In this document: piece by piece, positions 1 through 54,799 of the stretch | How positions within the stretch are numbered: position 1 is the stretch's first letter | How the letters are laid out: each line of letters begins with the position of its first letter | DNA from: a virus | IMG/VR virus record: IMGVR_UViG_3300043399_000215 | Location: 1-54,799 of that record | Strand: one strand, 5' to 3' | DNA: 54,799 bases | Notes under the pieces: model-generated | Databases searched by the model: none | What the model saw: the letters and a program-made list of their open reading frames with translations, nothing else | Told to the model about the DNA's origin: nothing | Position numbers and translations under genes: made by a program

Positions 1-33
1 CCCAGGATTTCTCCTAGGGTTACTACTTACACA

Positions 34-312
34 TCAAAAGAACTTATTTGTATAGTCCATATTCATCCAAGCTGGTTTACCTTCAACATCAATCCCAAGG
101 CTGTAGTCAATCCAGTAAGCGTAGTCAGTATCAGTCAATACTTTATCAGCCACTTGTTCCAAGCCTTCTATATCCTCATAAGGGCTTATAAAGAACCTAG
201 AACCATCTGATTCTCGTACTAGGTAGTACCCTCGGTAAGTACCCTTAAACTGCTCTTCAATCGCTTTCTCTTTGCTTCGTTTAGCAAAGTAACTTTTCCA
301 ATTATCTGACAT
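34..312 (-). CDS. Hypothetical early protein, 92 aa
   Basis: Not recognised. The protein has a basic N-terminal third with several Lys and Arg residues, followed by an acidic, aromatic-rich C-terminal half. No signal peptide or membrane segment is seen. The ATG is preceded by AAGGAGTTAAT, a strong ribosome binding site. It is the last gene visible in the leftward operon. Beyond its stop, bases 1-33 hold a small imperfect hairpin (CCCAGGA / TCCTAGGG) and the window edge. Confidence 0.7.
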   Translation of the reverse strand: MSDNWKSYFAKRSKEKAIEEQFKGTYRGYYLVRESDGSRFFISPYEDIEGLEQVADKVLTDTDYAYWIDYSLGIDVEGKPAWMNMDYTNKFF

Positions 313-351
313 ATTAACTCCTTGGTTTAACTAAGTTCAAACAGCACAGCC

Positions 352-795
352 TTACAAGCTGTACTCAAACACAGCAACAACTCGCTTGTTAGCTCTGTTG
401 TCGAATGTATCAATAACCTCAGAGTTTACCACAGCCAAGGCATGATCTCTTGTAAGCAATACATATTTTTTATTCTTATCTGCTTTACCAAGGAATGTCT
501 TCAATGTCATACCTTGCTCTTGCTGTACGTATGAATACAAAGCCTTCAAATACCTTGCACCTCTTGTATCACCATGAATACTTACCAAGTTCAACCCAAA
601 GGTTTTATATACAGGGATAAGTATATCAAGTGTTGCACCTCGTTTGTCTTGCCTTCCGTGGTGCTTCAGAGCAGCATGAGCCTTTGCGTAGCCTATACCT
701 GTTGCATTAGCCAATGCTCGTACTGTGCAATCATCGCTTTCATTCTCTTTGGTTGCACCTGTTGCACTGCTCTTGATGAATTGAATCTTACGCAT
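352..795 (-). CDS. Putative papain-fold (C39-like) cysteine peptidase, 147 aa
   Basis: Likely a small cysteine peptidase. Cys23 lies in DDCTVRALANATG at the start of a helix, His118 lies in RDHALAVV on a strand, and Asp129 or Asn133 lies in IDTFDN. This is the Cys-His-Asp/Asn order and spacing of papain-like C39 peptidases, including small stand-alone phage and bacterial members. No transporter or signal peptide is attached, so it would act in the host cytoplasm. The start has AGAGG upstream. The substrate is unknown. It could instead be an inactive relative, because the fold assignment rests on motifs only. Confidence 0.55.
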   Translation of the reverse strand: MRKIQFIKSSATGATKENESDDCTVRALANATGIGYAKAHAALKHHGRQDKRGATLDILIPVYKTFGLNLVSIHGDTRGARYLKALYSYVQQEQGMTLKTFLGKADKNKKYVLLTRDHALAVVNSEVIDTFDNRANKRVVAVFEYSL

Positions 796-826
796 ATAAA
801 CCTCTTGGTTGGTTGCTGAAGGTTTG

Positions 827-832
827 ATTATA
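827..832 (-). promoter_or_regulatory. Putative -10 element upstream of the peptidase gene
   Basis: On the minus strand this reads TATAAT in the context GGTATATAATC. The same context recurs at 1127-1132, upstream of the next gene. No clear -35 is seen. It overlaps the 3' end of the upstream gene. Confidence 0.4.
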
Positions 833-1100
833 TACCTTCTACGATAGCTTTTACATGCTTGTACAATTCTTTTTTAGTCTTGCGATTCAGCACCACCCCT
901 GCTCCTTTTCGCACTATCCCAAGGACATACCAATCTTCTGTGAACAAGGTTATATCATCTTTAGAGATACTTGCAATCAAAAACTGCAACTCATAGTCAG
1001 CTTGCTCATAAGTAAAGCCAAAGCTGTACATCAGGCGCTGACGTATAGCTTCTTTGGTTTGTTGCGTGTTTACAGCCTTGGCTTGTACTACTCGTTGCAT
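828..1100 (-). CDS. Hypothetical protein, 90 aa
   Basis: Not recognised. A predicted helical N-terminal half is followed by alternating hydrophobic segments (WYVLGIVRKGAGVVL) that suggest a small alpha/beta fold. The start is supported by AAGGAG five bases upstream of ATG. A TATAAT-like element (1127-1132, minus) lies upstream, so the gene may have its own promoter. Confidence 0.7.
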   Translation of the reverse strand: MQRVVQAKAVNTQQTKEAIRQRLMYSFGFTYEQADYELQFLIASISKDDITLFTEDWYVLGIVRKGAGVVLNRKTKKELYKHVKAIVEGI

Positions 1101-1126
1101 GTCATCTCCTTGGTTGGTATGCTTTG

Positions 1127-1132
1127 ATTATA
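1127..1132 (-). promoter_or_regulatory. Putative -10 element, minus strand
   Basis: Reads TATAAT on the minus strand within GGTATATAATCAAAG, nearly identical to the site at 827-832. It lies about 27 bp upstream of the 90-aa gene start. Confidence 0.4.
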
Positions 1133-1143
1133 TACCAAAAACC

Positions 1144-1317
1144 TCAGTCTTCCCAAAGCTCATGAGAGCAATTCATTGCGACTTTAGAATAATCATAACT
1201 TTTCTTCTTGTTCTTGTGTTTACCTGCACCTGTCTTGTTGTTAATCAAAATCTGAATACGTTGCTTCTTGCGAAGTTTCTTCAGGTTGATTTCAATTTTA
1301 AGGGCTTTGTCTTTCAT
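1144..1317 (-). CDS. Small basic lysine-rich protein, 57 aa
   Basis: Not recognised. The ORF starts MKDKALKIEI and contains two lysine/arginine clusters (KKLRKKQR and KHKNKKKS), giving a strongly basic protein that could bind nucleic acid; this is inference from charge only. It sits in line with its neighbours with a 13-bp gap to the gene upstream. The ribosome binding site is weak (AAAGGG). Confidence 0.6.
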   Translation of the reverse strand: MKDKALKIEINLKKLRKKQRIQILINNKTGAGKHKNKKKSYDYSKVAMNCSHELWED

Positions 1318-1330
1318 GCTTTACCCTTTG

Positions 1331-1615
1331 TTAAACAGCAACAGCTTCAACACCAGCAGATCGAACCGAAAGGATTGTATCTCGGTTGATACTGCGGTAA
1401 GCACCTTTCTGTGTATCAAAGATAGTAATGTACTTATCTTCTGGTACGGTCTTTTTACCACCTTTGAGGTGCGAAGTTACACCAAGGCGACCTACTATAG
1501 TGCGAACTGTGTTATCACGTTTTACAAAAGTGCAGGATACAAACCGACCATTACTTTGCTCAATAATCTCAGCAAGTTTACGAGAACCAGAAGCATTGTT
1601 TTGAATATCAGTCAT
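1331..1615 (-). CDS. Small phage protein, probable SH3-like beta-barrel, 94 aa
   Basis: After a helical N-terminus, the segments RFVSCTFVKRDNTVRTIVGRL, YITIFDTQ and YRSINRDTILSVR form the strand pattern of a conserved phage protein family often described as an SH3-like beta-barrel. The biochemical role is unknown. The ATG follows AAAGGA. A TATACT-like -10 at 1652-1657 (minus) may drive it. Confidence 0.65.
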   Translation of the reverse strand: MTDIQNNASGSRKLAEIIEQSNGRFVSCTFVKRDNTVRTIVGRLGVTSHLKGGKKTVPEDKYITIFDTQKGAYRSINRDTILSVRSAGVEAVAV

Positions 1616-1706
1616 GATGTTTTCCTTTCGGTTGGTTATTAGTAAGGCTTAAGTATATAGGATTTTTGAGATATTTTACGAAATTGCTTAGAAATTTTTA
1701 CTTGAC

Positions 1707-1913
1707 TTAATCAGCACGTAGCTCAATAATCTTACGACCAGTATAAGTACCTACTGCGCTCTCTGTGAAATCGTAGAAAGTACAGCAATCCAAATCAATA
1801 TCGTCCATCAGCATGTAAGTTTCGTAACCAGACCGAGATTCTTTACCGCACTCAACCTCTGCATCTTGCGGTTGTGTTTTCAGCCAATCAATCAGTTGTG
1901 CTACTGTCGTCAT
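1707..1913 (-). CDS. Conserved phage hypothetical protein, 68 aa
   Basis: The N-terminus (TVAQLIDWLKTQPQDAEVE) matches a motif common in small phage proteins, a short amphipathic helix followed by a strand. The function is unknown. The start has the leader AACGAAGGAAACCAA directly before ATG, which is repeated before the gene starting at 2367. A TACACT -10 lies at 1944-1949 (minus). Confidence 0.7.
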   Translation of the reverse strand: MTTVAQLIDWLKTQPQDAEVECGKESRSGYETYMLMDDIDLDCCTFYDFTESAVGTYTGRKIIELRAD

Positions 1914-1937
1914 TTGGTTTCCTTCGTTTGTTGAATT

Positions 1938-2153
1938 TCAGTAAGTGTACCACAAAACATTACCACCTCTGTCTGTAACACAGGCTCGTACAAATGTTAC
2001 TTCTTTACTTGCTGTTTTGTAGTGCTTTGCAGCATCCTTAGCTTCTTCCAAGGTTTCATAGCAATCGTATTTATCACCGTACTGTGTTTCATTTTCATCA
2101 AAGTAAGTCACGTAGTAGTAATCATCATAATTTTCTTGGTACTTATTCATCAT
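1938..2153 (-). CDS. Acidic tyrosine-rich hypothetical protein, 71 aa
   Basis: Not recognised. The first 35 residues hold many Tyr and Asp/Glu residues. A YETLEEAKDAAKHY segment resembles the helix of small DUF-type phage proteins that adjust ribosomal or enzyme partners, but no family can be named. The start has GGAGGTAA upstream and overlaps the end of the next upstream gene by 11 bp, indicating translational coupling. Confidence 0.65.
   Translation of the reverse strand: MMNKYQENYDDYYYVTYFDENETQYGDKYDCYETLEEAKDAAKHYKTASKEVTFVRACVTDRGGNVLWYTY
1944..1949 (-). promoter_or_regulatory. Extended -10 promoter element, minus strand
   Basis: Reads TGGTACACT on the minus strand, an extended -10 (TG-N-TACACT), placed inside the end of the preceding gene and upstream of the 68-aa gene. 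Confidence 0.4.
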
Positions 2154-2367
2154 TTACCTCCGTTACAATACAAACTCTTTCACAAAACCTAGCATCAGAT
2201 GCGTAGCAATTTTTAAGATATTGCTGCATTTTCAGCGCCTTGCTGAAGTCATTAGTATAACCCCAATCTGACTGCTTACCGTTGGGCAGCTTTTCTTTCT
2301 TACTACAAACATAAGCAATGCTGCTGTTTTTACCAAAACCCAGGACTGTTTGGCAGATGTACTTCAT
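2143..2367 (-). CDS. Hypothetical protein, 74 aa
   Basis: Not recognised. The protein starts MKYICQTVLGFG and contains four cysteines. A longer reading frame begins at 2415, but its start lies upstream of the putative -10 (2398-2403), while the ATG at 2367 directly follows GAAGGAAACCAA, so the shorter form is chosen. It ends inside the next gene (11-bp overlap). Confidence 0.65.
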   Translation of the reverse strand: MKYICQTVLGFGKNSSIAYVCSKKEKLPNGKQSDWGYTNDFSKALKMQQYLKNCYASDARFCERVCIVTEVNDE

Positions 2368-2397
2368 TTGGTTTCCTTCGTTTGTTGCGATGCCTGT

Positions 2398-2403
2398 AGT
2401 ATA
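2398..2403 (-). promoter_or_regulatory. Putative -10 element, minus strand
   Basis: Reads TTTTATACT on the minus strand, 31 bp upstream of the chosen start at 2367. Confidence 0.35.
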
Positions 2404-2473
2404 AAACAAAAACAACCTCTAAGCAGCAGATAAGAACAAATCTTTTCTACTACCTAGAGGTACTTCATAGCTT

Positions 2474-3079
2474 TTAACTATCTTGCTTATCTTTATTTTT
2501 CTTAGCATAAAACACATGATCTTTGTATTGCTGTACTTTTTGCATTGTTTTAATCCATCTGTTCTTTATTCCTGTCTTAGCATACCACAGTACATCCCTA
2601 GGCATAGAAGGCTTTAAATCATCCTTAGAGGCTTTTTCAGCAATAAGCAAGGCTTGGGTGTAGGCCTCATACTCCGAAGGCTTGTAGGGGATTCTAGTGC
2701 TTCCTACAGGTATATTCCAATCGTTTCTATAGCTGAATTGCTTGTCTTGCTTGACTACTTCACAAGCTGAAGCAGGGTACAACCCTGACTTGGTTCTGTT
2801 GTTTATAACTTCAGCTACTTTGTGCATACCAGCATACCCTTGGTTTCTACTTTCGTACCATATGGCCTCAAGGTAGCAATCCTTCTCTGATAGTCCAACA
2901 GGTTTGACTTCTCCTGTTAGTTCTTTTGTTGATCTAGGTTCATAAACTGCTTGCACTGCTATCAATGCAATCACCATACAAGCTGCTACAAACCAGAAAT
3001 AAAGCAAGTAACTAAGGTATCTCTTGATACCTATTTCTTTAATCTTCTGTGTCAGGCTTTGATTCAAGGTATTTGTCAT
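2474..3079 (-). CDS. Membrane-anchored cell wall hydrolase, SleB family
   Basis: Residues DCYLEAIWYESRNQGYAG followed by KVAEVINNRTKSGLYP match the Hydrolase_2/SleB wall-hydrolase domain. The Glu of WYES is the expected catalytic acid. A single hydrophobic segment (about residues 24-43, ending near VQAVYEP) would anchor it in the inner membrane with the catalytic domain outside, a signal-arrest arrangement. A TTG codon at 3091 gives a form four residues longer; ATG at 3079 is preferred. It overlaps the 55-aa gene upstream. It is the second peptidoglycan enzyme of this phage and lies far from the lysis cassette at 34-36 kb, so entry or early remodelling is possible (inference). Confidence 0.75.
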   Translation of the reverse strand: MTNTLNQSLTQKIKEIGIKRYLSYLLYFWFVAACMVIALIAVQAVYEPRSTKELTGEVKPVGLSEKDCYLEAIWYESRNQGYAGMHKVAEVINNRTKSGLYPASACEVVKQDKQFSYRNDWNIPVGSTRIPYKPSEYEAYTQALLIAEKASKDDLKPSMPRDVLWYAKTGIKNRWIKTMQKVQQYKDHVFYAKKNKDKQDS

Positions 3080-3206
3080 AAGCAATGTCAATTTCTTCTA
3101 GGTTGTATCGTAGTTTATCTCGTGTTTGTTTATCAGCATTGTACCAGAGGTTGCTGATAGTATGCAGCATTTGCTCGATCAGTTTGTCTTTCTCTTGTTC
3201 GGTCAT
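3039..3206 (-). CDS. Small hypothetical protein, 55 aa
   Basis: Not recognised. A predicted all-helical, charged protein (MTEQEKDKLI at the start, acidic end PDTED). The ATG has AGGGG eight bases upstream. It overlaps the start of the wall hydrolase by about 40 bp and follows the 71-aa gene by one base, so it is packed tightly into the operon. Confidence 0.6.
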   Translation of the reverse strand: MTEQEKDKLIEQMLHTISNLWYNADKQTRDKLRYNLEEIDIAYDKYLESKPDTED

Positions 3207-3207
3207 T

Positions 3208-3423
3208 TCATTCCCCTAGTAGTTTGTTTATAGCTACTGAAGCATCTAATTTCTTACCCCAATCATCTGTCTCAAAAGCATCCAAACATTGTTTCAGTAG
3301 TGCAATATTATTTCCTTGACAAATCGCTTCAAGTGCCTCGGAAAACTCAGCATAGTTGTCGTCGTCTAAGTTGTTCCGCAAGAAGCTGTCAAGCATGTAG
3401 TATGCATAATCAGTGTTCATCAT
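3208..3423 (-). CDS. Hypothetical acidic protein, 71 aa
   Basis: Not recognised. An acidic helical protein with a leucine-rich core (LLKQCLDAFETDDW). It overlaps the end of the 95-aa gene by 14 bp. There is no clear independent signal other than an ACTCCATC-complement GGAG upstream of the double ATG. Confidence 0.65.
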   Translation of the reverse strand: MMNTDYAYYMLDSFLRNNLDDDNYAEFSEALEAICQGNNIALLKQCLDAFETDDWGKKLDASVAINKLLGE

Positions 3424-3697
3424 TCAACTCCATCTCCTTGTAATCAACATCTTCTAACAACTTGGCTATTGTTGATAGGTTGTGTGCCCAGACACCACCT
3501 TCTATTGTTATCCAATGCTCATCTAGCTCGATACTGTCACCAACAATCACCTCGTATTTGATGTTATTAGCACCGGGCAACCCAGCCTCCATAAATGCAG
3601 CAATGAATTTAGCGCATTGTTGGTTGTCGTAGAACCTGAATTGCAAATCCCAAGTACAGATACTGGCTCTGCCGCGAATAGTTGGCCCATATAGCAC
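3410..3697 (-). CDS. Hypothetical protein, 95 aa, GTG start
   Basis: Not recognised. The chosen GTG start has AAGGAG five bases upstream. The sequence is a mixture of strands (ASICTWDLQFRFY) and a helix (QQCAKFIAAFMEAGLPG), typical of a small alpha/beta protein. A palindrome-rich leader (3721-3768) lies upstream and probably carries its promoter. Confidence 0.65.
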   Translation of the reverse strand: MLYGPTIRGRASICTWDLQFRFYDNQQCAKFIAAFMEAGLPGANNIKYEVIVGDSIELDEHWITIEGGVWAHNLSTIAKLLEDVDYKEMELNDEH

Positions 3698-3722
3698 TCT
3701 AACTCCTTGTGTTGATAAATTG

Positions 3723-3768
3723 TAATACTTAGTATTATAGACAAATTATGCTGCTAATGTCTATAATA
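3723..3768 (-). promoter_or_regulatory. Promoter with palindromes, possible operator
   Basis: This non-coding leader holds an 11-bp inverted repeat, TATTATAGACA (3733-3743) and TGTCTATAATA (3758-3768). It also holds an overlapping perfect palindrome, AATACTTAGTATT (3723-3735). Read on the minus strand, TATAAT within the repeat can serve as a -10. Dyad symmetry over the -10 is what a repressor operator looks like. The core TAATACTTAGTAT recurs at 24715-24727. Confidence 0.4.
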
Positions 3769-3794
3769 GCAAACTTATACTATAAATTCAAAGG

Positions 3795-4013
3795 TTATTT
3801 CTTTACTCCTAACAGCTGCTCAACAATCGAGCAACGGTAGCCATGTTCATTCATGACATTCAATACACGCTGCGTTGTTGCACTATCACATAGAAGCCCA
3901 TATTCAACCTGACCATTTTTACCTACCCATGCTTCAAGAATGAATTCGTACTTTATGAGTTCACGATTATTTAACCAAGCCTCTTTCATTGTTGAATAAT
4001 TTAAGTCTATCAT
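3795..4013 (-). CDS. Hypothetical protein, 72 aa
   Basis: Not recognised. Predicted alpha/beta, with EFILEAWVGKNGQVEYGLLCDS in the middle. The start ATG follows AGGAGTGAAAAA, which is itself the last coding sequence of the upstream gene, with a 4-bp overlap. Its own 3' end again contains AGGAGT with no start nearby, suggesting a following gene was lost. Confidence 0.65.
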   Translation of the reverse strand: MIDLNYSTMKEAWLNNRELIKYEFILEAWVGKNGQVEYGLLCDSATTQRVLNVMNEHGYRCSIVEQLLGVKK

Positions 4014-4285
4014 TTTTTCACTCCTAGTACATCTGAATGCAATATATCGCTTACAAAACCCATGTGCGTGTAATGCTCAAGGTGCTTTCGTCGTTGATTG
4101 TACAGCATAAGCATGGCATCTACAACTTGTTGAGGAAAACCTTGCCTAGTATTTTCCCTAGTATCTTGCAGCATGTAGTTCATCCACAAAGCTAGGATTT
4201 CGTCATCTTTCCAGTAAGCTGTGACGATATTACAGAGGTTTTTATAAGGTTTAAATACCTCTAGGTATTCTTCTAAAGTTTGCAT
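4010..4285 (-). CDS. Hypothetical protein, 91 aa
   Basis: Not recognised. An all-helical protein rich in Trp, Tyr and Met. The C-terminal LGVKK matches that of the next gene only because both ends encode a ribosome binding site. It overlaps that gene by four bases (ATGA). Confidence 0.65.
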   Translation of the reverse strand: MQTLEEYLEVFKPYKNLCNIVTAYWKDDEILALWMNYMLQDTRENTRQGFPQQVVDAMLMLYNQRRKHLEHYTHMGFVSDILHSDVLGVKK

Positions 4286-4293
4286 TTGATTCC

Positions 4294-4458
4294 TTAACTA
4301 TTAGTCCTGACTTGCTCTACCACAGCCAACAGATTGTTTTGAATCTCAGGGCTTGACCATTGCAGATTATACACTTCTTTTTGTTCTTTACCAAGGTATC
4401 TTGCAATATAGTCCCCTTGTATAAGACAAAGTTGAATATCTTGAATAACTTGAGGCAT
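4294..4458 (-). CDS. Small hypothetical protein, 54 aa
   Basis: Not recognised. It begins MPQVIQDIQLCLIQGDYIARYLGK, helical. GAAGAAGGG lies upstream, within the coding end of the preceding gene. Its start shares one base with the preceding stop (TAATG), indicating coupled translation. Confidence 0.65.
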   Translation of the reverse strand: MPQVIQDIQLCLIQGDYIARYLGKEQKEVYNLQWSSPEIQNNLLAVVEQVRTNS

Positions 4459-4598
4459 TAAAACAACCCTTCTTCAATATCTGACAAGTCATGCTTGGTA
4501 GGTTTGAACTTCTGCTCAAGCAAGGCTTTGCTTTCTGATGTTCTTTCACTGTTGACTACAGGAAAAGGCCAGTTTGTAGGTTTGTCATCAGGTTTCAT
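4458..4598 (-). CDS. Small hypothetical protein, 46 aa
   Basis: Not recognised. It begins MKPDDKPTNWPFPVVNSERT and ends DLSDIEEGLF, probably largely unstructured with an acidic end. The start has GGAG upstream and overlaps the preceding gene by four bases (ATGA), so it belongs to a translationally coupled set spanning 4294-4952. Confidence 0.6.
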   Translation of the reverse strand: MKPDDKPTNWPFPVVNSERTSESKALLEQKFKPTKHDLSDIEEGLF

Positions 4599-4744
4599 TC
4601 TTCTCCGCGCTTTTGCTTGCGTTGCTTCTCGTAGTCCTGCTTCTTGTCTTTCTTTTGTTTCTTATCTACAGGTTCTTCGTAACCAGCATCATCCCAATGA
4701 CTTCGTTTGTTAGTCTTCTTGGTCTGAAAGTAACTGCTTTGCAT
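4595..4744 (-). CDS. Small Lys/Gln-rich basic protein, 49 aa
   Basis: Not recognised. It starts MQSSYFQTKKTNKRSHWDD and the C-terminal half is a run of Lys, Gln, Asp and Arg, a low-complexity basic tail. The start at 4744 is chosen because GGAGAATAAA lies directly upstream. The longer frame to 4855 runs antiparallel to no signal and overlaps the preceding gene. Confidence 0.6.
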   Translation of the reverse strand: MQSSYFQTKKTNKRSHWDDAGYEEPVDKKQKKDKKQDYEKQRKQKRGEE

Positions 4745-4745
4745 T

Positions 4746-4952
4746 TTATTCTCCAACTGCTTTAGCTTCGGTAAACACACCGTCACGGATGATTCGGATT
4801 GATTCTTCAGATAGCTCCCACTTCGCTCGCTCGACAAGATCACCATGTTCGTCACGCAGTAACGCTAGGCACAACTCGTTTTCAGTCATCGGTCGGTGCA
4901 GCGTTATCGTTTTGTCGTGTGTGTTGATCGTGTAGCTTTTTTGTTGTTTCAT
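4746..4952 (-). CDS. Hypothetical protein, 68 aa, in a GC-richer island
   Basis: Not recognised. It begins MKQQKSYTINTHDKTITLHRP and continues with a helix-rich acidic part. The start is set by GGAGAATAAAAGC upstream. Codon composition is more G+C-rich than genes on either side, as in its neighbour at 4957-5259, suggesting both came from another phage or host. Confidence 0.65.
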   Translation of the reverse strand: MKQQKSYTINTHDKTITLHRPMTENELCLALLRDEHGDLVERAKWELSEESIRIIRDGVFTEAKAVGE

Positions 4953-4956
4953 GCTT

Positions 4957-5259
4957 TTATTCTCCAGTTGCTTTTGCAATGGCTGCAAGGGCTTCAATAA
5001 CGTCAGGGTGCTCTTTGTGTAGTTCGCTTGGGAACGATTCGGCCATGTTTGCAAGAGCCTGTAGAGCCTGCAACAAATCAGGCGCAGCGGCAATCAGACG
5101 GGCGTTGGCCCGCCTTTGGTCAGTATCCAGACCGCAGACAGCATCAACAATGTCTAACCCGCGTCCCTTATCACCAACGTCCATGTGAACACAGAAGCTG
5201 GTTGATCTTCCAAGGTATTGCCCGACTTTCCAAGGCCCTGGTGTGTGCTGTGTTTTCAT
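4957..5259 (-). CDS. Phage accessory protein with HTPGPW and NARLIAAAPDLL motifs, 100 aa
   Basis: The N-terminal MKTQHTPGPW and the segment ANARLIAAAPDLLQALQAL identify a small accessory protein widespread in phages and prophages of Proteobacteria. Its function is unknown. The start at 5259 follows GAGGAATAAA. The upstream extension to 5406 is out of context and overlaps another good gene. It is G+C-rich compared with the region, consistent with transfer. Confidence 0.75.
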   Translation of the reverse strand: MKTQHTPGPWKVGQYLGRSTSFCVHMDVGDKGRGLDIVDAVCGLDTDQRRANARLIAAAPDLLQALQALANMAESFPSELHKEHPDVIEALAAIAKATGE

Positions 5260-5260
5260 T

Positions 5261-5431
5261 TTATTCCTCGTACTTAGTTGAAAGGTAGTTGTTGAACTCA
5301 GTGCTGTAATCATAACTCGAAAACTCATCAAAATCGTAGTCTCTGATGAAAAAACTTTCTTTTTTCTCTTTCTTGCTGGGTTTTTTCTTTTCTTTACAAC
5401 CTTCAAGAGTTTGCTTTTGCTTTTCCTGCAT
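5261..5431 (-). CDS. Small lysine-rich hypothetical protein, 56 aa
   Basis: Not recognised. The first half is strongly basic (runs of Lys and Glu) and the second half is acidic and tyrosine-rich, so a charged, probably extended protein. The ATG follows GGGAGGTAAAGGTG. It overlaps the end of the upstream gene by 29 bp and ends one base before the next start. Confidence 0.6.
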   Translation of the reverse strand: MQEKQKQTLEGCKEKKKPSKKEKKESFFIRDYDFDEFSSYDYSTEFNNYLSTKYEE

Positions 5432-5990
5432 CACCTTTACCTCCCTTCATTGGTACAGCTATGATTCTATCATGCTCGAACATATCCCAATTATACCTCA
5501 ACAAAGCATGAGTTTTCTTGAACCTGAATATCCATTCTGTAATAATAAAGTTACTCAAGCTGTTTTTCATTGTCGTGATTTCACTGGCTGTCAGCGTACC
5601 TTTACCACTGGCAAGGCATAGCAGCATACCCATTAGCAGCAAATCCTTGTACATCTGCTCTTGCTCTACCTTGCTGAATATTACGCTGCCTGTATCTTTG
5701 GTTTCAACAGCAGATACTACACCATTGAGCATGTTTACTTCCATGTCACTCAAGGTACTGAAGTAATACCCAAGAGTAAAGTAAGGTTTATAGGTCAACT
5801 CCATAGCTACTTTTTTAACAAAATCAGGTAAGCCTTTGGCTTGCAGTACCTTACCTAAATCAATGTTATACAAGTTACTTACAATTTCTTCTTTCTCAGG
5901 TTGAATCAACCTTTGATGTTCAAGCAAGTGCAGTTCTTGTACTTTCAGGAAAGCCCATTTGTTTAGATCATACGCTTCGTTTTCATTCAT
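5403..5990 (-). CDS. Hypothetical helical protein, about 195 aa
   Basis: Not recognised. A mostly helical protein without membrane segments or clear catalytic motifs, ending in a Gly/Lys/Ala-rich tail (MKGGKGDAGKAKANS). The reading frame is open to 6068 with weak upstream signals. ATG at 5990 has AAGG eight bases before it and avoids a 50-bp overlap with the HU-like gene, so it is preferred with some doubt. Its position directly after the HU-like gene suggests co-expression. Confidence 0.65.
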   Translation of the reverse strand: MNENEAYDLNKWAFLKVQELHLLEHQRLIQPEKEEIVSNLYNIDLGKVLQAKGLPDFVKKVAMELTYKPYFTLGYYFSTLSDMEVNMLNGVVSAVETKDTGSVIFSKVEQEQMYKDLLLMGMLLCLASGKGTLTASEITTMKNSLSNFIITEWIFRFKKTHALLRYNWDMFEHDRIIAVPMKGGKGDAGKAKANS

Positions 5991-6015
5991 ATCCTCAACC
6001 TTGCTTTCTTTGCTT

Positions 6016-6450
6016 TTAAATAACTTCTTCAGGGCTTCGTTCATCCAGCGCAGCAATACCTTGTTCATAATCTTTCTGCATTTGAAGGTCTTTCATGGTT
6101 TTCTTTAGGATTTCAGCAGGTTTAAACTTGCATGAGACTATTGTATCAGTTAAATGCAGGCTTGTAATCTTGCTGGTGTAATGATTAGGTAGTTTAATAA
6201 TTCTTGGTTCATAAGTCTTAAGAGCAAAAGAACCAAGGTTATCAATCTGGCTTCTCTTGCCTTCCACCATCCTCGTAGCAATGCAATAGCTCAAGCAATC
6301 CAGAATGTCCTTGACTTGGTACTTGTAGTAACCAGAAGCCTCTACAACGTCCTGAATCAACTCTCTGTAGGCTTTGCTTGTGTACTTGCGGTAAGGTACT
6401 TCAAGTAGTTCCGAATCGTCTTGGTCTTCGTTGTAGAGGTCTTCTTGCAT
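6016..6450 (-). CDS. HU/IHF-like DNA-binding protein, 144 aa
   Basis: Residues about 25-125 follow the HU/IHF plan: two N-terminal helices (AYRELIQDVVEASG and KDILDCLSYCIATRM), then the diagnostic strand IDNLGSFALKTYEPR, a beta-arm region and the closing FKPAEILKKTMKD. A 25-residue acidic N-terminus and a short C-terminal tail are added. HU proteins bend and compact DNA, and phage versions may assist replication or transcription. The ATG overlaps the ThyX stop (TGATATG); a TTG 12 bases upstream is less likely. Confidence 0.75.
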   Translation of the reverse strand: MQEDLYNEDQDDSELLEVPYRKYTSKAYRELIQDVVEASGYYKYQVKDILDCLSYCIATRMVEGKRSQIDNLGSFALKTYEPRIIKLPNHYTSKITSLHLTDTIVSCKFKPAEILKKTMKDLQMQKDYEQGIAALDERSPEEVI

Positions 6451-6451
6451 A

Positions 6452-7117
6452 TCAACTTTCAATCTTGAATATTTCAGAAATTACTTTAGCAATCTCCACC
6501 GCTAATTCTCGATGCTCTTTCTGTGTTGAAGCATCTGTACGAACCTGAATGTAGTGAATCCAAGAGCGAATTGTACCATTGACGTACATGCGTGACGCAA
6601 TATTGCCTTCAGGAAGAACACAGCGAGCTTGTTCTTTTGCAATACCGTTATTAATAGCCCAAGTATATACTTCTTTTGACAACTCAATAAGTTGTTTTTG
6701 CTTTGCAATCCAACTTTCATTCAAATCAAAATGCAAAGAATTGTCAAGATTTACTTCGATAGAATTTTGACGGTTTTTATTATCTTGTAATCGCAATTCA
6801 CGAATAACAAATTCAAGGTCTTCGACAGGATTTGCATACCGCTGGCTAAACTCTTGAAAACTAAAACTACGATGACGCAAGAACTGCCTTGCAATATCTC
6901 GGGTTGTTTCTATCTCAAGCGTAGCACTGCACATCTCCAGCGGTGACCAATGCAAGTTTTTTACCAAGTATTTAATCAGCTTATCGGCTGTTTCATTGTT
7001 AAACTGATTACTTGGATTTGACACTCTTGCACAAAATGCAATCAATTCTTTTGCGTCAGAAAAAGAGTCTTTAAATTCTTCAGATGGTTGTGTATAACCA
7101 ATTAGTTTTACTTTCAT
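6452..7117 (-). CDS. thyX: Flavin-dependent thymidylate synthase
   Basis: Converts dUMP to dTMP using methylenetetrahydrofolate, NADPH and FAD. The ThyX signature RHR-x7-S is present as RHRSFSFQEFS, followed by QRYA. The conserved C-terminal RS/EHRELA-type segment is also visible (TQKEHRELAVEI). Length, 221 aa, is normal for the family. It lies upstream of the HU-like gene and near two deaminases that could supply dUMP, forming a dTMP module. ATTCCTTTAA-complement AAAGGAAT precedes the start. Confidence 0.96.
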   Translation of the reverse strand: MKVKLIGYTQPSEEFKDSFSDAKELIAFCARVSNPSNQFNNETADKLIKYLVKNLHWSPLEMCSATLEIETTRDIARQFLRHRSFSFQEFSQRYANPVEDLEFVIRELRLQDNKNRQNSIEVNLDNSLHFDLNESWIAKQKQLIELSKEVYTWAINNGIAKEQARCVLPEGNIASRMYVNGTIRSWIHYIQVRTDASTQKEHRELAVEIAKVISEIFKIES

Positions 7118-7130
7118 TTAATTCCTTTAA

Positions 7131-7337
7131 TCAATTCGTAATAAAAATATACAATTCTTCATCCAGCTCTACTGTACTATCAACATGCTCAAGTAGCATA
7201 GCATAGATAATACCCAACCTATCAATAACAAGTTGACTACCAAGAGTCTGGTTCTTGTTTTGGAACTTTTCATGATTCCATTTTTCATGCACAATGTCTT
7301 TTACTTTTTGAGTAGGTAGTTTAATTTTGAGTTGCAT
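7131..7337 (-). CDS. Hypothetical protein, 68 aa
   Basis: Not recognised. It starts MQLKIKLPTQKVKDIVHEKW and ends ELDEELYIFITN, a small alpha/beta protein. GAAAGGATTTAAC precedes ATG. It sits 13 bp upstream of thyX, in the same operon. Confidence 0.65.
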   Translation of the reverse strand: MQLKIKLPTQKVKDIVHEKWNHEKFQNKNQTLGSQLVIDRLGIIYAMLLEHVDSTVELDEELYIFITN

Positions 7338-7354
7338 GTTAAATCCTTTCTGTC

Positions 7355-7675
7355 TTAATCATAAAGCAAATAATAATCAGTCTCTACGTACTGAATACCG
7401 TACTCAACGTAGCCAATCTCTTTTTGCAAAACTCTTGCTGCCCTAGATGCTTCAATGTAATCGGTGTACTTTTCTTTGCAACCTTTAGTTTCATTGAGCA
7501 AATAAGCACCTACGTTATAAGGTTGGTGTTTCTCAAACCAATAGAAGTTATCCCATGCTTGAGTATGAAACACTCTAAACACTTCATAAGGTTCTACGTT
7601 CTGAAAGCAACCAACTCCGCATGATACCTTGTTGCTCCAAGTTCGCAGTACGATAATAGTATTATCTGCACTAAT
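7355..7675 (-). CDS. Hypothetical protein, start damaged or non-standard (ATT), about 106 aa
   Basis: Not recognised. A GTG at 7582 gives 75 residues but has no ribosome binding site. The frame stays open upstream to an ATT at 7673-7675 that lies exactly seven bases after AAAGGAG, and the extra N-terminus (SADNTIIVLRTW and on) reads like real protein. The homing nuclease gene ends one base upstream of this ATT. Insertion of that gene may therefore have replaced the original start codon. Whether ATT is used, or the gene is now crippled, cannot be decided here. Confidence 0.5.
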   Translation of the reverse strand: MSADNTIIVLRTWSNKVSCGVGCFQNVEPYEVFRVFHTQAWDNFYWFEKHQPYNVGAYLLNETKGCKEKYTDYIEASRAARVLQKEIGYVEYGIQYVETDYYLLYD

Positions 7676-7676
7676 T

Positions 7677-8489
7677 TTAATTCTCCTTTGTTGTTAACTT
7701 TATGAGGTCAGATTTTACGAGAGTGTTTCTAAATCCGATAGCAGCAACAAGAGCGTCTTCTTGATTATGAAAAGAAGTATTTCTCCCCATTCGAGCTTTT
7801 GGATTGAAAGAAAATGATTTTTGTTTTCTGGTACAATTGTCCGTCCAAGATACACAATACTCGTATCTTTTGCTTATTAACCTTATATTTTGAAATCCAC
7901 AATTAGACCCGGAGTGAGTACGATTTTTACAGTTATCAGACTGAGTAACTAATCTAAGATTGTCCGGTGAGTTATTTTTAGTATTTCCATCTATGTGATC
8001 TACAACAAGATTTGTTGAAACATCAATAGAGTGTTTTAAGCAGTAAATTACTCTGTGTATACCAAATGATTCACCATTTATTATGATACTTCCGTATTTA
8101 CTATTCTTACTTAAGCAACCTGCAACACTTCCAGATTTTTTAGCATTTGATTTGTCCACTCTCCATCGTAACCTTGTTGGTGATAAGTCATCATAGAGTA
8201 AAAGTTTTGAAATATCTTGATAACATATCGTTTTTACTTTACCTGCGTTTTTACGTTTATTAAAACGTAATGTATCATAGTGTTTATGTATTAAATTGTT
8301 CTCATAATCAATGGAATCAAATTTAGAAAGATTTTGTTCTATGATGATTTTATCTAATGTATCCCACATAGAGAGATGTTCGATTGTTCTACCATTTTTA
8401 GAATTATATCTAAGTCCGCAACCACTACCTATATATACTATACTGCCATTTAAAACATGCTTGTAAACATAATATTTATCAGCAGACAT
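7677..8489 (-). CDS. Two-domain GIY-YIG plus HNH homing endonuclease, 270 aa
   Basis: Residues 7-23 (YVYKHVLNGSIVYIGSG) carry the GIY-YIG first motif in the form VYK...VYIGSG. Residues about 140-190 carry an HNH core (FGIHRVIYCLKH, then LVVDHIDGNTKNNSPDNLRLVTQSDNCKNR). The C-terminal segment resembles an AP2-like or NUMOD DNA-binding part. It is a free-standing selfish nuclease, squeezed between the deaminase stop and a following gene with no spare bases, and its ribosome binding site is in the deaminase end. It is a clear relative of the gene at 33211-33990. The GIY-YIG domain is short and may not cut. Confidence 0.8.
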   Translation of the reverse strand: MSADKYYVYKHVLNGSIVYIGSGCGLRYNSKNGRTIEHLSMWDTLDKIIIEQNLSKFDSIDYENNLIHKHYDTLRFNKRKNAGKVKTICYQDISKLLLYDDLSPTRLRWRVDKSNAKKSGSVAGCLSKNSKYGSIIINGESFGIHRVIYCLKHSIDVSTNLVVDHIDGNTKNNSPDNLRLVTQSDNCKNRTHSGSNCGFQNIRLISKRYEYCVSWTDNCTRKQKSFSFNPKARMGRNTSFHNQEDALVAAIGFRNTLVKSDLIKLTTKEN

Positions 8490-8894
8490 TCAAATCCTTT
8501 CAACTTCTACGTTGTTACGATGCAAGTATTCTACACCAGATTCATCTCTGTATGCATGTCGGTAGTAAACTTTTTTGATACCTGCATCAACAATATCTAT
8601 AGCACAGAACTTACAGCAAGCATGAGTGCAGAATAGCACAGCACCAACTGCACTTTGGTTACTTCTGACAAGACCCATTAGGGCGTTCTTTTCGCTGTGC
8701 CTAACCCTGGGGTCTGTAGTACCGTCTTCTAGCTCGCAAGGGTCACTTATATGCTCTGCATGAGCATTGTAACCGCAAGAAATAATCCTGTTGTCTTTTA
8801 CGATTACACTACCAACCTTTAACCTTGTAGCGTTACTGCACTCAGCAAATGCTTCAGCGCATTTCATATAAGCTAGTTTATGCTTGGGTTTCAT
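8490..8894 (-). CDS. Deoxycytidylate deaminase-like protein, 134 aa
   Basis: Zinc-dependent deaminase of the dCMP/ComE group, predicted to convert dCMP to dUMP for ThyX. The zinc motifs are RHSEKNAL (His ligand and catalytic Glu) and ACCKFC (two Cys ligands), with SVIVKDNRIISCGYN upstream as in the family. The usual HAE reads HSE here. The start at 8894 overlaps the previous stop by four bases (ATGA); a start at 8912 would overlap more. Confidence 0.85.
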   Translation of the reverse strand: MKPKHKLAYMKCAEAFAECSNATRLKVGSVIVKDNRIISCGYNAHAEHISDPCELEDGTTDPRVRHSEKNALMGLVRSNQSAVGAVLFCTHACCKFCAIDIVDAGIKKVYYRHAYRDESGVEYLHRNNVEVERI

Positions 8895-9226
8895 AGTCTT
8901 TCTACTTCCCATCCATCATCTGTTGTGTATTTTACTACAGAAATACCATATGCTTTGATAGCTTCTTGGCATACTCTGCAAGGTTTAGCAAGGGCTGTAC
9001 TTCCGTCTTTGTTGTAGCGTTCTACAGTCAATGTATGCACTTGCTTGTCCCTAGCTTTGAGTATAGCAGAAATCTCAGCATGAAGGTACTCTTTGAAAGG
9101 TATATTTGCTTTTTCACTGAAGTATTTCATCACCGGATGGCTTTTCTTGTAGTCATTCCAAGAAACAGACAAAAGCCTACCTTTGCTATCGTAGGCTTTG
9201 GCTAGTATCAGATACTTCTTACGCAT
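8891..9226 (-). CDS. Second zinc-dependent deaminase-like protein, 111 aa
   Basis: YLHAEISAILKAR supplies the HAE motif and KPCRVCQEAIKAYG the PCxxC motif of cytidine-deaminase-fold enzymes. Surrounding strands (KYLILAKAYDSKGRLLSVS) fit the core. It is shorter than dCMP deaminases and only distantly similar to its neighbour, so the substrate could be a nucleoside, a nucleotide or a base in nucleic acid. Translation is coupled to both neighbours by overlaps of eight and four bases. Confidence 0.75.
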   Translation of the reverse strand: MRKKYLILAKAYDSKGRLLSVSWNDYKKSHPVMKYFSEKANIPFKEYLHAEISAILKARDKQVHTLTVERYNKDGSTALAKPCRVCQEAIKAYGISVVKYTTDDGWEVERL

Positions 9227-9422
9227 GACCCTTAAGTCGCTTAGAAAGCTCTACAATGCGTTTTTGCAACTTGCTGCTACCTCGGTATTCACTAGGTGCT
9301 GAAAGCTGCTCATACGCTTGATTAGATGCCTTGCTGCGAGTGTATTGCTGTTCATTTAGGTAATAATCAGAGTAATCCTCTGAGTTTATAAAGTTCCAGT
9401 AGCGTTCTTTGATTTTACTCAT
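9219..9422 (-). CDS. Hypothetical protein, 67 aa
   Basis: Not recognised. The N-terminal half is rich in Tyr and Asp and the C-terminal helix is basic (KLQKRIVELSKRLKGHA). It overlaps the genes on both sides by eight bases. GAAGGATTACC precedes ATG. Confidence 0.65.
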   Translation of the reverse strand: MSKIKERYWNFINSEDYSDYYLNEQQYTRSKASNQAYEQLSAPSEYRGSSKLQKRIVELSKRLKGHA

Positions 9423-9678
9423 GGTAATCCTTCACTTCATAACCAAGATGGTTAAAGATGGCTTTAAATACATATTCTTGTTCGTAGCTAGTAACACCGT
9501 AGCAACTTGCCTCGGGTAGCAATTCAAGTATTACTTCACCGTTCATTCGTACCACAGCACCATCTGCATAAGCACCACCGCATGTTTCGCAATCAAAGTA
9601 ATCAGCAATCCACTCAATCTCAATCAGGTTGAGGTCATGCACAGCCTGTACTTTGTCTTCATCTGCTAGTTCGATCAT
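9415..9678 (-). CDS. Hypothetical acidic protein with CETCGG motif, 87 aa
   Basis: Not recognised. An acidic protein containing one CxxC (DCETCGGAY) at about residue 30 and a further Cys at about 59, not enough for a classical zinc ribbon. The start has AAGGAGATAGC upstream. Confidence 0.65.
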   Translation of the reverse strand: MIELADEDKVQAVHDLNLIEIEWIADYFDCETCGGAYADGAVVRMNGEVILELLPEASCYGVTSYEQEYVFKAIFNHLGYEVKDYHE

Positions 9679-9687
9679 GCTATCTCC

Positions 9688-10146
9688 TTATTTACCAAGT
9701 TTACGTTTGATTTTAGTCTGAATTTTACTCATTTTATTGAAGGTACTTTTGTAGCTTCGCATAATATCTTTAAGTTCGTTTAGAGATTTAAACTGAAACG
9801 TACTTGATGGGTCACTTGGGTCGCAATTATTCCATATCTTTGCAATAGTAGCTTTTAGTTGTTTCATGTACGCAGCTTCAAAGCTGAGGTTTTTATTCAA
9901 ATGACTTTTAAGAAACTGCAATTCTTCACGAGTCAATGCTGTTTCATCAGGGGTTGCAGGCTTAAGTACAAACGTCTTCGGGCCTTGAATACGAGGTGCT
10001 TTACCTGTAAGCAAAGTAGGTGTTTGGTTTGTCTTACCTTGCATAGCTTTCTCGCATTTTTCCCAGATAAGAGCAGCAAGATCAACCTCGTGGTCTTCCA
10101 ACCCAAGTTTGTTGATAACCAACCAGAAGTCTTTTTTCATCAGCAT
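9688..10146 (-). CDS. Hypothetical protein, 152 aa
   Basis: Not recognised. Mostly helical, with a Pro/Thr-rich linker in the middle (residues about 40-65) and a very basic C-terminus (KMSKIQTKIKRKLGK), which could contact nucleic acid (inference). The first of two nearby ATGs fits GAAAGGA seven bases upstream. An extended -10 lies at 10176-10186. Confidence 0.7.
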   Translation of the reverse strand: MLMKKDFWLVINKLGLEDHEVDLAALIWEKCEKAMQGKTNQTPTLLTGKAPRIQGPKTFVLKPATPDETALTREELQFLKSHLNKNLSFEAAYMKQLKATIAKIWNNCDPSDPSSTFQFKSLNELKDIMRSYKSTFNKMSKIQTKIKRKLGK

Positions 10147-10175
10147 AGAAGTCCTTTCGTTTGTTTAGATACCTG

Positions 10176-10186
10176 ATTGTAGCATA
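10176..10186 (-). promoter_or_regulatory. Extended -10 promoter, minus strand
   Basis: Reads TATGCTACAAT on the minus strand, the same form as the promoters at 11173-11183, 26642-26652 and 31855-31863. It lies in the 55-bp gap before the 152-aa gene. Confidence 0.5.
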
Positions 10187-10201
10187 GCTTGGGTGTGTTT
10201 T

Positions 10202-10912
10202 TCATGAATTCTTCTCACGTAGTTTGGCTTCGATGGCGCGGGCAAATTGTATCACAGAAGGCTGATATACCATAAATTCATCCCAATCCGCTTGATGCAA
10301 TGTAACACAATCTATTTCTTCAATTTCTTGCTCCGTCAACCCAACCCAGTTATGCTGCGGCTGGGGTGCGGTGCCCGGTGCTGGTGGCAGTGGCATCCAG
10401 TGAGTCGGCGGATACATGGACGCCCATTCGCTGGTCGTGTCCGTAACCCATCCATCGCGGCTGTGGCTCATGCCGACACACATCTCCAGTCGCTTTGCCC
10501 CGTATAGCAGCAAAGTCACATCCTTTGGCGCAGTCTCAATCGGTTGCCACGCCACCGGCTCCCCACGCTCCGCGCTTTGCTTGGGCTGCGGCTGGGGTGC
10601 GGTATGCCTCGCAATTCGGTTCGTGACCCGTTCCAGCAGTCTGGTGTTGTTGGTGCTGTGTCCGCAGTCAGACAGGATCATTTCTGCCAAGCGAACGTCA
10701 TCACATGACGGGTCAGGCTCCCCCGGAGTCAGCGCCTGCTCGATTTCGCGCTCCAGTTCGGGGCTGACTGGGTGGTGGTGCTGTGCCTCCAGCGCCTGCA
10801 CGATTGCGGTGCGGAGTTCTGCCATTGCAGAGTCGTGCTCTTTTAGGTGATGGGGTTTAAATGTGGAGCAGGCTTTTTTAACCAGCTCCATGATGTGTTC
10901 AATCTGGTTCAT
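10202..10912 (-). CDS. Accessory phage protein with DUF551-like domain, 236 aa
   Basis: Residues about 119-180 (VAWQPIETAPKDVTLLLYG ... THWMPLPPAP) match the DUF551 pattern, a small domain common in accessory genes of phages and prophages of Proteobacteria. An N-terminal helical region and a C-terminal helix (FARAIEAKLREKN) flank it, joined by Pro/Gln-rich linkers (TAPQPQP, repeated). The gene is markedly G+C-rich compared with the rest of the arm. The function is unknown and recent acquisition is likely. Confidence 0.7.
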   Translation of the reverse strand: MNQIEHIMELVKKACSTFKPHHLKEHDSAMAELRTAIVQALEAQHHHPVSPELEREIEQALTPGEPDPSCDDVRLAEMILSDCGHSTNNTRLLERVTNRIARHTAPQPQPKQSAERGEPVAWQPIETAPKDVTLLLYGAKRLEMCVGMSHSRDGWVTDTTSEWASMYPPTHWMPLPPAPGTAPQPQHNWVGLTEQEIEEIDCVTLHQADWDEFMVYQPSVIQFARAIEAKLREKNS

Positions 10913-11136
10913 TTAACTTCTCCTGCCCGTGCGATAGTGGCTTCTGGCAATGGATGGTTGTAACAGGCGCACAACTCTTTCACTATTACTGCAAGCTCTT
11001 TAGCTACGCTACGCAGCGCCTCGTTTTCAGCATGAAGCCTTCGGAGTTCTGCGGCGGCATCTACAAACAGTGGGGCACCGGGTGGTACGTCCAATCTTTC
11101 AGCCAGCGCAATAGCCAGCGGGTGTTTAGTATTCAT
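10909..11136 (-). CDS. Accessory phage protein, 75 aa
   Basis: Contains an Ala/Leu-rich coiled helix (AAAELRRLHAENEALRSVAKELA), a pattern found in small accessory genes next to DUF551-type genes. The function is unknown. It is G+C-rich like the following gene, with which it overlaps by four bases. It is the first gene of the leftward operon, with AAGGAAG upstream of the start and a -10 at 11173-11178. Confidence 0.65.
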   Translation of the reverse strand: MNTKHPLAIALAERLDVPPGAPLFVDAAAELRRLHAENEALRSVAKELAVIVKELCACYNHPLPEATIARAGEVK

Positions 11137-11172
11137 AACTAACTTCCTTTCATTTGTTATTTCGATGATTGA

Positions 11173-11183
11173 AGTGTAGCATA
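11173..11183 (-). promoter_or_regulatory. Promoter for the leftward early operon
   Basis: Reads TATGCTACACT on the minus strand: a TG-extended -10, TACACT at 11173-11178. It lies 37 bp upstream of the first leftward gene. No good -35 is visible, as expected for extended -10 promoters. Confidence 0.55.
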
Positions 11184-11300
11184 GTTTTCTTGAAATTTCC
11201 AGAGACTTCTTAAAAATTTATAAGATTTCTTCAGGTTTTTACTTCCTGCTGTGTGCAACTTGCATCTGTGCAGAAAGCTGTTGAAATTCTGTTAGCAAGC

Positions 11301-11381
11301 TGTGCATAACCCTGTGGATAGTGCTTTTTGTACTAAATAAAGATTTTCTAAAGAAAATAAAAAAAGAAAAACTACCTTGGT
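11301..11381. other. Candidate replication origin: DnaA-box-like sites beside an A+T tract
   Basis: TGTGCATAA (11301-11309) is the complement of TTATGCACA and fits the DnaA-box consensus TTWTNCACA. TGTGGATAG (11313-11321) is one base off the complement of TTATCCACA. Both point the same way, three bases apart. A purine-rich A+T tract follows at once (11325-11381). Position at the strand switch fits an origin. No experimental support is available here. Confidence 0.4.
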
Positions 11382-11678
11382 TAACCTGCTCAGTTTTTAA
11401 GCAATACCCTATAAACCTTCAAAAGCTCTTTAAACGCCCTACAAGGCTTTATTTCTCTTTAGGCTACCTCGGTATCAACCAAGGCCAGAAAAGCTGTTGT
11501 AGAGCATTCTGATGCGTTTTAGAAGTATTCTTGAAGCATGTCAACACCAACTACCTTTAACTTCGTAGTAAAGTCACTTCAGGCTTATGTTTTTCTGTTT
11601 GTCATTAGGTGCAAGCTCAACCTTAGTAGCTAAAGAAGTACTCTTGTAGTACCTAAAGATTTATTTTCTTGAATCTCT

Positions 11679-11706
11679 TGCATAAGGTTTGTATCTGTGC
11701 TACACT
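11679..11706 (+). promoter_or_regulatory. Rightward promoter 1
   Basis: TTGCAT at 11679-11684, a 17-bp spacer ending in TGTGC, and TACACT at 11701-11706. The segment GCATAAGGTTT plus CTGTGCTACACT is shared with promoter 2, 352 bp downstream, so the two are duplicates. Confidence 0.6.
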
Positions 11707-11712
11707 CAAGGC

Positions 11713-12040
11713 TTCGGACAGGTTGTTGTGACAGAACAGCTTTGCTTGTGCCAATTAGCATTACGACCGTTAAAGTACACCAATGGTGTCTTGTCTTGCG
11801 GAAGGGGTGATTCGTTTGTCTAGCTTAGGCTACCCTGCGTTTCATTAAAGACAAGTAAGCGTCAGTTTCGAGAGGGATGACTAAACTTTACTGCTTAAAC
11901 CTGTCATGAACTCAAGGGTTCTGGTGGGTAAGGGCAGTATTGCATCTAAATCTCAAGGGATATATTACATATCTATAGGTTTTAACTAAAGGTTACAACC
12001 TAAGTATAGTTAAAATTAATAAAGTAAAGCAGCATAAGGT
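11713..12040 (+). ncRNA. Unexplained leader transcript between twin promoters
   Basis: About 330 bases are transcribed from promoter 1 before promoter 2, without an ORF. Local pairing is visible: ACACCA/TGGTGT near 11775, CTTGTC paired with GACAAG across roughly 60 bases (about 11792 and 11848), and GAAC/GTTC near 11910. It may be a regulatory leader or a small RNA. No known family is recognised. Confidence 0.3.
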
Positions 12041-12058
12041 TTCAAACTGTGCTACACT
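12031..12058 (+). promoter_or_regulatory. Rightward promoter 2
   Basis: GCATAAGGTTT followed by CTGTGCTACACT, with the TG-extended -10 TACACT at 12053-12058. It lies 36 bp upstream of the first rightward gene and duplicates promoter 1. Confidence 0.6.
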
Positions 12059-12093
12059 ACAAGAACTTTAACAACAGGAAAACAGGAGTTGAT

Positions 12094-12303
12094 ATGAACC
12101 AAGTCAATACCAACAAGCTATCTGCTCAGGCTTATCACAAGAAGAAATCTCAGGAGCATACATGGGTATGTACTTATGTTGACAGCTTGAGTAATAAACA
12201 GGTTAAGTTTACTTGCAGCAATGCTATGAAGAAAAGCCATGAGATGCTGATGCAAGGTAATCAGCATGTTAAAGATGTTTGTTTTGTTAAGGGAGTTGTA
12301 TGA
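12094..12303 (+). CDS. Hypothetical basic protein, 69 aa
   Basis: Not recognised. It begins MNQVNTNKLSAQAYHKKKSQ. Basic N-terminus, predicted alpha/beta remainder. The ATG at 12094 is chosen over 12049 because AGGAGTTGAT sits directly upstream and 12049 falls in the promoter. First gene of the rightward arm; its stop overlaps the next start. Confidence 0.7.
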   Translation: MNQVNTNKLSAQAYHKKKSQEHTWVCTYVDSLSNKQVKFTCSNAMKKSHEMLMQGNQHVKDVCFVKGVV

Positions 12304-12428
12304 CTAAAGAAGAAATCCTAGAAGAACTTGACCGTATTGACTGGCAAGTAAAGGAATTAGCATCAGAGCATAATTATTATTGCGATATGCTACAAGAACT
12401 TGAAGAACAAGAAAAGGAATCAGAATGA
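12300..12428 (+). CDS. Small acidic coiled protein, 42 aa
   Basis: Not recognised. A highly acidic, Glu/Leu-rich helix (MTKEEILEELDRID at the start, ELEEQEKESE at the end). It overlaps the preceding and following genes by four bases each (ATGA), typical of coupled small phage genes. Confidence 0.6.
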   Translation: MTKEEILEELDRIDWQVKELASEHNYYCDMLQELEEQEKESE

Positions 12429-12682
12429 ACTCAAACCTAATCCTTGGTATAGCCTCTGAAGCTGAAGAACAAGTATGCTTGACTCGTAAGCTATCAGACG
12501 GTTCAACAGAACGCTCTTGGAAACCAGAGAACTTTTACCTTAAGTTTGCTGAGTTGTTGATTCAGGACTTGATGCTGAATGTTCATAAGGTGCATCCGGG
12601 TAGTGTCAATAAAGATTCTTTCGGTGTCTGGGATGTTCAACGAGAGATTCAGAATCGAATCAAAGAGAGGTATTTGTTGTGA
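12425..12682 (+). CDS. Hypothetical protein, 85 aa
   Basis: Not recognised. A mixed alpha/beta protein with a long helix (FYLKFAELLIQDLMLNV). AAGGAATCAGA precedes the start. It overlaps its neighbours by four bases on both sides. Confidence 0.65.
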   Translation: MNSNLILGIASEAEEQVCLTRKLSDGSTERSWKPENFYLKFAELLIQDLMLNVHKVHPGSVNKDSFGVWDVQREIQNRIKERYLL

Positions 12683-12906
12683 ATCTAGGTCAACAAACAA
12701 AAAGCAAAGCTATGCAGGATATACTTTGCTACCAGATACTCAAAGGTATTATCTCTAGTGCTATAGCAATACCAAGTAAACAAAACTCCCAAAGTATAAT
12801 CGTTCATCACTACACAGACAAACCAGAAGGTCTTCAGCTTGAGTACGAACTTAGACTGACAGATGGTACTTGTAAATTTGGAAGATATTTTGTAAAATCC
12901 GTGTAA
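12679..12906 (+). CDS. Hypothetical protein, 75 aa, GTG start
   Basis: Not recognised. GTG overlaps the preceding stop (GTGA). A helical N-terminal half is followed by strands (LQLEYELRLTDGTCKFGRYFVK). GAGAGG lies upstream. A new promoter follows immediately after its stop. Confidence 0.6.
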   Translation: MNLGQQTKSKAMQDILCYQILKGIISSAIAIPSKQNSQSIIVHHYTDKPEGLQLEYELRLTDGTCKFGRYFVKSV

Positions 12907-12918
12907 AACTTCAAGTCT

Positions 12919-12929
12919 TGTGCTATACT
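12919..12929 (+). promoter_or_regulatory. Extended -10 promoter
   Basis: TGTGCTATACT, TG-extended -10 at 12924-12929, 29 bp upstream of the next gene. Confidence 0.55.
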
Positions 12930-12957
12930 TCAGGCATCAAAACACAAGGAGCTAACA

Positions 12958-13233
12958 ATGCAAGTTTATATTGACTACGATGATGATGTAATCCTGCATG
13001 TAGAATGCGGGTGGTCTGGTAAGTACTTTTCTGGTAGCCGTGAAGAACCACCAGAAGAACCTGAGTTTGATATTCACGATGTTAGCTACAGTCTTGATAA
13101 CGTAAAAGACCTGGATAAAGAAGAACTTGCTTGGTACAAGCAATGCCTTGAGAAGTATCTTGATTCTGATAGGTTTTTCAAGGATGTAGAAGAAGCGGCT
13201 AGGAATCTTGCTTTTGATGATTATTATGATTGA
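12958..13233 (+). CDS. Acidic hypothetical protein, 91 aa
   Basis: Not recognised. Very acidic: it starts MQVYIDYDDDVILHVECGW and contains REEPPEEPEFDIHD. Such small acidic phage proteins sometimes mimic DNA, but nothing specific shows this. AAGGAGCTAACA precedes the ATG. It has its own extended -10 promoter. Confidence 0.7.
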   Translation: MQVYIDYDDDVILHVECGWSGKYFSGSREEPPEEPEFDIHDVSYSLDNVKDLDKEELAWYKQCLEKYLDSDRFFKDVEEAARNLAFDDYYD

Positions 13234-13381
13234 AAAAGAAACATGCCCCTATTGCGGCATCGAAACGGAAGACCCGTGTGATGAGCCACAGAACTCTTGT
13301 GAGAAAGCCATAAATGCTGTCTTTGGCGACTGGCTGAATGATTTGAACAAACCTATGGAGATTCATTGTGAACAAAAATGA
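13226..13381 (+). CDS. Small protein with CPYCG zinc-knuckle motif, 51 aa
   Basis: Begins MIEKETCPYCGIETEDPCDE, with further Cys residues at positions 18, 25 and 48. One CxxC plus scattered cysteines suggests metal binding. Overlaps the preceding gene by eight bases and the following one by 14. The function is unknown. Confidence 0.55.
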   Translation: MIEKETCPYCGIETEDPCDEPQNSCEKAINAVFGDWLNDLNKPMEIHCEQK

Positions 13382-13652
13382 TTTAAAGATTAACGACATA
13401 ATCTTTACAGAAGTAAAAAAACATTTTAAAACGATGAGGTACGAATTAATTAAAACTAATAGAGAAAGTTATGTACCTATTAATGAACTGCTAAATAATT
13501 TACTGGAGTTGCAGAAAGAAAATCCCCATGCTTTGATAGTAGTCACAGAGCATGGGTACTATTCAGGAGGAGATATTGCTACGATAGCCTCAAAACCTAT
13601 TAAAATAGGTGATAATCTATACACAATAGGGCACTCATGGCAAACTTACTGA
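13368..13652 (+). CDS. Hypothetical protein, 94 aa, GTG start
   Basis: The segment ELLNNLLELQKENPHALIVVTEHGYYSGGDI resembles a small phage domain that begins with a helix and reads 'P-A-x-V-x-V'; its function is unknown. GTG at 13368 is preceded by GGAG. It begins inside the 51-aa gene. Confidence 0.65.
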   Translation: MNKNDLKINDIIFTEVKKHFKTMRYELIKTNRESYVPINELLNNLLELQKENPHALIVVTEHGYYSGGDIATIASKPIKIGDNLYTIGHSWQTY

Positions 13653-13671
13653 TTTACATAAGATTGAAGAA

Positions 13672-13926
13672 ATGAACAAAGATAAACTTAAAGAACTTGC
13701 TGAACAGGCTCGCAATCTAATAGAACACGATTACGAATATCTTCCCGAGGAGTCTGACCGTACAGAACTAATTCAAAAGAAATTAGCAGAGTTGATTGTG
13801 AAAGAATGCGTTGCTATCGTAGAACATTTCAGCGATGGGAATGAAAAAGATCAATTCGGAAGAACTCTGTATCACTATCGAACTGATATAGGGAAAGAAA
13901 TAGAACAATACTTTTCTATATCGTGA
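13672..13926 (+). CDS. Hypothetical protein, 84 aa
   Basis: Begins MNKDKLKELAEQA, then acidic helices containing AELIVKECVAIVEHFSD, a pattern shared with the next gene (ELVAAAEREACARLI) and with accessory genes of other phages. The function is unknown. The two neighbours look like diverged copies with the same N-terminus MNKDKL-x-ELA. Confidence 0.65.
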   Translation: MNKDKLKELAEQARNLIEHDYEYLPEESDRTELIQKKLAELIVKECVAIVEHFSDGNEKDQFGRTLYHYRTDIGKEIEQYFSIS

Positions 13927-13970
13927 GCAATGACTATTCAAACGTTGGTGGTAAAATTGAAGGGGTTGAA

Positions 13971-14279
13971 ATGAACAAAGATAAACTTATTGAACTTGCT
14001 AAAGAAGCTGGTTTTGTTATTGATGAAGACAGCAGGAAGCACCAACCTAATTGTATTGTGCATACGCATTATTTGATTGATTCAGAGTTGATGCGTTTTG
14101 CTGAACTTGTTGCAGCAGCAGAGCGAGAGGCGTGTGCAAGATTGATACAGCCGTTTGCCATTGGAGAGTACCCAGCATTTAGCGGTAGGGACGACCCCGT
14201 TGATCTTGCTCTGTGTGCAGCCGCAGAGCGCATTCGAACAGTGAGCAACGGACTGCGCAAGGCACTTGGGGGAGTCTGA
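13971..14279 (+). CDS. Accessory phage protein, 102 aa, GC-rich
   Basis: MNKDKLIELAKEAGFVID, then RFAELVAAAEREACARLIQ and a C-terminal AAERIRT, a pattern common to accessory genes in phages of Proteobacteria. The function is unknown. ATG at 13971 follows AAGGGGTTGAA; a GTG at 13923 has no site. The 3' half is clearly G+C-richer than its 5' half and than the preceding gene, a recombination-like boundary. Confidence 0.7.
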   Translation: MNKDKLIELAKEAGFVIDEDSRKHQPNCIVHTHYLIDSELMRFAELVAAAEREACARLIQPFAIGEYPAFSGRDDPVDLALCAAAERIRTVSNGLRKALGGV

Positions 14280-14480
14280 ATGACCGACGAACTCAGAATC
14301 CAAGCCCTGCAAGCGGCACTTGACCAAGCGAACATGCAGATCATCGAACAGCGCGAGGTGATGGGGGTGGCGTTGGATGCGCTGAATGAAGTGTGGTACT
14401 CAAACACCACCTCCATCGCGCATCAGAAATTCACATTGGCGACAGAAGCACTGCGCGAAGCACTTGGAGAAACGGAATGA
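14280..14480 (+). CDS. Accessory phage protein, 66 aa, GC-rich
   Basis: Helical protein (MTDELRIQALQAALDQA, and ATEALREALGE at the end), the kind of small coiled accessory protein found beside the preceding gene type. GGGGGAGTCTGA precedes the start. G+C-rich. The function is unknown. Confidence 0.65.
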   Translation: MTDELRIQALQAALDQANMQIIEQREVMGVALDALNEVWYSNTTSIAHQKFTLATEALREALGETE

Positions 14481-14632
14481 ACAAAATTATTTTGCGTATG
14501 ACACATCGGGTTTGGAACACTGCCATCAGTCGCATCCTTTGCCGCGCTTATTCACAAGGTCACATCAACTCAAGTCAACTGCATATTTTGGCATCAAAGT
14601 TTGACCCAACACAAAAACACGAGGTGTATTGA
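14477..14632 (+). CDS. Small basic protein, 51 aa
   Basis: Not recognised. It begins MNKIILRMTHRVWNTAISRIL, basic and hydrophobic. The start overlaps the preceding gene by four bases, with GGAGAAACGG upstream. It could be a membrane-associated peptide, but no clear transmembrane segment is seen. Confidence 0.5.
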   Translation: MNKIILRMTHRVWNTAISRILCRAYSQGHINSSQLHILASKFDPTQKHEVY

Positions 14633-14697
14633 TGGATTGCCCATATTGCCATGCGCCGAACAAATGGAAATGTTATTGCAGAAAGAGGAGCAAATGA
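14632..14697 (+). CDS. Possible 21-aa zinc-knuckle microprotein
   Basis: A 21-codon frame (MDCPYCHAPNKWKCYCRKRS plus K) with four Cys in CxxC and CxC pairs and a basic end. GAGGTGTATTG precedes ATG and its stop overlaps the next start. The four closely spaced cysteines argue for a real metal-binding peptide, but the size makes chance possible. Confidence 0.35.
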   Translation: MDCPYCHAPNKWKCYCRKRSK

Positions 14698-14876
14698 AAC
14701 ACCTCAAAACCGCAGCAATCCTGCTGGCTCCATTTGCAATCATGTACCTGCTGTTCGGCTTCGTGTTCTGGAACTGGGACGCGAAAAGCTGGGACGCGAT
14801 GGGTCTGTTTCTGTATGTCGTGCTGGTGGTTCCGCTTGTGATTGGAGCGACTGCTTTTGTGGAGGGGATGAAATGA
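14694..14876 (+). CDS. Small membrane protein, 60 aa, two transmembrane segments
   Basis: Two hydrophobic stretches (about residues 7-26 and 37-55) separated by NWDAKSWDAMG. AGAGGAGCAA precedes the ATG at 14694. The function is unknown. G+C-richer than its neighbours. It overlaps the next gene by three to four bases. Confidence 0.65.
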   Translation: MKHLKTAAILLAPFAIMYLLFGFVFWNWDAKSWDAMGLFLYVVLVVPLVIGATAFVEGMK

Positions 14877-15298
14877 CTTACTACCTACGCAACGCATGGG
14901 AAACACCTGATGGTACAATCATTGAAAGCAAGCATGGTTGGGACTATCAGGCTCATGAAGACAGTATCACCAAAGAATTCTATATGTGCGACAGCATTGG
15001 TTACTACATTCGTACAAGCGTTAACGAAGTACCAGCAAAGAGCCTCTGTGTAACAACAGACGATGACTTTGAAGTTCAGAGAGTTGTTAAATTTTGGGGT
15101 ACTTACGGTAAAGACGGTAAATCTGAGTTACAATACATATCACCAGCGGATATGACACAACTTCATATCAAGGCTGTTCTTAAAACTCAAAGTAAAATCT
15201 CTCCTGAAATAAGGAAAGTCTTTGAGCAAGAGTTGTTGTATCGCAAAGAAAAACGCTTGAATAAATTGAAAGGAAAGCAAGATGATATATACTGCTAA
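14873..15298 (+). CDS. Hypothetical protein, 141 aa
   Basis: Begins MTYYLRNAWETPDGTIIESKHGWDY, then FYMCDSIGYYIRTSVNEVP, DFEVQRVVKFWGTYG, and a basic helical end. This is a conserved type of small phage protein without a known function. GGAGGGGATGAA precedes the start at 14873. A longer frame from 14651 lies on the preceding genes and is rejected. Confidence 0.7.
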   Translation: MTYYLRNAWETPDGTIIESKHGWDYQAHEDSITKEFYMCDSIGYYIRTSVNEVPAKSLCVTTDDDFEVQRVVKFWGTYGKDGKSELQYISPADMTQLHIKAVLKTQSKISPEIRKVFEQELLYRKEKRLNKLKGKQDDIYC

Positions 15299-15479
15299 AG
15301 TTCTTAAGTTTGTAGGTGAACGTTCGTTTTCATTGCTAGATGCTACCTTGCTGCTGATTGTAGCCAAGTTGGTAAGCCTAGCTGATAATGCAACCTACGC
15401 TGTCTTGGTTGGTGTTGTAGGGTTCTTGCTGGCAGGTCTTGTTGGGGCATGGACTAAGGTTTATTTGCTGAAGGAGTAA
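15282..15479 (+). CDS. Small membrane protein, 65 aa
   Basis: Two hydrophobic segments (about 20-33 and 38-57, FLLAGLVGAW). AAAGGAAAGCAAG precedes the ATG, which lies inside the end of the preceding gene. The function is unknown. Confidence 0.6.
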   Translation: MIYTAKVLKFVGERSFSLLDATLLLIVAKLVSLADNATYAVLVGVVGFLLAGLVGAWTKVYLLKE

Positions 15480-15482
15480 CTC

Positions 15483-15623
15483 ATGAGTGACATTGAACAA
15501 TTCTGGCAAGCTATCGCTGCTAAAGCAGGTGATAATCGCAAGTGGAGTGACCTTGCACCTAATCTACAACATGCTGTAATTCAGAGTGTAAACATTCTGA
15601 TTCAGGTTTTGAATACTAAGTAA
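15483..15623 (+). CDS. Small hypothetical protein, 46 aa
   Basis: Not recognised. It starts MSDIEQFWQAIAAKAGDNRKW and is helical. AAGGAGTAACTC precedes ATG, and the gene follows the membrane protein by three bases. Confidence 0.6.
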   Translation: MSDIEQFWQAIAAKAGDNRKWSDLAPNLQHAVIQSVNILIQVLNTK

Positions 15624-15631
15624 GGATTGCT

Positions 15632-15982
15632 ATGCTGACCGTACAAGACTGGATTGATGCAGGCTACAAGAAGTTTAAAGAGGTGAAACATGTAAAACCT
15701 TATTCTGCTTTTGGATTGCAAAAACGCATTTCAGATGAGGTAGGTAAGCGTTATTACATTACAGTCTTTGCGTATGACCATGCAGAGCACAAGGCTTCTG
15801 GTAGAATGCCAGAGACTATGCCTGATTTTGGTTTTACACCTGAGGTGCAATTCAGAGGTGAGTTGAATACAACTTGCATTGAGTTGATTATGCACGTAGA
15901 TAGCACAGTCAAGGATGTAGAGATGCACTTTGATATAATGTGGAATGCTTTGGGTAAACCTTATTATGATACTTGGGATTAA
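15632..15982 (+). CDS. Hypothetical protein, 116 aa
   Basis: Not recognised. A mixture of strands and helices (KRYYITVFAYDHAE, CIELIMHVDSTVKDVEMHF), probably an alpha/beta globular protein. TAAGGATTGCT precedes ATG. Confidence 0.65.
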   Translation: MLTVQDWIDAGYKKFKEVKHVKPYSAFGLQKRISDEVGKRYYITVFAYDHAEHKASGRMPETMPDFGFTPEVQFRGELNTTCIELIMHVDSTVKDVEMHFDIMWNALGKPYYDTWD

Positions 15983-15991
15983 GGAGTGAAT

Positions 15992-16207
15992 ATGAACTAC
16001 AGTCAATACACACTAGATGAAATCGAACGAATCTTGTATATCAATAATGACCCTGCTCATGCAGCATTGAAGGTGATGCTTGAGCATGATCGAGAGGATT
16101 ATGATGATGGGTATAGCTACGGTAAAACAGCAGGGTTTGATGAAGGCTATGAGGTTGGTTATGACCAAGCTATTTGTGATGTTAGAAATGGTGTTGTTGA
16201 GGTTTGA
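15992..16207 (+). CDS. Hypothetical acidic protein, 71 aa
   Basis: Begins MNYSQYTLDEIERILYINN and carries DGYSYGKTAGFDEGYEVGYDQA, a repeated Gly-Tyr pattern seen in small phage proteins of unknown function. The ATG at 15992 follows AAGGAGTGAAT. The GTG at 15986 lies inside that site. Confidence 0.65.
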   Translation: MNYSQYTLDEIERILYINNDPAHAALKVMLEHDREDYDDGYSYGKTAGFDEGYEVGYDQAICDVRNGVVEV

Positions 16208-16218
16208 AAGGAAGTAAC

Positions 16219-17970
16219 TTGAGCGTATTTGTAAAGCACACTAATTGTAAATCATGCGGCAGCAAAGATAACTTTGCTTTATACGTAGATGATGAGGATA
16301 ATGAAAGTGGTCACTGCTTTGGGTGTGGTTTTACAATCCCAAGTAAGGAATACATTGAAAGCAAACAGGATAGTAACAGAGTCCGAACAACAGTAAAAAA
16401 GGAATACACAGAGATGGAAGTTAAGTCAACAAAACCTGTAATGACCCCTGAAGAAAATCAGGAGTTGAAGAATTCAACATCTGCTAAATGCAAGGGTTTT
16501 CGTTCCCTGCGTGATGACATTGTTAGTACATTCGGTGTTCGGCATTCCTTTGATGAAGTAACTGGAGATGTAAACGAGCAATATTATCCATGTACTCAGG
16601 ATGGGCAATTAGTTGGATACAAAGTCCGTGAAGTTCCTAAGAATTTTTACTCCAAAGGACGTACTGGTGCAGATTGTGAATTGTTTGGGCAGTTTAAATT
16701 CAATCGTGGCGGTAAGTATGTACTGCTCGTTGAGGGGGAAGTTGACCAGCTCTCGGCATATCAGATGATTCATGATTACAATAAATCCCGAGGCTCTGAT
16801 TTTGAAACAGCAGTTGTAAGCCCAACTACAGGAGCTAATTCTAAGAAGCAAATTGCAGCACAATATAAGTTTTTTGATAGCTTTGAGCAGATTATTTGTT
16901 GCATGGATTCTGATAAAGCAGGTCAGGAAGCCACCGAGGAAATTATTAAGTACCTACCTAAAGGTAAAGTGAAGCTGATGCAGATGCGCTTTAAAGACCC
17001 AAATGAATATCTTGAGCAGGATAAGCAGCGAGAGTTTATCAGCGACTTCTATAATGCAAAGACTTATGTGCCTGCGGGTGTTGTAGGTAGTTCAACTTTA
17101 TACGAGCGTCTACTGGAAAGTGCAGTTGTTGAAAAAATACCTCTCCCGCCTTTTATGTCAAAACTAGATGATATGATCGGCTCGATTGAGCTTGGTACTA
17201 TCGGCGTATTCGCTGCGGGAAGTGGTGCAGCTAAGACAACGGTAGCTAACGAGTTGATATACTACTGGTTGTTTAACAGTCCGCATAAGATTGGTGTTGT
17301 TTCGCTTGAATTAACCTGTGCTCAGTACGCTCAAGCAATGCTCTCAAGACATATTGAGAATAAAATTTCACTGATTAAAGACCCGCAAGAAAAACTAAAA
17401 TTCTTGCAACAAGATAGAATTAAAGATAAAGCACATGAGTTGTTTTTGGATGGTAACGGAGGTGATCGTTTTCTAGTGATTGATGAGCGAGATGGCAGTG
17501 TAGAGGTTTTACAAAATAAAATTGAAGAATTGATTATTTCCTGTGGATGTAAAGTAATTATTCTTGACCCATTAAGCGATGTGTTCGACTCACTAACAAT
17601 TGATGAGCAGGCAAAATTCATGAAATGGTGCAAGAGTATGATTAAGAACTACAATGTGACATTCTTAATGATTGCGCATATTCGTAAATCAGGAAATAAT
17701 AAAGATGCTGCAAGCACTGGCGCTTTTGTACCAGAAGAGGCAATATCCGGTTCTTCTACGGTCTTTAAGAGTGCATCATGGGTTGTTATGATGCAACGAG
17801 ATAAGTACAATGAAGACCCTATTATCAGGAATACAACAAGGCTTGTCTTGAGTAAGAACAGGGCAGCGGGTGAAACCGGGGAAGCGGGTAACCTCTACTA
17901 CTGCAATCAAACACACAAACTGCACGATCTTGATGACTGGAATCAGGAAAACGGAGTAAAGGAGTTTTAA
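16219..17970 (+). CDS. DNA primase-helicase, T7 gp4-like
   Basis: A fused primase-helicase of about 583 aa for the lagging strand. An N-terminal zinc-binding domain has Cys10, Cys13, Cys33 and Cys36 (NCKSCG...HCFGCG). TOPRIM motifs are YVLLVEGEVDQLSAY and CMDSDKAGQEA. The RecA-like helicase domain has the P-loop AAGSGAAKTT, Walker B IILDPLSDVFD, and IAHIRKSG. The Gly normally before the P-loop Lys is Ala. TTG at 16219 follows AAAGGAAGTAAC and is taken as the start; TTG at 16204 lies before that site. Confidence 0.93.
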   Translation: MSVFVKHTNCKSCGSKDNFALYVDDEDNESGHCFGCGFTIPSKEYIESKQDSNRVRTTVKKEYTEMEVKSTKPVMTPEENQELKNSTSAKCKGFRSLRDDIVSTFGVRHSFDEVTGDVNEQYYPCTQDGQLVGYKVREVPKNFYSKGRTGADCELFGQFKFNRGGKYVLLVEGEVDQLSAYQMIHDYNKSRGSDFETAVVSPTTGANSKKQIAAQYKFFDSFEQIICCMDSDKAGQEATEEIIKYLPKGKVKLMQMRFKDPNEYLEQDKQREFISDFYNAKTYVPAGVVGSSTLYERLLESAVVEKIPLPPFMSKLDDMIGSIELGTIGVFAAGSGAAKTTVANELIYYWLFNSPHKIGVVSLELTCAQYAQAMLSRHIENKISLIKDPQEKLKFLQQDRIKDKAHELFLDGNGGDRFLVIDERDGSVEVLQNKIEELIISCGCKVIILDPLSDVFDSLTIDEQAKFMKWCKSMIKNYNVTFLMIAHIRKSGNNKDAASTGAFVPEEAISGSSTVFKSASWVVMMQRDKYNEDPIIRNTTRLVLSKNRAAGETGEAGNLYYCNQTHKLHDLDDWNQENGVKEF

Positions 17971-17971
17971 A

Positions 17972-18523
17972 ATGGTCTTTGGAGAAGGCGTGAATGACTT
18001 AGATTCAAAAGTCGAATCCTATACTGTTTGGCACAGCATGATACGGCGTTGTTATAGTGCAGTGTACCATCAGTGTAAACCAAGTTACATAGGAACTGAA
18101 GTTTGTAATGACTGGAAATTGCTGTCAAATTTCGACAAGTGGTTTCGTGAAAATGCAGTGACAGGTTGGCAACTCGATAAAGATTTGTTGTCTAATTACG
18201 GCAAGCTGTACTCTGAGAAAAATTGTACATTCTTGCCGAATGAAATAAACTGCGCCATTGGGTATAGCAGTAGAAATGATTTACCATCTGGTGTCAGTTA
18301 TATAAAATCTAAGGGTGTTTACTGCGCTCAATACTCCAGATTTATAGATGGCAAGCGAAAAGGTGTTCATGTTCTCTATAGTACAGACATTGACGAGTGT
18401 TTTGAGGCATATAAAAGATCAAAGGAGAGGCACCTTGTTGAGTTAGCTGAGAGGTACAAGTCAAAGTTGAGCGATAAAGCATACAACGCTTTGCTTAAGT
18501 TTGAGATTAAAAAATACAACTAA
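17972..18523 (+). CDS. Free-standing HNH-like homing endonuclease family protein, 183 aa
   Basis: The pattern YTVWHSMIRRCY, PSYIGTEVCNDW, FDKWFREN, GWQLDKDLL and NCTFLPNEIN matches a family of selfish phage proteins annotated as HNH-like or AP2-type homing endonucleases. The C-terminal part (SGVSYIKSKGVYCAQYSR) looks like an AP2-type DNA-binding domain. It sits between primase-helicase and polymerase, one base after the primase stop. A terminator follows. The catalytic residues are not certain, so nuclease activity is inferred. Confidence 0.65.
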   Translation: MVFGEGVNDLDSKVESYTVWHSMIRRCYSAVYHQCKPSYIGTEVCNDWKLLSNFDKWFRENAVTGWQLDKDLLSNYGKLYSEKNCTFLPNEINCAIGYSSRNDLPSGVSYIKSKGVYCAQYSRFIDGKRKGVHVLYSTDIDECFEAYKRSKERHLVELAERYKSKLSDKAYNALLKFEIKKYN

Positions 18524-18527
18524 ACTT

Positions 18528-18556
18528 AGCCAGCCTTGTGCTGGCTTTCTTTTTAT
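18528..18556 (+). terminator. Rho-independent terminator after the homing gene
   Basis: AGCCAGC (18528-18534), loop CTTGT, GCTGGCT (18540-18546), followed by TTCTTTTTAT. A promoter -10 follows at once. Confidence 0.75.
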
Positions 18557-18564
18557 GCTATAAT
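18536..18564 (+). promoter_or_regulatory. Promoter for DNA polymerase
   Basis: TTGTGC (18536-18541) lies inside the terminator hairpin, then a 17-bp spacer and TATAAT (18559-18564) with ATGC before it. Terminator and promoter overlap. Confidence 0.6.
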
Positions 18565-18587
18565 GCCTCAAGTTATGAAAGGAAGGT

Positions 18588-21500
18588 ATGAAGTACAACG
18601 GTTTTTCAATTGACATTGAAGCAGATGGTTTTGTGTTTGAAGCAACAAAGATTTGGGTTATCAACTTGGAAGACCTTGACACAGGTGATAAGTTGCAGTT
18701 GCATCCATTCAGAGACTCATTAGCAAAATCAAAGCTGCTGGATTGGGTTTCTAAGTACGATAACCCAAATGTCTGTTTTCACAATGGCTTGGGCTATGAT
18801 ATTTTTGTGCTTATGTTTATTCTCGGAATTGACTACTCCGTTGGCCCAGATAGTATTGAAGGTATTAAAGTAAATTTTGTTGATACTTTTTATTTGTCAA
18901 TGTTTCTTAACCCAGACCGTGAAAAGCACTCTATTGAATATTGGGGTGTTCAACTTGGAATGCCTAAGATTGATTTTCGTGATGCCTTGATCTCTGTTGG
19001 TGCGCTAGATTCCAATGCTCCCAATGGAGCTGAATTTTTGCGTTTCCACTCTATCATGAATGAGTATTGTGAGCGTGACACTCTTGTTGGTAAACTGACA
19101 TTTATTGCACTAATAAATGAGTGGGTTGAGTTGTACAAATCATGGGATTGCACAAAGTGGCCTGAGCATTTTAAAGCCGGTCAAAAAGCCTTCTACCTAA
19201 TGTCTTGCCAAGAATTGTCAGGTTGGAAATTTGATGTAGATGCTGCCAAGGAATTGCAAATCAAAATTGAACAAATGATGGAGGAGATACGTTCAGAGGT
19301 TGAACCTCAACTACCACCACGGAGCCTTAAAAAAACAGAAGAAAAAGAATACTCCATGCCAGCAAAGCCATTCAAACAAGATGGTTCTCTTTCTGCTGTG
19401 ATGGAAAAGTGGATTGCAAAGCATAGTGCAACTTATGATACAGAGAAAGATTGTATTACAGTCTACGGTAAGCAATACAAGATTGTTGCAAAGCAAATGC
19501 TTGATATTAAACTTCCAATGGAAATGGCAAACCAAGATCAGATGAAGGATTGGTTTTTGGAGCAGGGATGGAAACCTACCTTGTGGAATTATAAGCGCGG
19601 CCCTGATAACAAGCCAATACGCGACCCCGTTACTAGACAGCTTATCCCGACAACGCCAAAGATTCAAGAAGCAGGGAAACTCTGCCAGAACCTAGAAAAA
19701 ATTGAAGGCGATCTTGTCAAGAAAGTTGTCAAGTGGTTGTCACTTCGCAATAGGCAGTCTGTTTTGAATGGTTGGCTTGAAAACCCAAGGTTGCAATATG
19801 ATGGACGGATAGGTGCTGGTAGGACTGGTATTGCAGCTACACACCGACAAAAACACAAGGTCGTTGTTAATGTGCCAAAAGCAGACCCGAAGGTGCTACT
19901 TGGCTATGAATTTCGGTCACTTTGGATTACTGAGGATGGTATGTTAATTGCTGCTGGGGATGCTGCTGCACTTGAAGGTAGGGTTCAAGGGCACTATACG
20001 CACAAGTATGACAATGGCACCACTGCTGATGAATTACTGAAGGGCGATGTGCATAGTAAGAACGCTAATGCTTTCTATGGTGGCATTTATGATGAAGTCA
20101 GTAAAATATACAATGCACCTGATTTTGACAAGGAAAACCCAAAATGGAAACCGTACCGCAATAAAAGTAAGAACGGATTTTATTGCTTGCCGATGCATAC
20201 AAAGGTGTTGACAAGTGCAGGATGGAAGCTGTTTGGTGATATAGAGGTTGGTGAAGCATTGCCAACTTTTAATGCAAATACAGGTCTTGTCGAAATGGAT
20301 GCAGTTAAAGCGTTGCATCATTTCGATGACACTGAAGTATTTAAATTCAGTAACAAGTATGATTCGTTTCAATGCACTGAGAATCACCGCTGGTATGGAT
20401 GGAGGCGTTCAAAATCCAAGAAAGGCTCTAAGAAGATTTTTGGATACTTTGAAGCCAAGGATTTTACACAGGAGCATAACTTATTATTGACTGCTGCATT
20501 TACTGGCAATGACGGATGCACAATAAATGAAACAGAGGCTAAATTTATGGGGTACTTACTCTCAGATGGTTCCTACAAGTGGTCAGATAAGTCAAGCACT
20601 ACAAGTTCATCTTTCGGTAAGAAGAAGGCAATTTCAATGCAGGTTTGTCAATCCAGAAATAAGTTTTGGGAGGATATTCAAAATCTAATTGATGCTCTTG
20701 GAATGAAATACAACTTGCGTGAAGAAAAGAAAGAGAATGGGAATAATGTACTTCACTGGAAAATATCTCAACCTGACGCAAGGAGTTTCATAGACAGGGT
20801 TGTTGGGAATAGGCTTAACAAGCATGAAGTTAACTGGTCTGAGTGGGTTATGAAACTTAGTAGGAAATCTCTAGAGGCTTTCTACGAGGGCTTCTATAAC
20901 GGAGATGGTAACACCACTGGAAATCACGAGGTTGTCTCTCAGAATACTGGTAAAGTGCATGAAGGTATTGTCACGGCAATGCAACTGCTTGGGAAAGGTC
21001 GCGTTACCTTGAACAATCATCAAGGGTGGAAAGATAATATCTGTCAAGGCATACGGGTTCAGAAGCGTAAGCATCTGACCATGCAAGAGCAGTCAAAGGA
21101 GTCACTTGGAATTCAAGAGACTTTCTGCTTGACAACAGGGAACTCATCGTTTATTATTTGGCAGGATGATTTTATTGGGATTACAGGGAACTGCATTCTC
21201 TACGGCGGTGGAGCACCGAAGGTTGCATCTACTCTTGGTATTCCAGAAAAATACGGTAAAGAGGCTTTGGAGGCTTTCTGGGAGGCAAACCCAGGCACGA
21301 AAGACTTGAAGGAAAACCTTGAAAAATACTGGGAAGGTGCAGGTAAGAAGAAGTACCTCCCAGCCATTGATGGTAGAATCCTAATGACTCGTAAAAAATC
21401 AGCTTTACTGAATACTATATTTCAAAGCTGCGGCGGCATAACAATGGATTACGCTGGATGTTTTATGGACAAGTGGCTTGGGGGGATGCAGTGGGATGAA

Positions 21501-21713
21501 AAACGTAGGCCCTTCTATTTATACAAGGGTTTTACCGTAAGGAGGATTGGCTATATCCACGACGAATTGGAATATGAGTGCGATGCTGAGATTGCTAATG
21601 AAGTTGCCGGAATGATTGAAAAATCTATTGCAAAGGCAGGTGAATATCTTGGAATCAAAGTGCCACTTGTCGGTGAAGGTAAGGTTGGTAAAAACTGGAA
21701 AGAAGTTCACTAA
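18588..21713 (+). CDS. Family A DNA polymerase (T7 gp5-like) containing an intein
   Basis: The replicative polymerase. The 1,041-residue reading frame holds a 336-residue intein (residues 533-868), leaving an extein of 705 residues, almost exactly T7 gp5 size. The 3'-5' exonuclease motifs are SIDIEADGF, HNGLGYDIF and EYCERDT. Polymerase motif A is AAGDAAALEGRV, motif B is RNKSKNGFY joined to CILYGGG after splicing, and motif C is IHDELEYECD. The intein interrupts motif B, so activity depends on splicing. GAAAGGAAGGT precedes ATG. T7 gp5 uses host thioredoxin as processivity factor; the phage thioredoxin at 32870 could play that part here (inference). Confidence 0.95.
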   Translation: MKYNGFSIDIEADGFVFEATKIWVINLEDLDTGDKLQLHPFRDSLAKSKLLDWVSKYDNPNVCFHNGLGYDIFVLMFILGIDYSVGPDSIEGIKVNFVDTFYLSMFLNPDREKHSIEYWGVQLGMPKIDFRDALISVGALDSNAPNGAEFLRFHSIMNEYCERDTLVGKLTFIALINEWVELYKSWDCTKWPEHFKAGQKAFYLMSCQELSGWKFDVDAAKELQIKIEQMMEEIRSEVEPQLPPRSLKKTEEKEYSMPAKPFKQDGSLSAVMEKWIAKHSATYDTEKDCITVYGKQYKIVAKQMLDIKLPMEMANQDQMKDWFLEQGWKPTLWNYKRGPDNKPIRDPVTRQLIPTTPKIQEAGKLCQNLEKIEGDLVKKVVKWLSLRNRQSVLNGWLENPRLQYDGRIGAGRTGIAATHRQKHKVVVNVPKADPKVLLGYEFRSLWITEDGMLIAAGDAAALEGRVQGHYTHKYDNGTTADELLKGDVHSKNANAFYGGIYDEVSKIYNAPDFDKENPKWKPYRNKSKNGFYCLPMHTKVLTSAGWKLFGDIEVGEALPTFNANTGLVEMDAVKALHHFDDTEVFKFSNKYDSFQCTENHRWYGWRRSKSKKGSKKIFGYFEAKDFTQEHNLLLTAAFTGNDGCTINETEAKFMGYLLSDGSYKWSDKSSTTSSSFGKKKAISMQVCQSRNKFWEDIQNLIDALGMKYNLREEKKENGNNVLHWKISQPDARSFIDRVVGNRLNKHEVNWSEWVMKLSRKSLEAFYEGFYNGDGNTTGNHEVVSQNTGKVHEGIVTAMQLLGKGRVTLNNHQGWKDNICQGIRVQKRKHLTMQEQSKESLGIQETFCLTTGNSSFIIWQDDFIGITGNCILYGGGAPKVASTLGIPEKYGKEALEAFWEANPGTKDLKENLEKYWEGAGKKKYLPAIDGRILMTRKKSALLNTIFQSCGGITMDYAGCFMDKWLGGMQWDEKRRPFYLYKGFTVRRIGYIHDELEYECDAEIANEVAGMIEKSIAKAGEYLGIKVPLVGEGKVGKNWKEVH
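20184..21191 (+). mobile_element. Intein with LAGLIDADG-type homing endonuclease in polymerase motif B
   Basis: 336 residues. Block A is CLPMHTKVLT with Cys1, and block B is CTENHRWY with the TxxH motif. The endonuclease motifs are FMGYLLSDGS and FYEGFYNGDG, two LAGLIDADG-like dodecapeptides with the catalytic Asp. Block F/G is SSFIIWQDDFIGITGN followed by +1 Cys. The penultimate residue is Gly where His is usual, a known natural variant. Both extein junctions fall on codon boundaries (TAT/TGC at 20184, AAC/TGC at 21192). Confidence 0.92.
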
Positions 21714-21728
21714 AAAACAAAGGAAATC

Positions 21729-21929
21729 ATGAAACACCCAAAGACACAAGCCAATGAAATCCTCCTAGGTAACCTAGGTTCAATGCAAGCTGTTAACCTC
21801 TGGTGGAAAACACCACAGGACATTTTGCAAGGTAAGACACCCATAATGCTGTGGGAAGGTAAGACAGAGAACCAGCAGCGAGCTATGCTAGTAGCATTGA
21901 AGAACATGATTGAAAGTACCAAGAAGTAA
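21729..21929 (+). CDS. Small protein resembling the MbcA/ParS (DUF2384-like) domain, 66 aa
   Basis: The pattern AVNLWWKTPQDILQGKTPIMLW resembles the 'lW...P...L.G.tPi' core of the antitoxin-associated DUF2384 domain. No RES-type toxin gene is next to it. In a phage it could act as an anti-toxin decoy or an unrelated regulator. The evidence is one short motif. CAAAGGAAATC precedes ATG and it follows polymerase by 15 bp. Confidence 0.5.
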   Translation: MKHPKTQANEILLGNLGSMQAVNLWWKTPQDILQGKTPIMLWEGKTENQQRAMLVALKNMIESTKK

Positions 21930-21975
21930 TGCAAAAACTTGAAATTTGGTTGTGTTCTGGTAAAGGTCAAAATTC

Positions 21976-21986
21976 TGTGCTATAAT
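21976..21986 (+). promoter_or_regulatory. Extended -10 promoter
   Basis: TGTGCTATAAT with the -10 at 21981-21986, followed by ACG. No clear -35. It lies 32 bp upstream of the 58-aa gene. Confidence 0.6.
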
Positions 21987-22017
21987 ACGTTCTCAAGTTT
22001 ACAATAGGAGATTATTC

Positions 22018-22194
22018 ATGAAGCCTTGGTGTCTGTGGTTGATAAAAAACCATCTAGGATGGTTGTTGAAAGCAATAATAGTTATGTCATATCCGGTGCA
22101 TCTACTGGCGTACTGCGAAGAAGCATGGGATGACATTTCGTATGTTCTCCGTGAAGTTTATTATGAAAAAGAATATATACAGAAAGGCTCATAA
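22018..22194 (+). CDS. Small hypothetical protein, 58 aa
   Basis: Not recognised. It begins MKPWCLWLIKNHLGWLLKAI, a Trp/Leu-rich hydrophobic helix that may associate with membrane, followed by an acidic, Tyr-rich end. AGGAGATTATTC precedes ATG. Confidence 0.6.
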   Translation: MKPWCLWLIKNHLGWLLKAIIVMSYPVHLLAYCEEAWDDISYVLREVYYEKEYIQKGS

Positions 22195-22195
22195 T

Positions 22196-22387
22196 ATGAG
22201 TTGGGGTGCATTACCTTGGTGGGTGTATGAATGCGAAAATGAGCGTTGTATTGCTATGCAGTCTTGCGCTTTTCCTGAAGAATTTTATTCGGGCACTCTG
22301 AAAACCTTACCAATGCATGTTATACTGATGCACACAGCTACATTCAGTAGCTACAAACCAAACGGTTGGAACTACGAAGGAGAATAA
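22196..22387 (+). CDS. Small hypothetical protein, 63 aa
   Basis: Not recognised. It begins MSWGALPWWVYECENERC, with four Cys. AAAGGCTCATAAT precedes the start at 22196, two bases after the preceding stop. The longer frame from 22130 overlaps that gene and is rejected. Confidence 0.55.
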   Translation: MSWGALPWWVYECENERCIAMQSCAFPEEFYSGTLKTLPMHVILMHTATFSSYKPNGWNYEGE

Positions 22388-22389
22388 AG

Positions 22390-22584
22390 TTGAATTACCA
22401 GAACTTCAATTATCACTACTCTCAAGAATTCAAATGCTTGATTCAGACAGATGCTGAAGGTAAAGTTGTGATGGCAATGTACATGCCTGCTGAAGACTTA
22501 GAGAAAGTATCTTTCCTTGCTTGGGTACAATCAGCAGAAAATAATTTTGAGAATCTTGTAAAAGATGAAGAGATTATGCTATAA
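22390..22584 (+). CDS. Small hypothetical protein, 64 aa, TTG start
   Basis: Not recognised. The sequence FKCLIQTDAEGKVVMAMYMP suggests strands, then an acidic helix. TTG at 22390 follows AAGGAGAATAAAG. The promoter for the RNA region lies inside its last codons (-10 at 22580-22585). Confidence 0.55.
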   Translation: MNYQNFNYHYSQEFKCLIQTDAEGKVVMAMYMPAEDLEKVSFLAWVQSAENNFENLVKDEEIML

Positions 22585-22585
22585 T
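22556..22585 (+). promoter_or_regulatory. Promoter for the structured RNA region
   Basis: TTGTAA (22556-22561), an 18-bp spacer ending in TATGC, and TATAAT (22580-22585). Predicted start near 22592. It sits in the end of the preceding gene, directly before the structured non-coding region. Confidence 0.65.
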
Positions 22586-22683
22586 GCGAATATAGAGGCA
22601 GTGTAGCACGCTGCAACTCAGTACTGAGATTGAGTACCAATCGGGTGCAAAGCCTGTCCAGTTGTGACTTAAGTGTATTTAGT

Positions 22684-22756
22684 CCGCGCATGGTGAAAAT
22701 GGAGATCACACAAATCTTCTAAATTTGGAGTCCTTGTTCGATTCAAGGTGTGCGGA
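22684..22756 (+). tRNA. tRNA-Arg (anticodon UCU)
   Basis: Full cloverleaf. The acceptor CCGCGCA pairs with TGTGCGG (one G-U). U8; D stem GTGA/TCAC with loop containing A14 and GG; anticodon stem CAAAT/ATTTG with loop CTTCTAA, anticodon TCT at 22718-22720; four-base variable loop; T stem CCTTG/CAAGG with loop TTCGATT. Discriminator A22756; no encoded CCA. It reads AGA codons, frequent in this A+T-rich genome. The 13 bases before it pair with the 13 bases after, so it sits inside a longer helix. Confidence 0.93.
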
Positions 22757-23000
22757 CTAAGTACATTTTAATTCAGCTTGATGGGTTGCCCTGAGTGCCT
22801 AGCACGAGGGAAGGTCTGGTAAACTACATGCCGTTGCACTCATAGTGCAGAGGGGCGGTAGACAGGCGGCAGCAACGCTGTAGTATCCTACGCAGCAGCT
22901 TGTTTACAGCGAGGCGTTTGTCTGAAAGTGCTTCTGTAATAGCACTCAAGAACTAACCTGTTGCATCGTGAGAGCAACGCCGGATTCTAGTAACCGGCAA

Positions 23001-23084
23001 CTATATTGAAATACTCTATAAAACATCGTCAAGGTTAGGGTTGCTCCAGTTCTAGGTAAAAACCTTTAGAGTATTTCAATATGG
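23001..23084 (+). repeat. 18-bp stem-loop, copy A of a shared stem
   Basis: The arms 23001-23018 and 23067-23084 pair fully (one wobble). The core TATTGAAAT/ATTTCAATA is shared with copy B, and both right arms continue into ATGGTAAAT. The loop of 48 bases holds an inner AAGGTT/AACCTT pair. Confidence 0.75.
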
Positions 23085-23149
23085 TAAATTTATCAAGATG
23101 TACTACCAGATTTATTTTAGTAGTACAGCTAAAAGTAAGTAAGATTTGT

Positions 23150-23157
23150 GTTATAAT
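23150..23157 (+). promoter_or_regulatory. Second -10 inside the RNA region
   Basis: TTTGTGTTATAATG, with TATAAT at 23152-23157 and TG-T before it. It could start a shorter RNA of about 280 nt or the mRNA for the SSB gene. Confidence 0.5.
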
Positions 23158-23343
23158 GAGTTTGTCCCGCCACGCTTGTTACTCTATATCCCTATGGAGC
23201 CAGCAGCACACTTCGGTGAACCGCACTCACAGCGGTTGGTTAAAATAGAGTAACGAGTTGCGTCGTTACCTACGGATTTCTAGCATGAGGGTCGTCGCCC
23301 GATAGTAAGAAGACTATGGAACCCAGCTTTAGGGAGTTGGGTG

Positions 23344-23434
23344 CCATATTGAAATGCACTAGATTTCTTTTATACTGTGCTGGACGTACTAAGCCACAGG
23401 CGGTATAGATTCCTTTTAGTGTATTTCAATATGG
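23344..23434 (+). repeat. 18-bp stem-loop, copy B of a shared stem
   Basis: CCATATTGAAATGCACTA (23344-23361) pairs with 23417-23434, one G-U. The loop carries an inner helix, TATAC-TGTG with CACA-(bulge)-GTATA. It ends 66 bp before the SSB start, so it may also be a processing site in the SSB leader. Confidence 0.75.
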
Positions 23435-23499
23435 TAAATCAAGTCTTGTTGGAGACTTTAATAACCAACAAATGTTTAACTCAAGAAAGGAAATTGAAT

Positions 23500-24111
23500 A
23501 TGAAAACTCTTAAAGGTACTTTGGTTTATGTAATGCTGGATAAGCCTCGTAACTGCTACGACGAAGCCAAGGGGCAAGAGTGGAAATGCGGTATTGTAGT
23601 GGATGAAGACACAGCAGATGCTTTTGCTGAAATTTACCCAAAGCAAGCTGCTAAGAAAGTTAAAATCGCAGACTTTGAAGAAACTTATAAGTGCAAGCCT
23701 CCAGAGGGAGCAGGTAAGAACGTTTATGTGATTACCTTGCGTAAGAATACAAAGTTGGCTAATGGAGAACCGGTCCCGGATAAGTACAAACCACGAGTGT
23801 TCCAGCGTAAAGGTGGTGCATTGGTTGATATTACAGCAACATCACTACCTGCTAATGGTTCAACTGGAGAAATCAGTATAGACCATTATGATGGGAAAAT
23901 GGGTGCTGTAGCTCGATTGAAGAACGTACTGGTAACTGACCTGATTGAATTTGAGCGCAGTAATTCAGCTTCTTACGAATCAGGTGACGAATTCGCAGAC
24001 GATGGTTCTGGTGACTCTGTCAAGGTTCCAGCCAAGGCTGTAGCTGCTGCAAGCAAGTCCAAGAAAGCTGTCCCTGCTTTGGATGAAGATGATGGTGATT
24101 CACCCTTCTGA
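23500..24111 (+). CDS. Single-stranded DNA-binding protein, T7 gp2.5-like
   Basis: 203 aa. An OB-fold-like beta-rich body (TLVYVMLDKPRNC, NVYVITLRKNTKL, RVFQRKGGALVDIT, GAVARLKNVLVTDLIEFER) is followed by an Ala/Lys linker and an acidic tail ending in DEDDGDSPF. An acidic tail with terminal Phe is the hallmark of T7 gp2.5 and contacts polymerase and helicase. ATG at 23500 follows AAAGGAAATTGAAT; the longer frame from 23377 starts inside hairpin B. It lies in the replication operon after the RNA region. Confidence 0.85.
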   Translation: MKTLKGTLVYVMLDKPRNCYDEAKGQEWKCGIVVDEDTADAFAEIYPKQAAKKVKIADFEETYKCKPPEGAGKNVYVITLRKNTKLANGEPVPDKYKPRVFQRKGGALVDITATSLPANGSTGEISIDHYDGKMGAVARLKNVLVTDLIEFERSNSASYESGDEFADDGSGDSVKVPAKAVAAASKSKKAVPALDEDDGDSPF

Positions 24112-24273
24112 TCTGAAAGACTAAACACTTGTTACAAACTGTCGGTACTTATTAACAAATGATGATAGTTTGTAACTGCTCACAAAGTTGCAGTATGTGG
24201 CACTTACTGATAAGTAACGAAAATTAATTACTTATTTAAAAGTGCTGCATATTGCAACAATTAGAAAGGAACT
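24112..24273 (+). repeat. Two inverted repeats in the SSB downstream region
   Basis: Non-coding, 162 bp. Stem 1: GTTACAAACT (24131-24140) with AGTTTGTAAC (24167-24176), perfect. Stem 2: the arms 24187-24205 and 24240-24258 form 19 continuous pairs, three of them G-U, around a 34-base A+T loop. No U-tract follows either, so simple termination is unlikely; RNA processing sites are possible. Confidence 0.65.
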
Positions 24274-24486
24274 ATGAATAAAACTCTTGAAGCTGTTGGT
24301 TTAATTGGTTTGATTATTATTGCTTTGGTATTACTCCTTGCTCTACCTTTTGCTAATATCTGGGCACTGAATACCTTGTTTGTTGCTCTTGCTATTCCGT
24401 ATAACTTTTGGACATGGTTGGCATCTGCTTATCTTGGTATGCAATTCTTCGGTTCTACCGTAACATCAAAATTTAATAAAGGTTAA
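24274..24486 (+). CDS. Small membrane protein, 70 aa
   Basis: Two hydrophobic segments (about 9-29 and 34-60) with few charges, and a short basic end. GAAAGGAACT precedes ATG. The function is unknown; it is between SSB and the 72-aa gene. Confidence 0.65.
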   Translation: MNKTLEAVGLIGLIIIALVLLLALPFANIWALNTLFVALAIPYNFWTWLASAYLGMQFFGSTVTSKFNKG

Positions 24487-24490
24487 TCAA

Positions 24491-24709
24491 ATGCAAGCAA
24501 AAGAATTTATCAGTAAAGCTGTAAAAATCCTGACAGAAATCGAGGGTCTGAAAGAAGTTCTGAAGGAACTCAAAGCTGATGCAAAAGAATCAGAACTTGA
24601 CGTAGCAACCCTGAGCGCAGTTGCTAACGCAATCGTTCAAGATAAGTGCGATGAGGTGATTGAGAAATCAGAAGCTGTCATTGAAGCAATTAATCTAGCA
24701 CGAAGTTGA
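24491..24709 (+). CDS. Small acidic helical protein, possibly DsbA-like, 72 aa
   Basis: All-helical with the pattern EFISKAVKILTEIEGLKEVLKELKADAKESELDVATLS, then VQDKCDEVIEKSE. This plan resembles small T4 DsbA-like double-strand DNA-binding regulators seen in many phages, but the match is by pattern only. ATG overlaps no neighbour; two terminators follow. Confidence 0.5.
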   Translation: MQAKEFISKAVKILTEIEGLKEVLKELKADAKESELDVATLSAVANAIVQDKCDEVIEKSEAVIEAINLARS

Positions 24710-24714
24710 TAGTT

Positions 24715-24727
24715 AATACTTAGTATC
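24715..24727. promoter_or_regulatory. Palindrome shared with the leader at 3723
   Basis: TAATACTTAGTAT, identical in 13 bases to the palindrome at 3723-3735 on the other arm. It may be a binding site for a common regulator, or coincidence. Confidence 0.3.
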
Positions 24728-24733
24728 AGAAAC

Positions 24734-24763
24734 AAGCCCGAGGTCACAAGCCTTGGGCTTTTT
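24734..24763 (+). terminator. Rho-independent terminator 1 of a tandem pair
   Basis: AAGCCCGAGG (24734-24743), 7-base loop, CCTTGGGCTT (24751-24760), then TTT. The stem has one wobble. Confidence 0.8.
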
Positions 24764-24769
24764 GTTTAG

Positions 24770-24804
24770 AAAGGCTTGGCTTGAATTTAGTCAAGCCTTT
24801 TTGT
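24770..24804 (+). terminator. Rho-independent terminator 2 of a tandem pair
   Basis: AAAGGCTTG (24770-24778), loop of 13, CAAGCCTTT (24792-24800), followed by TTGTTT. Nine perfect pairs. Together with terminator 1 it insulates the exonuclease gene from SSB transcription, yet no obvious promoter lies between it and the exonuclease start. Confidence 0.75.
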
Positions 24805-24817
24805 TTAGGAGGGATTT

Positions 24818-25795
24818 ATGAGTAAGAGAATATTACTGCTTGATCTTGATACTCCGTGCTTTGCAGCGGCAAGTGTAGCTGAAGAAAGAACTGTGCTGGT
24901 TACTCATGTTCCAACTGGAAAGCAAAAAGTATTTAAGAATCGTACAGAGTTTAAAGATAGATTGAAAGAGAAAGAAGCATTTAACAAGTTGAGTGAATAC
25001 TTGTTTGAGGACAAGCAAGAAGCTGAACCAGTATCTCATGCTTGTGTGATACTCAAGAACATTGTAAGTAAAATTGAAGAAGCTGTGGAATCAGATGAAA
25101 CTTGGTTCTTTATTTCAGGTAAGGACAATTTTAGAGATTCCTTACCCTTACCTACAAAATATAAATCAAGCAGAGCAGGTACAATAAGACCTTTGTTGCT
25201 TACAGATGTTAAGCAGTTTGCTATCAATAAATACAAAGCAGAGATTTGTCACTTTGACGAACCAGACGATAGAATCATCTACAGAGCCTATGAGTTAAAA
25301 GCAAAAGGTTTTACCCCTATTATTGCAACCATAGACAAAGATGCCTTGGCTTATTCTGGATTGCTTATCTACAACCAAGATAAACCAGAACAAGGTATTG
25401 TTGAAATACCTCAACTCGGTTCCTTATGGATGGATGATAAGAAGACATTGAGAGGTAATGGATTCCTTTGGTATTGCGCACAAGTCACTAAAGGCGACAT
25501 AACGGACAGTTTCAAGCCTTCTGAATTAGCCAAGGTTAAGTTCGGAGATGCTTCAGCTTACAAACTACTTAAAGATTGCAAGACAGAGCAAGAAGCCTTA
25601 CTAAAGGTTGTTCAGCAGTACAAGGAATGGTATCCTGAACCTTTTGAATACACAGCATGGGATGGTAGAGCATTTCATGATACTACATGGTTGGATGTTT
25701 ACCAGATGTACCACAGATGCTGTAGAATGAAAGCGCATGAATTCGATGGACTATATGTTGTTGAATTCGCTAAACAATACGGAGTACAACTATGA
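24818..25795 (+). CDS. 5'-3' exonuclease, T7 gp6-like (FEN family)
   Basis: 325 aa. RILLLDLDTPCF holds the first metal-binding Asp pair, DETWFFISGKDNFRDSL and LPTKYKSSRAG follow the T7 gp6 order, HFDEPDDRIIY and ATIDKDALAY carry acidic metal ligands, and TKGDITDSF is the DxxD element. This enzyme removes RNA primers and degrades host DNA in T7. GAGGGATTT precedes ATG. Coupled to the next gene by a four-base overlap. Confidence 0.82.
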   Translation: MSKRILLLDLDTPCFAAASVAEERTVLVTHVPTGKQKVFKNRTEFKDRLKEKEAFNKLSEYLFEDKQEAEPVSHACVILKNIVSKIEEAVESDETWFFISGKDNFRDSLPLPTKYKSSRAGTIRPLLLTDVKQFAINKYKAEICHFDEPDDRIIYRAYELKAKGFTPIIATIDKDALAYSGLLIYNQDKPEQGIVEIPQLGSLWMDDKKTLRGNGFLWYCAQVTKGDITDSFKPSELAKVKFGDASAYKLLKDCKTEQEALLKVVQQYKEWYPEPFEYTAWDGRAFHDTTWLDVYQMYHRCCRMKAHEFDGLYVVEFAKQYGVQL

Positions 25796-26157
25796 AACTA
25801 TACATTGCGGTCCTTGATGACTTCCCTGACTTCATGACACCTACATTGGTAGCTCATTCAATGCTCGGTGCGCACCTTCAGTTTGCTCGTGAATATATTG
25901 CAACAGAGGATTCAGATGCTTGTACTCATACACCTTGGAAAACATACCTAGATTGGCTTGAGAACTCGTTCAAGAAGTGCGTAGTTAGGGTCAGCCAAAA
26001 AGAGTTTGATAAGATTGCTGCACTACCACGTGTTTACCTTGGACATGAAAACAATACACTTGAAGGTAAGAAATCCTGTGCTGTTGTCTGTCCATACCGC
26101 GATGATGAACCATTACCTAATGTTTTGAAGTTTGCTAAACTATGGAAACCAAAATGA
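25792..26157 (+). CDS. Conserved phage hypothetical protein, 121 aa
   Basis: MKLYIAVLDDFPDFMTPTLVAHSMLGAHL, then KCVVRVSQKEFDKI, VYLGHENNTLEGKKSCAVV and NVLKFAKLWKPK. The strand-helix order recalls peptidyl-tRNA hydrolase 2 (MKLYIAV..., HS, and KSCAVV), but key residues cannot be confirmed. It lies between exonuclease and resolvase, so a nucleic-acid role is possible. The start overlaps the exonuclease stop by four bases. Confidence 0.6.
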   Translation: MKLYIAVLDDFPDFMTPTLVAHSMLGAHLQFAREYIATEDSDACTHTPWKTYLDWLENSFKKCVVRVSQKEFDKIAALPRVYLGHENNTLEGKKSCAVVCPYRDDEPLPNVLKFAKLWKPK

Positions 26158-26173
26158 AATTCACCTTCAAACT

Positions 26174-26692
26174 ATGACTATTGATCTATACACACCAGCA
26201 GACGTATCCAAAGTCAGAAACATACTCATCAAAGAACAAGATCGCAAGTGCGCTATCATTGGTGATTTCCCTAAAGATAGAACATTCGTACTAGACCATG
26301 CACACGATGACGAACAATACGTCAGGGCAGCTTTGGAACGCGAAACGAATGCCTTCCTAGGAATCATTGAGAACGCCTACAAGCGTCATTTGAGTTACTG
26401 GCTACCCATGCATCTACCTGACGTTTTAAATCGCATAGCGACCTATTTAGAGCGTTCTAGCTGTACTCCTGACACCAGATGGAGACACAACGGTTGGATT
26501 AAGAAGATTCAGACCAAGTTCAACACCCTCAAATCCTCTCAACAAGATGAACTACTTGTTGCTCTGGGGCAACAGAAAGGTAAGAACTTGGTTGAAAGAA
26601 AGAAACTTTTTCTTAAAGCAATCAAGACAAAGCAGTTTGGTTATGCTACAATACGCAGCATGATAAACAACTTGAAAGGAACTAACAAATGA
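26174..26692 (+). CDS. Recombination endonuclease VII-like resolvase
   Basis: FVLDHAHDDEQYVRAALERETNAFLG carries the His-Me finger pattern LDHxH...RxxLxxxxNxxLG of endonuclease VII, which cuts branched DNA before packaging. Only one of the expected zinc cysteines is seen (KCAIIG), so the zinc site is degenerate. ATG at 26174 is chosen; the open frame goes on to TTG 26132. A tiny frame (MKFTFKL) overlaps the start. Confidence 0.8.
   Translation: MTIDLYTPADVSKVRNILIKEQDRKCAIIGDFPKDRTFVLDHAHDDEQYVRAALERETNAFLGIIENAYKRHLSYWLPMHLPDVLNRIATYLERSSCTPDTRWRHNGWIKKIQTKFNTLKSSQQDELLVALGQQKGKNLVERKKLFLKAIKTKQFGYATIRSMINNLKGTNK
26642..26652 (+). promoter_or_regulatory. Extended -10 promoter inside the resolvase gene
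   Basis: TATGCTACAATACG, with the -10 TACAAT at 26647-26652. Upstream of the 74-aa gene. Confidence 0.4.
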
Positions 26693-26913
26693 CTGAATAC
26701 TTTTTCTCTGCTGTAGACCCAGATGGAAGCCATACAAGAACTTCTTTTGAAGCTGAAAGCTGGTTGACTGTTCTAGATAACTTTGTATTGTTCTTGCGTG
26801 GCAAAGGTTTCTATGTAAGTGACGACAGTATCGGTGTAAACGCAGCGCATCATTGCGTAGATGAAAACGAATGTTACCGCTTCACTACGTTCAACAACGA
26901 AGAGCAAGAATGA
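26689..26913 (+). CDS. Hypothetical protein, 74 aa
   Basis: Not recognised. SAVDPDGSHTRTSFEAESWLTVLDNFVLFLRGKGF suggests a small alpha/beta domain seen in phages, with two Cys near the end. GAAAGGAACTAACAA precedes ATG; four-base overlap with the resolvase. Confidence 0.65.
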   Translation: MTEYFFSAVDPDGSHTRTSFEAESWLTVLDNFVLFLRGKGFYVSDDSIGVNAAHHCVDENECYRFTTFNNEEQE

Positions 26914-26923
26914 AAATAAAACA

Positions 26924-27109
26924 ATGAAAATCAAAGTAATTAGTTGTAGCAACAAAATACTGTGGTATAGTTCTCGCATCGGAGAAGTCTTTGAAATCTG
27001 CAAGGAAGAAGAAAAGGCTTACTGGTGCCGTGAAGGTGGACAATTCAACTGCCTGAACTGGATACAGAAAACAGACGCTGAAGTTATTAAAGAAAAGGAG
27101 TTTACTTGA
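26924..27109 (+). CDS. Hypothetical protein, 61 aa
   Basis: Not recognised. MKIKVISCSNKILWYSSRIGEVFEI then AYWCREGGQFNCLNW, a compact beta-rich plan as in small SH3-like phage proteins. The start at 26924 is preferred to 26861. The ribosome binding site is weak. Four-base overlap with the next gene. Confidence 0.6.
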   Translation: MKIKVISCSNKILWYSSRIGEVFEICKEEEKAYWCREGGQFNCLNWIQKTDAEVIKEKEFT

Positions 27110-28059
27110 AATACGATAAAGATTTGATTGCAGAGATTGCAAACCTAAAGATGAAAGGGTATAAATCCCGAGCTATTGCTGCTGAACTTGGTATCAGTAA
27201 GTCAGGTGTAAACGATGCTTACAACCGATGGGTTGAAGAAGGTAAGCCTGTTCTGTACAACCCAGAAGACGTAGCTTTTAAGCAAACAAAACCTAAGATT
27301 CTTTTCATTGACGTAGAATCAGCAGCAGATATTGCAGCATCATTTGGTCGTTTCAAAGTAAACCTTAGTCAAGATAACATCATTCGTGAAGGTGGTTGGC
27401 TACTTTCAGTAGCTTGGCGATGGAATGATGAAGAGCAAGTAAATGCTTTGACTCTTACCCCTCAAGAGTCCGTTCTGATGCAAGATAGCAGGTTGCTGGC
27501 TACTATTTTTGATTTGATGGAGCAAGCTGACTTTGTTGTAGCTCATAACGCTGATCGCTTTGATATTCCTTTGATTAAAGCTCGTATGGCAATCAACGGT
27601 TTCTCTGCTCCTCGTAAAGTACGAGTAATTGATACCCTCAAGATTGCAAAGCAGATGAAGTTCAACAGCAATAAACTTGATTCCTTGGGTGTAGCACTAG
27701 GTGTAGGTCGTAAACTGACTCACAGTGGTATTCGCTTGTGGATTGATTGTCAATCAGGTGTTCAACAGGCATTGGACTCTATGCGAGATTACAACGTACA
27801 AGACGTAGAATTGCTTTACAAAGTGTATCACCAGATCAAGCACTTTGACAACAAAGCACCTAACATGGCAGCTTACTACCAAGATGACAAAGAACGTTGC
27901 CCTGTGTGTGGTTCTGAGCATGTAGAACTTACGGGTAATACAATCCTTACCAACTTGTCAAAGTTTGAAGAAGTGCATTGCACAAGCTGTGGTGCTCGTA
28001 GTCGTAAACGCACAAACTTGCTTGAAAAAGACAAACGAAAGTCTTTATTGTCTAACTAA
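27106..28059 (+). CDS. HTH and zinc-ribbon protein with RNase H-fold 3'-5' exonuclease domain
   Basis: 317 aa. N-terminus: helix-turn-helix of resolvase type (KSRAIAAELGISKSGVNDAY). Middle: DEDD exonuclease core with motif I FIDVESAADI, motif II AHNADRFDIPLIKARM and motif III RDYNVQDVELLYKVY. C-terminus: zinc ribbon CPVCGSEHVEL...CTSCG. A three-part DNA-targeted nuclease. TTG at 27106 follows AAGGAGTTTAC. The role may be DNA degradation or control of replication; the family is conserved in phages without a fixed name. Confidence 0.8.
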   Translation: MKYDKDLIAEIANLKMKGYKSRAIAAELGISKSGVNDAYNRWVEEGKPVLYNPEDVAFKQTKPKILFIDVESAADIAASFGRFKVNLSQDNIIREGGWLLSVAWRWNDEEQVNALTLTPQESVLMQDSRLLATIFDLMEQADFVVAHNADRFDIPLIKARMAINGFSAPRKVRVIDTLKIAKQMKFNSNKLDSLGVALGVGRKLTHSGIRLWIDCQSGVQQALDSMRDYNVQDVELLYKVYHQIKHFDNKAPNMAAYYQDDKERCPVCGSEHVELTGNTILTNLSKFEEVHCTSCGARSRKRTNLLEKDKRKSLLSN

Positions 28060-28072
28060 ACTGTGCTATAAT
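28045..28072 (+). promoter_or_regulatory. Promoter before the nucleotide metabolism genes
   Basis: TTATTG (28045-28050), 16-bp spacer, TATAAT (28067-28072) with TGTGC before it. Confidence 0.6.
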
Positions 28073-28099
28073 ACCTACTCAGAACAATTAACCTAAGTA

Positions 28100-28119
28100 C
28101 CCCGGACGAAAGTTCGGGG
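28100..28119 (+). other. GC-rich hairpin in the leader
   Basis: CCCCGGAC-GAAA-GTTCGGGG: an eight-pair stem with a GNRA tetraloop, followed by only ATTCTTTGTCTT, so it is a weak terminator or a stabilising 5' hairpin. It lies 28 bp after the -10. Confidence 0.55.
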
Positions 28120-28147
28120 ATTCTTTGTCTTAGAAAGGACGTAACTA

Positions 28148-28663
28148 ATGCATCAACAAAAACCTAACTTTCATGAGTTTACGGTAGAAAACTTCATGGA
28201 TAGTTGTGAAGTATTTAATTACATTGCAGGAAAGCACAATCAAGTTTCATTGAATGACATTGCAAGGCAACAGCAACTGATTGAAGAAGAGGTAATTGAA
28301 GGCTCTGATGCTGTAGTGGATAACGATGTAGTTGAAGTTCTGGATGCTTGTATGGATGTACTGGTTACAACCTTGGGGTTGCTTCAGAAGCTGGAATACC
28401 TTGGTGTGGATGTAAGCAAAGCAATGCAAAAGACAGCAGACAATAACCTAAGCAAGTATTGCAAAACAGAACAAGAAGCCTTTGACACTTCAGATATGTA
28501 CTTGGCTAAAGGTATTTCTACAAATATCAAGTACAATTCAGAATTTGATGTATTCGTAATCAAGAATTCAGACACAGGTAAGATTCTAAAGCCTATTAAC
28601 TTCGTACCTAATGACCTCAGTGATTGCGTACCGCAAGAACTTATCTTGAAAGGTTTTGAATGA
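28148..28663 (+). CDS. MazG-like nucleotide pyrophosphohydrolase
   Basis: 171 aa. QQQLIEEEVIEGSDAVVDNDVVEVLDACMDVLVTTLG has the ExxE...D(x)xxD-type spacing of all-alpha NTP pyrophosphatases (MazG, dUTPase-2). These hydrolyse NTP or dNTP to NMP and pyrophosphate and can blunt the alarmone response. The C-terminal half holds the ring-like VFVIKNSDTGKIL domain of unknown role. GAAAGGACGTAACTA precedes ATG. Confidence 0.72.
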   Translation: MHQQKPNFHEFTVENFMDSCEVFNYIAGKHNQVSLNDIARQQQLIEEEVIEGSDAVVDNDVVEVLDACMDVLVTTLGLLQKLEYLGVDVSKAMQKTADNNLSKYCKTEQEAFDTSDMYLAKGISTNIKYNSEFDVFVIKNSDTGKILKPINFVPNDLSDCVPQELILKGFE

Positions 28664-29214
28664 ATACAGAAATGACTGATATGACATGGACTCAAGATGA
28701 TAAGCAATATGAGTTTGTTACAGTTCCTGACTTGTCAAGTCCTTTGCAATGCTCTCAAGGGTGTGCATTTAATACGGACACTGCTAAGTGTCCATCTGAT
28801 ATTTACGGATATACTTATTGTGATAACGACATAAACAAAATCTGGAAGGAGATTAAAATTCTAAAGTCCCCGACTCAAGAAGTTAAAGAATTTGAAGTGC
28901 AGCAGCAAGAGGTGAAAGGAACCAAATACGATAGCGGTAAAACTCAATGGTGGTATCTGCCTATTGAACCTATCAAAGAAGTTCTAGCAGTTCTTGAATA
29001 TGGTGATAAGAAATACCCAGATGCTAACGGTACTAATTGGAAGCATGTACCTAATGCTAAGAAGCGTTACTATTCAGCAGCTATGCGGCATCTGACAGCT
29101 TGGTTCGAAGGTGAAAAGAATGACCCTGAAACCAATCGCAGTCACCTTGCTCATGCTTGTACTAATGTATTGTTTTTGTTGTGGTTTGAAATTAAGGGGA
29201 AATTCAATGAGTAA
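28660..29214 (+). CDS. dATP/dGTP diphosphohydrolase-like protein (DUF5664-type)
   Basis: 184 aa. The C-terminal part (about 85-180) shows GTKYDSGKTQWWYLPIEPIKEVLAVLEYGDKKYPDANGTNW, then SAAMRHLTAWFEGE and SHLAHACTNVLFL, the pattern of phage MazG-related dATP/dGTP hydrolases that shape the nucleotide pool, known best from phages with modified purines. No modified-base gene such as PurZ is in the window. The first 80 residues have Cys pairs (LQCSQGCAF, CPSDIYGYTYC). Starts in the preceding stop. Confidence 0.75.
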   Translation: MNTEMTDMTWTQDDKQYEFVTVPDLSSPLQCSQGCAFNTDTAKCPSDIYGYTYCDNDINKIWKEIKILKSPTQEVKEFEVQQQEVKGTKYDSGKTQWWYLPIEPIKEVLAVLEYGDKKYPDANGTNWKHVPNAKKRYYSAAMRHLTAWFEGEKNDPETNRSHLAHACTNVLFLLWFEIKGKFNE

Positions 29215-29326
29215 TTTTGAAATCTTTTATTACGCTATCGGTGTATTGCTTGGCGCAGGTGTTATAATCCTAGCAGGATTGGTTGTTAAGAAACAACTTA
29301 AAGAACGAAACCCTTACTTTGATTGA
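29207..29326 (+). CDS. Small membrane protein, 39 aa
   Basis: One hydrophobic segment (residues about 7-27) then a basic end (KKQLKERNPYFD). AAGGGGAAATTCA precedes ATG at 29207. Overlaps the preceding stop by eight bases. The function is unknown. Confidence 0.6.
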   Translation: MSNFEIFYYAIGVLLGAGVIILAGLVVKKQLKERNPYFD

Positions 29327-29340
29327 AAGGTTAATACACG

Positions 29341-29796
29341 ATGCAAACAGAAGTTAAGCAAACAGAAAATAAACAAAAGACTCTAAGAAAAGTACACCAG
29401 AAGGGATTCAGTTTGATTTCAGCCAAGATTCATGTAAGTGAAAGTGAAATTGCAATGCAATATCCTGACTATGTATCTGACTGGATTGAAACAAAGCCTT
29501 TTAAGTTTCAAGAGATTCTATGGGATTTTGGATTGGATTCAACTCAGGAGTACGTATTGCAAGAGGTTACATCTCATCGTAATCGCTTGGGTGAGCAAGT
29601 AACTTGTGGTAGATACTACGGTAATGAACGATTGGATGACGATTGGATTAAATCAGGTTATGCAAGCCAATCAGCTAAGGACAAAGCATTGAATAATAAG
29701 TTGTTGGATGAAAGCTATCGAGCTAGGTATGAAACAGAAGACACTCAAGATTACCTAGAGCGCCGAGATATGTATGATAAGAGTAATAAGGATTAA
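29341..29796 (+). CDS. Hypothetical protein, 151 aa
   Basis: Not recognised. A central segment (FQEILWDFGLDSTQEYVLQEVTSHRNRLGEQVTCG) and a charged, helical end. Its place before the reductase suggests a nucleotide-related role, but no motif shows it. GAAAGGTTAATACACG precedes ATG. Confidence 0.6.
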   Translation: MQTEVKQTENKQKTLRKVHQKGFSLISAKIHVSESEIAMQYPDYVSDWIETKPFKFQEILWDFGLDSTQEYVLQEVTSHRNRLGEQVTCGRYYGNERLDDDWIKSGYASQSAKDKALNNKLLDESYRARYETEDTQDYLERRDMYDKSNKD

Positions 29797-29800
29797 GAAT

Positions 29801-30625
29801 ATGCAAGATTACAAAATTGAAATTGATTACTCCAAAGACAGTCTTTATGACGAACTAGGTCTTATTAGACTTCGGGAATCCTATATGCGAGAGGAAGAAA
29901 AATCACCACAAGACCGTCTTGCTTACGTATCAAAAGCCTTTGCTTCAAATCAAGAACACGCTCAACGGTTGTATGACTATGCAAGTAATCATTGGTTGTC
30001 ATATTCAACACCGATACTTGCTTTCGGACGAAATAAGCGAGGTATGCCTATTAGTTGTTTCTTGAACCACCTTGAGGATACATCCGAGGGGTTGGTTGAT
30101 AACCTATCAGAAACAAACTGGCTGAGTATGATGGGAGGCGGTGTAGGGGTGCATGTTCGCATACGAGGCACAGATGAGAAATCAGTTGGTGTAATGCCGC
30201 ATCTAAAGGTGTATGACTCTAGCTCATTGGCCTACAAGCAAGGTAGTACCCGCAGAGGATCGTATGCTGCCTATCTAGATATTGACCATCCTGATATTAT
30301 TCAATTCCTTGAAATGCGAAAGCCAACAGGCGATCAGAACATGAAGGCTTTGAATCTCAATCACGGCATTAACATCACAGATAAGTTCATGCAGCTGGTT
30401 GAAAAATGCATGATTGACTCAACAGCAGACGATTCTTGGGATTTGATTCAACCGCACACTGGTAAAGTAGTTGAGACTGTTTCAGCTAAATACCTTTGGA
30501 TGAAGATTATTGAATTGCGGATGCAGACTGGTGAACCTTACTTGTGGTTTATTGACCGAGCAAACGAAGGATTACCTGAGTATCAAAAGAAACTTGGATT
30601 GAGGAATTACGGTAGTAACCTGTGT
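29801..30625 (+). CDS. nrdA: Ribonucleotide reductase alpha subunit, exon 1
   Basis: Class I ribonucleotide reductase large subunit, making dNDPs from NDPs. Exon 1 (275 codons) includes MPISCFLNH with the first active-site Cys, MGGGVGVHVR, KQGSTRRGSYA, and ends YGSNLC, whose Cys is the equivalent of E. coli Cys439, site of the thiyl radical. The N-terminal ATP cone is absent, so allosteric activity control is probably lost. ATG at 29801 follows AAGGATTAAGAAT. The unspliced mRNA reads one stop codon after TGT. Joined to exon 2 (30865) it gives 599 aa. Confidence 0.93.
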
Positions 30626-30864
30626 TAATTTCATGGCACAGTATAAACCATGTGAATTCGGTGGATAGCTAGAACAGCCAATACCGAGCCAAGCCTAGAA
30701 ATAGGAAGGTGTAGAGACTAGGTGCGATGAGTGTAGCACCGTAGGGTCAAGTGACCCGAAGCGCATGGCTTCAGAAATGAAGATGATATAGTCCGATCTT
30801 GGTAGGGATACCAAGCAGCTTGAATAAAGCGGAGTAGATTTAACGAGTCTATTTGAACAATATG
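30626..30864 (+). mobile_element. Group I intron (239 nt, no ORF) in nrdA
   Basis: The exon end CTGTGT pairs with the guide GGCACAG at 30635-30641, giving the standard U-G pair at the 5' splice site. P7 is GACTA (30716-30720) with TAGTC (30789-30793), inside the conserved GAGACTA and GATATAGTCC elements. A hairpin GGGTC/GACCC lies at 30744-30757 and a 7-bp CTTGGTA/TACCAAG stem at 30798-30815. The intron ends in G30864. Splicing joins TGT to AGT in frame and restores NLCSEI. Confidence 0.9.
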
Positions 30865-31839
30865 AGTGAAATCAGTCTAGCAACAAGTCCTGAACGTACA
30901 GCTGTTTGTTGCTTGTCTTCTGTTAATTTGGAATACTTTAGCGATTGGAAAGACAATGAACTATTCCTGAGAGATATTCTTGAGATGTTGGATAATGTAC
31001 TTGAATACTTTATTAAACATGCTCCTGATACAATCAGCAGGGCGAGATTCAGTGCTTATCGTGAACGATCTGTTGGTGTAGGTGCTTTGGGTTATCATGC
31101 CTATCTGCAACAGAATGGTATTCCATTTGAGGGTGCGTTAGCTAAGTCTCAGAACTTGCGCATCTTTAAGCACATTCGTTCTAAACTGGATGAAGCAAAT
31201 CAGCAGCTTGCTATTGAACGAGGAACTTGTCCTGATGCAGCAGAGTTTGGTATCATGCAGCGTTGTAGTCATGTTATGGCTGTTGCACCCAATGCAAGTA
31301 GTTCTATTATCATGGGTAACACAAGTCCAAGTATTGAACCATTTGCTGCCAATGCCTATCGTCAGGATACAACCTCTGGTGCTCACCTGAATAAGAATAA
31401 GTACCTTGACAAACTGATTAAGGAAAATGCTGTAGGTAAAGAAGCATCGTGGTATGATGATACATGGGCAAGCATTATTGCAAATGACGGTAGTGTTCAG
31501 CATCTTGATTGGATGACAGAGTGGGATAAGGATGTGTTTAAGACTGCACCGGAGATTGACCAACGTTGGATTATTGAGCAATCAGCAGATCGTCAGCAGT
31601 TCGTAGATCAGGCAATCAGTACCAACTTGTTTTTCCGTCCAGATGTAAACATCAAGTACCTTCATGCTGTGCATTTCCAAGCATGGAAACAAGGTTTGAA
31701 AAGTCTTTACTATGTGCGCAGTGCTAAACTACGCAAGGCTGACAAAGTTGGTCAAAGTATTGAGCGCAAGCGTATTGAGGATGATATAGATGTTCAGGCT
31801 CTTGTAAACAATACAGAATGCTTGGCTTGCGAAGGTTGA
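30865..31839 (+). CDS. nrdA: Ribonucleotide reductase alpha subunit, exon 2
   Basis: 324 codons. It begins SEISLATSPERTAVCCLSSVNLE, which contains the catalytic Glu and the second redox Cys, and passes through VAPNASSSIIMGNTSPSIEP (substrate loop). It ends ECLACEG with a CxxC pair that would take electrons from thioredoxin. Together with exon 1 it forms one protein. An ORF start inside the intron could make a fragment without N-terminus, but splicing is the simple reading. Confidence 0.93.
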   Translation, partial: SEISLATSPERTAVCCLSSVNLEYFSDWKDNELFLRDILEMLDNVLEYFIKHAPDTISRARFSAYRERSVGVGALGYHAYLQQNGIPFEGALAKSQNLRIFKHIRSKLDEANQQLAIERGTCPDAAEFGIMQRCSHVMAVAPNASSSIIMGNTSPSIEPFAANAYRQDTTSGAHLNKNKYLDKLIKENAVGKEASWYDDTWASIIANDGSVQHLDWMTEWDKDVFKTAPEIDQRWIIEQSADRQQFVDQAISTNLFFRPDVNIKYLHAVHFQAWKQGLKSLYYVRSAKLRKADKVGQSIERKRIEDDIDVQALVNNTECLACEG

Positions 31840-31863
31840 GTGAGGTGAAGGTTGTGCTACAAT
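31836..31863 (+). promoter_or_regulatory. Promoter for nrdB and thioredoxin
   Basis: TTGAGT (31836-31841), 16-bp spacer ending GTGC, TACAAT (31858-31863). It overlaps the end of nrdA. Confidence 0.55.
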
Positions 31864-31888
31864 ACGACCTTCTACATAAAGGAGTTAC

Positions 31889-32860
31889 ATGAAACACAAA
31901 CTAAAACTAACAGATAAACGAAACTCTTTCAAACCATTCTCATACCCTTGGGCGTTTGATGCTTTCCTTGCATCTGAAAAGATGCACTGGATTCACACAG
32001 AAGTTCCAATGGTAGAGGATGTGAACGATTGGAAAAATAAACTAACAACTTCTGAAAAAGAATTTCTGACACATATCTTTCGGTTCTTCACACAAGGGGA
32101 TATTGATGTAGCAGGCGCTTATGTCAACAACTACCTTCCCGTGTTCCCTGCCCCTGAAGTGCGAATGATGCTAAGTAGCTTTGCAGCACGAGAGGCAATT
32201 CACATTGCTGCTTATTCTCACTTGATTGAAACCCTTGGTATGCCAGAGACTACTTATAATGAGTTTCTTGAGTACGAAGAAATGAAGGCAAAGCATGATT
32301 ATGTTGAGTCCTTTGTTTCAAACGATCAAAGTAGTGTAGCGCAGCAGATTGCAGTATTCAGTGCATTCACAGAAGGGATGCAGCTATTCTCAAGTTTTGT
32401 AATGCTACTGAACTTTGCTCGGTTCGGTAAGATGAAAGGCATGGGTCAGATACTTTCCTGGTCTCAAACAGACGAGTCATTACATTGTGAAAGCATGATT
32501 AAATTGTTCCGTGAGTTTGTAAAAGAAAATAAACACATCTGGAATGACGAACTAAAATCGCAGTTGTACTCTGTCGCTGAAAAAATGGTTGAACTAGAAG
32601 ATAAGTTTATTGACTTAGCCTTTGGTGTTAACGAAATGCAAGGATTGACCAAGGAAGAAGTGAAACAGTATATTCGTTATATTGCTGACCGCAGATTGAT
32701 CGCTCTAGGTCTGAAAGGTATCTTCAAGGTCAAGAAGAATCCTCTTACATGGGTTGATGGGATGCTTGGCACAACTCATAGCAATTTCTTTGAACAACGA
32801 GTAACTGATTACGCCAAGGGTGCTTTGACAGGCTCTTGGGAAGATGTATGGGCAACATAA
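31889..32860 (+). CDS. nrdB: Ribonucleotide reductase beta subunit
   Basis: 323 aa, class Ia type. Diiron ligands are in FTQGDIDVAGAY (Asp), REAIHIAAYSH (Glu and His, with the radical Tyr seven residues after Glu), FTEGMQLF (Glu) and QTDESLHCESM (Glu and His). The C-terminus ends SWEDVWAT, without the long E. coli-type alpha-binding tail. AAAGGAGTTAC precedes ATG. Confidence 0.95.
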   Translation: MKHKLKLTDKRNSFKPFSYPWAFDAFLASEKMHWIHTEVPMVEDVNDWKNKLTTSEKEFLTHIFRFFTQGDIDVAGAYVNNYLPVFPAPEVRMMLSSFAAREAIHIAAYSHLIETLGMPETTYNEFLEYEEMKAKHDYVESFVSNDQSSVAQQIAVFSAFTEGMQLFSSFVMLLNFARFGKMKGMGQILSWSQTDESLHCESMIKLFREFVKENKHIWNDELKSQLYSVAEKMVELEDKFIDLAFGVNEMQGLTKEEVKQYIRYIADRRLIALGLKGIFKVKKNPLTWVDGMLGTTHSNFFEQRVTDYAKGALTGSWEDVWAT

Positions 32861-32869
32861 AGGAACCAA

Positions 32870-33130
32870 ATGAAACAGCTATTTATATTCTCAGCAAACG
32901 AATGGTGCAGCGCATGTCAATCATTCAAACCTGTTATTCAACAAACTAACGTACCAGTAGACCAACTTCGTTGCTTTGATGTAGATGAATCCCCTAATCT
33001 AGCAAGGGATTACAACGTCAGAGGTGTACCTACAAGTATTCTTATCGTAGATGGTAAGGAAGTTAATCGTAAAACAGGGATGATGACTTCTAAGCAGTTG
33101 ATTGAATTCTGCGAAAGTCAAGAGAAGTAA
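32870..33130 (+). CDS. Thioredoxin-like protein, 86 aa
   Basis: Active site EWCSACQSF, a CxxC with Ser-Ala rather than Gly-Pro, and the cis-Pro loop RGVPTSILI. Short thioredoxin fold. It probably reduces the phage reductase, and in T7-like systems thioredoxin also binds DNA polymerase; either is inference. AAAGGAACCAA precedes ATG. A strong terminator follows. Confidence 0.88.
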   Translation: MKQLFIFSANEWCSACQSFKPVIQQTNVPVDQLRCFDVDESPNLARDYNVRGVPTSILIVDGKEVNRKTGMMTSKQLIEFCESQEK

Positions 33131-33146
33131 CTTACAAAAGAATAAA

Positions 33147-33178
33147 ACCCCCGAGGCTTACGCTCCGGGGGTCTTTTA
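33147..33178 (+). terminator. Rho-independent terminator after thioredoxin
   Basis: ACCCCCG (33147-33153) with CGGGGGT (33166-33172), an inner GGC/GCT extension, then TCTTTTA. Confidence 0.85.
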
Positions 33179-33210
33179 TAATAAAATATTATATACTGTA
33201 GAACAGGAGT

Positions 33211-33990
33211 ATGATGAATAATAAATGCGTGTACATTCATAAATTGGACGACACTGTTGTCTACGTTGGGAGCGGAAATTTAAGCAGGGTCAGGGCTAAA
33301 TATCGGAGGTCGGCTGGACATTTAAAAGTTTTTGACTTACTAAAATTTGAAATAATCTTCAGCAACCTATCGACAAGGGAGGCACTTAGAATAGAAGCTG
33401 ACACTATTAACAAATATTGGGAGTCTGGTAAACTATTTAACAAATTAAAGAATCCTAGGCCGGTAAAACCTATAGATTTCTCTGAAATTTCAAAGTATGT
33501 AAAATATGATGAGACATCTTCAACATTTCTTAGATGGGTAGTTCATAGAAGGTCAGGTGCAAAAGTTGGAGATGAGTGCGGGTCACTTAGCAAAGATGGC
33601 TATTACGTAGTAAGAATAAACGGGAGCCTTTACAAGGGGCATAGAATAGCTTGGTGTTTGTTTCATAAAACAAACGTCAGTACAGAGCTAGTAATAGATC
33701 ACATTGATAGAGATAAGTCAAATAATAAGATAAGCAACTTGAGATTGGTGACTTCGAGCGTGAATGCTAAAAACACTCTAAAAACTCTCCCAACTTCTGG
33801 ACAGCAGAACATAACACACAGAATAAAAAGATCCTCTTATGAGGTTAGGTGGACTGATTGCGGGGTATCTAAATCGACATGGTTTAGTTACTCTAACAAA
33901 AGAGGTGTCAGGACTAGAAATGAAGCATTTGTTTGTGCGTTACTTTTAAGAGACAGACTCGTTGAATTGGGGCTTATAGTTCTAAATTGA
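33211..33990 (+). CDS. Two-domain GIY-YIG plus HNH homing endonuclease, 259 aa
   Basis: Residues 6-22 (CVYIHKLDDTVVYVGSG) are the GIY-YIG first motif. YKGHRIAWCLFHKTNVSTELVIDHIDRDKSNNKISNLRLVTSSVNAKN is the HNH core, followed by a SGQQNITHRIKRSSYEVRW DNA-binding repeat. It is homologous in order to the protein at 7677-8489. It lies past the nrd genes and may support spread of the ORF-less nrdA intron (inference). Promoter: TATACT at about 33188. The first of two ATGs is taken. Confidence 0.8.
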   Translation: MMNNKCVYIHKLDDTVVYVGSGNLSRVRAKYRRSAGHLKVFDLLKFEIIFSNLSTREALRIEADTINKYWESGKLFNKLKNPRPVKPIDFSEISKYVKYDETSSTFLRWVVHRRSGAKVGDECGSLSKDGYYVVRINGSLYKGHRIAWCLFHKTNVSTELVIDHIDRDKSNNKISNLRLVTSSVNAKNTLKTLPTSGQQNITHRIKRSSYEVRWTDCGVSKSTWFSYSNKRGVRTRNEAFVCALLLRDRLVELGLIVLN

Positions 33991-33992
33991 AT

Positions 33993-34018
33993 AAACCCCA
34001 GCAATCATGCTGGGGTTT
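33993..34018. terminator. Bidirectional terminator between convergent arms
   Basis: AAACCCCAGCA (33993-34003), loop ATCA, TGCTGGGGTTT (34008-34018): 11 perfect pairs with A- and T-runs on both sides, so it stops both the rightward arm and the leftward lysis/structural arm. Confidence 0.9.
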
Positions 34019-34021
34019 TCT

Positions 34022-34537
34022 TCATGGATTCAATATGGCAATTGTTTCGGCGTACCTCCTTCTGGTCAGCCCAGGCATCACTCGACCATTTGCTTTGTCC
34101 CATTTTTTACATTGCGACGCAGCTTCAATCCAATCTCTTTCGTCCACCTTACGCCTAAAAGTACTCACCCTGTAATTACCAATACCTAAATTGTAGCACC
34201 AAGATAGTATTGCTGCAACCCTCCTAGGGGGTTCCAATAATAGTTTTGGACTTAGGGAGAGAAGCTGTAATAGAAATCCATTTAAGACGGTTTCTTTTGT
34301 TTTAAGAACTTTCTCAATTGACCACACATCTCCTTGTTTTACTTCCACACCACTCTCATCGAAAGTTAGCCCATACCCAATTGTCCAAGGCTTTCCCTTT
34401 TTTATAGGATCGTTTTTGGTTGCGGGGTCAGGATAAGCAATAAAGAATTGTTTATCTTTAGTCATAGGCCCTGTTCCCTCGAAAGGGACTAGGAATTCAT
34501 TGACGCAGATTTCTTTGATTTCGTCAGCTAAGGGCAT
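34022..34537 (-). CDS. Endolysin, GH24 lysozyme family
   Basis: 171 aa. The catalytic pattern is PFEG (Glu20), AYPDP (Asp37) and WTIGYG (Thr52), as in T4 and lambdoid P21-type lysozymes. NLGIGNYRVSTFRRKV and PGLTRRRYAE are family segments. It cuts peptidoglycan glycan strands at lysis. No signal-anchor is seen, so it needs a holin. The ATG at 34537 overlaps the holin stop region (TGATATG) with AAGG upstream; 34579 is also open. Confidence 0.92.
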   Translation of the reverse strand: MPLADEIKEICVNEFLVPFEGTGPMTKDKQFFIAYPDPATKNDPIKKGKPWTIGYGLTFDESGVEVKQGDVWSIEKVLKTKETVLNGFLLQLLSLSPKLLLEPPRRVAAILSWCYNLGIGNYRVSTFRRKVDERDWIEAASQCKKWDKANGRVMPGLTRRRYAETIAILNP

Positions 34538-34538
34538 A

Positions 34539-35027
34539 TCAAACCTTATGTTGATATTTTTCCAACGACCTTCCAACAAACCAGAAACTGAGAATCATGT
34601 TAAGCATACCCCAGTCCTCCGGCCCCCACATGGTAGTTACTACTTGATTCCAAGGTACATCACCAGAAGTTCCGTTGTAAACCATTGTCAGTTTGAAAAG
34701 CACATACAGGCCAAACAATGCAAACGTAATCCCCGGACGAACCAAAGAACTAATAGATGCAACCCATGTGTAAGCCTTGGAATCTGATTCAGCTTGTTGT
34801 TTATAGGCTTCTGATATAGCATTTAGCTGTGCAGTTCCATAATCAACATACTTCTCTTCAACCTTGAAAGAACCTTTAACTTTCTCTAAGCTAATCTGTT
34901 CTTGAAACATAGCAAGCTCATGCTTTCTTTCGCTATGCCTATCCCAGAATTTAAGAACTTCAGGTGCTAGTCTAAACAGACCACCCATAAGACCACCAAA
35001 TAAACCACTGCCTACAAATTCAAGCAT
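34539..35027 (-). CDS. Holin of the 3-TM (gene-transfer-agent) type
   Basis: 162 aa. FGGLMGGLFRLAPEVLKFWDRHSERKHELAMF, then helices, then VRPGITFALFGLYVLFKLTM and WGMLNMILSFWFVGRS. This order of an N-terminal Gly-rich segment, WDR...ERKHE helix and two C-terminal membrane segments is that of phage/GTA 3-TM holins. It is directly upstream of the lysozyme, as expected. Confidence 0.7.
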   Translation of the reverse strand: MLEFVGSGLFGGLMGGLFRLAPEVLKFWDRHSERKHELAMFQEQISLEKVKGSFKVEEKYVDYGTAQLNAISEAYKQQAESDSKAYTWVASISSLVRPGITFALFGLYVLFKLTMVYNGTSGDVPWNQVVTTMWGPEDWGMLNMILSFWFVGRSLEKYQHKV

Positions 35028-35029
35028 GA

Positions 35030-35377
35030 TTACTCCTTATCTTTAATAACATCTTGCAATCTATTAACTTCTTTAGTCAACAGACTGACTTCATTGTGCA
35101 GCTTCTGATTCTCCATACTTAGTGTATTGAGTTGTTTATTCAGAGCTATAATCTCCATCTGAAACTTAGCAAGTTCTTCACCTAGAACCTTGTTGGTTGT
35201 AGCAAGTCGTTTAAGTTCATCATTCATGATGGTCATTACGTTAGATTCAGTTGCTGTCTCTTTCATCCCTTTCAGGACTTTCTGTAGCATAAATACCGCA
35301 GCTACAATAGCAGCAGCAATCATTGTGGTAGCTTGTGCTATGCTACCTGCTGTTACTTCTTGTAAATCTAATATCAT
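35030..35377 (-). CDS. Membrane protein with coiled coil, candidate spanin-type lysis protein, 115 aa
   Basis: A membrane segment (about 17-35, MIAAAIVAAVFMLQ) followed by about 75 residues of heptad repeat (LATTNKVLGEELAKFQMEI...LSMENQKLHNEVSLL). One inner-membrane anchor plus a periplasmic coiled coil is the plan of inner-membrane spanins (Rz), which fuse the two membranes. No outer-membrane partner of normal size lies next to it. It may be another holin-like protein. Confidence 0.6.
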   Translation of the reverse strand: MILDLQEVTAGSIAQATTMIAAAIVAAVFMLQKVLKGMKETATESNVMTIMNDELKRLATTNKVLGEELAKFQMEIIALNKQLNTLSMENQKLHNEVSLLTKEVNRLQDVIKDKE

Positions 35378-35820
35378 AAAACTCTCCGTTTGTTATGCTG
35401 AAAGGAAAGCATTAACCATGCTTCAGCCATTACGGGGACAAGCAACATAGCTTCAGTAGGTGCTACAGGTGTCTTGTCAAATACAGCAAAACTTAAAAAT
35501 AAATACAACCAAGCCCATATACCCATGATAGAATTAAGGGTACTGATTCTATAACTGATGTCTGATACTACACTCACACCCTTGATAAAAGCATAGACAG
35601 CAAACAAAGCAAACCAGAAGTATCTGTGCGCGAATTGATATATCAGGTCATAGTTTGAGTTATTACCTTGACTAAATAAAAATCCAAGGCTTAGTAAAGT
35701 AGCTGTAACACAAAGCACTAATGTACTTTCTACTTTCTTCATTGAAAGCAAGTAAGCTAATTTAAAATCTCTTTTCAGTCTTGAATCATCAAAGGCTTTT
35801 ATTTCTTGAATTTCTGGCAT
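35374..35820 (-). CDS. Multi-pass membrane protein in the lysis cassette, 148 aa
   Basis: Four hydrophobic segments (about 34-50, 66-83, 96-113, 121-139), with a cytoplasmic acidic start (MPEIQEIKAFDDSRLKRD). It overlaps the coiled-coil gene by four bases. Possible second holin or antiholin; the family is not recognised. Confidence 0.65.
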   Translation of the reverse strand: MPEIQEIKAFDDSRLKRDFKLAYLLSMKKVESTLVLCVTATLLSLGFLFSQGNNSNYDLIYQFAHRYFWFALFAVYAFIKGVSVVSDISYRISTLNSIMGIWAWLYLFLSFAVFDKTPVAPTEAMLLVPVMAEAWLMLSFQHNKRRVL

Positions 35821-35823
35821 GGT

Positions 35824-35901
35824 TTATCCGATTGGTACACAACTTGTTAATATAAGTACGGTAACACCGTATGCTATGAAAAAGGCAATATAAGGATTCA
35901 T
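35824..35901 (-). CDS. Possible 25-aa lipoprotein
   Basis: A 25-codon frame, MNPYIAFFIAYGVTV then LILTSCVPIG. It is a hydrophobic signal-like helix ending in a lipobox (LTSC) with only five residues after Cys. AAGAAAG lies about ten bases before the ATG. Tiny lipoproteins occur as lysis or outer-membrane spanin proteins. Size makes chance possible. Confidence 0.35.
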   Translation of the reverse strand: MNPYIAFFIAYGVTVLILTSCVPIG

Positions 35902-35923
35902 AATCAACTTTCTTACTTACAAA

Positions 35924-35954
35924 GAAAAACCCAAGCAGGGATTAGCTGCTCGGG
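35924..35954 (-). terminator. Leftward terminator or attenuator before lysis genes
   Basis: On the minus strand: CCCGAGCAG (35946-35954), loop, CTGCTTGGG (35930-35938), then TTTTTCTTTG. Nine pairs, one G-U. It reduces read-through from tail genes into the lysis cassette. Confidence 0.7.
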
Positions 35955-36022
35955 TGATAGCCTGAGTATTTAGCTCGGGCTTATAGAACCTGAGTTAAGG
36001 CTCGGGTGATAGCCTGAGTATT
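35948..36022. repeat. Three tandem imperfect hairpin repeats
   Basis: GCTCGGG-TGATAG-CCTGAGT occurs at 35948-35967 and 36000-36019, with a middle copy at 35973-35995 having a longer loop. Each forms a six-pair hairpin when read on the plus strand (one G-U). On the minus strand the same position is an A-C mismatch. Two copies are identical over 23 bases. Confidence 0.7.
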
Positions 36023-36265
36023 TTATATTTCAGAAAATACTTTAGGTAGTTGCTTCTTTCTGACTTCAGCCATATAAGCTCTATAGCAATGATCTTGGTC
36101 AAAGAAGAATAGTACATCAATCAGAGGTTTAAACACCTTACCAAAGAACCTATCAAGTAACCATGCTCGGTAAGCCCTGCTGCTTAGGGTTTCATCTGGT
36201 GAACCTAGCAGGATTGCATTGGCTAGTTGGTCAAGAGCTATGAGGAGGTTTAAGAGGTAGGCCAT
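36023..36265 (-). CDS. Conserved phage lysis-region protein with DETLSSRAYR motif, 80 aa
   Basis: LIALDQLANAILLGSPDETLSSRAYRAW and DQDHCYRAYMAEVRKKQLP. This motif set appears in a small protein often found next to lysis genes of siphophages and podophages of Gram-negative bacteria. The function is unknown. GGAGCTTGT precedes ATG; overlaps the next upstream gene by 16 bp. Confidence 0.65.
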   Translation of the reverse strand: MAYLLNLLIALDQLANAILLGSPDETLSSRAYRAWLLDRFFGKVFKPLIDVLFFFDQDHCYRAYMAEVRKKQLPKVFSEI

Positions 36266-36798
36266 ACAAGCTCCGGTAGGTCAGGCTCAATGTCTTCAAA
36301 ACTCGTCGGTGCAACTCTTGTACCAAGTTGAACTTCTTCAAGGATTTGGTATAGAGTATTCCATGTTGCATCTCTTGCATTTACCCCATACTGACCTTCA
36401 GATTGAAACTTGGGTATTGTGCTCGTCGCGTAAGTACAAAGGCTCAGGATGCCATCGTAATTGCGGGTTCGTGCAAAGGTGTCAAGTCTCATCTGGGTTT
36501 TCATGACTATGCTGTTTTGTATAACTTTAAAAGTCTCAGAAAGTTCCTCTTGAGTCTTTTCTCTTATTGTCCATGCCACAAACCAACCGTCATTGATGAA
36601 CTCACAACCACTAATCTCAGCAGTGTGTGTAAATTCATTGATTGATGGGTCATTTTTAGTGACTGCATACACACCATAACTGTTTAACAGGTCGTTTGTC
36701 AGGGTATCTGGAAAGCTGGTGTCTGGGTTATCTGTTTTAAGATCGTTCGAGGTATAAGGGAACTTTACAACAACAGAGTTGTTTATCAAGGCATACAT
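36250..36798 (-). CDS. Tail-fibre accessory or assembly-like protein, 182 aa
   Basis: An N-terminal part (MYALINNSVVVKFPYTSNDL) and a C-terminal helical domain (TQMRLDTFARTRNYDGILSLCTYATSTIPKFQSEG, then ARDATWNTLYQILEEV) resemble the C-terminal DUF4376-like domain of phage tail-fibre assembly proteins. A related plan is in the gene at 39087. The start at 36798 follows GGAGAAACAA. Confidence 0.65.
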   Translation of the reverse strand: MYALINNSVVVKFPYTSNDLKTDNPDTSFPDTLTNDLLNSYGVYAVTKNDPSINEFTHTAEISGCEFINDGWFVAWTIREKTQEELSETFKVIQNSIVMKTQMRLDTFARTRNYDGILSLCTYATSTIPKFQSEGQYGVNARDATWNTLYQILEEVQLGTRVAPTSFEDIEPDLPELVWPTS

Positions 36799-36810
36799 TT
36801 GTTTCTCCAA

Positions 36811-37497
36811 TTAAGGGGCGGGTTTTATGGCTATTGTCGCAGCAGTCCAACAGAATGAGGTAGAGTCTGTACCACCAAAAGAAATAACACCAGGATCATA
36901 AGTACCTGTTGTGTCTCTGACATAACCACCGCAAAGGTTACCTGCGTTAATGGAGTTTTTTGTGAGAAAACTTCTTAGGTATGATGGGTCATTGAAAGGT
37001 GAGGTATTAGGAGAACTACCTGCTGCAAAAACAGCTATCCACGCCCCCTGTGTAACTGGTGTTACTGCTGGAGGGTTGGCATTGGCTGTGTTCAGCCCTT
37101 GAGTAGATACCTGTGCGTCAATAGGGTTCGAGGTATCTACTCCACTCAAGGCGAGAACATAATATACAACAGTCTCAAGTCCTCCTGCATCACGAGTAAA
37201 TGTTGCAGAAGTTTCATCTGCTGTTAAAACCTTGTAAGCAACAATAAAGTTTATTGTATAGGTATCAAAAACCCACCGTTCTGTTATTTGGGTATATCCT
37301 GTGATGTCAAGTACTCTGTCTACTGTATCGTTCATGATCGCAGCAGCAATGATTACAACATCTCCAGCACTAACTGTAGAGCTAAATGGTAAACTAATAG
37401 AAGTTACACCAGAGCCTATCGAAACTGAATCAACCCTGGCTCTTGTAAGCTGTATCTTAGATGCACTTGTTGCTTGCAATAGTTTATGTGTCAGCAT
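36811..37497 (-). CDS. Predicted beta-rich tail fibre or receptor-binding protein, 228 aa
   Basis: Beta-rich, Ser/Thr/Gly-rich, no membrane segment: VDSVSIGSGVTSISLPFSSTVSAGDVVII, then LETVVYYVLALSGV. It looks like a jelly-roll or C-terminal fibre domain. It is coupled to the larger fibre gene at 37497 (TAATG). The function as a receptor binder is inference. Confidence 0.6.
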   Translation of the reverse strand: MLTHKLLQATSASKIQLTRARVDSVSIGSGVTSISLPFSSTVSAGDVVIIAAAIMNDTVDRVLDITGYTQITERWVFDTYTINFIVAYKVLTADETSATFTRDAGGLETVVYYVLALSGVDTSNPIDAQVSTQGLNTANANPPAVTPVTQGAWIAVFAAGSSPNTSPFNDPSYLRSFLTKNSINAGNLCGGYVRDTTGTYDPGVISFGGTDSTSFCWTAATIAIKPAP

Positions 37498-38693
37498 TAT
37501 GCATCCCCCACCCTAGCTCCGTAGATTGTGGTACCAACTTTCCAAAGGGTGATTACTGTATATCCCACGGTCTGTAAGGTCGGTGCAACTCCCCCACCCG
37601 TCTTCCATGTAACTGCCAAAGAAGACCATGTTATTGTATAAGCTGTTCCATCATCCACCATTAGTGTAATACTCTGCCCTGCGTTCCATGTCCCTGCTGT
37701 TGGTGTTGAATTACCTGTCAGTGTCCATGTCTGGATGCTGCCATTAGTGGGGGACAATGCTGGTGTTGTGCCCGTAACAGCAAAAACCTCCTCTGTGTAT
37801 CCATCATTAAGTGTAGCACCTGACAATGACGGTGATGTAGCTCTAACAGGAGCACCTGAACCTGTTGCAGCAGTCCAAACAGGTAACGCAGATGCTCCAC
37901 CACCAATCAGAACATCAGTAGTTGCCCCGGCAGCTAAGGTCTGAAGCGCCCCTGTTGCTGTTGTGCCTGCCGCAATTAACCCGTAGGGTGTTGTACTGGT
38001 AGCTCGACCAGTTCCGCCGCCAGCCACAGGCAGCCCTGTGCAGTTGGTCAGCACCCCAGAGGCAGGAGTCCCCAAAGCAGGGGTGGTCAACGTCGGACTG
38101 GTCAACGTCTTGTTGGTCAGAGTTTCAGTCCCTGCCAGTGTTGCAAAGTCACCATCAGACAGCGCAGTATTGAACTGAGCAACAGTACCAGTCAAGGTGT
38201 TGCTGGTGAGGTTGACCGTCTTGTTGGTCAACGTCTGCGTATCTGTAGTACCTACTGCATCGCCCGTTGGTGCAGTCTTACCTGCCCATGCAGCAAGGTC
38301 GGTATCATAACCTTGGACAGTAACACCAATGTCACCAGAGACAAGTACAGTAGGTTTACCTGTAACACCTGTCCACGGTACAGATTCAGCCGCGTCTACA
38401 ATACCGTTGTCTGTAGTATCGTAGACAGCCTTTGTCATGTTACCAACACCATCCAAGCCGTTGTAGACGTTGAATGTACTGGTGCTGCTATCTGAGTATG
38501 TGATGGTGTAGGTATCAGTAGTGCCAGAAGAACCGTTACCTGCCGTTCTACTTATGTCTGTTACACCTCTACCCGGAGCAGTAGCAAGTTTGACAACAGT
38601 TTGAGCAGGCTGGGCAATCTCTAGCTTGCTTATGTTATCACCTTCCTTGACTATCAAAGTCAAGGCTTCGTTAGGTTTTATGACTACTGTCAT
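37497..38693 (-). CDS. Tail fibre protein, 398 aa
   Basis: Many copies of the fibre signature [13 protein letters not shown] / [14 protein letters not shown] and [17 protein letters not shown], which form trimeric beta shafts. The N-terminal beta domain ([18 protein letters not shown]) may attach to the tail. The C-terminal domain has [27 protein letters not shown], a collagen-free tip pattern common in phage fibres. GAGGTAATAC precedes ATG. Confidence 0.8.
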
Positions 38694-38696
38694 GTA

Positions 38697-39086
38697 TTAC
38701 CTCGTTACTTCTCGGAAGACCATTACTTTTCCGTACATCACTGGGTTTTTATTCCCAGCAGCATCTATCATTTCCATGTCCCAGACGTACTGACTGGTAG
38801 GTGCATCTTCACCAGAATCATCAGCCAGCAGTGCAGCAGTTTGAGTGTCGCTAAACTTCCAAGTGAATTCACCATTGACTGCACTTGTGATTGTGAAGAC
38901 AGCCGTAGCAGACGCTGTGGGGCTGCTTGGCAACTTGCGAATCTGAGCAGCAAAGGTGCAGCCAGTTAAGTTGTAGCGAGTCCCGTTGGGGTTTATCATC
39001 GTGCCCTCGTGAGGGCCGAAGGTACAACCCTGACGAATCAGCAGATCAAGTTCTGCTCCTTTGGTTCCTAATACTTCAGCCATCAT
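38697..39086 (-). CDS. Tail structural module, copy 1, 129 aa
   Basis: GTKGAELDLLIRQGCTFGPH, YNLTGCTFAAQIRK, SQYVWDMEMIDAAG and VFREVTR align along the full length with the protein at 41253. This looks like an adaptor beta-sandwich placed between fibre pieces. The paralogy is clear from shared words. The function is inferred from position. Confidence 0.7.
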   Translation of the reverse strand: MMAEVLGTKGAELDLLIRQGCTFGPHEGTMINPNGTRYNLTGCTFAAQIRKLPSSPTASATAVFTITSAVNGEFTWKFSDTQTAALLADDSGEDAPTSQYVWDMEMIDAAGNKNPVMYGKVMVFREVTR

Positions 39087-39659
39087 TTACTCCCAAGACA
39101 GTACAGGCAATTCAGCTTCAATTTCTGAATAGCCACCCGGAACAGGACGCAAGCCTTGCTCCACATCGTGCAGTACACCCGTCAGCACAGCCCAAGTCAG
39201 AGCAGTCTTCACTGCAATCAAGCGGCACTCTGTACGGAATGTTTCAATAACCGTGCGCTCCTTCAAGGGCAGCAGAGCAATTTCATCGTCAGAAATGTTC
39301 TGGTACTTGCTGGTGCTGTTCACGTCATCATAGCCCTTTTCCTTGGCAAAGTTGTCAAGGCGCTCTTGCACTTGTGCCATGATAGCGTTCTTTAGTTGCT
39401 CACGAGCATTGGCAAGGTTGGCTGTCACTTCGCCAGGAGGCAGTGGGAACACCTGCCAGCGCTGCGCACCGTTCACAGGGTTCAACTCTCGCACACCTTC
39501 AACCATAGGGTCGTAGTGCGGTAAGGGTGTTGGCAGGTAGGATGTGATTCCCAACTCTGCATTGGTGATCTCTTCGTTTGACGGAAAGCTCACGCCAGGG
39601 AACCTGAACCGCAAGGCATCAAACGTGAGTCCGTAGTCATTTCCATGTGTATAGAACAT
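39087..39659 (-). CDS. Tail-fibre region protein, 190 aa
   Basis: The N-terminal part (FYTHGNDYGLTFDALRFRFPGVSFPSNEEI) is followed by a helical C-terminal domain (NAREQLKNAIMAQVQERLDNFAKEKGYDD) of the same type as the gene at 36250, suggesting a tail-fibre assembly or adaptor role. GAAAGGTTCTT precedes ATG. Confidence 0.65.
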   Translation of the reverse strand: MFYTHGNDYGLTFDALRFRFPGVSFPSNEEITNAELGITSYLPTPLPHYDPMVEGVRELNPVNGAQRWQVFPLPPGEVTANLANAREQLKNAIMAQVQERLDNFAKEKGYDDVNSTSKYQNISDDEIALLPLKERTVIETFRTECRLIAVKTALTWAVLTGVLHDVEQGLRPVPGGYSEIEAELPVLSWE

Positions 39660-39671
39660 AAGAACCTTTCT

Positions 39672-40787
39672 TTAGCCGTACAAGGCTGATGGGTAGTAAG
39701 CCAGTGTGTTTGTAGAACCAGTTGGGATGGCTGACAGACTTGTAGCGTAGCTACTGAAATAATCATCACCTGATTTTGTAAATTTTTTAATATCAGGTAC
39801 AGTTGTGTTATGCAAAGTTATAAATATTTCAGTACCGTCTTTTGAAAACGCAAAGTGATGCTGGTTTGTGAAACTATTGGCTGTTGTAACCACAGCAAAG
39901 GCATCGACCGTGCGTTTGTATAATTTAACAGCACCAGAGCCAACGTTCAAACTGTAAGTAAGATAAACACCATCATAGGAGAATTCTACAAACTTAGCAG
40001 AATAAGCGCCCGAGTCATGCACAGCAGTAAGTAATGTAAAGGTGTCAGCTGTGCGTTTGTAAACTCTGACGACATATCTACTATTACTAGCAAGTCTACC
40101 TGCGATAGCAAGGTAGACACCGTTTGCTCCCCAGGCAGTTGCGTAAACTTCAGAGAACTCAGTGAAAGTAGTCAGCAAAGCTACAGTTGGAAACGATGAG
40201 CCTGTTTCTGTCAACTTATAGACGCCAACTGCTGTACTTGCTACAAGTCCTGTGAAGTAAGACCCATCTTGTGACCATGACATGTCAATTTTACCGATGT
40301 AGGAGTTGCTACCAGTATCAATGTTCAAGAAATTGATGAAAGTATCACCTGATACTTTATACATGCAGACCATCTTGCGGTCAGTACCGCCAAGCGTGTG
40401 GTATGAACTATCGGCAATGTACTGACCGCTGGGGGAAATGATGACGCTTCGTGAGCTGCCACCCATTGCCCCGGAAGGGGCAAGTTCCGCTAATTTAGAG
40501 ATAGCATTGCCGCTTCTTTTGAAGACCGTTACCGTTTTAGTAAAGCCCCCTGGGTACAGGAGAAGAGTGCCATCGTTAGACCAGACAGGTTTTCCATTGG
40601 AGCCATACAACCCGTCAGCAGCACCGAATTGTGCAACTTGTGAAAAACTGCTACCAAGCCTTCCGTAGACCCTGATAACAGGAGTACTGGTGTCAACATA
40701 ACTACTCGACAAAACCAAGAACGAAGGAAATTCAGTTCCAAGGTAGTTATGATTCATCATCATAAGTCGTTGGCTGTTAAAGTCCAT
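39672..40787 (-). CDS. Predicted beta-propeller tail protein, 371 aa
   Basis: About seven repeats of the pattern WSxDGxY...VYKRTxDxF, for example PVWSNDGTLLLYPGG, SPSGQYIADSSYH, SWSQDGSYFTGL, AWGANGVYLAIAG, EFSYDGVYLTYS and AFSKDGTEIFIT. This is the WD40/YVTN-type propeller plan. A propeller as a phage tail gene may bind a receptor or sugar. No enzyme motif is seen. Confidence 0.75.
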   Translation of the reverse strand: MDFNSQRLMMMNHNYLGTEFPSFLVLSSSYVDTSTPVIRVYGRLGSSFSQVAQFGAADGLYGSNGKPVWSNDGTLLLYPGGFTKTVTVFKRSGNAISKLAELAPSGAMGGSSRSVIISPSGQYIADSSYHTLGGTDRKMVCMYKVSGDTFINFLNIDTGSNSYIGKIDMSWSQDGSYFTGLVASTAVGVYKLTETGSSFPTVALLTTFTEFSEVYATAWGANGVYLAIAGRLASNSRYVVRVYKRTADTFTLLTAVHDSGAYSAKFVEFSYDGVYLTYSLNVGSGAVKLYKRTVDAFAVVTTANSFTNQHHFAFSKDGTEIFITLHNTTVPDIKKFTKSGDDYFSSYATSLSAIPTGSTNTLAYYPSALYG

Positions 40788-40794
40788 ACGTACC

Positions 40795-41250
40795 TCAGTC
40801 TGTGTAGCTCAACAGAGAAGCAGCGCGCCAACGAGCGCCAGAGTCATCTGTCAAGAATATGAACAAGTGCGTCTTACCTGTAGACATTACAGGTGCAACG
40901 TCAGAGGGCCACTTCACAGAACTGGGCCAAGTAATCGTACCTGAAGTGTGAGTGATTTCTAGGGTAAAGCTATAGGCTCCAGAGGGTACACTGCTGAAGG
41001 TAAACGTGCTGTTACCAGCAATCGTTTTTGTAAAGTAATTACCAGAGCCGCAGTTAATATCAAGAGCAGGAACTGCTACAATCGTATTCTTAATAGCTCC
41101 ATTAATGTTGGTAGTACCTGTAAAGGTACTGCTTTGCATCGTCTTGTTGCTAAGTGTCTGAACACCTGTTTCAGTTAGGCTTCCAGGGATACCTTCGTTA
41201 ACATACAGTGTTATGTCATTTGTTGCTGGATTTAATACAAGTGAAGTCAT
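40795..41250 (-). CDS. Tail-fibre tip-like protein, 151 aa
   Basis: GVQTLSNKTMQSSTFTGTTNINGAI is the fibre 'LTNKT' signature in short form. The C-terminal half (NYFTKTIAGNSTFTFSSVPSGAYSFTLEITHTSG) is the same tip-type beta domain found at the end of the 398-aa fibre. A second small fibre. AAGGAGTAAAA precedes ATG. Confidence 0.7.
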   Translation of the reverse strand: MTSLVLNPATNDITLYVNEGIPGSLTETGVQTLSNKTMQSSTFTGTTNINGAIKNTIVAVPALDINCGSGNYFTKTIAGNSTFTFSSVPSGAYSFTLEITHTSGTITWPSSVKWPSDVAPVMSTGKTHLFIFLTDDSGARWRAASLLSYTD

Positions 41251-41252
41251 TT

Positions 41253-41642
41253 TTACTCCTTAGTTACTTCGCGGAACAACTTCACAGTACCAAACAGCAA
41301 GGGTAGCACCTTACCGGATGAGAGAGTGACTTCACAATCCCAGACATACTGACTGTCTGCTGATTCTTCACCTGTGTTGGCAGCGAACATCTCCTTGCTA
41401 CTTGCAGCAGGCAATTCAAACGTTACCATACCGTTCGGCGCATCGGTGATCGTGAAGACCAAGCTGGATTGCACGTAAGGTGCATCAGGTGTCTTGCGAA
41501 TCTGCCCACGGAAGGTTGCACCTGTCAGGTTGATGACCACTCCTGTAGCATCCCGCAGCTGCATCGAATTAGGGCCAAATGTTGTCCCTTGGCGAATCAG
41601 AATATCCAATTCAGCCCCTTTTGTTCCAATAATATCTGGCAT
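41253..41642 (-). CDS. Tail structural module, copy 2, 129 aa
   Basis: GTKGAELDILIRQGTTFGP, INLTGATFRGQIRK, SQYVWDCEVTLSSG and LFREVTKE: a diverged duplicate of 38697-39086 with equal length. It again precedes a small fibre gene, so an adaptor-plus-fibre unit has been duplicated. Confidence 0.7.
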   Translation of the reverse strand: MPDIIGTKGAELDILIRQGTTFGPNSMQLRDATGVVINLTGATFRGQIRKTPDAPYVQSSLVFTITDAPNGMVTFELPAASSKEMFAANTGEESADSQYVWDCEVTLSSGKVLPLLFGTVKLFREVTKE

Positions 41643-41643
41643 T

Positions 41644-42996
41644 TTATGTTAATCCTTCTATTTCTAATGAGCAGAGTGACATGGTTGGATAAGGAATCTC
41701 TACATCAAAACCTTTGTAAAATCCATATACAATAGCCCCCGCTTGAAAACTTGGGTCTTCACTTGCAATCCAAACAGCAGGACTTCCTATAAGTTCTCTT
41801 GCCGTTTCAATGGTTCCGTTGTATGCTGTGTTATCAACCATTACACTGGCTGAAGCTCTGATACTGAACTTACCTTTAATGAAGTTAGTATTCCCAAAAC
41901 TATCTGTCTCTTTTTTGCTATAATCAACAACAGAAACTTTAAAGCCGTACTGAGTCTTACCCATTGTAAAAGTATTACCAACAAGTAACTCACCAACTTC
42001 GATACTGTTTGTACTATTTGTTATAAAGAATGAAACTACACTACCTTGAACTGCTTGTGTGTACACGCAATTACCTCTCAAGATACTTGTACTACCCCAG
42101 ACAGGTAATGCAGAACTTGTAATAGGTTTCATACTTTGAGATGTTATAGCTACGTGAAAAGCATCCGCTGTTGTAGACATGATAGCTGCCGAGTTAGCAC
42201 CTTCAGGTAGCACTACAGTAAGAATAGCAATGGTACTTGGATGTACGCTACTTACACCTTTTGACCTATCAAACATTGCAAAGTCATTGGTAGGTTGAAT
42301 GTATATCCATTTATCAATAGGACTTGTCTCAGGTGGGTTATTCAAGTTGTTGGCTACTTGACTTTCGTATATCCCAAAACTTGATTGAGCACGGAATCCC
42401 TTGGTGTAAGTAATACCAGCATCCCAAACAGGTGTTGAATCTTGAAAATCAGAGTACAATATACCAGAACCACTTATATTATCTGCACTTCTTATTTGAG
42501 GAGAACCCGTAGTAGGTATCCAAGAAGTTCTAAAAGAACCCAGTTCAACCTGAGCATGAGTCAGTGAACCAGTAACTGTAAAGGTAATTGATACGTTACC
42601 TGAACCACTGGGTGTCTTAAATGTAAACTCTTTGATTCCAGACCCTACGTTTGAAACAACAGGATCACCAGTGGATAGTCCAAGACCTCCTATTACTACT
42701 TCACCAGAGCCTCTGAAACTTATAGTGTAGTCACTATCTCTTGAGAGGCTTACTGTCTGAGTAACCAAAGCTATTGTGACTGGTGGGTCTAACGAGGAAG
42801 CTGTATTAAGAAACAAGTTAGTTCTAGTCGGCTCTATCAAAGCACCTCTGAACTCTTTTGTAACAGGATCAAAATCATAACGCAGTTGGTCTACACCCGC
42901 TAGAACTAAGTTTCCATACAAGTCATAATAAGTTGCTGAACTTGACCTAGACAGTGAACATTTTGAATTTACATCAAGAGGTTTAATTACTTTCAT
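41644..42996 (-). CDS. Minor tail protein with carbohydrate-binding-like domain, 450 aa
   Basis: LIEPTRTNLFLNTASSLD with QVELGSFRTSWIPTTGSPQIRSADN is the phage carbohydrate-binding-like domain that also occurs twice in the gene at 52932. The middle holds WDAGITYTKGFRAQ and YESQVANNLNNPPETS, and the C-terminal part is beta-rich. A likely adhesion or distal tail protein. Confidence 0.65.
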   Translation of the reverse strand: MKVIKPLDVNSKCSLSRSSSATYYDLYGNLVLAGVDQLRYDFDPVTKEFRGALIEPTRTNLFLNTASSLDPPVTIALVTQTVSLSRDSDYTISFRGSGEVVIGGLGLSTGDPVVSNVGSGIKEFTFKTPSGSGNVSITFTVTGSLTHAQVELGSFRTSWIPTTGSPQIRSADNISGSGILYSDFQDSTPVWDAGITYTKGFRAQSSFGIYESQVANNLNNPPETSPIDKWIYIQPTNDFAMFDRSKGVSSVHPSTIAILTVVLPEGANSAAIMSTTADAFHVAITSQSMKPITSSALPVWGSTSILRGNCVYTQAVQGSVVSFFITNSTNSIEVGELLVGNTFTMGKTQYGFKVSVVDYSKKETDSFGNTNFIKGKFSIRASASVMVDNTAYNGTIETARELIGSPAVWIASEDPSFQAGAIVYGFYKGFDVEIPYPTMSLCSLEIEGLT

Positions 42997-43038
42997 AATT
43001 TCCCTTTAAGAAAGAAGGGTATTTCTACCCCTCTGTTA

Positions 43039-46000
43039 TTAAGTAGCAACCCTAGTTGCTATAGCATCACCGTCAGGTGTAACTCTTTCGAGTATCTTAG
43101 CTGTCTTGGAAGTCCAAGAAACGTTAGCCTGCATTTCATATCTAAGATTTACAATCTCTTCTTTCAATGCTTCAACAACCGCTTGCAAGTCAGAAGAACT
43201 ATTGGTAACAGATTCAGAGATACTACTACCAGCAGAACTAGAAGCTACCGGAGCAGAGTTAAGAACTTCAGGTGCAGCGGCTTGCATATCGGAATTACCC
43301 AACAACTTGTTGATTACACCAGCACGAAGTCTCTGTAGTTCAAGTAAACTACCTACATTACTTTCAGCAAAATCTAGCAAGGCTTTACTATCTTCTACAG
43401 AACCTGACTTATTGAACTGCGCCATCAGTACAGCAAGAGAATTACCTTTTGAATCAGCAGCAGCTATATTTCTTATTCTGTTAACTTCTTCAATAATCCC
43501 ATCTGACATTTGAGCATAAGAACCTATCACATAATCCTGAAGATTCATCAAATCAGCAACTACTTGGGTATTGCCAAGTTTCTGCTGTTCAGTTACCAGA
43601 GTTCTAAATTCACTCATTGACTTGGGAAAGGTGATACCTAGTTTAGCAAAGGCATCGGTTCCTTTTTCAATGTAGTTCGTTACTCTTTCTTGTTCTGAGT
43701 AGAAGTTCTGATAGTATTTACTTAGCTTAGAGTTGGCAGCATCAAGACCACCTAATGCAGCAATGAAGTTCTCTGCCGCTGAATATCCAGCAAGACTGAA
43801 CTCATTGAGTTTCCAGCCAAGGTCTTCAAAGACTTGGTTAGTATTACCAATAACATCACTAAGTCTCTTTAATGTAGAGGATGATTTCTCACCTTCTTTT
43901 TGAAACTTCTTCCAATCCCCAAGAGAGTTTAAAGCAGTGCTAGCAAGGCCTTCAGTTAATTCATCCAAGATACCTTTATAGGCTTCAGGGTCAGCAAGGC
44001 TTTGTCTGATTTCTTTTGTAAAACCATCAAGAGCATTTGCACCAACACCCAGAGTCTTTGCAGTATCAAGTACACCAGCTTTAATCAAGTTAAAGTCGTT
44101 GGCAATAGCTTGTCTTTCGGATTCATCCAAGGCAGACAGAGAGGTAGTGTTACCCTTGAACCTCAAGAAGCCATATTTCTTGTCAGTATATTCTTGACCT
44201 TCAAAGCCAGATGCACCACCGAAAGTACCTTGAATACCTGTTGTAGTTTTACTACCGAAGGCTCTGTTGGTAAGACCACCAAGAGCACCACCAACAGCTG
44301 CACCGATTGGGCCAGCAATAACTGCACCGATAGCTGTACCTAGGTTAACTGCTGTATTACCAGACGAACCACCCATTGCTGAATAGCCATTGGATATAGC
44401 ACGACCTGCGTAGTGCCCTGCAACAGCACCTGCTGCGTAACTCGCCCCGGTCATACCAGCACCACCACCAGTAGCACTAGAACCAGTAGTCGTACCAATA
44501 GCTGTTGTACTAAATCCAGCTTCTTGCATAGCAAGAGCAATAGATTGGCTAGACATTGCAGATGTACCGTAGGTTGCACCAGATGCAATGCTACCAAGAC
44601 CAGCAGCACCTGTAAGGGATGTAGCTGCATTGTACATACTAGCTGCACCTGTAACACCATTCATTAGACTACCAGCAGAACCTCCGGTTTGCATACCAAT
44701 TGCTTGTAGCAAGAGGTTAATACCAGTACCAAAGATTTCATTAACAACTACGTTTACATAAGTTGTAATGGGTTTACGGATTGCTTCTACAAGCATATCA
44801 CGAAGTTTCTTACGTCCTGCTTTACCACCTTCAAACAATGCTGTTACAATGCTGTCGGTTATACCACTGGATATTTTATTAAACTCGTCAATATAAGCCT
44901 TAGCAGCTTTGATTGCTGATTCTTTGTTGATTAAATCAATCTCACCAGCAGCCACTTTCTGGGCTTTACCCAGAGCATCAGCGTAGTCTTCAGGGTCTGT
45001 TATATTCTTCTTTATGTTAGCTTCTGTTTCTGCCAATTTTACATTAACAGCAAGTATAGCTTGTTGCTTCTTATATTCTTCCGTTAGTTTTTCTTGTTCA
45101 TCAGAACTTTTACCTAGGATTGAATACTGAAACTCAAGGTCTTTGACTTGGTTTTGCAAAGCAGCATCTTGTTGCTTGATGTTTTCTGTAACATTCTCAT
45201 AAGCCTTTGCAGAATCTACTAATCCTTTTAGGATAATGTCACTATCTGCTATTCTTTTCTTTTCTATAGCAATTAGTTTTTCCTTGGCATCGGTTTCAGA
45301 AAGGGCTTGTAGCACTCTGAATTTAGCAGAAGCATCCAGTTGTTTCCACTGAGGGTCATCCAGAATATCAAGTCTTAGTTTCTCAGCTTTGGATAAACCA
45401 GAAGTTGCTTCAAGCATTTCTTGGTATTCTGACTTCACAGTAATACCTAGGTCACGAACCTTTTCTTCTGTTTTTCCTAGGTACTTTAACAAGGGATCTT
45501 CTTTTGCTTTTTTATCGTCGCCTAGAATAATCTTCTTCCAACCTACAAGTGCTTCAGCAGCTTTAGCTTGAGATATGATACCCTTAGCCACATCACGTTC
45601 AAGTTCAGCTTGCTTGATCGCAAACTGCTGTTCTTTTGTGAGGGACTTCTGCAATGCATTTGAGTTCTTTATTTCCCATTCGGAGTATTCAGTATTCTTG
45701 CGCTTTACATCACCCTTTTCTTTTTCCTTGTCAATCGTAAGTTGATGTGAGTCAACAATCTCTTTCAGATAAGCAAGTTCTTCTTTGTAAGCAGCTTCGG
45801 TTTGATACCAGCTTGCACCCTCTTGTACTCTTTTAGCCAAATCACCCTGAGCATTTTTAAGCTGTTCTACAATGCTACCTTTACGCCCTACATTGAGTAT
45901 GCTATCCCACATGGATTTAGCACCTGCTGAAATAGCATGAAAGAATGTCTCCAAAGCACCACGCTCTGCTACCAAGTTACCAACAGAATTCTTCATAGCA

Positions 46001-48453
46001 TCAGAGTAAGCCCGTACAGCGATAGCTGCTGCTTCTGCTTTCATTCCCTGTTGTTCAAGAGTTGCAACAACCTGAAGAATCTCAGGAGCAATCATACCTG
46101 TCGTCTTAGCAAGTTCACGCAAAGAGTCTGTAGGCTTTTCTGATAGTTTGCTAAATTCTTTTACGGTATCAGCAATAGCAATACCAGCTTCATCTTTCAG
46201 TAAAACAGCAGCAGATGTTACAGCTTCCAAGTTTTGCTGCGTTACTGAACCAGCTTTAGCAGCTTCTGTAATTGCTTCAGAAAAACTAGCAATGTTTCCT
46301 CTGGCTCCAGCAAGCTCCTTAGCCATGTCGCTTGCTATTTGAGCAGTCATACCGATGGAACCACCTGTTAGGTTAACAGCCTTGTTGAGTTCTTCTTCTT
46401 GTTTACTAACTTGGTATAGAGCAATACCATAGGCGGTAAGGGCAGCAACTGCTACACCACCTGCAATTTTAGCAAAAGTCCCTAATGACTTTGCAAGTTC
46501 AAGATTTGCAACTGTTTGAAGACGACTTTTCCTTAAATTGCTCATCCCTTCAATGTCGGTTTCAAATAGCTTCTTGGCTTCTGCCAATCTCTTATAAGCA
46601 TTGATAGGCTCAAGCAATGACTTACCAAGGTAAGCCAAAGCACCGCCCATAAAACTAGTAATAGCAAAGGCTGTATTCTTAAAACCACTTGCAATCTGCG
46701 CAGCAGCAGCGTTCATTGCTGTTGTAAGTTCTTTACCCTTAGCACCTGTTTGGTCAAGCACACCACGAATCTGGTCGCCTTGTTGGATCATAACCAACAA
46801 AGGGTTCATACCACTAGCAAGAGAAATAGCTACGTCACCCATCTGAACAGAAATAGCTCTGCTTAGGTAACGAAGTTCATCTGCTCTTTCCTTGGCTGCA
46901 ACTTGGTCAAGTTTCTTTTTGAATGTATCAAACTTAGCTCCAGCAACATCAGCAGATAGGCCTGATTGCTTCAAGGCTTTCTGGTAAGCTACCAACTGGT
47001 CTGTACTGCGTTCATTCAAACCAGCGTTAGTCCTATCAAGGGCTGCATCCAAACGTTGCTCTGCTTGCACCAAATAGTCAACAGCTTTACCTGCTTCTTT
47101 TGTTGCTTTCTCGTACATAGCACGAGTAGGGCCAATCTGTACTGCTGCCATCTGTTTCTGTGCTTCATCGGATTTAGCTTCAGCTTCAATTCTTTTCTCA
47201 ACAGCCTTTATTTTCTTTTGCTCATTCTGATAATATTGAGCAACCATTGCATCACCAGCAGTTGCTTCAAGTTGCATTTTATTTTTCAAACTTGCTGCAT
47301 GGTCATCAGCAGCCTTGTTCCATTCTTTTTCAAGCTGCTTCCTATCTTTCTCTGCTTCTTTTCTAATGGTTTCTTCCTCAGCTAATGCTTTTTTCCATGC
47401 TGATTTTAATTCAGCATCGTTTCTAGCTTTCAAGGCTCTTTCTGCTTCCTGTAAAGCCTTGGCCTCTGCTGCGATTCTTTTTTCAGTAGCCTTTATCTTC
47501 TTTTCTTCATTTTTGTAGTATTGAGCAACCATTGCATCACCCGTAGTTGCTTCAAGCTGCATTTTATCTCTTAAAGTTTTCACATGGTCGTCAGCAGCCT
47601 TATTCCATTCTTTTTCAAGTTTATTACGCTCTTTAAGTTCTTCAGCCAAGGCTTGCTTGGTAAGTCGAACTTCTTCTGCAATTACTGCTTTCCTTGCTTT
47701 TTCAAGTTCTTTTGTTGCTTTAAGTTCTTCAGCTTTAGCTTGTTTAAGAATTTTCTCATTTTCTTTTATTAACTTAGCTTCTTCAGCTTTAGCTTGTTTA
47801 AGAATTTTCTCATTTTCTTTTATTAACTTAGCTTCTTCAGCTTTAGCTTGTTTAATAGCTTTAAGTTCTTCAGCTTTAGCTTGTTTAATAGTCCTAGCTT
47901 CTTCTTTAGCTTTCCTTGTACTCTCATCAGCTTGAGCAAGTAGCTTATTCTTAACACCAGCAGTCTCAACATACTCCGTTGTCAGCCTACCAATAGCTCT
48001 ACGCAAAGCCTCAGAAGATTTACCTTCTTCTGCATAAACCTGCGTCAGTCTTGTATGCTCTCTGGCTAGTTCGATTACTTGGTCTTTGGTTAGATTATAA
48101 CCTTTAGACATTAGTTTATTTACATTCTCTAAGTCTTTTACATCTTGCTTCATGCGAGCAAGACCGGAAGCTGACTTATCAAATGGATTCTTACCAGCCA
48201 TTGCATTAAATTGTTCAAAGGTCTTGGCAAGTGCTTGCATCTGAGTTTTGGTAGCACCAGCCATTTGCAGCATAGCCAATTGACCAGCTTGCATCTTGGT
48301 GAAGCCTGTGCCAAGTTTAACAACACCTTTTTCTAGTTCAACAGCTTGTCCACGAAGAATTTGTAAGGTCTTGCTGTGCTTTTCTACAGACCTTGTGGCT
48401 GCATCAACTTCTGAGTGGTCTACTTTTAATTTACCAACTTCAATTTGTTCCAT
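43039..48453 (-). CDS. Tail tape-measure protein, 1,804 aa
   Basis: Sets tail length and is ejected with DNA. MEQIEVGKLKVDHSEVDAATRS is followed by a very long coiled-coil part with AEEAKLIKENEKILKQ repeats, then the tape-measure signature (QMGDVAISLASGMNPLLVMIQQGDQIRGVLDQTGAK), hydrophobic segments (VAVAALTAYGIALY), an Ala/Gly/Ser-rich membrane-like stretch (1450-1520) and a helical end. At about 1.5 angstrom per residue it predicts a tail near 270 nm. The gene is separated from the chaperone by an attenuator-like hairpin. Confidence 0.93.
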   Translation of the reverse strand: MEQIEVGKLKVDHSEVDAATRSVEKHSKTLQILRGQAVELEKGVVKLGTGFTKMQAGQLAMLQMAGATKTQMQALAKTFEQFNAMAGKNPFDKSASGLARMKQDVKDLENVNKLMSKGYNLTKDQVIELAREHTRLTQVYAEEGKSSEALRRAIGRLTTEYVETAGVKNKLLAQADESTRKAKEEARTIKQAKAEELKAIKQAKAEEAKLIKENEKILKQAKAEEAKLIKENEKILKQAKAEELKATKELEKARKAVIAEEVRLTKQALAEELKERNKLEKEWNKAADDHVKTLRDKMQLEATTGDAMVAQYYKNEEKKIKATEKRIAAEAKALQEAERALKARNDAELKSAWKKALAEEETIRKEAEKDRKQLEKEWNKAADDHAASLKNKMQLEATAGDAMVAQYYQNEQKKIKAVEKRIEAEAKSDEAQKQMAAVQIGPTRAMYEKATKEAGKAVDYLVQAEQRLDAALDRTNAGLNERSTDQLVAYQKALKQSGLSADVAGAKFDTFKKKLDQVAAKERADELRYLSRAISVQMGDVAISLASGMNPLLVMIQQGDQIRGVLDQTGAKGKELTTAMNAAAAQIASGFKNTAFAITSFMGGALAYLGKSLLEPINAYKRLAEAKKLFETDIEGMSNLRKSRLQTVANLELAKSLGTFAKIAGGVAVAALTAYGIALYQVSKQEEELNKAVNLTGGSIGMTAQIASDMAKELAGARGNIASFSEAITEAAKAGSVTQQNLEAVTSAAVLLKDEAGIAIADTVKEFSKLSEKPTDSLRELAKTTGMIAPEILQVVATLEQQGMKAEAAAIAVRAYSDAMKNSVGNLVAERGALETFFHAISAGAKSMWDSILNVGRKGSIVEQLKNAQGDLAKRVQEGASWYQTEAAYKEELAYLKEIVDSHQLTIDKEKEKGDVKRKNTEYSEWEIKNSNALQKSLTKEQQFAIKQAELERDVAKGIISQAKAAEALVGWKKIILGDDKKAKEDPLLKYLGKTEEKVRDLGITVKSEYQEMLEATSGLSKAEKLRLDILDDPQWKQLDASAKFRVLQALSETDAKEKLIAIEKKRIADSDIILKGLVDSAKAYENVTENIKQQDAALQNQVKDLEFQYSILGKSSDEQEKLTEEYKKQQAILAVNVKLAETEANIKKNITDPEDYADALGKAQKVAAGEIDLINKESAIKAAKAYIDEFNKISSGITDSIVTALFEGGKAGRKKLRDMLVEAIRKPITTYVNVVVNEIFGTGINLLLQAIGMQTGGSAGSLMNGVTGAASMYNAATSLTGAAGLGSIASGATYGTSAMSSQSIALAMQEAGFSTTAIGTTTGSSATGGGAGMTGASYAAGAVAGHYAGRAISNGYSAMGGSSGNTAVNLGTAIGAVIAGPIGAAVGGALGGLTNRAFGSKTTTGIQGTFGGASGFEGQEYTDKKYGFLRFKGNTTSLSALDESERQAIANDFNLIKAGVLDTAKTLGVGANALDGFTKEIRQSLADPEAYKGILDELTEGLASTALNSLGDWKKFQKEGEKSSSTLKRLSDVIGNTNQVFEDLGWKLNEFSLAGYSAAENFIAALGGLDAANSKLSKYYQNFYSEQERVTNYIEKGTDAFAKLGITFPKSMSEFRTLVTEQQKLGNTQVVADLMNLQDYVIGSYAQMSDGIIEEVNRIRNIAAADSKGNSLAVLMAQFNKSGSVEDSKALLDFAESNVGSLLELQRLRAGVINKLLGNSDMQAAAPEVLNSAPVASSSAGSSISESVTNSSSDLQAVVEALKEEIVNLRYEMQANVSWTSKTAKILERVTPDGDAIATRVAT
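47719..47850 (-). repeat. Tandem repeat in the tape-measure gene
   Basis: A 54-base unit (18 residues, AEEAKLIKENEKILKQAK) is repeated exactly at about 47740-47795 and 47796-47850, with a third degenerate copy beside it. This is an in-frame unit whose copy number could change tail length. Confidence 0.7.
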
Positions 48454-48523
48454 AATTTTCTCCGTAAGGATTTGCTATTTAGCTTCTCGTATTTGTGTTA
48501 TAGGTTCTATCTAAGAACGCATA

Positions 48524-48547
48524 AAACAAAGCCCTCGTTAGAGGGCT
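48524..48547 (-). terminator. Leftward terminator/attenuator before tape measure
   Basis: AGCCCTC (48541-48547 read on minus), loop TAAC, GAGGGCT (48530-48536), followed by TTGTTTTAT on the minus strand. It would lower tape-measure transcription. Confidence 0.7.
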
Positions 48548-48552
48548 AGGGG

Positions 48553-48897
48553 TTATTTCTTTTGTTTAGCTTGCTTTGCTCTTTCAGCTTTCTCCTGTTG
48601 TTCAGAATAAGCATCAAGAGCTACACCATCAAGTATGTTTATTATTTCTATTTCCCATGCTTGAGGTATATAGCTTTGTAACCTAAAGAAAGATTCTATC
48701 TCGGAGTATTGCAAAGGGTTTACACCAAAACCATTGGATGATCTTTTGTTATGAAGTCTAAGGAACCAACCCCATACTTCATAAAACATATCATCAAGTT
48801 CTGGTTCGTTTAGCAATTCTTCAACAACCCTACCTTGCCTTTGTAATGCTTCTAAGTTTTCTCTCAGAGTGCATCCATCGGTTTGTCTTGATTGCAT
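48553..48897 (-). CDS. Tail assembly chaperone, second (T) part
   Basis: LLNEPELDDMFYEVWGWFLRLHNKRSSNGFGVNPLQYSEIESFFRL is the pattern of phage GT-type chaperones. The ATG gives 114 aa but the frame is open upstream through VQADIDALKEFAKWQFKM and past the stop of the first part (48938), so it is probably made as a frameshift extension. Chaperones of this kind coat the tape measure until the tail tube polymerises. Confidence 0.75.
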   Translation of the reverse strand: MQSRQTDGCTLRENLEALQRQGRVVEELLNEPELDDMFYEVWGWFLRLHNKRSSNGFGVNPLQYSEIESFFRLQSYIPQAWEIEIINILDGVALDAYSEQQEKAERAKQAKQKK

Positions 48898-48937
48898 CTT
48901 GAATTGCCACTTAGCAAATTCTTTTAAAGCATCTATA

Positions 48938-49342
48938 TCAGCTTGTACGAAAATTATAGATGTTATCAGAATTCTCAGTTACTTGGTCACGCAAGAAAGG
49001 ATAAGCCATCATCAGGCGTTCAGCTTCGTCTTTGCTAAACTTAATCTCTTTACCATCCTCAGCAAAACCTTTCCAGTCAATGATACGAACAGCAGCACTG
49101 CGAGCAGACAACTCTTCAGCTTCTTCAAGTTCCATTTCGTATTCTTTGCCACGGCGTTTAGCTTGTTGTTCTTTTACTTTCAACTCTTGATAAACCTTGC
49201 GGGAGTAATTCTTAACAACAGGAGAGTTAGCACCACGGACAGTAATCTGAGCCTCTGCTTTAGTACCATCTGGGAGGGTTACATCAAAGGTGTAGCCAAC
49301 TTCAGCAGCAGCAGCAGGGTCATTCTTTTTCAAATCAAACAT
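48938..49342 (-). CDS. Tail assembly chaperone, first (G) part
   Basis: 134 aa. FTFDVTLPDGTKAEAQITVRGANSP is an N-terminal beta domain and the C-terminal FLRDQVTENSDNIYNFRTS is helical. Position between tail tube and tape measure and overlap of frames with the T part identify a G/GT pair. AAATTTTCGTA near the stop (48947-48956) is the candidate slip site, with a +1 (or -2) shift needed. A strong promoter lies upstream. Confidence 0.75.
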   Translation of the reverse strand: MFDLKKNDPAAAAEVGYTFDVTLPDGTKAEAQITVRGANSPVVKNYSRKVYQELKVKEQQAKRRGKEYEMELEEAEELSARSAAVRIIDWKGFAEDGKEIKFSKDEAERLMMAYPFLRDQVTENSDNIYNFRTS

Positions 49343-49413
49343 ATCAAGTTCCTTTCATTTTGTTAATACACAACAGGACAATAGATAACTATTAATCCTA
49401 TCAACGTAATACA

Positions 49414-49442
49414 AGTATAGCATTGAATTTATTATTAGTCAA
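49414..49442 (-). promoter_or_regulatory. Strong sigma70-type promoter for chaperone and tape measure
   Basis: On the minus strand TTGACT (49437-49442), 17-bp spacer ending in ATGC, TATACT (49414-49419), with an extended TG. It follows the tail-tube terminator, allowing different levels of tail tube and later genes. Confidence 0.75.
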
Positions 49443-49462
49443 TATCTAGGAACTATGCTAGA

Positions 49463-49490
49463 AACAACAAAGCCTCCCCGAAGGGAGGCT
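49463..49490 (-). terminator. Leftward terminator after the tail tube gene
   Basis: AGCCTCCC (49483-49490 on minus), loop TTCG, GGGAGGCT (49471-49478), then TTGTTGTTTC. Eight perfect pairs with a TTCG loop. Confidence 0.85.
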
Positions 49491-49507
49491 GAGTTAATTA
49501 ACTAAGA

Positions 49508-50722
49508 TTAGACTAGTGTACTGTCCTGAATTGCAATAGTAGTTGCAGGCAAACCACCTGTGGTTACATCATTCAACAGAGCTTGGAAGGAGCAAGAAGC
49601 TACCAAACCTAGCTCAGCGTCATTTTTTTCGAAGCTGTTAATCTTGATCTTAGGCAAGGTGAAGGATACGAAATCAGCAGTAGCTGTAGAGTTCGTAGTC
49701 AAAGCCATTACCAAGCTGACAGGGGTTTCAGAATCAAAGTAGTCACGAACCGTAGCATCTTGGAAGTAAACACTCAAGTTGCCACTTACACGAATACGAC
49801 CAGTGAAAATATCAGCAATGCTATTAGAACCAACAGCAGTTGCATTTTCCAAAGTACGTTCAACACTGAAGTCAGCAGAAGTAACCAATGCAACAGGAGC
49901 ACCGTTCACAACCAAAGCACCTTGCACAGCAGCAAAGATACCGTCAGTACCTTGAGCAGTAGGAGAGGTGAAGTATTGAGTAGTACCTTTGCTTGTCAGG
50001 TCTTTACCTTGGAAGCTGAAGTCAACGGTAGTCAAACCAGTTGCAGGCAGTTGCACATTCATGCTACCAACCTTCATACCGGTGTACACTTCAGATTGCG
50101 CAATATCACTGTACCATTCTTCAATGGTGTAGCTATCGTCAGTGTGAGCAGTTGCAGGTACATAAGTAGCCTTACCAGTCACAGCAATAACACCAGCAGC
50201 GGTGATGGAGCTACCAGTAAATGCAGAACCGTTCAGAACGATAACAGTCAGAACCAAAGTTGTCATGCTGATAATCAGCAAGTTCTTGTTCAGGTTGTTG
50301 GCGTTGGCACCAGTACCAGCAGTGATACGAATTACTTGACCGACTTGGAAGCCAGAGGCAAGCCAATCGCCAGTAGCACGAGTGATGGTGTAAGTAGGGC
50401 CAGAGCCAGCGGTTGTGAATGTCGCTGGAGCAGTTGCACTCACAGCAGCAAAGTCACGAGCAACCAAGGATTGCATGAAGTCAGAGTAAGTCTTGGGAGA
50501 CAACTCACCGTTCAGACTACCTGCTGCACTCCTTACCCCATGCCTTACGTCCGCAACTTGACGGTCCGTACGCAATTCGTTTGACTCGTAAGTTTCTTTA
50601 GCCAAATTAAATTGACCCGTAACTCTACGTACCTGTTTACCACTAGCTGCTCCAGCCAAGGTGCCCCATGTGCTCTCTTTTTTATAGCTCAGGGTCTTGG
50701 ACGTACCTTTTGAAATCGGCAT
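49508..50722 (-). CDS. Major tail tube protein, 404 aa
   Basis: MPISKGTSKTLSYKKESTWGTLAG and RRVTGQFNLAKETYESNELRTDRQVADVRHG are the start pattern of phage tail tube proteins of the Phage_tail_3 type. The middle has an inserted Thr/Ala/Gly-rich Ig-like domain (GSGPTYTITRATGDWLASGFQVGQVIRI), and the end is beta-rich. It is followed by a terminator, fitting a highly expressed gene. Confidence 0.85.
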   Translation of the reverse strand: MPISKGTSKTLSYKKESTWGTLAGAASGKQVRRVTGQFNLAKETYESNELRTDRQVADVRHGVRSAAGSLNGELSPKTYSDFMQSLVARDFAAVSATAPATFTTAGSGPTYTITRATGDWLASGFQVGQVIRITAGTGANANNLNKNLLIISMTTLVLTVIVLNGSAFTGSSITAAGVIAVTGKATYVPATAHTDDSYTIEEWYSDIAQSEVYTGMKVGSMNVQLPATGLTTVDFSFQGKDLTSKGTTQYFTSPTAQGTDGIFAAVQGALVVNGAPVALVTSADFSVERTLENATAVGSNSIADIFTGRIRVSGNLSVYFQDATVRDYFDSETPVSLVMALTTNSTATADFVSFTLPKIKINSFEKNDAELGLVASCSFQALLNDVTTGGLPATTIAIQDSTLV

Positions 50723-50803
50723 TTTGTATTTCCTTTAAGTTAACTTAATTTTTACTTTGCAAAGTATTTCAGTTTTATGAAGGACTGAACGAACCTTCTA
50801 GGC

Positions 50804-51217
50804 TTAGTTATAAACTTCACCAACCACTTCAATAAGAACAGGAACCACTAACCTGTCCTCTGTTATTTCTGCATTAGCAATCCTAGGCGTAGTCAAGATG
50901 TGAATTGTTGTACCTGATTCACTGAATGTACTACCCTTTGAAAAATGACTCCTGATTGCTTCTGCTTTTGCTATTGCTGTACTTGTACCTTTATTTAATA
51001 CGTCACAAACAAATACCTGAAAGTTCATTCTTTCTCTGTAGTATGTATCCCCTATTGTTGGGTCATCTGGTTGAGATATGACAAACTGTGTATGAAGATA
51101 CATCTGATTCTGCGGAGGTGTAAAACTTACACCTTCATAAGCAATAGGAACAGATGGTGTTAGAGCAGCTAAGTGCCTTTCCATTGCTCGTTTAATGTTC
51201 AATATAGGTGTTGGCAT
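50804..51217 (-). CDS. Tail terminator protein (DUF4128-like), 137 aa
   Basis: IKRAMERHLAALTPSVPIAYEGVSFTPP and the closing LVVPVLIEVVGEVYN are the signature of DUF4128-type tail completion proteins, which cap the tail tube at the neck. Overlaps the next upstream stop by one base. AAC-rich, no membrane segment. Confidence 0.75.
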   Translation of the reverse strand: MPTPILNIKRAMERHLAALTPSVPIAYEGVSFTPPQNQMYLHTQFVISQPDDPTIGDTYYRERMNFQVFVCDVLNKGTSTAIAKAEAIRSHFSKGSTFSESGTTIHILTTPRIANAEITEDRLVVPVLIEVVGEVYN

Positions 51218-51804
51218 TATCTAGCCCTTCTAGCATAAGCTGCTTGTAAATCTGCTTTGTACGAACTCATAATGCTTTGTATCGTAGGTTTAACAACACC
51301 ATCCGGTGCAGAATCAACAAAACCTTTTTCAAAGAAGCCGTAAGCTGGCCCTTTAGCTCCGATGTAGAATACATCACCTAGTTCAAATTGTTCTGTAAAA
51401 TCAGCCTTGAGGTCAGATAGCATCTGGTCAAAACTTCTGATTTCTTTCTTGAAAGTGGGAATAGAAGTTTCACCGTAAGAGTAAGCGCCAGCATGGAAAC
51501 CTGGAATCATTGCAATACCGTACTTATTTCTACGGTAAGCATACATTCTTCTGTAACGAGCATCTTTGACTATTTTATCGGCATCACCAACTGGTGTATT
51601 AGCGTAAGCATTACTTGCTATGTTTAAAGCCAAAGCATACGCTACATTCTTTAGTTTTCTAATTGCGTTTCTTCTAAAGTTAGGCATCTCAAGAGTTTGT
51701 TTCTTGCGCTTTAATTTACTCAGTGCATTACCAAGTGCTTGTAGGCTTAAATCACCTGAAAGCATACCAGAGGTATCAACCTTAAAAGTAATCCTAGAAA
51801 TCAT
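51217..51804 (-). CDS. Neck/tail completion protein, HK97 gp10-like
   Basis: 195 aa. The basic N-terminal helices (RKLKNVAYALALNIASNAYANTPVGD) and the C-terminal pattern IGAKGPAYGFFEKGF...PTIQSIM are of the HK97 gp10/neck type. ATG at 51804 follows AGGGGTTGATA; the TTG two codons upstream is rejected. Confidence 0.72.
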   Translation of the reverse strand: MISRITFKVDTSGMLSGDLSLQALGNALSKLKRKKQTLEMPNFRRNAIRKLKNVAYALALNIASNAYANTPVGDADKIVKDARYRRMYAYRRNKYGIAMIPGFHAGAYSYGETSIPTFKKEIRSFDQMLSDLKADFTEQFELGDVFYIGAKGPAYGFFEKGFVDSAPDGVVKPTIQSIMSSYKADLQAAYARRAR

Positions 51805-51806
51805 TA

Positions 51807-52163
51807 TCAACCCCTACAAGCAAGTATTTTATAAATAACCTTTTCTTGCATTGCGTAATGCTCAGATACTTGCTCAATGCTATAAACATCGCCAGATAGA
51901 GTAATCTTATCCCTTGGGTTTGGCTTAGTAACAAAGTCAGAAGCAAGTACCAAGAATTCAGTAACTGTCTTACCTATTAGATTTGGATAGTTATATTGAT
52001 TAACTTTTACTTGCTTAGGATAAGCAATGATTGCCGTATTAGCTTCTGTATTGGTTACTGAACCTGTTTCAACATCATAAGTACCTTCGGTTACTGTAGT
52101 ATAAGTACAACTAACTCCATGAAGGTTGATAAGTTGTTTAGCTGAACTGATAAAAGGATTCAT
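51807..52163 (-). CDS. Head closure / head-tail joining protein, 118 aa
   Basis: A short beta-rich protein (AIIAYPKQVKVNQYNYPNLIGKTVTEFLVL, DKITLSGDVYSIEQVS) with the layout of head-tail stopper proteins (gpFII-like). The place between connector and neck genes supports this. TCC-complement GGA upstream of the ATG. Confidence 0.65.
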   Translation of the reverse strand: MNPFISSAKQLINLHGVSCTYTTVTEGTYDVETGSVTNTEANTAIIAYPKQVKVNQYNYPNLIGKTVTEFLVLASDFVTKPNPRDKITLSGDVYSIEQVSEHYAMQEKVIYKILACRG

Positions 52164-52171
52164 ACAAATCC

Positions 52172-52585
52172 TTAGACAGTAAAGAAGCTACTTGTACTTA
52201 CTTCAGAATCAGCAGCAGGAACTACAACGATATTGTTGTCTAGGTTATCTACGTTAGCTTGCATATCTGCTATACTGATACCACCAGCGTAGCCTGAAGC
52301 ATTCTGCAAGACAGTATTCAAGTCAGGGTTCTTAATGTATAACTGAAGGGCTAATCTATAGGCTTCAGCAGCCTTGGAACCCTTTACAGACAGAATATCT
52401 GTACTGTGGTCACCTTTCATACTCAGCTTAAAAAGAATCGTCTTAGCAGCGTCTAATGCAGCCCTGCGTACTGAACTGTTGTTCTTTTCAAGAAAGTATT
52501 CGTATTCCGTATCAGACATGATAGGTAATGCAACATCCACATCACCTAGTTCATATCTGATTTGTTGTAAAGTAGTCAATGGCAT
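52172..52585 (-). CDS. Head-tail connector adaptor (gp6-like), 137 aa
   Basis: MPLTTLQQIRYELGDVD, then DTEYEYFLEKNNSSVRRAALDAAKTILFKLSM and DILSVKGSKAAEAYRLALQLYI are the helices of gp6-type adaptor proteins that join portal to neck. The place fits. AAAGGATACAA precedes ATG. Confidence 0.75.
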   Translation of the reverse strand: MPLTTLQQIRYELGDVDVALPIMSDTEYEYFLEKNNSSVRRAALDAAKTILFKLSMKGDHSTDILSVKGSKAAEAYRLALQLYIKNPDLNTVLQNASGYAGGISIADMQANVDNLDNNIVVVPAADSEVSTSSFFTV

Positions 52586-52607
52586 TTGTATCCTTTATCC
52601 ATTTTAC

Positions 52608-52922
52608 TCAAGCCCAAACCCGAATCGGTGTTTCAGGCTGCACTTCAAACTCCAGCAAAGCAGAAGCATCCTCATCCGGCATCAACCTTGCGTTTACATG
52701 CCATCCGGGAATTGCTTGCATTTCTGGGTAGCTTCCAAATTCACCTTGAAGCATTTCACCTGTAGGTTTGTAAATAACTCCTATTACATCTATATATCTG
52801 TAGTTGGGTTTTGTTACAAACTCAATAGGCTCTTGTTCTTCGTTGAATTTTACAGGTACTTTAGTGCCAAGCAGGTTGTTGGCTTGAGCTTCGGATTCAA
52901 AAGAGAAGTATTTGTCTTGCAT
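52608..52922 (-). CDS. Hypothetical protein between head and connector genes, 104 aa
   Basis: NNLLGTKVPVKFNEEQEPIEFVTKPNYRYIDVIGVIYKPTGEM then PEMQAIPGWHVNARL. It looks like a small beta protein found beside carbohydrate-binding structural proteins in phages, and the function is unknown. AAAGGATTCAC precedes ATG. Confidence 0.65.
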   Translation of the reverse strand: MQDKYFSFESEAQANNLLGTKVPVKFNEEQEPIEFVTKPNYRYIDVIGVIYKPTGEMLQGEFGSYPEMQAIPGWHVNARLMPDEDASALLEFEVQPETPIRVWA

Positions 52923-52931
52923 GTGAATCCT

Positions 52932-54752
52932 TTAGGTTGTTAGGGCTTGGATGACTGTGTTGGATAGGCGAGAGGGGTAGTAGGCTATTTTCTTGATGGT
53001 GCTGTTGAGGTATGCCGAAGAACCTAAGCTACAACCTATATCAATCCTATTTACGACAGGCAACAACCCGTCTGTGTCGGTAGTAGGTACTGAACCATTC
53101 AGACTATGGGCAAAATCATTAACTCGATAAGCTGCTGAAGATTTCACGAAACTACTAGTAACCGTAGCAACAGTAAGTGCCACTAGGCCAGTACCGCCAA
53201 CAGCAACGTAGTATCTATTGGCGTGTGCGCTACCGTTGTAAATAAGGTGACGATTACTGTTTGTTCCGTCACTTATTTGCAACGCTGCCCTCCCACTTGA
53301 TGCCAACCCCGACCCATAGTTGTAATTATTCTCAATAAAAATCGTACCTTCGTCCTGCCTATACCAACTACTAAAATTACTCCCCGTCATACTTGCAGCA
53401 TCAGCAGATCGAGTAACCTGCGCTGTTGTCGTTGGGATGTAGCTTGTTGGGAAGGAGTCCGCTTCTAGTTGAGCGCCCCAGATGTAGATGCCGGAGTAGC
53501 CATCGCCTGTGTAGTTGTTGCCAGACCCGTTATTAAGGTGAATCTGTACCGCAAACGTGTTTGCACCTGTTGTTGTTTGAGTAAACTGCTGACTGACTTT
53601 GCACCACCCATTACCAATATGAACTATTGAACCGCTGCCACTGGTAACAGTGTAAGAATTCAAATTGAAAACAGAAATAGTGTCTGAGGCTCCATTGTAA
53701 GAAACGAGATTCACGGATGATCGCTCTTTCGCCTTCACATATACAGATGCTGTATAGGTAGCTCCAGATGTCAAGCTAACACTACCGAAGCGAACGTAGT
53801 GAACCCCTGCAATAGCAGCCTCTTGGATTAGGTCAGCACTTAAAGTCCCGTCAGGTGCAACTACCTGATTTGCAGATACTGCTGCACTACTCTTCACCCA
53901 CGCAGCATCATCAAACTCCTGACTCCTAGTCAACAAATTCGTCCTTTGTTCCTCAATCAACAACCCAAGGCTTTCACCTGTCGTTGGGTTGTGGTCGAAC
54001 CTAGGAATGCCTGATGCTGCTGTTTGAAGTACAGGTATGTAGTTGGTAATGGGTTGTGAAGTTGTTGGTGTGTAGGCTGTTGCACTTGAACGTTGTTCTA
54101 GTTGAGCGCCCCAGATGTAAATGCCAGAGGTTCCGTCGCCGGTGTATTGAGCGCCGTACTGGTCGAGGGTTGCTCCTGTGTCGGGGTAGCCACCGAATTC
54201 AGGCGCTCGGGTTGCTGTCTCTGTTGAAGTAAATGTGATAGAACAACGGTAGAACCCGTTTGCAACAGCGACAATGCTTGCACTCTTGTTGGTGTAGGTG
54301 CCTCCAGGTGTTCCTGCCGTACCTGCACCAATGTCAAAGCTGCAATAGAAACGACCGCTATTGCCCTCTGAAATATAAAACTTTGTATATTCAGCAGATT
54401 TGACGTACACGCTTAATGTGTACGTAGTCCCGTTTTGAAAGCCAGAAGACCCTATATAAACACCGTGTGCAGCTGCTGTTGCAGATGCTACTAATTTATC
54501 AGCGGTAGTAGCCCCATCTGGTGCCGCTGTAGCATTTGCAGTTACAGTTGAGTTAACTTTAGCCCACCCAGCATTATCAAACTCCTGCGAATAACTCAGC
54601 AAGTTCTCTTCAGCTTTTGCGAAGGTTTTCCCGTCGTAATATGTTGCTGTGCTTGCTCGGCTGAAGGTGATTCTTGGGTCTAGGGTTTTGGTGTTAGCGA
54701 AGTCAAGGAGAAGCGAGGGTTTGGTGCTCGGGTAGAGTGCTGCGATTGCCAT
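52932..54752 (-). CDS. Large structural protein with two carbohydrate-binding-like repeats and a LamG-like end, 606 aa
   Basis: Start: LDFANTKTLDPRITFSRASTATY, a fibre/decoration signature. Two CBM-like repeats follow (residues about 55-235 and 270-445), each with NLL.YSQEFD/TRSQEFD...W.K, TYTLSVYVKSAE/TYTASVYVKAKE and IYIWGAQLE. The end is LamG-like (GTIFIENNYNYG...IDIGCSLGSSAYLNSTIKKIAYYPSRLSN). It probably binds sugars on the virion. Placement upstream of connector genes instead of with the fibres is unusual. Confidence 0.75.
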   Translation of the reverse strand: MAIAALYPSTKPSLLLDFANTKTLDPRITFSRASTATYYDGKTFAKAEENLLSYSQEFDNAGWAKVNSTVTANATAAPDGATTADKLVASATAAAHGVYIGSSGFQNGTTYTLSVYVKSAEYTKFYISEGNSGRFYCSFDIGAGTAGTPGGTYTNKSASIVAVANGFYRCSITFTSTETATRAPEFGGYPDTGATLDQYGAQYTGDGTSGIYIWGAQLEQRSSATAYTPTTSQPITNYIPVLQTAASGIPRFDHNPTTGESLGLLIEEQRTNLLTRSQEFDDAAWVKSSAAVSANQVVAPDGTLSADLIQEAAIAGVHYVRFGSVSLTSGATYTASVYVKAKERSSVNLVSYNGASDTISVFNLNSYTVTSGSGSIVHIGNGWCKVSQQFTQTTTGANTFAVQIHLNNGSGNNYTGDGYSGIYIWGAQLEADSFPTSYIPTTTAQVTRSADAASMTGSNFSSWYRQDEGTIFIENNYNYGSGLASSGRAALQISDGTNSNRHLIYNGSAHANRYYVAVGGTGLVALTVATVTSSFVKSSAAYRVNDFAHSLNGSVPTTDTDGLLPVVNRIDIGCSLGSSAYLNSTIKKIAYYPSRLSNTVIQALTT

Positions 54753-54799
54753 GTTGATTCCTTACCAAGTGCTCAAAGCAGAGCGTTTCCAAGTGTTTG

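Follow-up and report, generated by a model that had tools for sequence, protein, structure and literature searches.

Positions 22592-23440 of a 54.8-kb virus record (hereafter the window, meaning the whole stretch of 54,799 nucleotides that was analyzed) probably form a modular non-coding RNA locus with two transcription units. In the most likely arrangement, the first unit runs from promoter 1 through a leader, a tRNA-Arg with an extended acceptor stem, a central fold and a motif that we call M1 to a long hairpin, H1, and the second consists of promoter 2, domain K (23163-23352) and a long hairpin, H2. Domain K is a previously uncatalogued RNA family common to dozens of related viruses, modeled here as a compact RNA of ~190 nt with a predicted loop-loop pairing and a second pseudoknot. 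Computation demonstrates the division into modules, the structure of K, the retention of an alternative pairing, and the presence of K in more than one phage lineage.

Organization of the locus

The region is flanked by a small ORF, whose last position is 22584, and by a gene that begins at 23500 and that we call SSB-like from its position and from the annotation in one relative. An earlier sequence-only reading had described about 850 nt without genes, and this description holds. Only short and overlapping ORFs occur within 22592-23440, and we argue that the region is non-coding because indels (a 34-nt insertion and 1-nt deletions) separate the window from a 94%-identical relative, L002; such frame-breaking changes between close relatives led us to reject a coding function. 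The same reading had noticed dense structure, elevated G+C and a tRNA-Arg, all of which were borne out. Positions 22586-23450 fold at -309.5 kcal/mol, compared with -243.5 +/- 8.8 for shuffled sequences (z -7.5; 0/20), and the two halves of the region, folded apart, give z values of -6.3 and -5.4. The G+C content of the core is 0.44-0.49 against 0.38-0.40 in its surroundings. The features of the first unit, together with both candidate promoters, are as follows.

22556-22585, plus strand: promoter 1, candidate (TTGTAA, 18 nt, TATAAT, extended -10), from a promoter search
22595-22661, plus strand: leader domain of three hairpins, with loops GAGAUUG and UGCAAAG (model R2, E 5e-19)
22670-22683, plus strand: 5' strand extending the tRNA acceptor stem, pairing with 22756-22769 (sequence, fold)
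22684-22757, plus strand: tRNA-Arg(UCU), CCA not encoded (tRNA call; Rfam tRNA, 53.7 bits)
22757-22772, plus strand: 3' strand extending the tRNA acceptor stem (sequence, fold)
22776-22956, plus strand: central folded region, otherwise seen only in the close relative L002 (fold)
22833-22897, plus strand: second, divergent M1-like copy, of which 33 nt (22865-22897) are 85% identical to the M1 of L054-type phages
22958-23000, plus strand: M1, 43 nt, a GUUGC/GCAAC helix followed by a GCCGG-A..GUAA-CCGGC hairpin (pattern, alignment, model R3)
23001-23084, plus strand: long hairpin H1 (fold; same basal stem near tRNAs in L010 and L028)
23149-23157, plus strand: promoter 2, candidate, an extended -10 box TGTTATAAT (sequence), which the earlier reading had not noted

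The proposal that the RNA has its own promoter stood in part. A promoter-like site does end at 22585, and -10 boxes occur at the equivalent place ahead of the leader in L002, L106, L113, L115 and L164; with 3 promoter-like sites across the region and 2.6 in shuffles, the bare pattern is not above chance. The case for promoter 1 as a putative start site rests on its position and on the matching boxes in relatives. K begins just past a promoter-like site both in the window and in L152, where TTGACA-17-TATAAT occupies the place equivalent to promoter 2. For most K copies no dedicated promoter is evident.

The region had been read as one giant RNA with an embedded tRNA, and as either a member of GOLLD or ROOL, a distant relative, or a new class of similar design. 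It is probably not one RNA, because the second -10 box TGTTATAAT directly precedes a separate conserved domain. Among relatives, the leader, M1, K and the long hairpins are found separately and in varied combinations. Nor does membership of the known families hold: cmscan gave no match to GOLLD, ROOL, OLE or raiA in the region at E<=10 or at gathering score, or in four relatives at E<=1. Group I intron models from Rfam gave no match at the same E values, and the region has no credible Rfam match other than the tRNA. What survives of the earlier reading is a structured, tRNA-linked phage non-coding RNA, and the last of its three options, a new class found in such a setting, comes closest.

The resemblances are nevertheless worth setting out. 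GOLLD is a large folded phage RNA found near tRNAs and sometimes containing tRNA sequence, with loop-loop pairings, and ROOL is a phage-borne RNA near tRNA islands with several pseudoknots (PMC12286853). Like GOLLD, our locus is phage-borne, adjoins tRNA genes and is folded, with loop-loop complementarity in K; the phage setting near tRNAs and the pseudoknots are also likenesses to ROOL. GOLLD is a continuous transcript, often >800 nt, with a universally conserved 3' region; a second -10 box and separable modules argue against such a transcript here, and the conserved part of our locus, K, is ~190 nt. ROOL differs from the locus in size and layout. It has a conserved intermolecular kissing loop, and both it and GOLLD form RNA-only multimers; the conserved complementary loops of K might pair within a molecule or between molecules. 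That the whole 850 nt is a single RNA of GOLLD or ROOL type, into which the tRNA is inserted as a domain and which multimerizes by kissing loops, is in our view very improbable. Its size, phage setting and tRNA linkage would suit such an RNA, and the conserved complementary loops could equally pair between molecules, but there is no Rfam match, the modules are separable and recombined in relatives, the K of L152 starts at its own promoter-like site, and the central region lacks wider conservation.

Structure and alternative pairing of domain K

The features of the second unit downstream of promoter 2 are given below.

23163-23352, plus strand: domain K, a new structured RNA family (model R1, built without the window, E 1.6e-24)
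23189-23194, plus strand: K loop UCCCUA, 5' side of the loop-loop complementarity (alignment pair counts)
23259-23261, plus strand: second pseudoknot of K, 5' side UGC (alignment pair counts)
23283-23285, plus strand: second pseudoknot of K, 3' side GCA (alignment pair counts)
23315-23319, plus strand: strand X (UAUGG), 5' arm of helix 9 (strand comparison)
23330-23335, plus strand: K loop UAGGGA, 3' side of the loop-loop complementarity (alignment pair counts)
23344-23348, plus strand: strand X' (CCAUA), common to helix 9 and H2 (strand comparison)
23344-23434, plus strand: long hairpin H2, alternative to helix 9 (fold, strand comparison)
23430-23434, plus strand: strand X2 (UAUGG), 3' arm of H2, identical to X (strand comparison)

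The structure of K was drawn from 13 relatives, with the window excluded, and made into model R1. This model matches 37 places in 67 sources (the viral loci searched), among them the window and, at E 2e-34, Limnohabitans phage DC31, and finds one K copy in each of eight tested records that have K. Covariation in related phages, which the sequence-only reading had proposed as a test, proved to be strong. The model alignment has 95.5% of its pair cells paired, and slid versions of the helices pair only 34-40%. Changes on both sides affect 34 of the 52 pairs and 226 cells, where shuffles give 61 cells (0/500), although related sequences can beat shuffles without structure and an alignment fitted to nested helices leans the counts their way. 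On a plain MAFFT alignment of the 13 sequences, 94.5% of cells are paired, with 19 pairs changed on both sides (0/500).

The two pseudoknots are a cleaner test because they were left out of the R1 model. Loops UCCCUA and UAGGGA are complementary in every K sequence (one with a G-U); their near-invariance is consistent with a predicted pairing and gives no covariation. The second pseudoknot covaries, with UGC/GCA, GGU/ACC, GGC/GCC and AGU/ACU. Relative to L002, H2 and M1 are unchanged, whereas K differs at many positions.

The 3' arm of helix 9 doubles as the 5' arm of the long hairpin after K, so that helix 9 and H2 cannot form at once. A downstream strand complementary to X' is present in all 35 loci with enough sequence, in most cases lengthening to 13-21 bp, and the three strands vary in concert (ACUAUAA/UUAUAGU/ACUAUA, AGUAUAA/UAUACU/AGUAU and, in the window, UAUGG/CCAUA/UAUGG). 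When the downstream sequence was shuffled 200 times, no more than 4 shuffles did as well in 34 of the 35 loci; L105 was weak, at 12/200. Since the tip of the long hairpin differs between loci, its stem is the conserved part. H1 and H2 have a common basal stem, which recurs near tRNAs or tRNA-like sequence in L010, L028 and L152, and over 78 nt H2 shares 79% identity with a hairpin from the L028 tRNA array.

Modules in other phages

By protein, the nearest named phages are Limnohabitans phage DC31 and Curvibacter phage P26059A. With the window region as query, a DNA search of 50,697 phage records returned only a tRNA match, and with the L028 hairpin as query a search of phage records returned none. 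Matches to the tail ATTTCAATATGGTAAAT were mostly unrelated and apparently coding, and only those in L010, L019 and L028 were informative; matches of a hairpin-tip pattern in L046 and L047 were set aside as chance. A search of viral contigs with the SSB-like protein found a 97%-identical protein in L002, with DNA 94% identical over the region, and the alignment of this protein led to 54 loci. In these loci tRNA-Arg(UCU) is common, often with a non-coding gap of ~350-900 nt nearby, and many have one conserved block, K, soon after it. A pattern search on the first hairpin of K added further loci.

The gene after K varies, being SSB in the window, a DUF7275 gene directly downstream in most relatives, and tRNAs in L101 and in L158, where K is situated within a tRNA array. 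The DUF7275 gene, which includes part of DUF7277 (L120 2732-3544; L048 7562-8374; L003 from 6935; L049 10644-11468), carries a GS...DWD motif reminiscent of nucleotidyltransferases, and no copy of the gene was found in the window record. K is also present in L152 (59 kb) and L153 (68 kb), both without a match to the helicase or the SSB-like protein of the window, although these records may be incomplete and the absence of genes is suggestive only. The K of L152 is 81% identical to that of the window, promoter region included, a likeness that suggests exchange between phages. A small upstream ORF in L152 resembles, by eye, the ORF at window position 22018. Past K in L152, on the minus strand at 4300-5500, long hairpins whose basal stems are related (CCATATTGAA...TTCAATATGG) follow one another, together with degenerate tRNA-like sequences, none of which ARAGORN called as a tRNA.

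In the cultured phage DC31, K occupies PQ492658.1 44969-45156, within an unannotated gap (44883-45274), and is preceded by an unannotated tRNA-like sequence with the anticodon region TCTTCTAAA. K was not found in P26059A (L049, KY981271.1). After its SSB gene this phage has an unannotated non-coding stretch of ~950 nt (L049 9654-10644), which lacks K and contains M1, tRNA-Arg(UCU), several long hairpins and a fold resembling a tRNA whose acceptor stem is extended. Elsewhere in the window, 18588-21713 encodes a 1041-aa DNA polymerase matched by polymerase profiles in two separate parts, and the middle (CLPMHTKVLTSAG...GITGNC) looks like an intein.

Model R2 placed the leader ahead of tRNA-Arg in L106, L113, L115 and L164, which belong to its training set, and in L154 and L172, which do not; the L172 copy is a near-duplicate of that of L106 and scores equally. 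The tRNA-Arg has 0 substitutions in 74 nt relative to L002, and several relatives encode the CCA, unlike the window. In the searches run, no Rfam 15 family matched K, the leader or M1, and a keyword search of open-licence full texts found no description of any of the three.

M1 is a second uncatalogued motif (without an Rfam match), spread over many phages. Across 12 representatives every pair cell is paired and both sides have changed in 5 of the 10 pairs, but part of the M1 sequence was fixed by the patterns that gathered it, and the strongest point is the unforced coupling at a single pair (17 C-G, 13 U-A, 2 U-G). Model R3 matches phages outside its training set at E values of 1e-5 to 2.5e-8. 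One M1 pattern matched 43 viral stretches and a stricter one matched once in ~85,000 bacterial and archaeal genomes, a contrast that is only indicative, given two different patterns and a set of 43 that includes duplicates or probable chance matches. The motif occurs also in L003, L049, L053-L059, L061, L064, L065, L068, L069, L073, L081, L083, L093, L095 and L153. It recurs in many apparently unrelated phages, often between a stop codon and the next gene or near tRNAs, and it is found outside tRNA clusters as well. An ops-like sequence, GGCGGTAG, stands at window 22854-22861 and upstream of M1 in L055 and L059, which could be chance; in three unrelated groups it precedes M1 by 72-120 nt, against about one occurrence per 60 kb in the loci at hand.

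The two-hairpin form of M1 recalls HK022 put, a two-hairpin phage RNA that acts on elongating RNA polymerase in processive antitermination (PMC9378689). M1, and perhaps K, might likewise modify the polymerase for readthrough of a folded array. In P26059A and L003, M1 lies 35-60 nt past a -10 box, shortly after a promoter-like site and ahead of such an array. However, M1 is not a put sequence, and elsewhere it sits between genes with no promoter in view; of the explanations weighed here this one has the slightest chance. M1 as HK022 put itself was rejected: putL lacks the M1 core, and the M1 model has no match in the HK022 stretch.

Possible roles of domain K

We give roughly an even chance to a locus of two units in which K is an autonomous non-coding RNA of the phage, produced next to tRNAs, matured via the alternative hairpin, and acting in trans or as a scaffold. 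K would fold during transcription, and helix 9 would close the hairpin that bears UAGGGA. After H2 is synthesized, its longer stem would capture the 3' arm of helix 9, and this strand exchange, with cleavage in the long stem by RNase III or E, would release a stable RNA, while RNase P and a CCA-adding enzyme would mature the tRNA. Within the infected cell, the released K may then serve as a scaffold or act in trans. Here we infer the transcript ends, the processing, the direction of the switch and the action in trans, as well as the function of K. By analogy, GOLLD, ROOL and RNAs C and D of T4 may serve as a model for the accumulation of K beside phage tRNAs. The T4 RNAs (species 1 and 2) are stable non-tRNA RNAs directly after tRNA-Arg(UCU), a layout like that of tRNA-Arg(UCU) followed by K. 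They were rejected as K homologues, as R1 with filters off gave only a chance match in the T4 tRNA cluster, outside rnaC and rnaD.

The main rival is a cis-acting switch of riboswitch or attenuator type, which we regard as possible and distinctly less probable. K would sense, helix 9 and H2 would switch, and the next gene would be the output, whether SSB in the window or, in most relatives, the DUF7275 gene with its nucleotidyltransferase-like motif. The conserved, mutually exclusive pairing adjoins an expression signal, as in the usual expression platform of a riboswitch, K has a compact pseudoknotted fold, and a Shine-Dalgarno sequence follows 2-6 nt past H2 in most relatives. This tight spacing, with K directly upstream of the same gene in most relatives, favors the cis switch and counts against an autonomous RNA. 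Also counting against an autonomous RNA are the lack of a terminator-like site on the plus strand at the 3' end of the region and the paucity of K promoters, through which most copies would be co-transcribed with the tRNA. Yet H2 neither covers the Shine-Dalgarno sequence nor precedes a U-run, and the link between K and DUF7275 is largely explained by common gene order. The varied downstream neighbors, including the tRNAs around K in L158, fit K as an RNA of its own and, with the separate promoter-like site, favor the autonomous RNA over the cis switch. The alternative pairing is equally at home in both.

The modules might instead be spacers and processing hairpins of tRNA operons, serving only RNase recognition and RNA stability. 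Between phage tRNAs in L010, L028 and L152 there are indeed recurrent long hairpins whose tips are interchangeable, but we think this explanation quite unlikely, as it leaves unexplained the two pseudoknots, invariant loops and covariation of K and the occurrence of M1 outside tRNA clusters.

GOLLD and ROOL are precedents for phages having elaborate RNAs beside their tRNA genes, and K is an independent family in a similar setting. More than one phage lineage carries it, beside tRNA-Arg(UCU) and in tRNA arrays. More speculatively, and with rather low confidence, K may be a new class of RNA machine of several phage lineages, in which the invariant loop-loop pairing joins molecules and co-transcriptional strand exchange with the hairpin gates their assembly. 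At ~190-290 nt, K is small enough for ordinary structural work, and its presence in a cultured phage-host pair, that of Limnohabitans phage DC31, makes tests of expression, knock-out and partners possible. That one strand keeps a conserved choice of two partners offers a concrete, testable mechanism.
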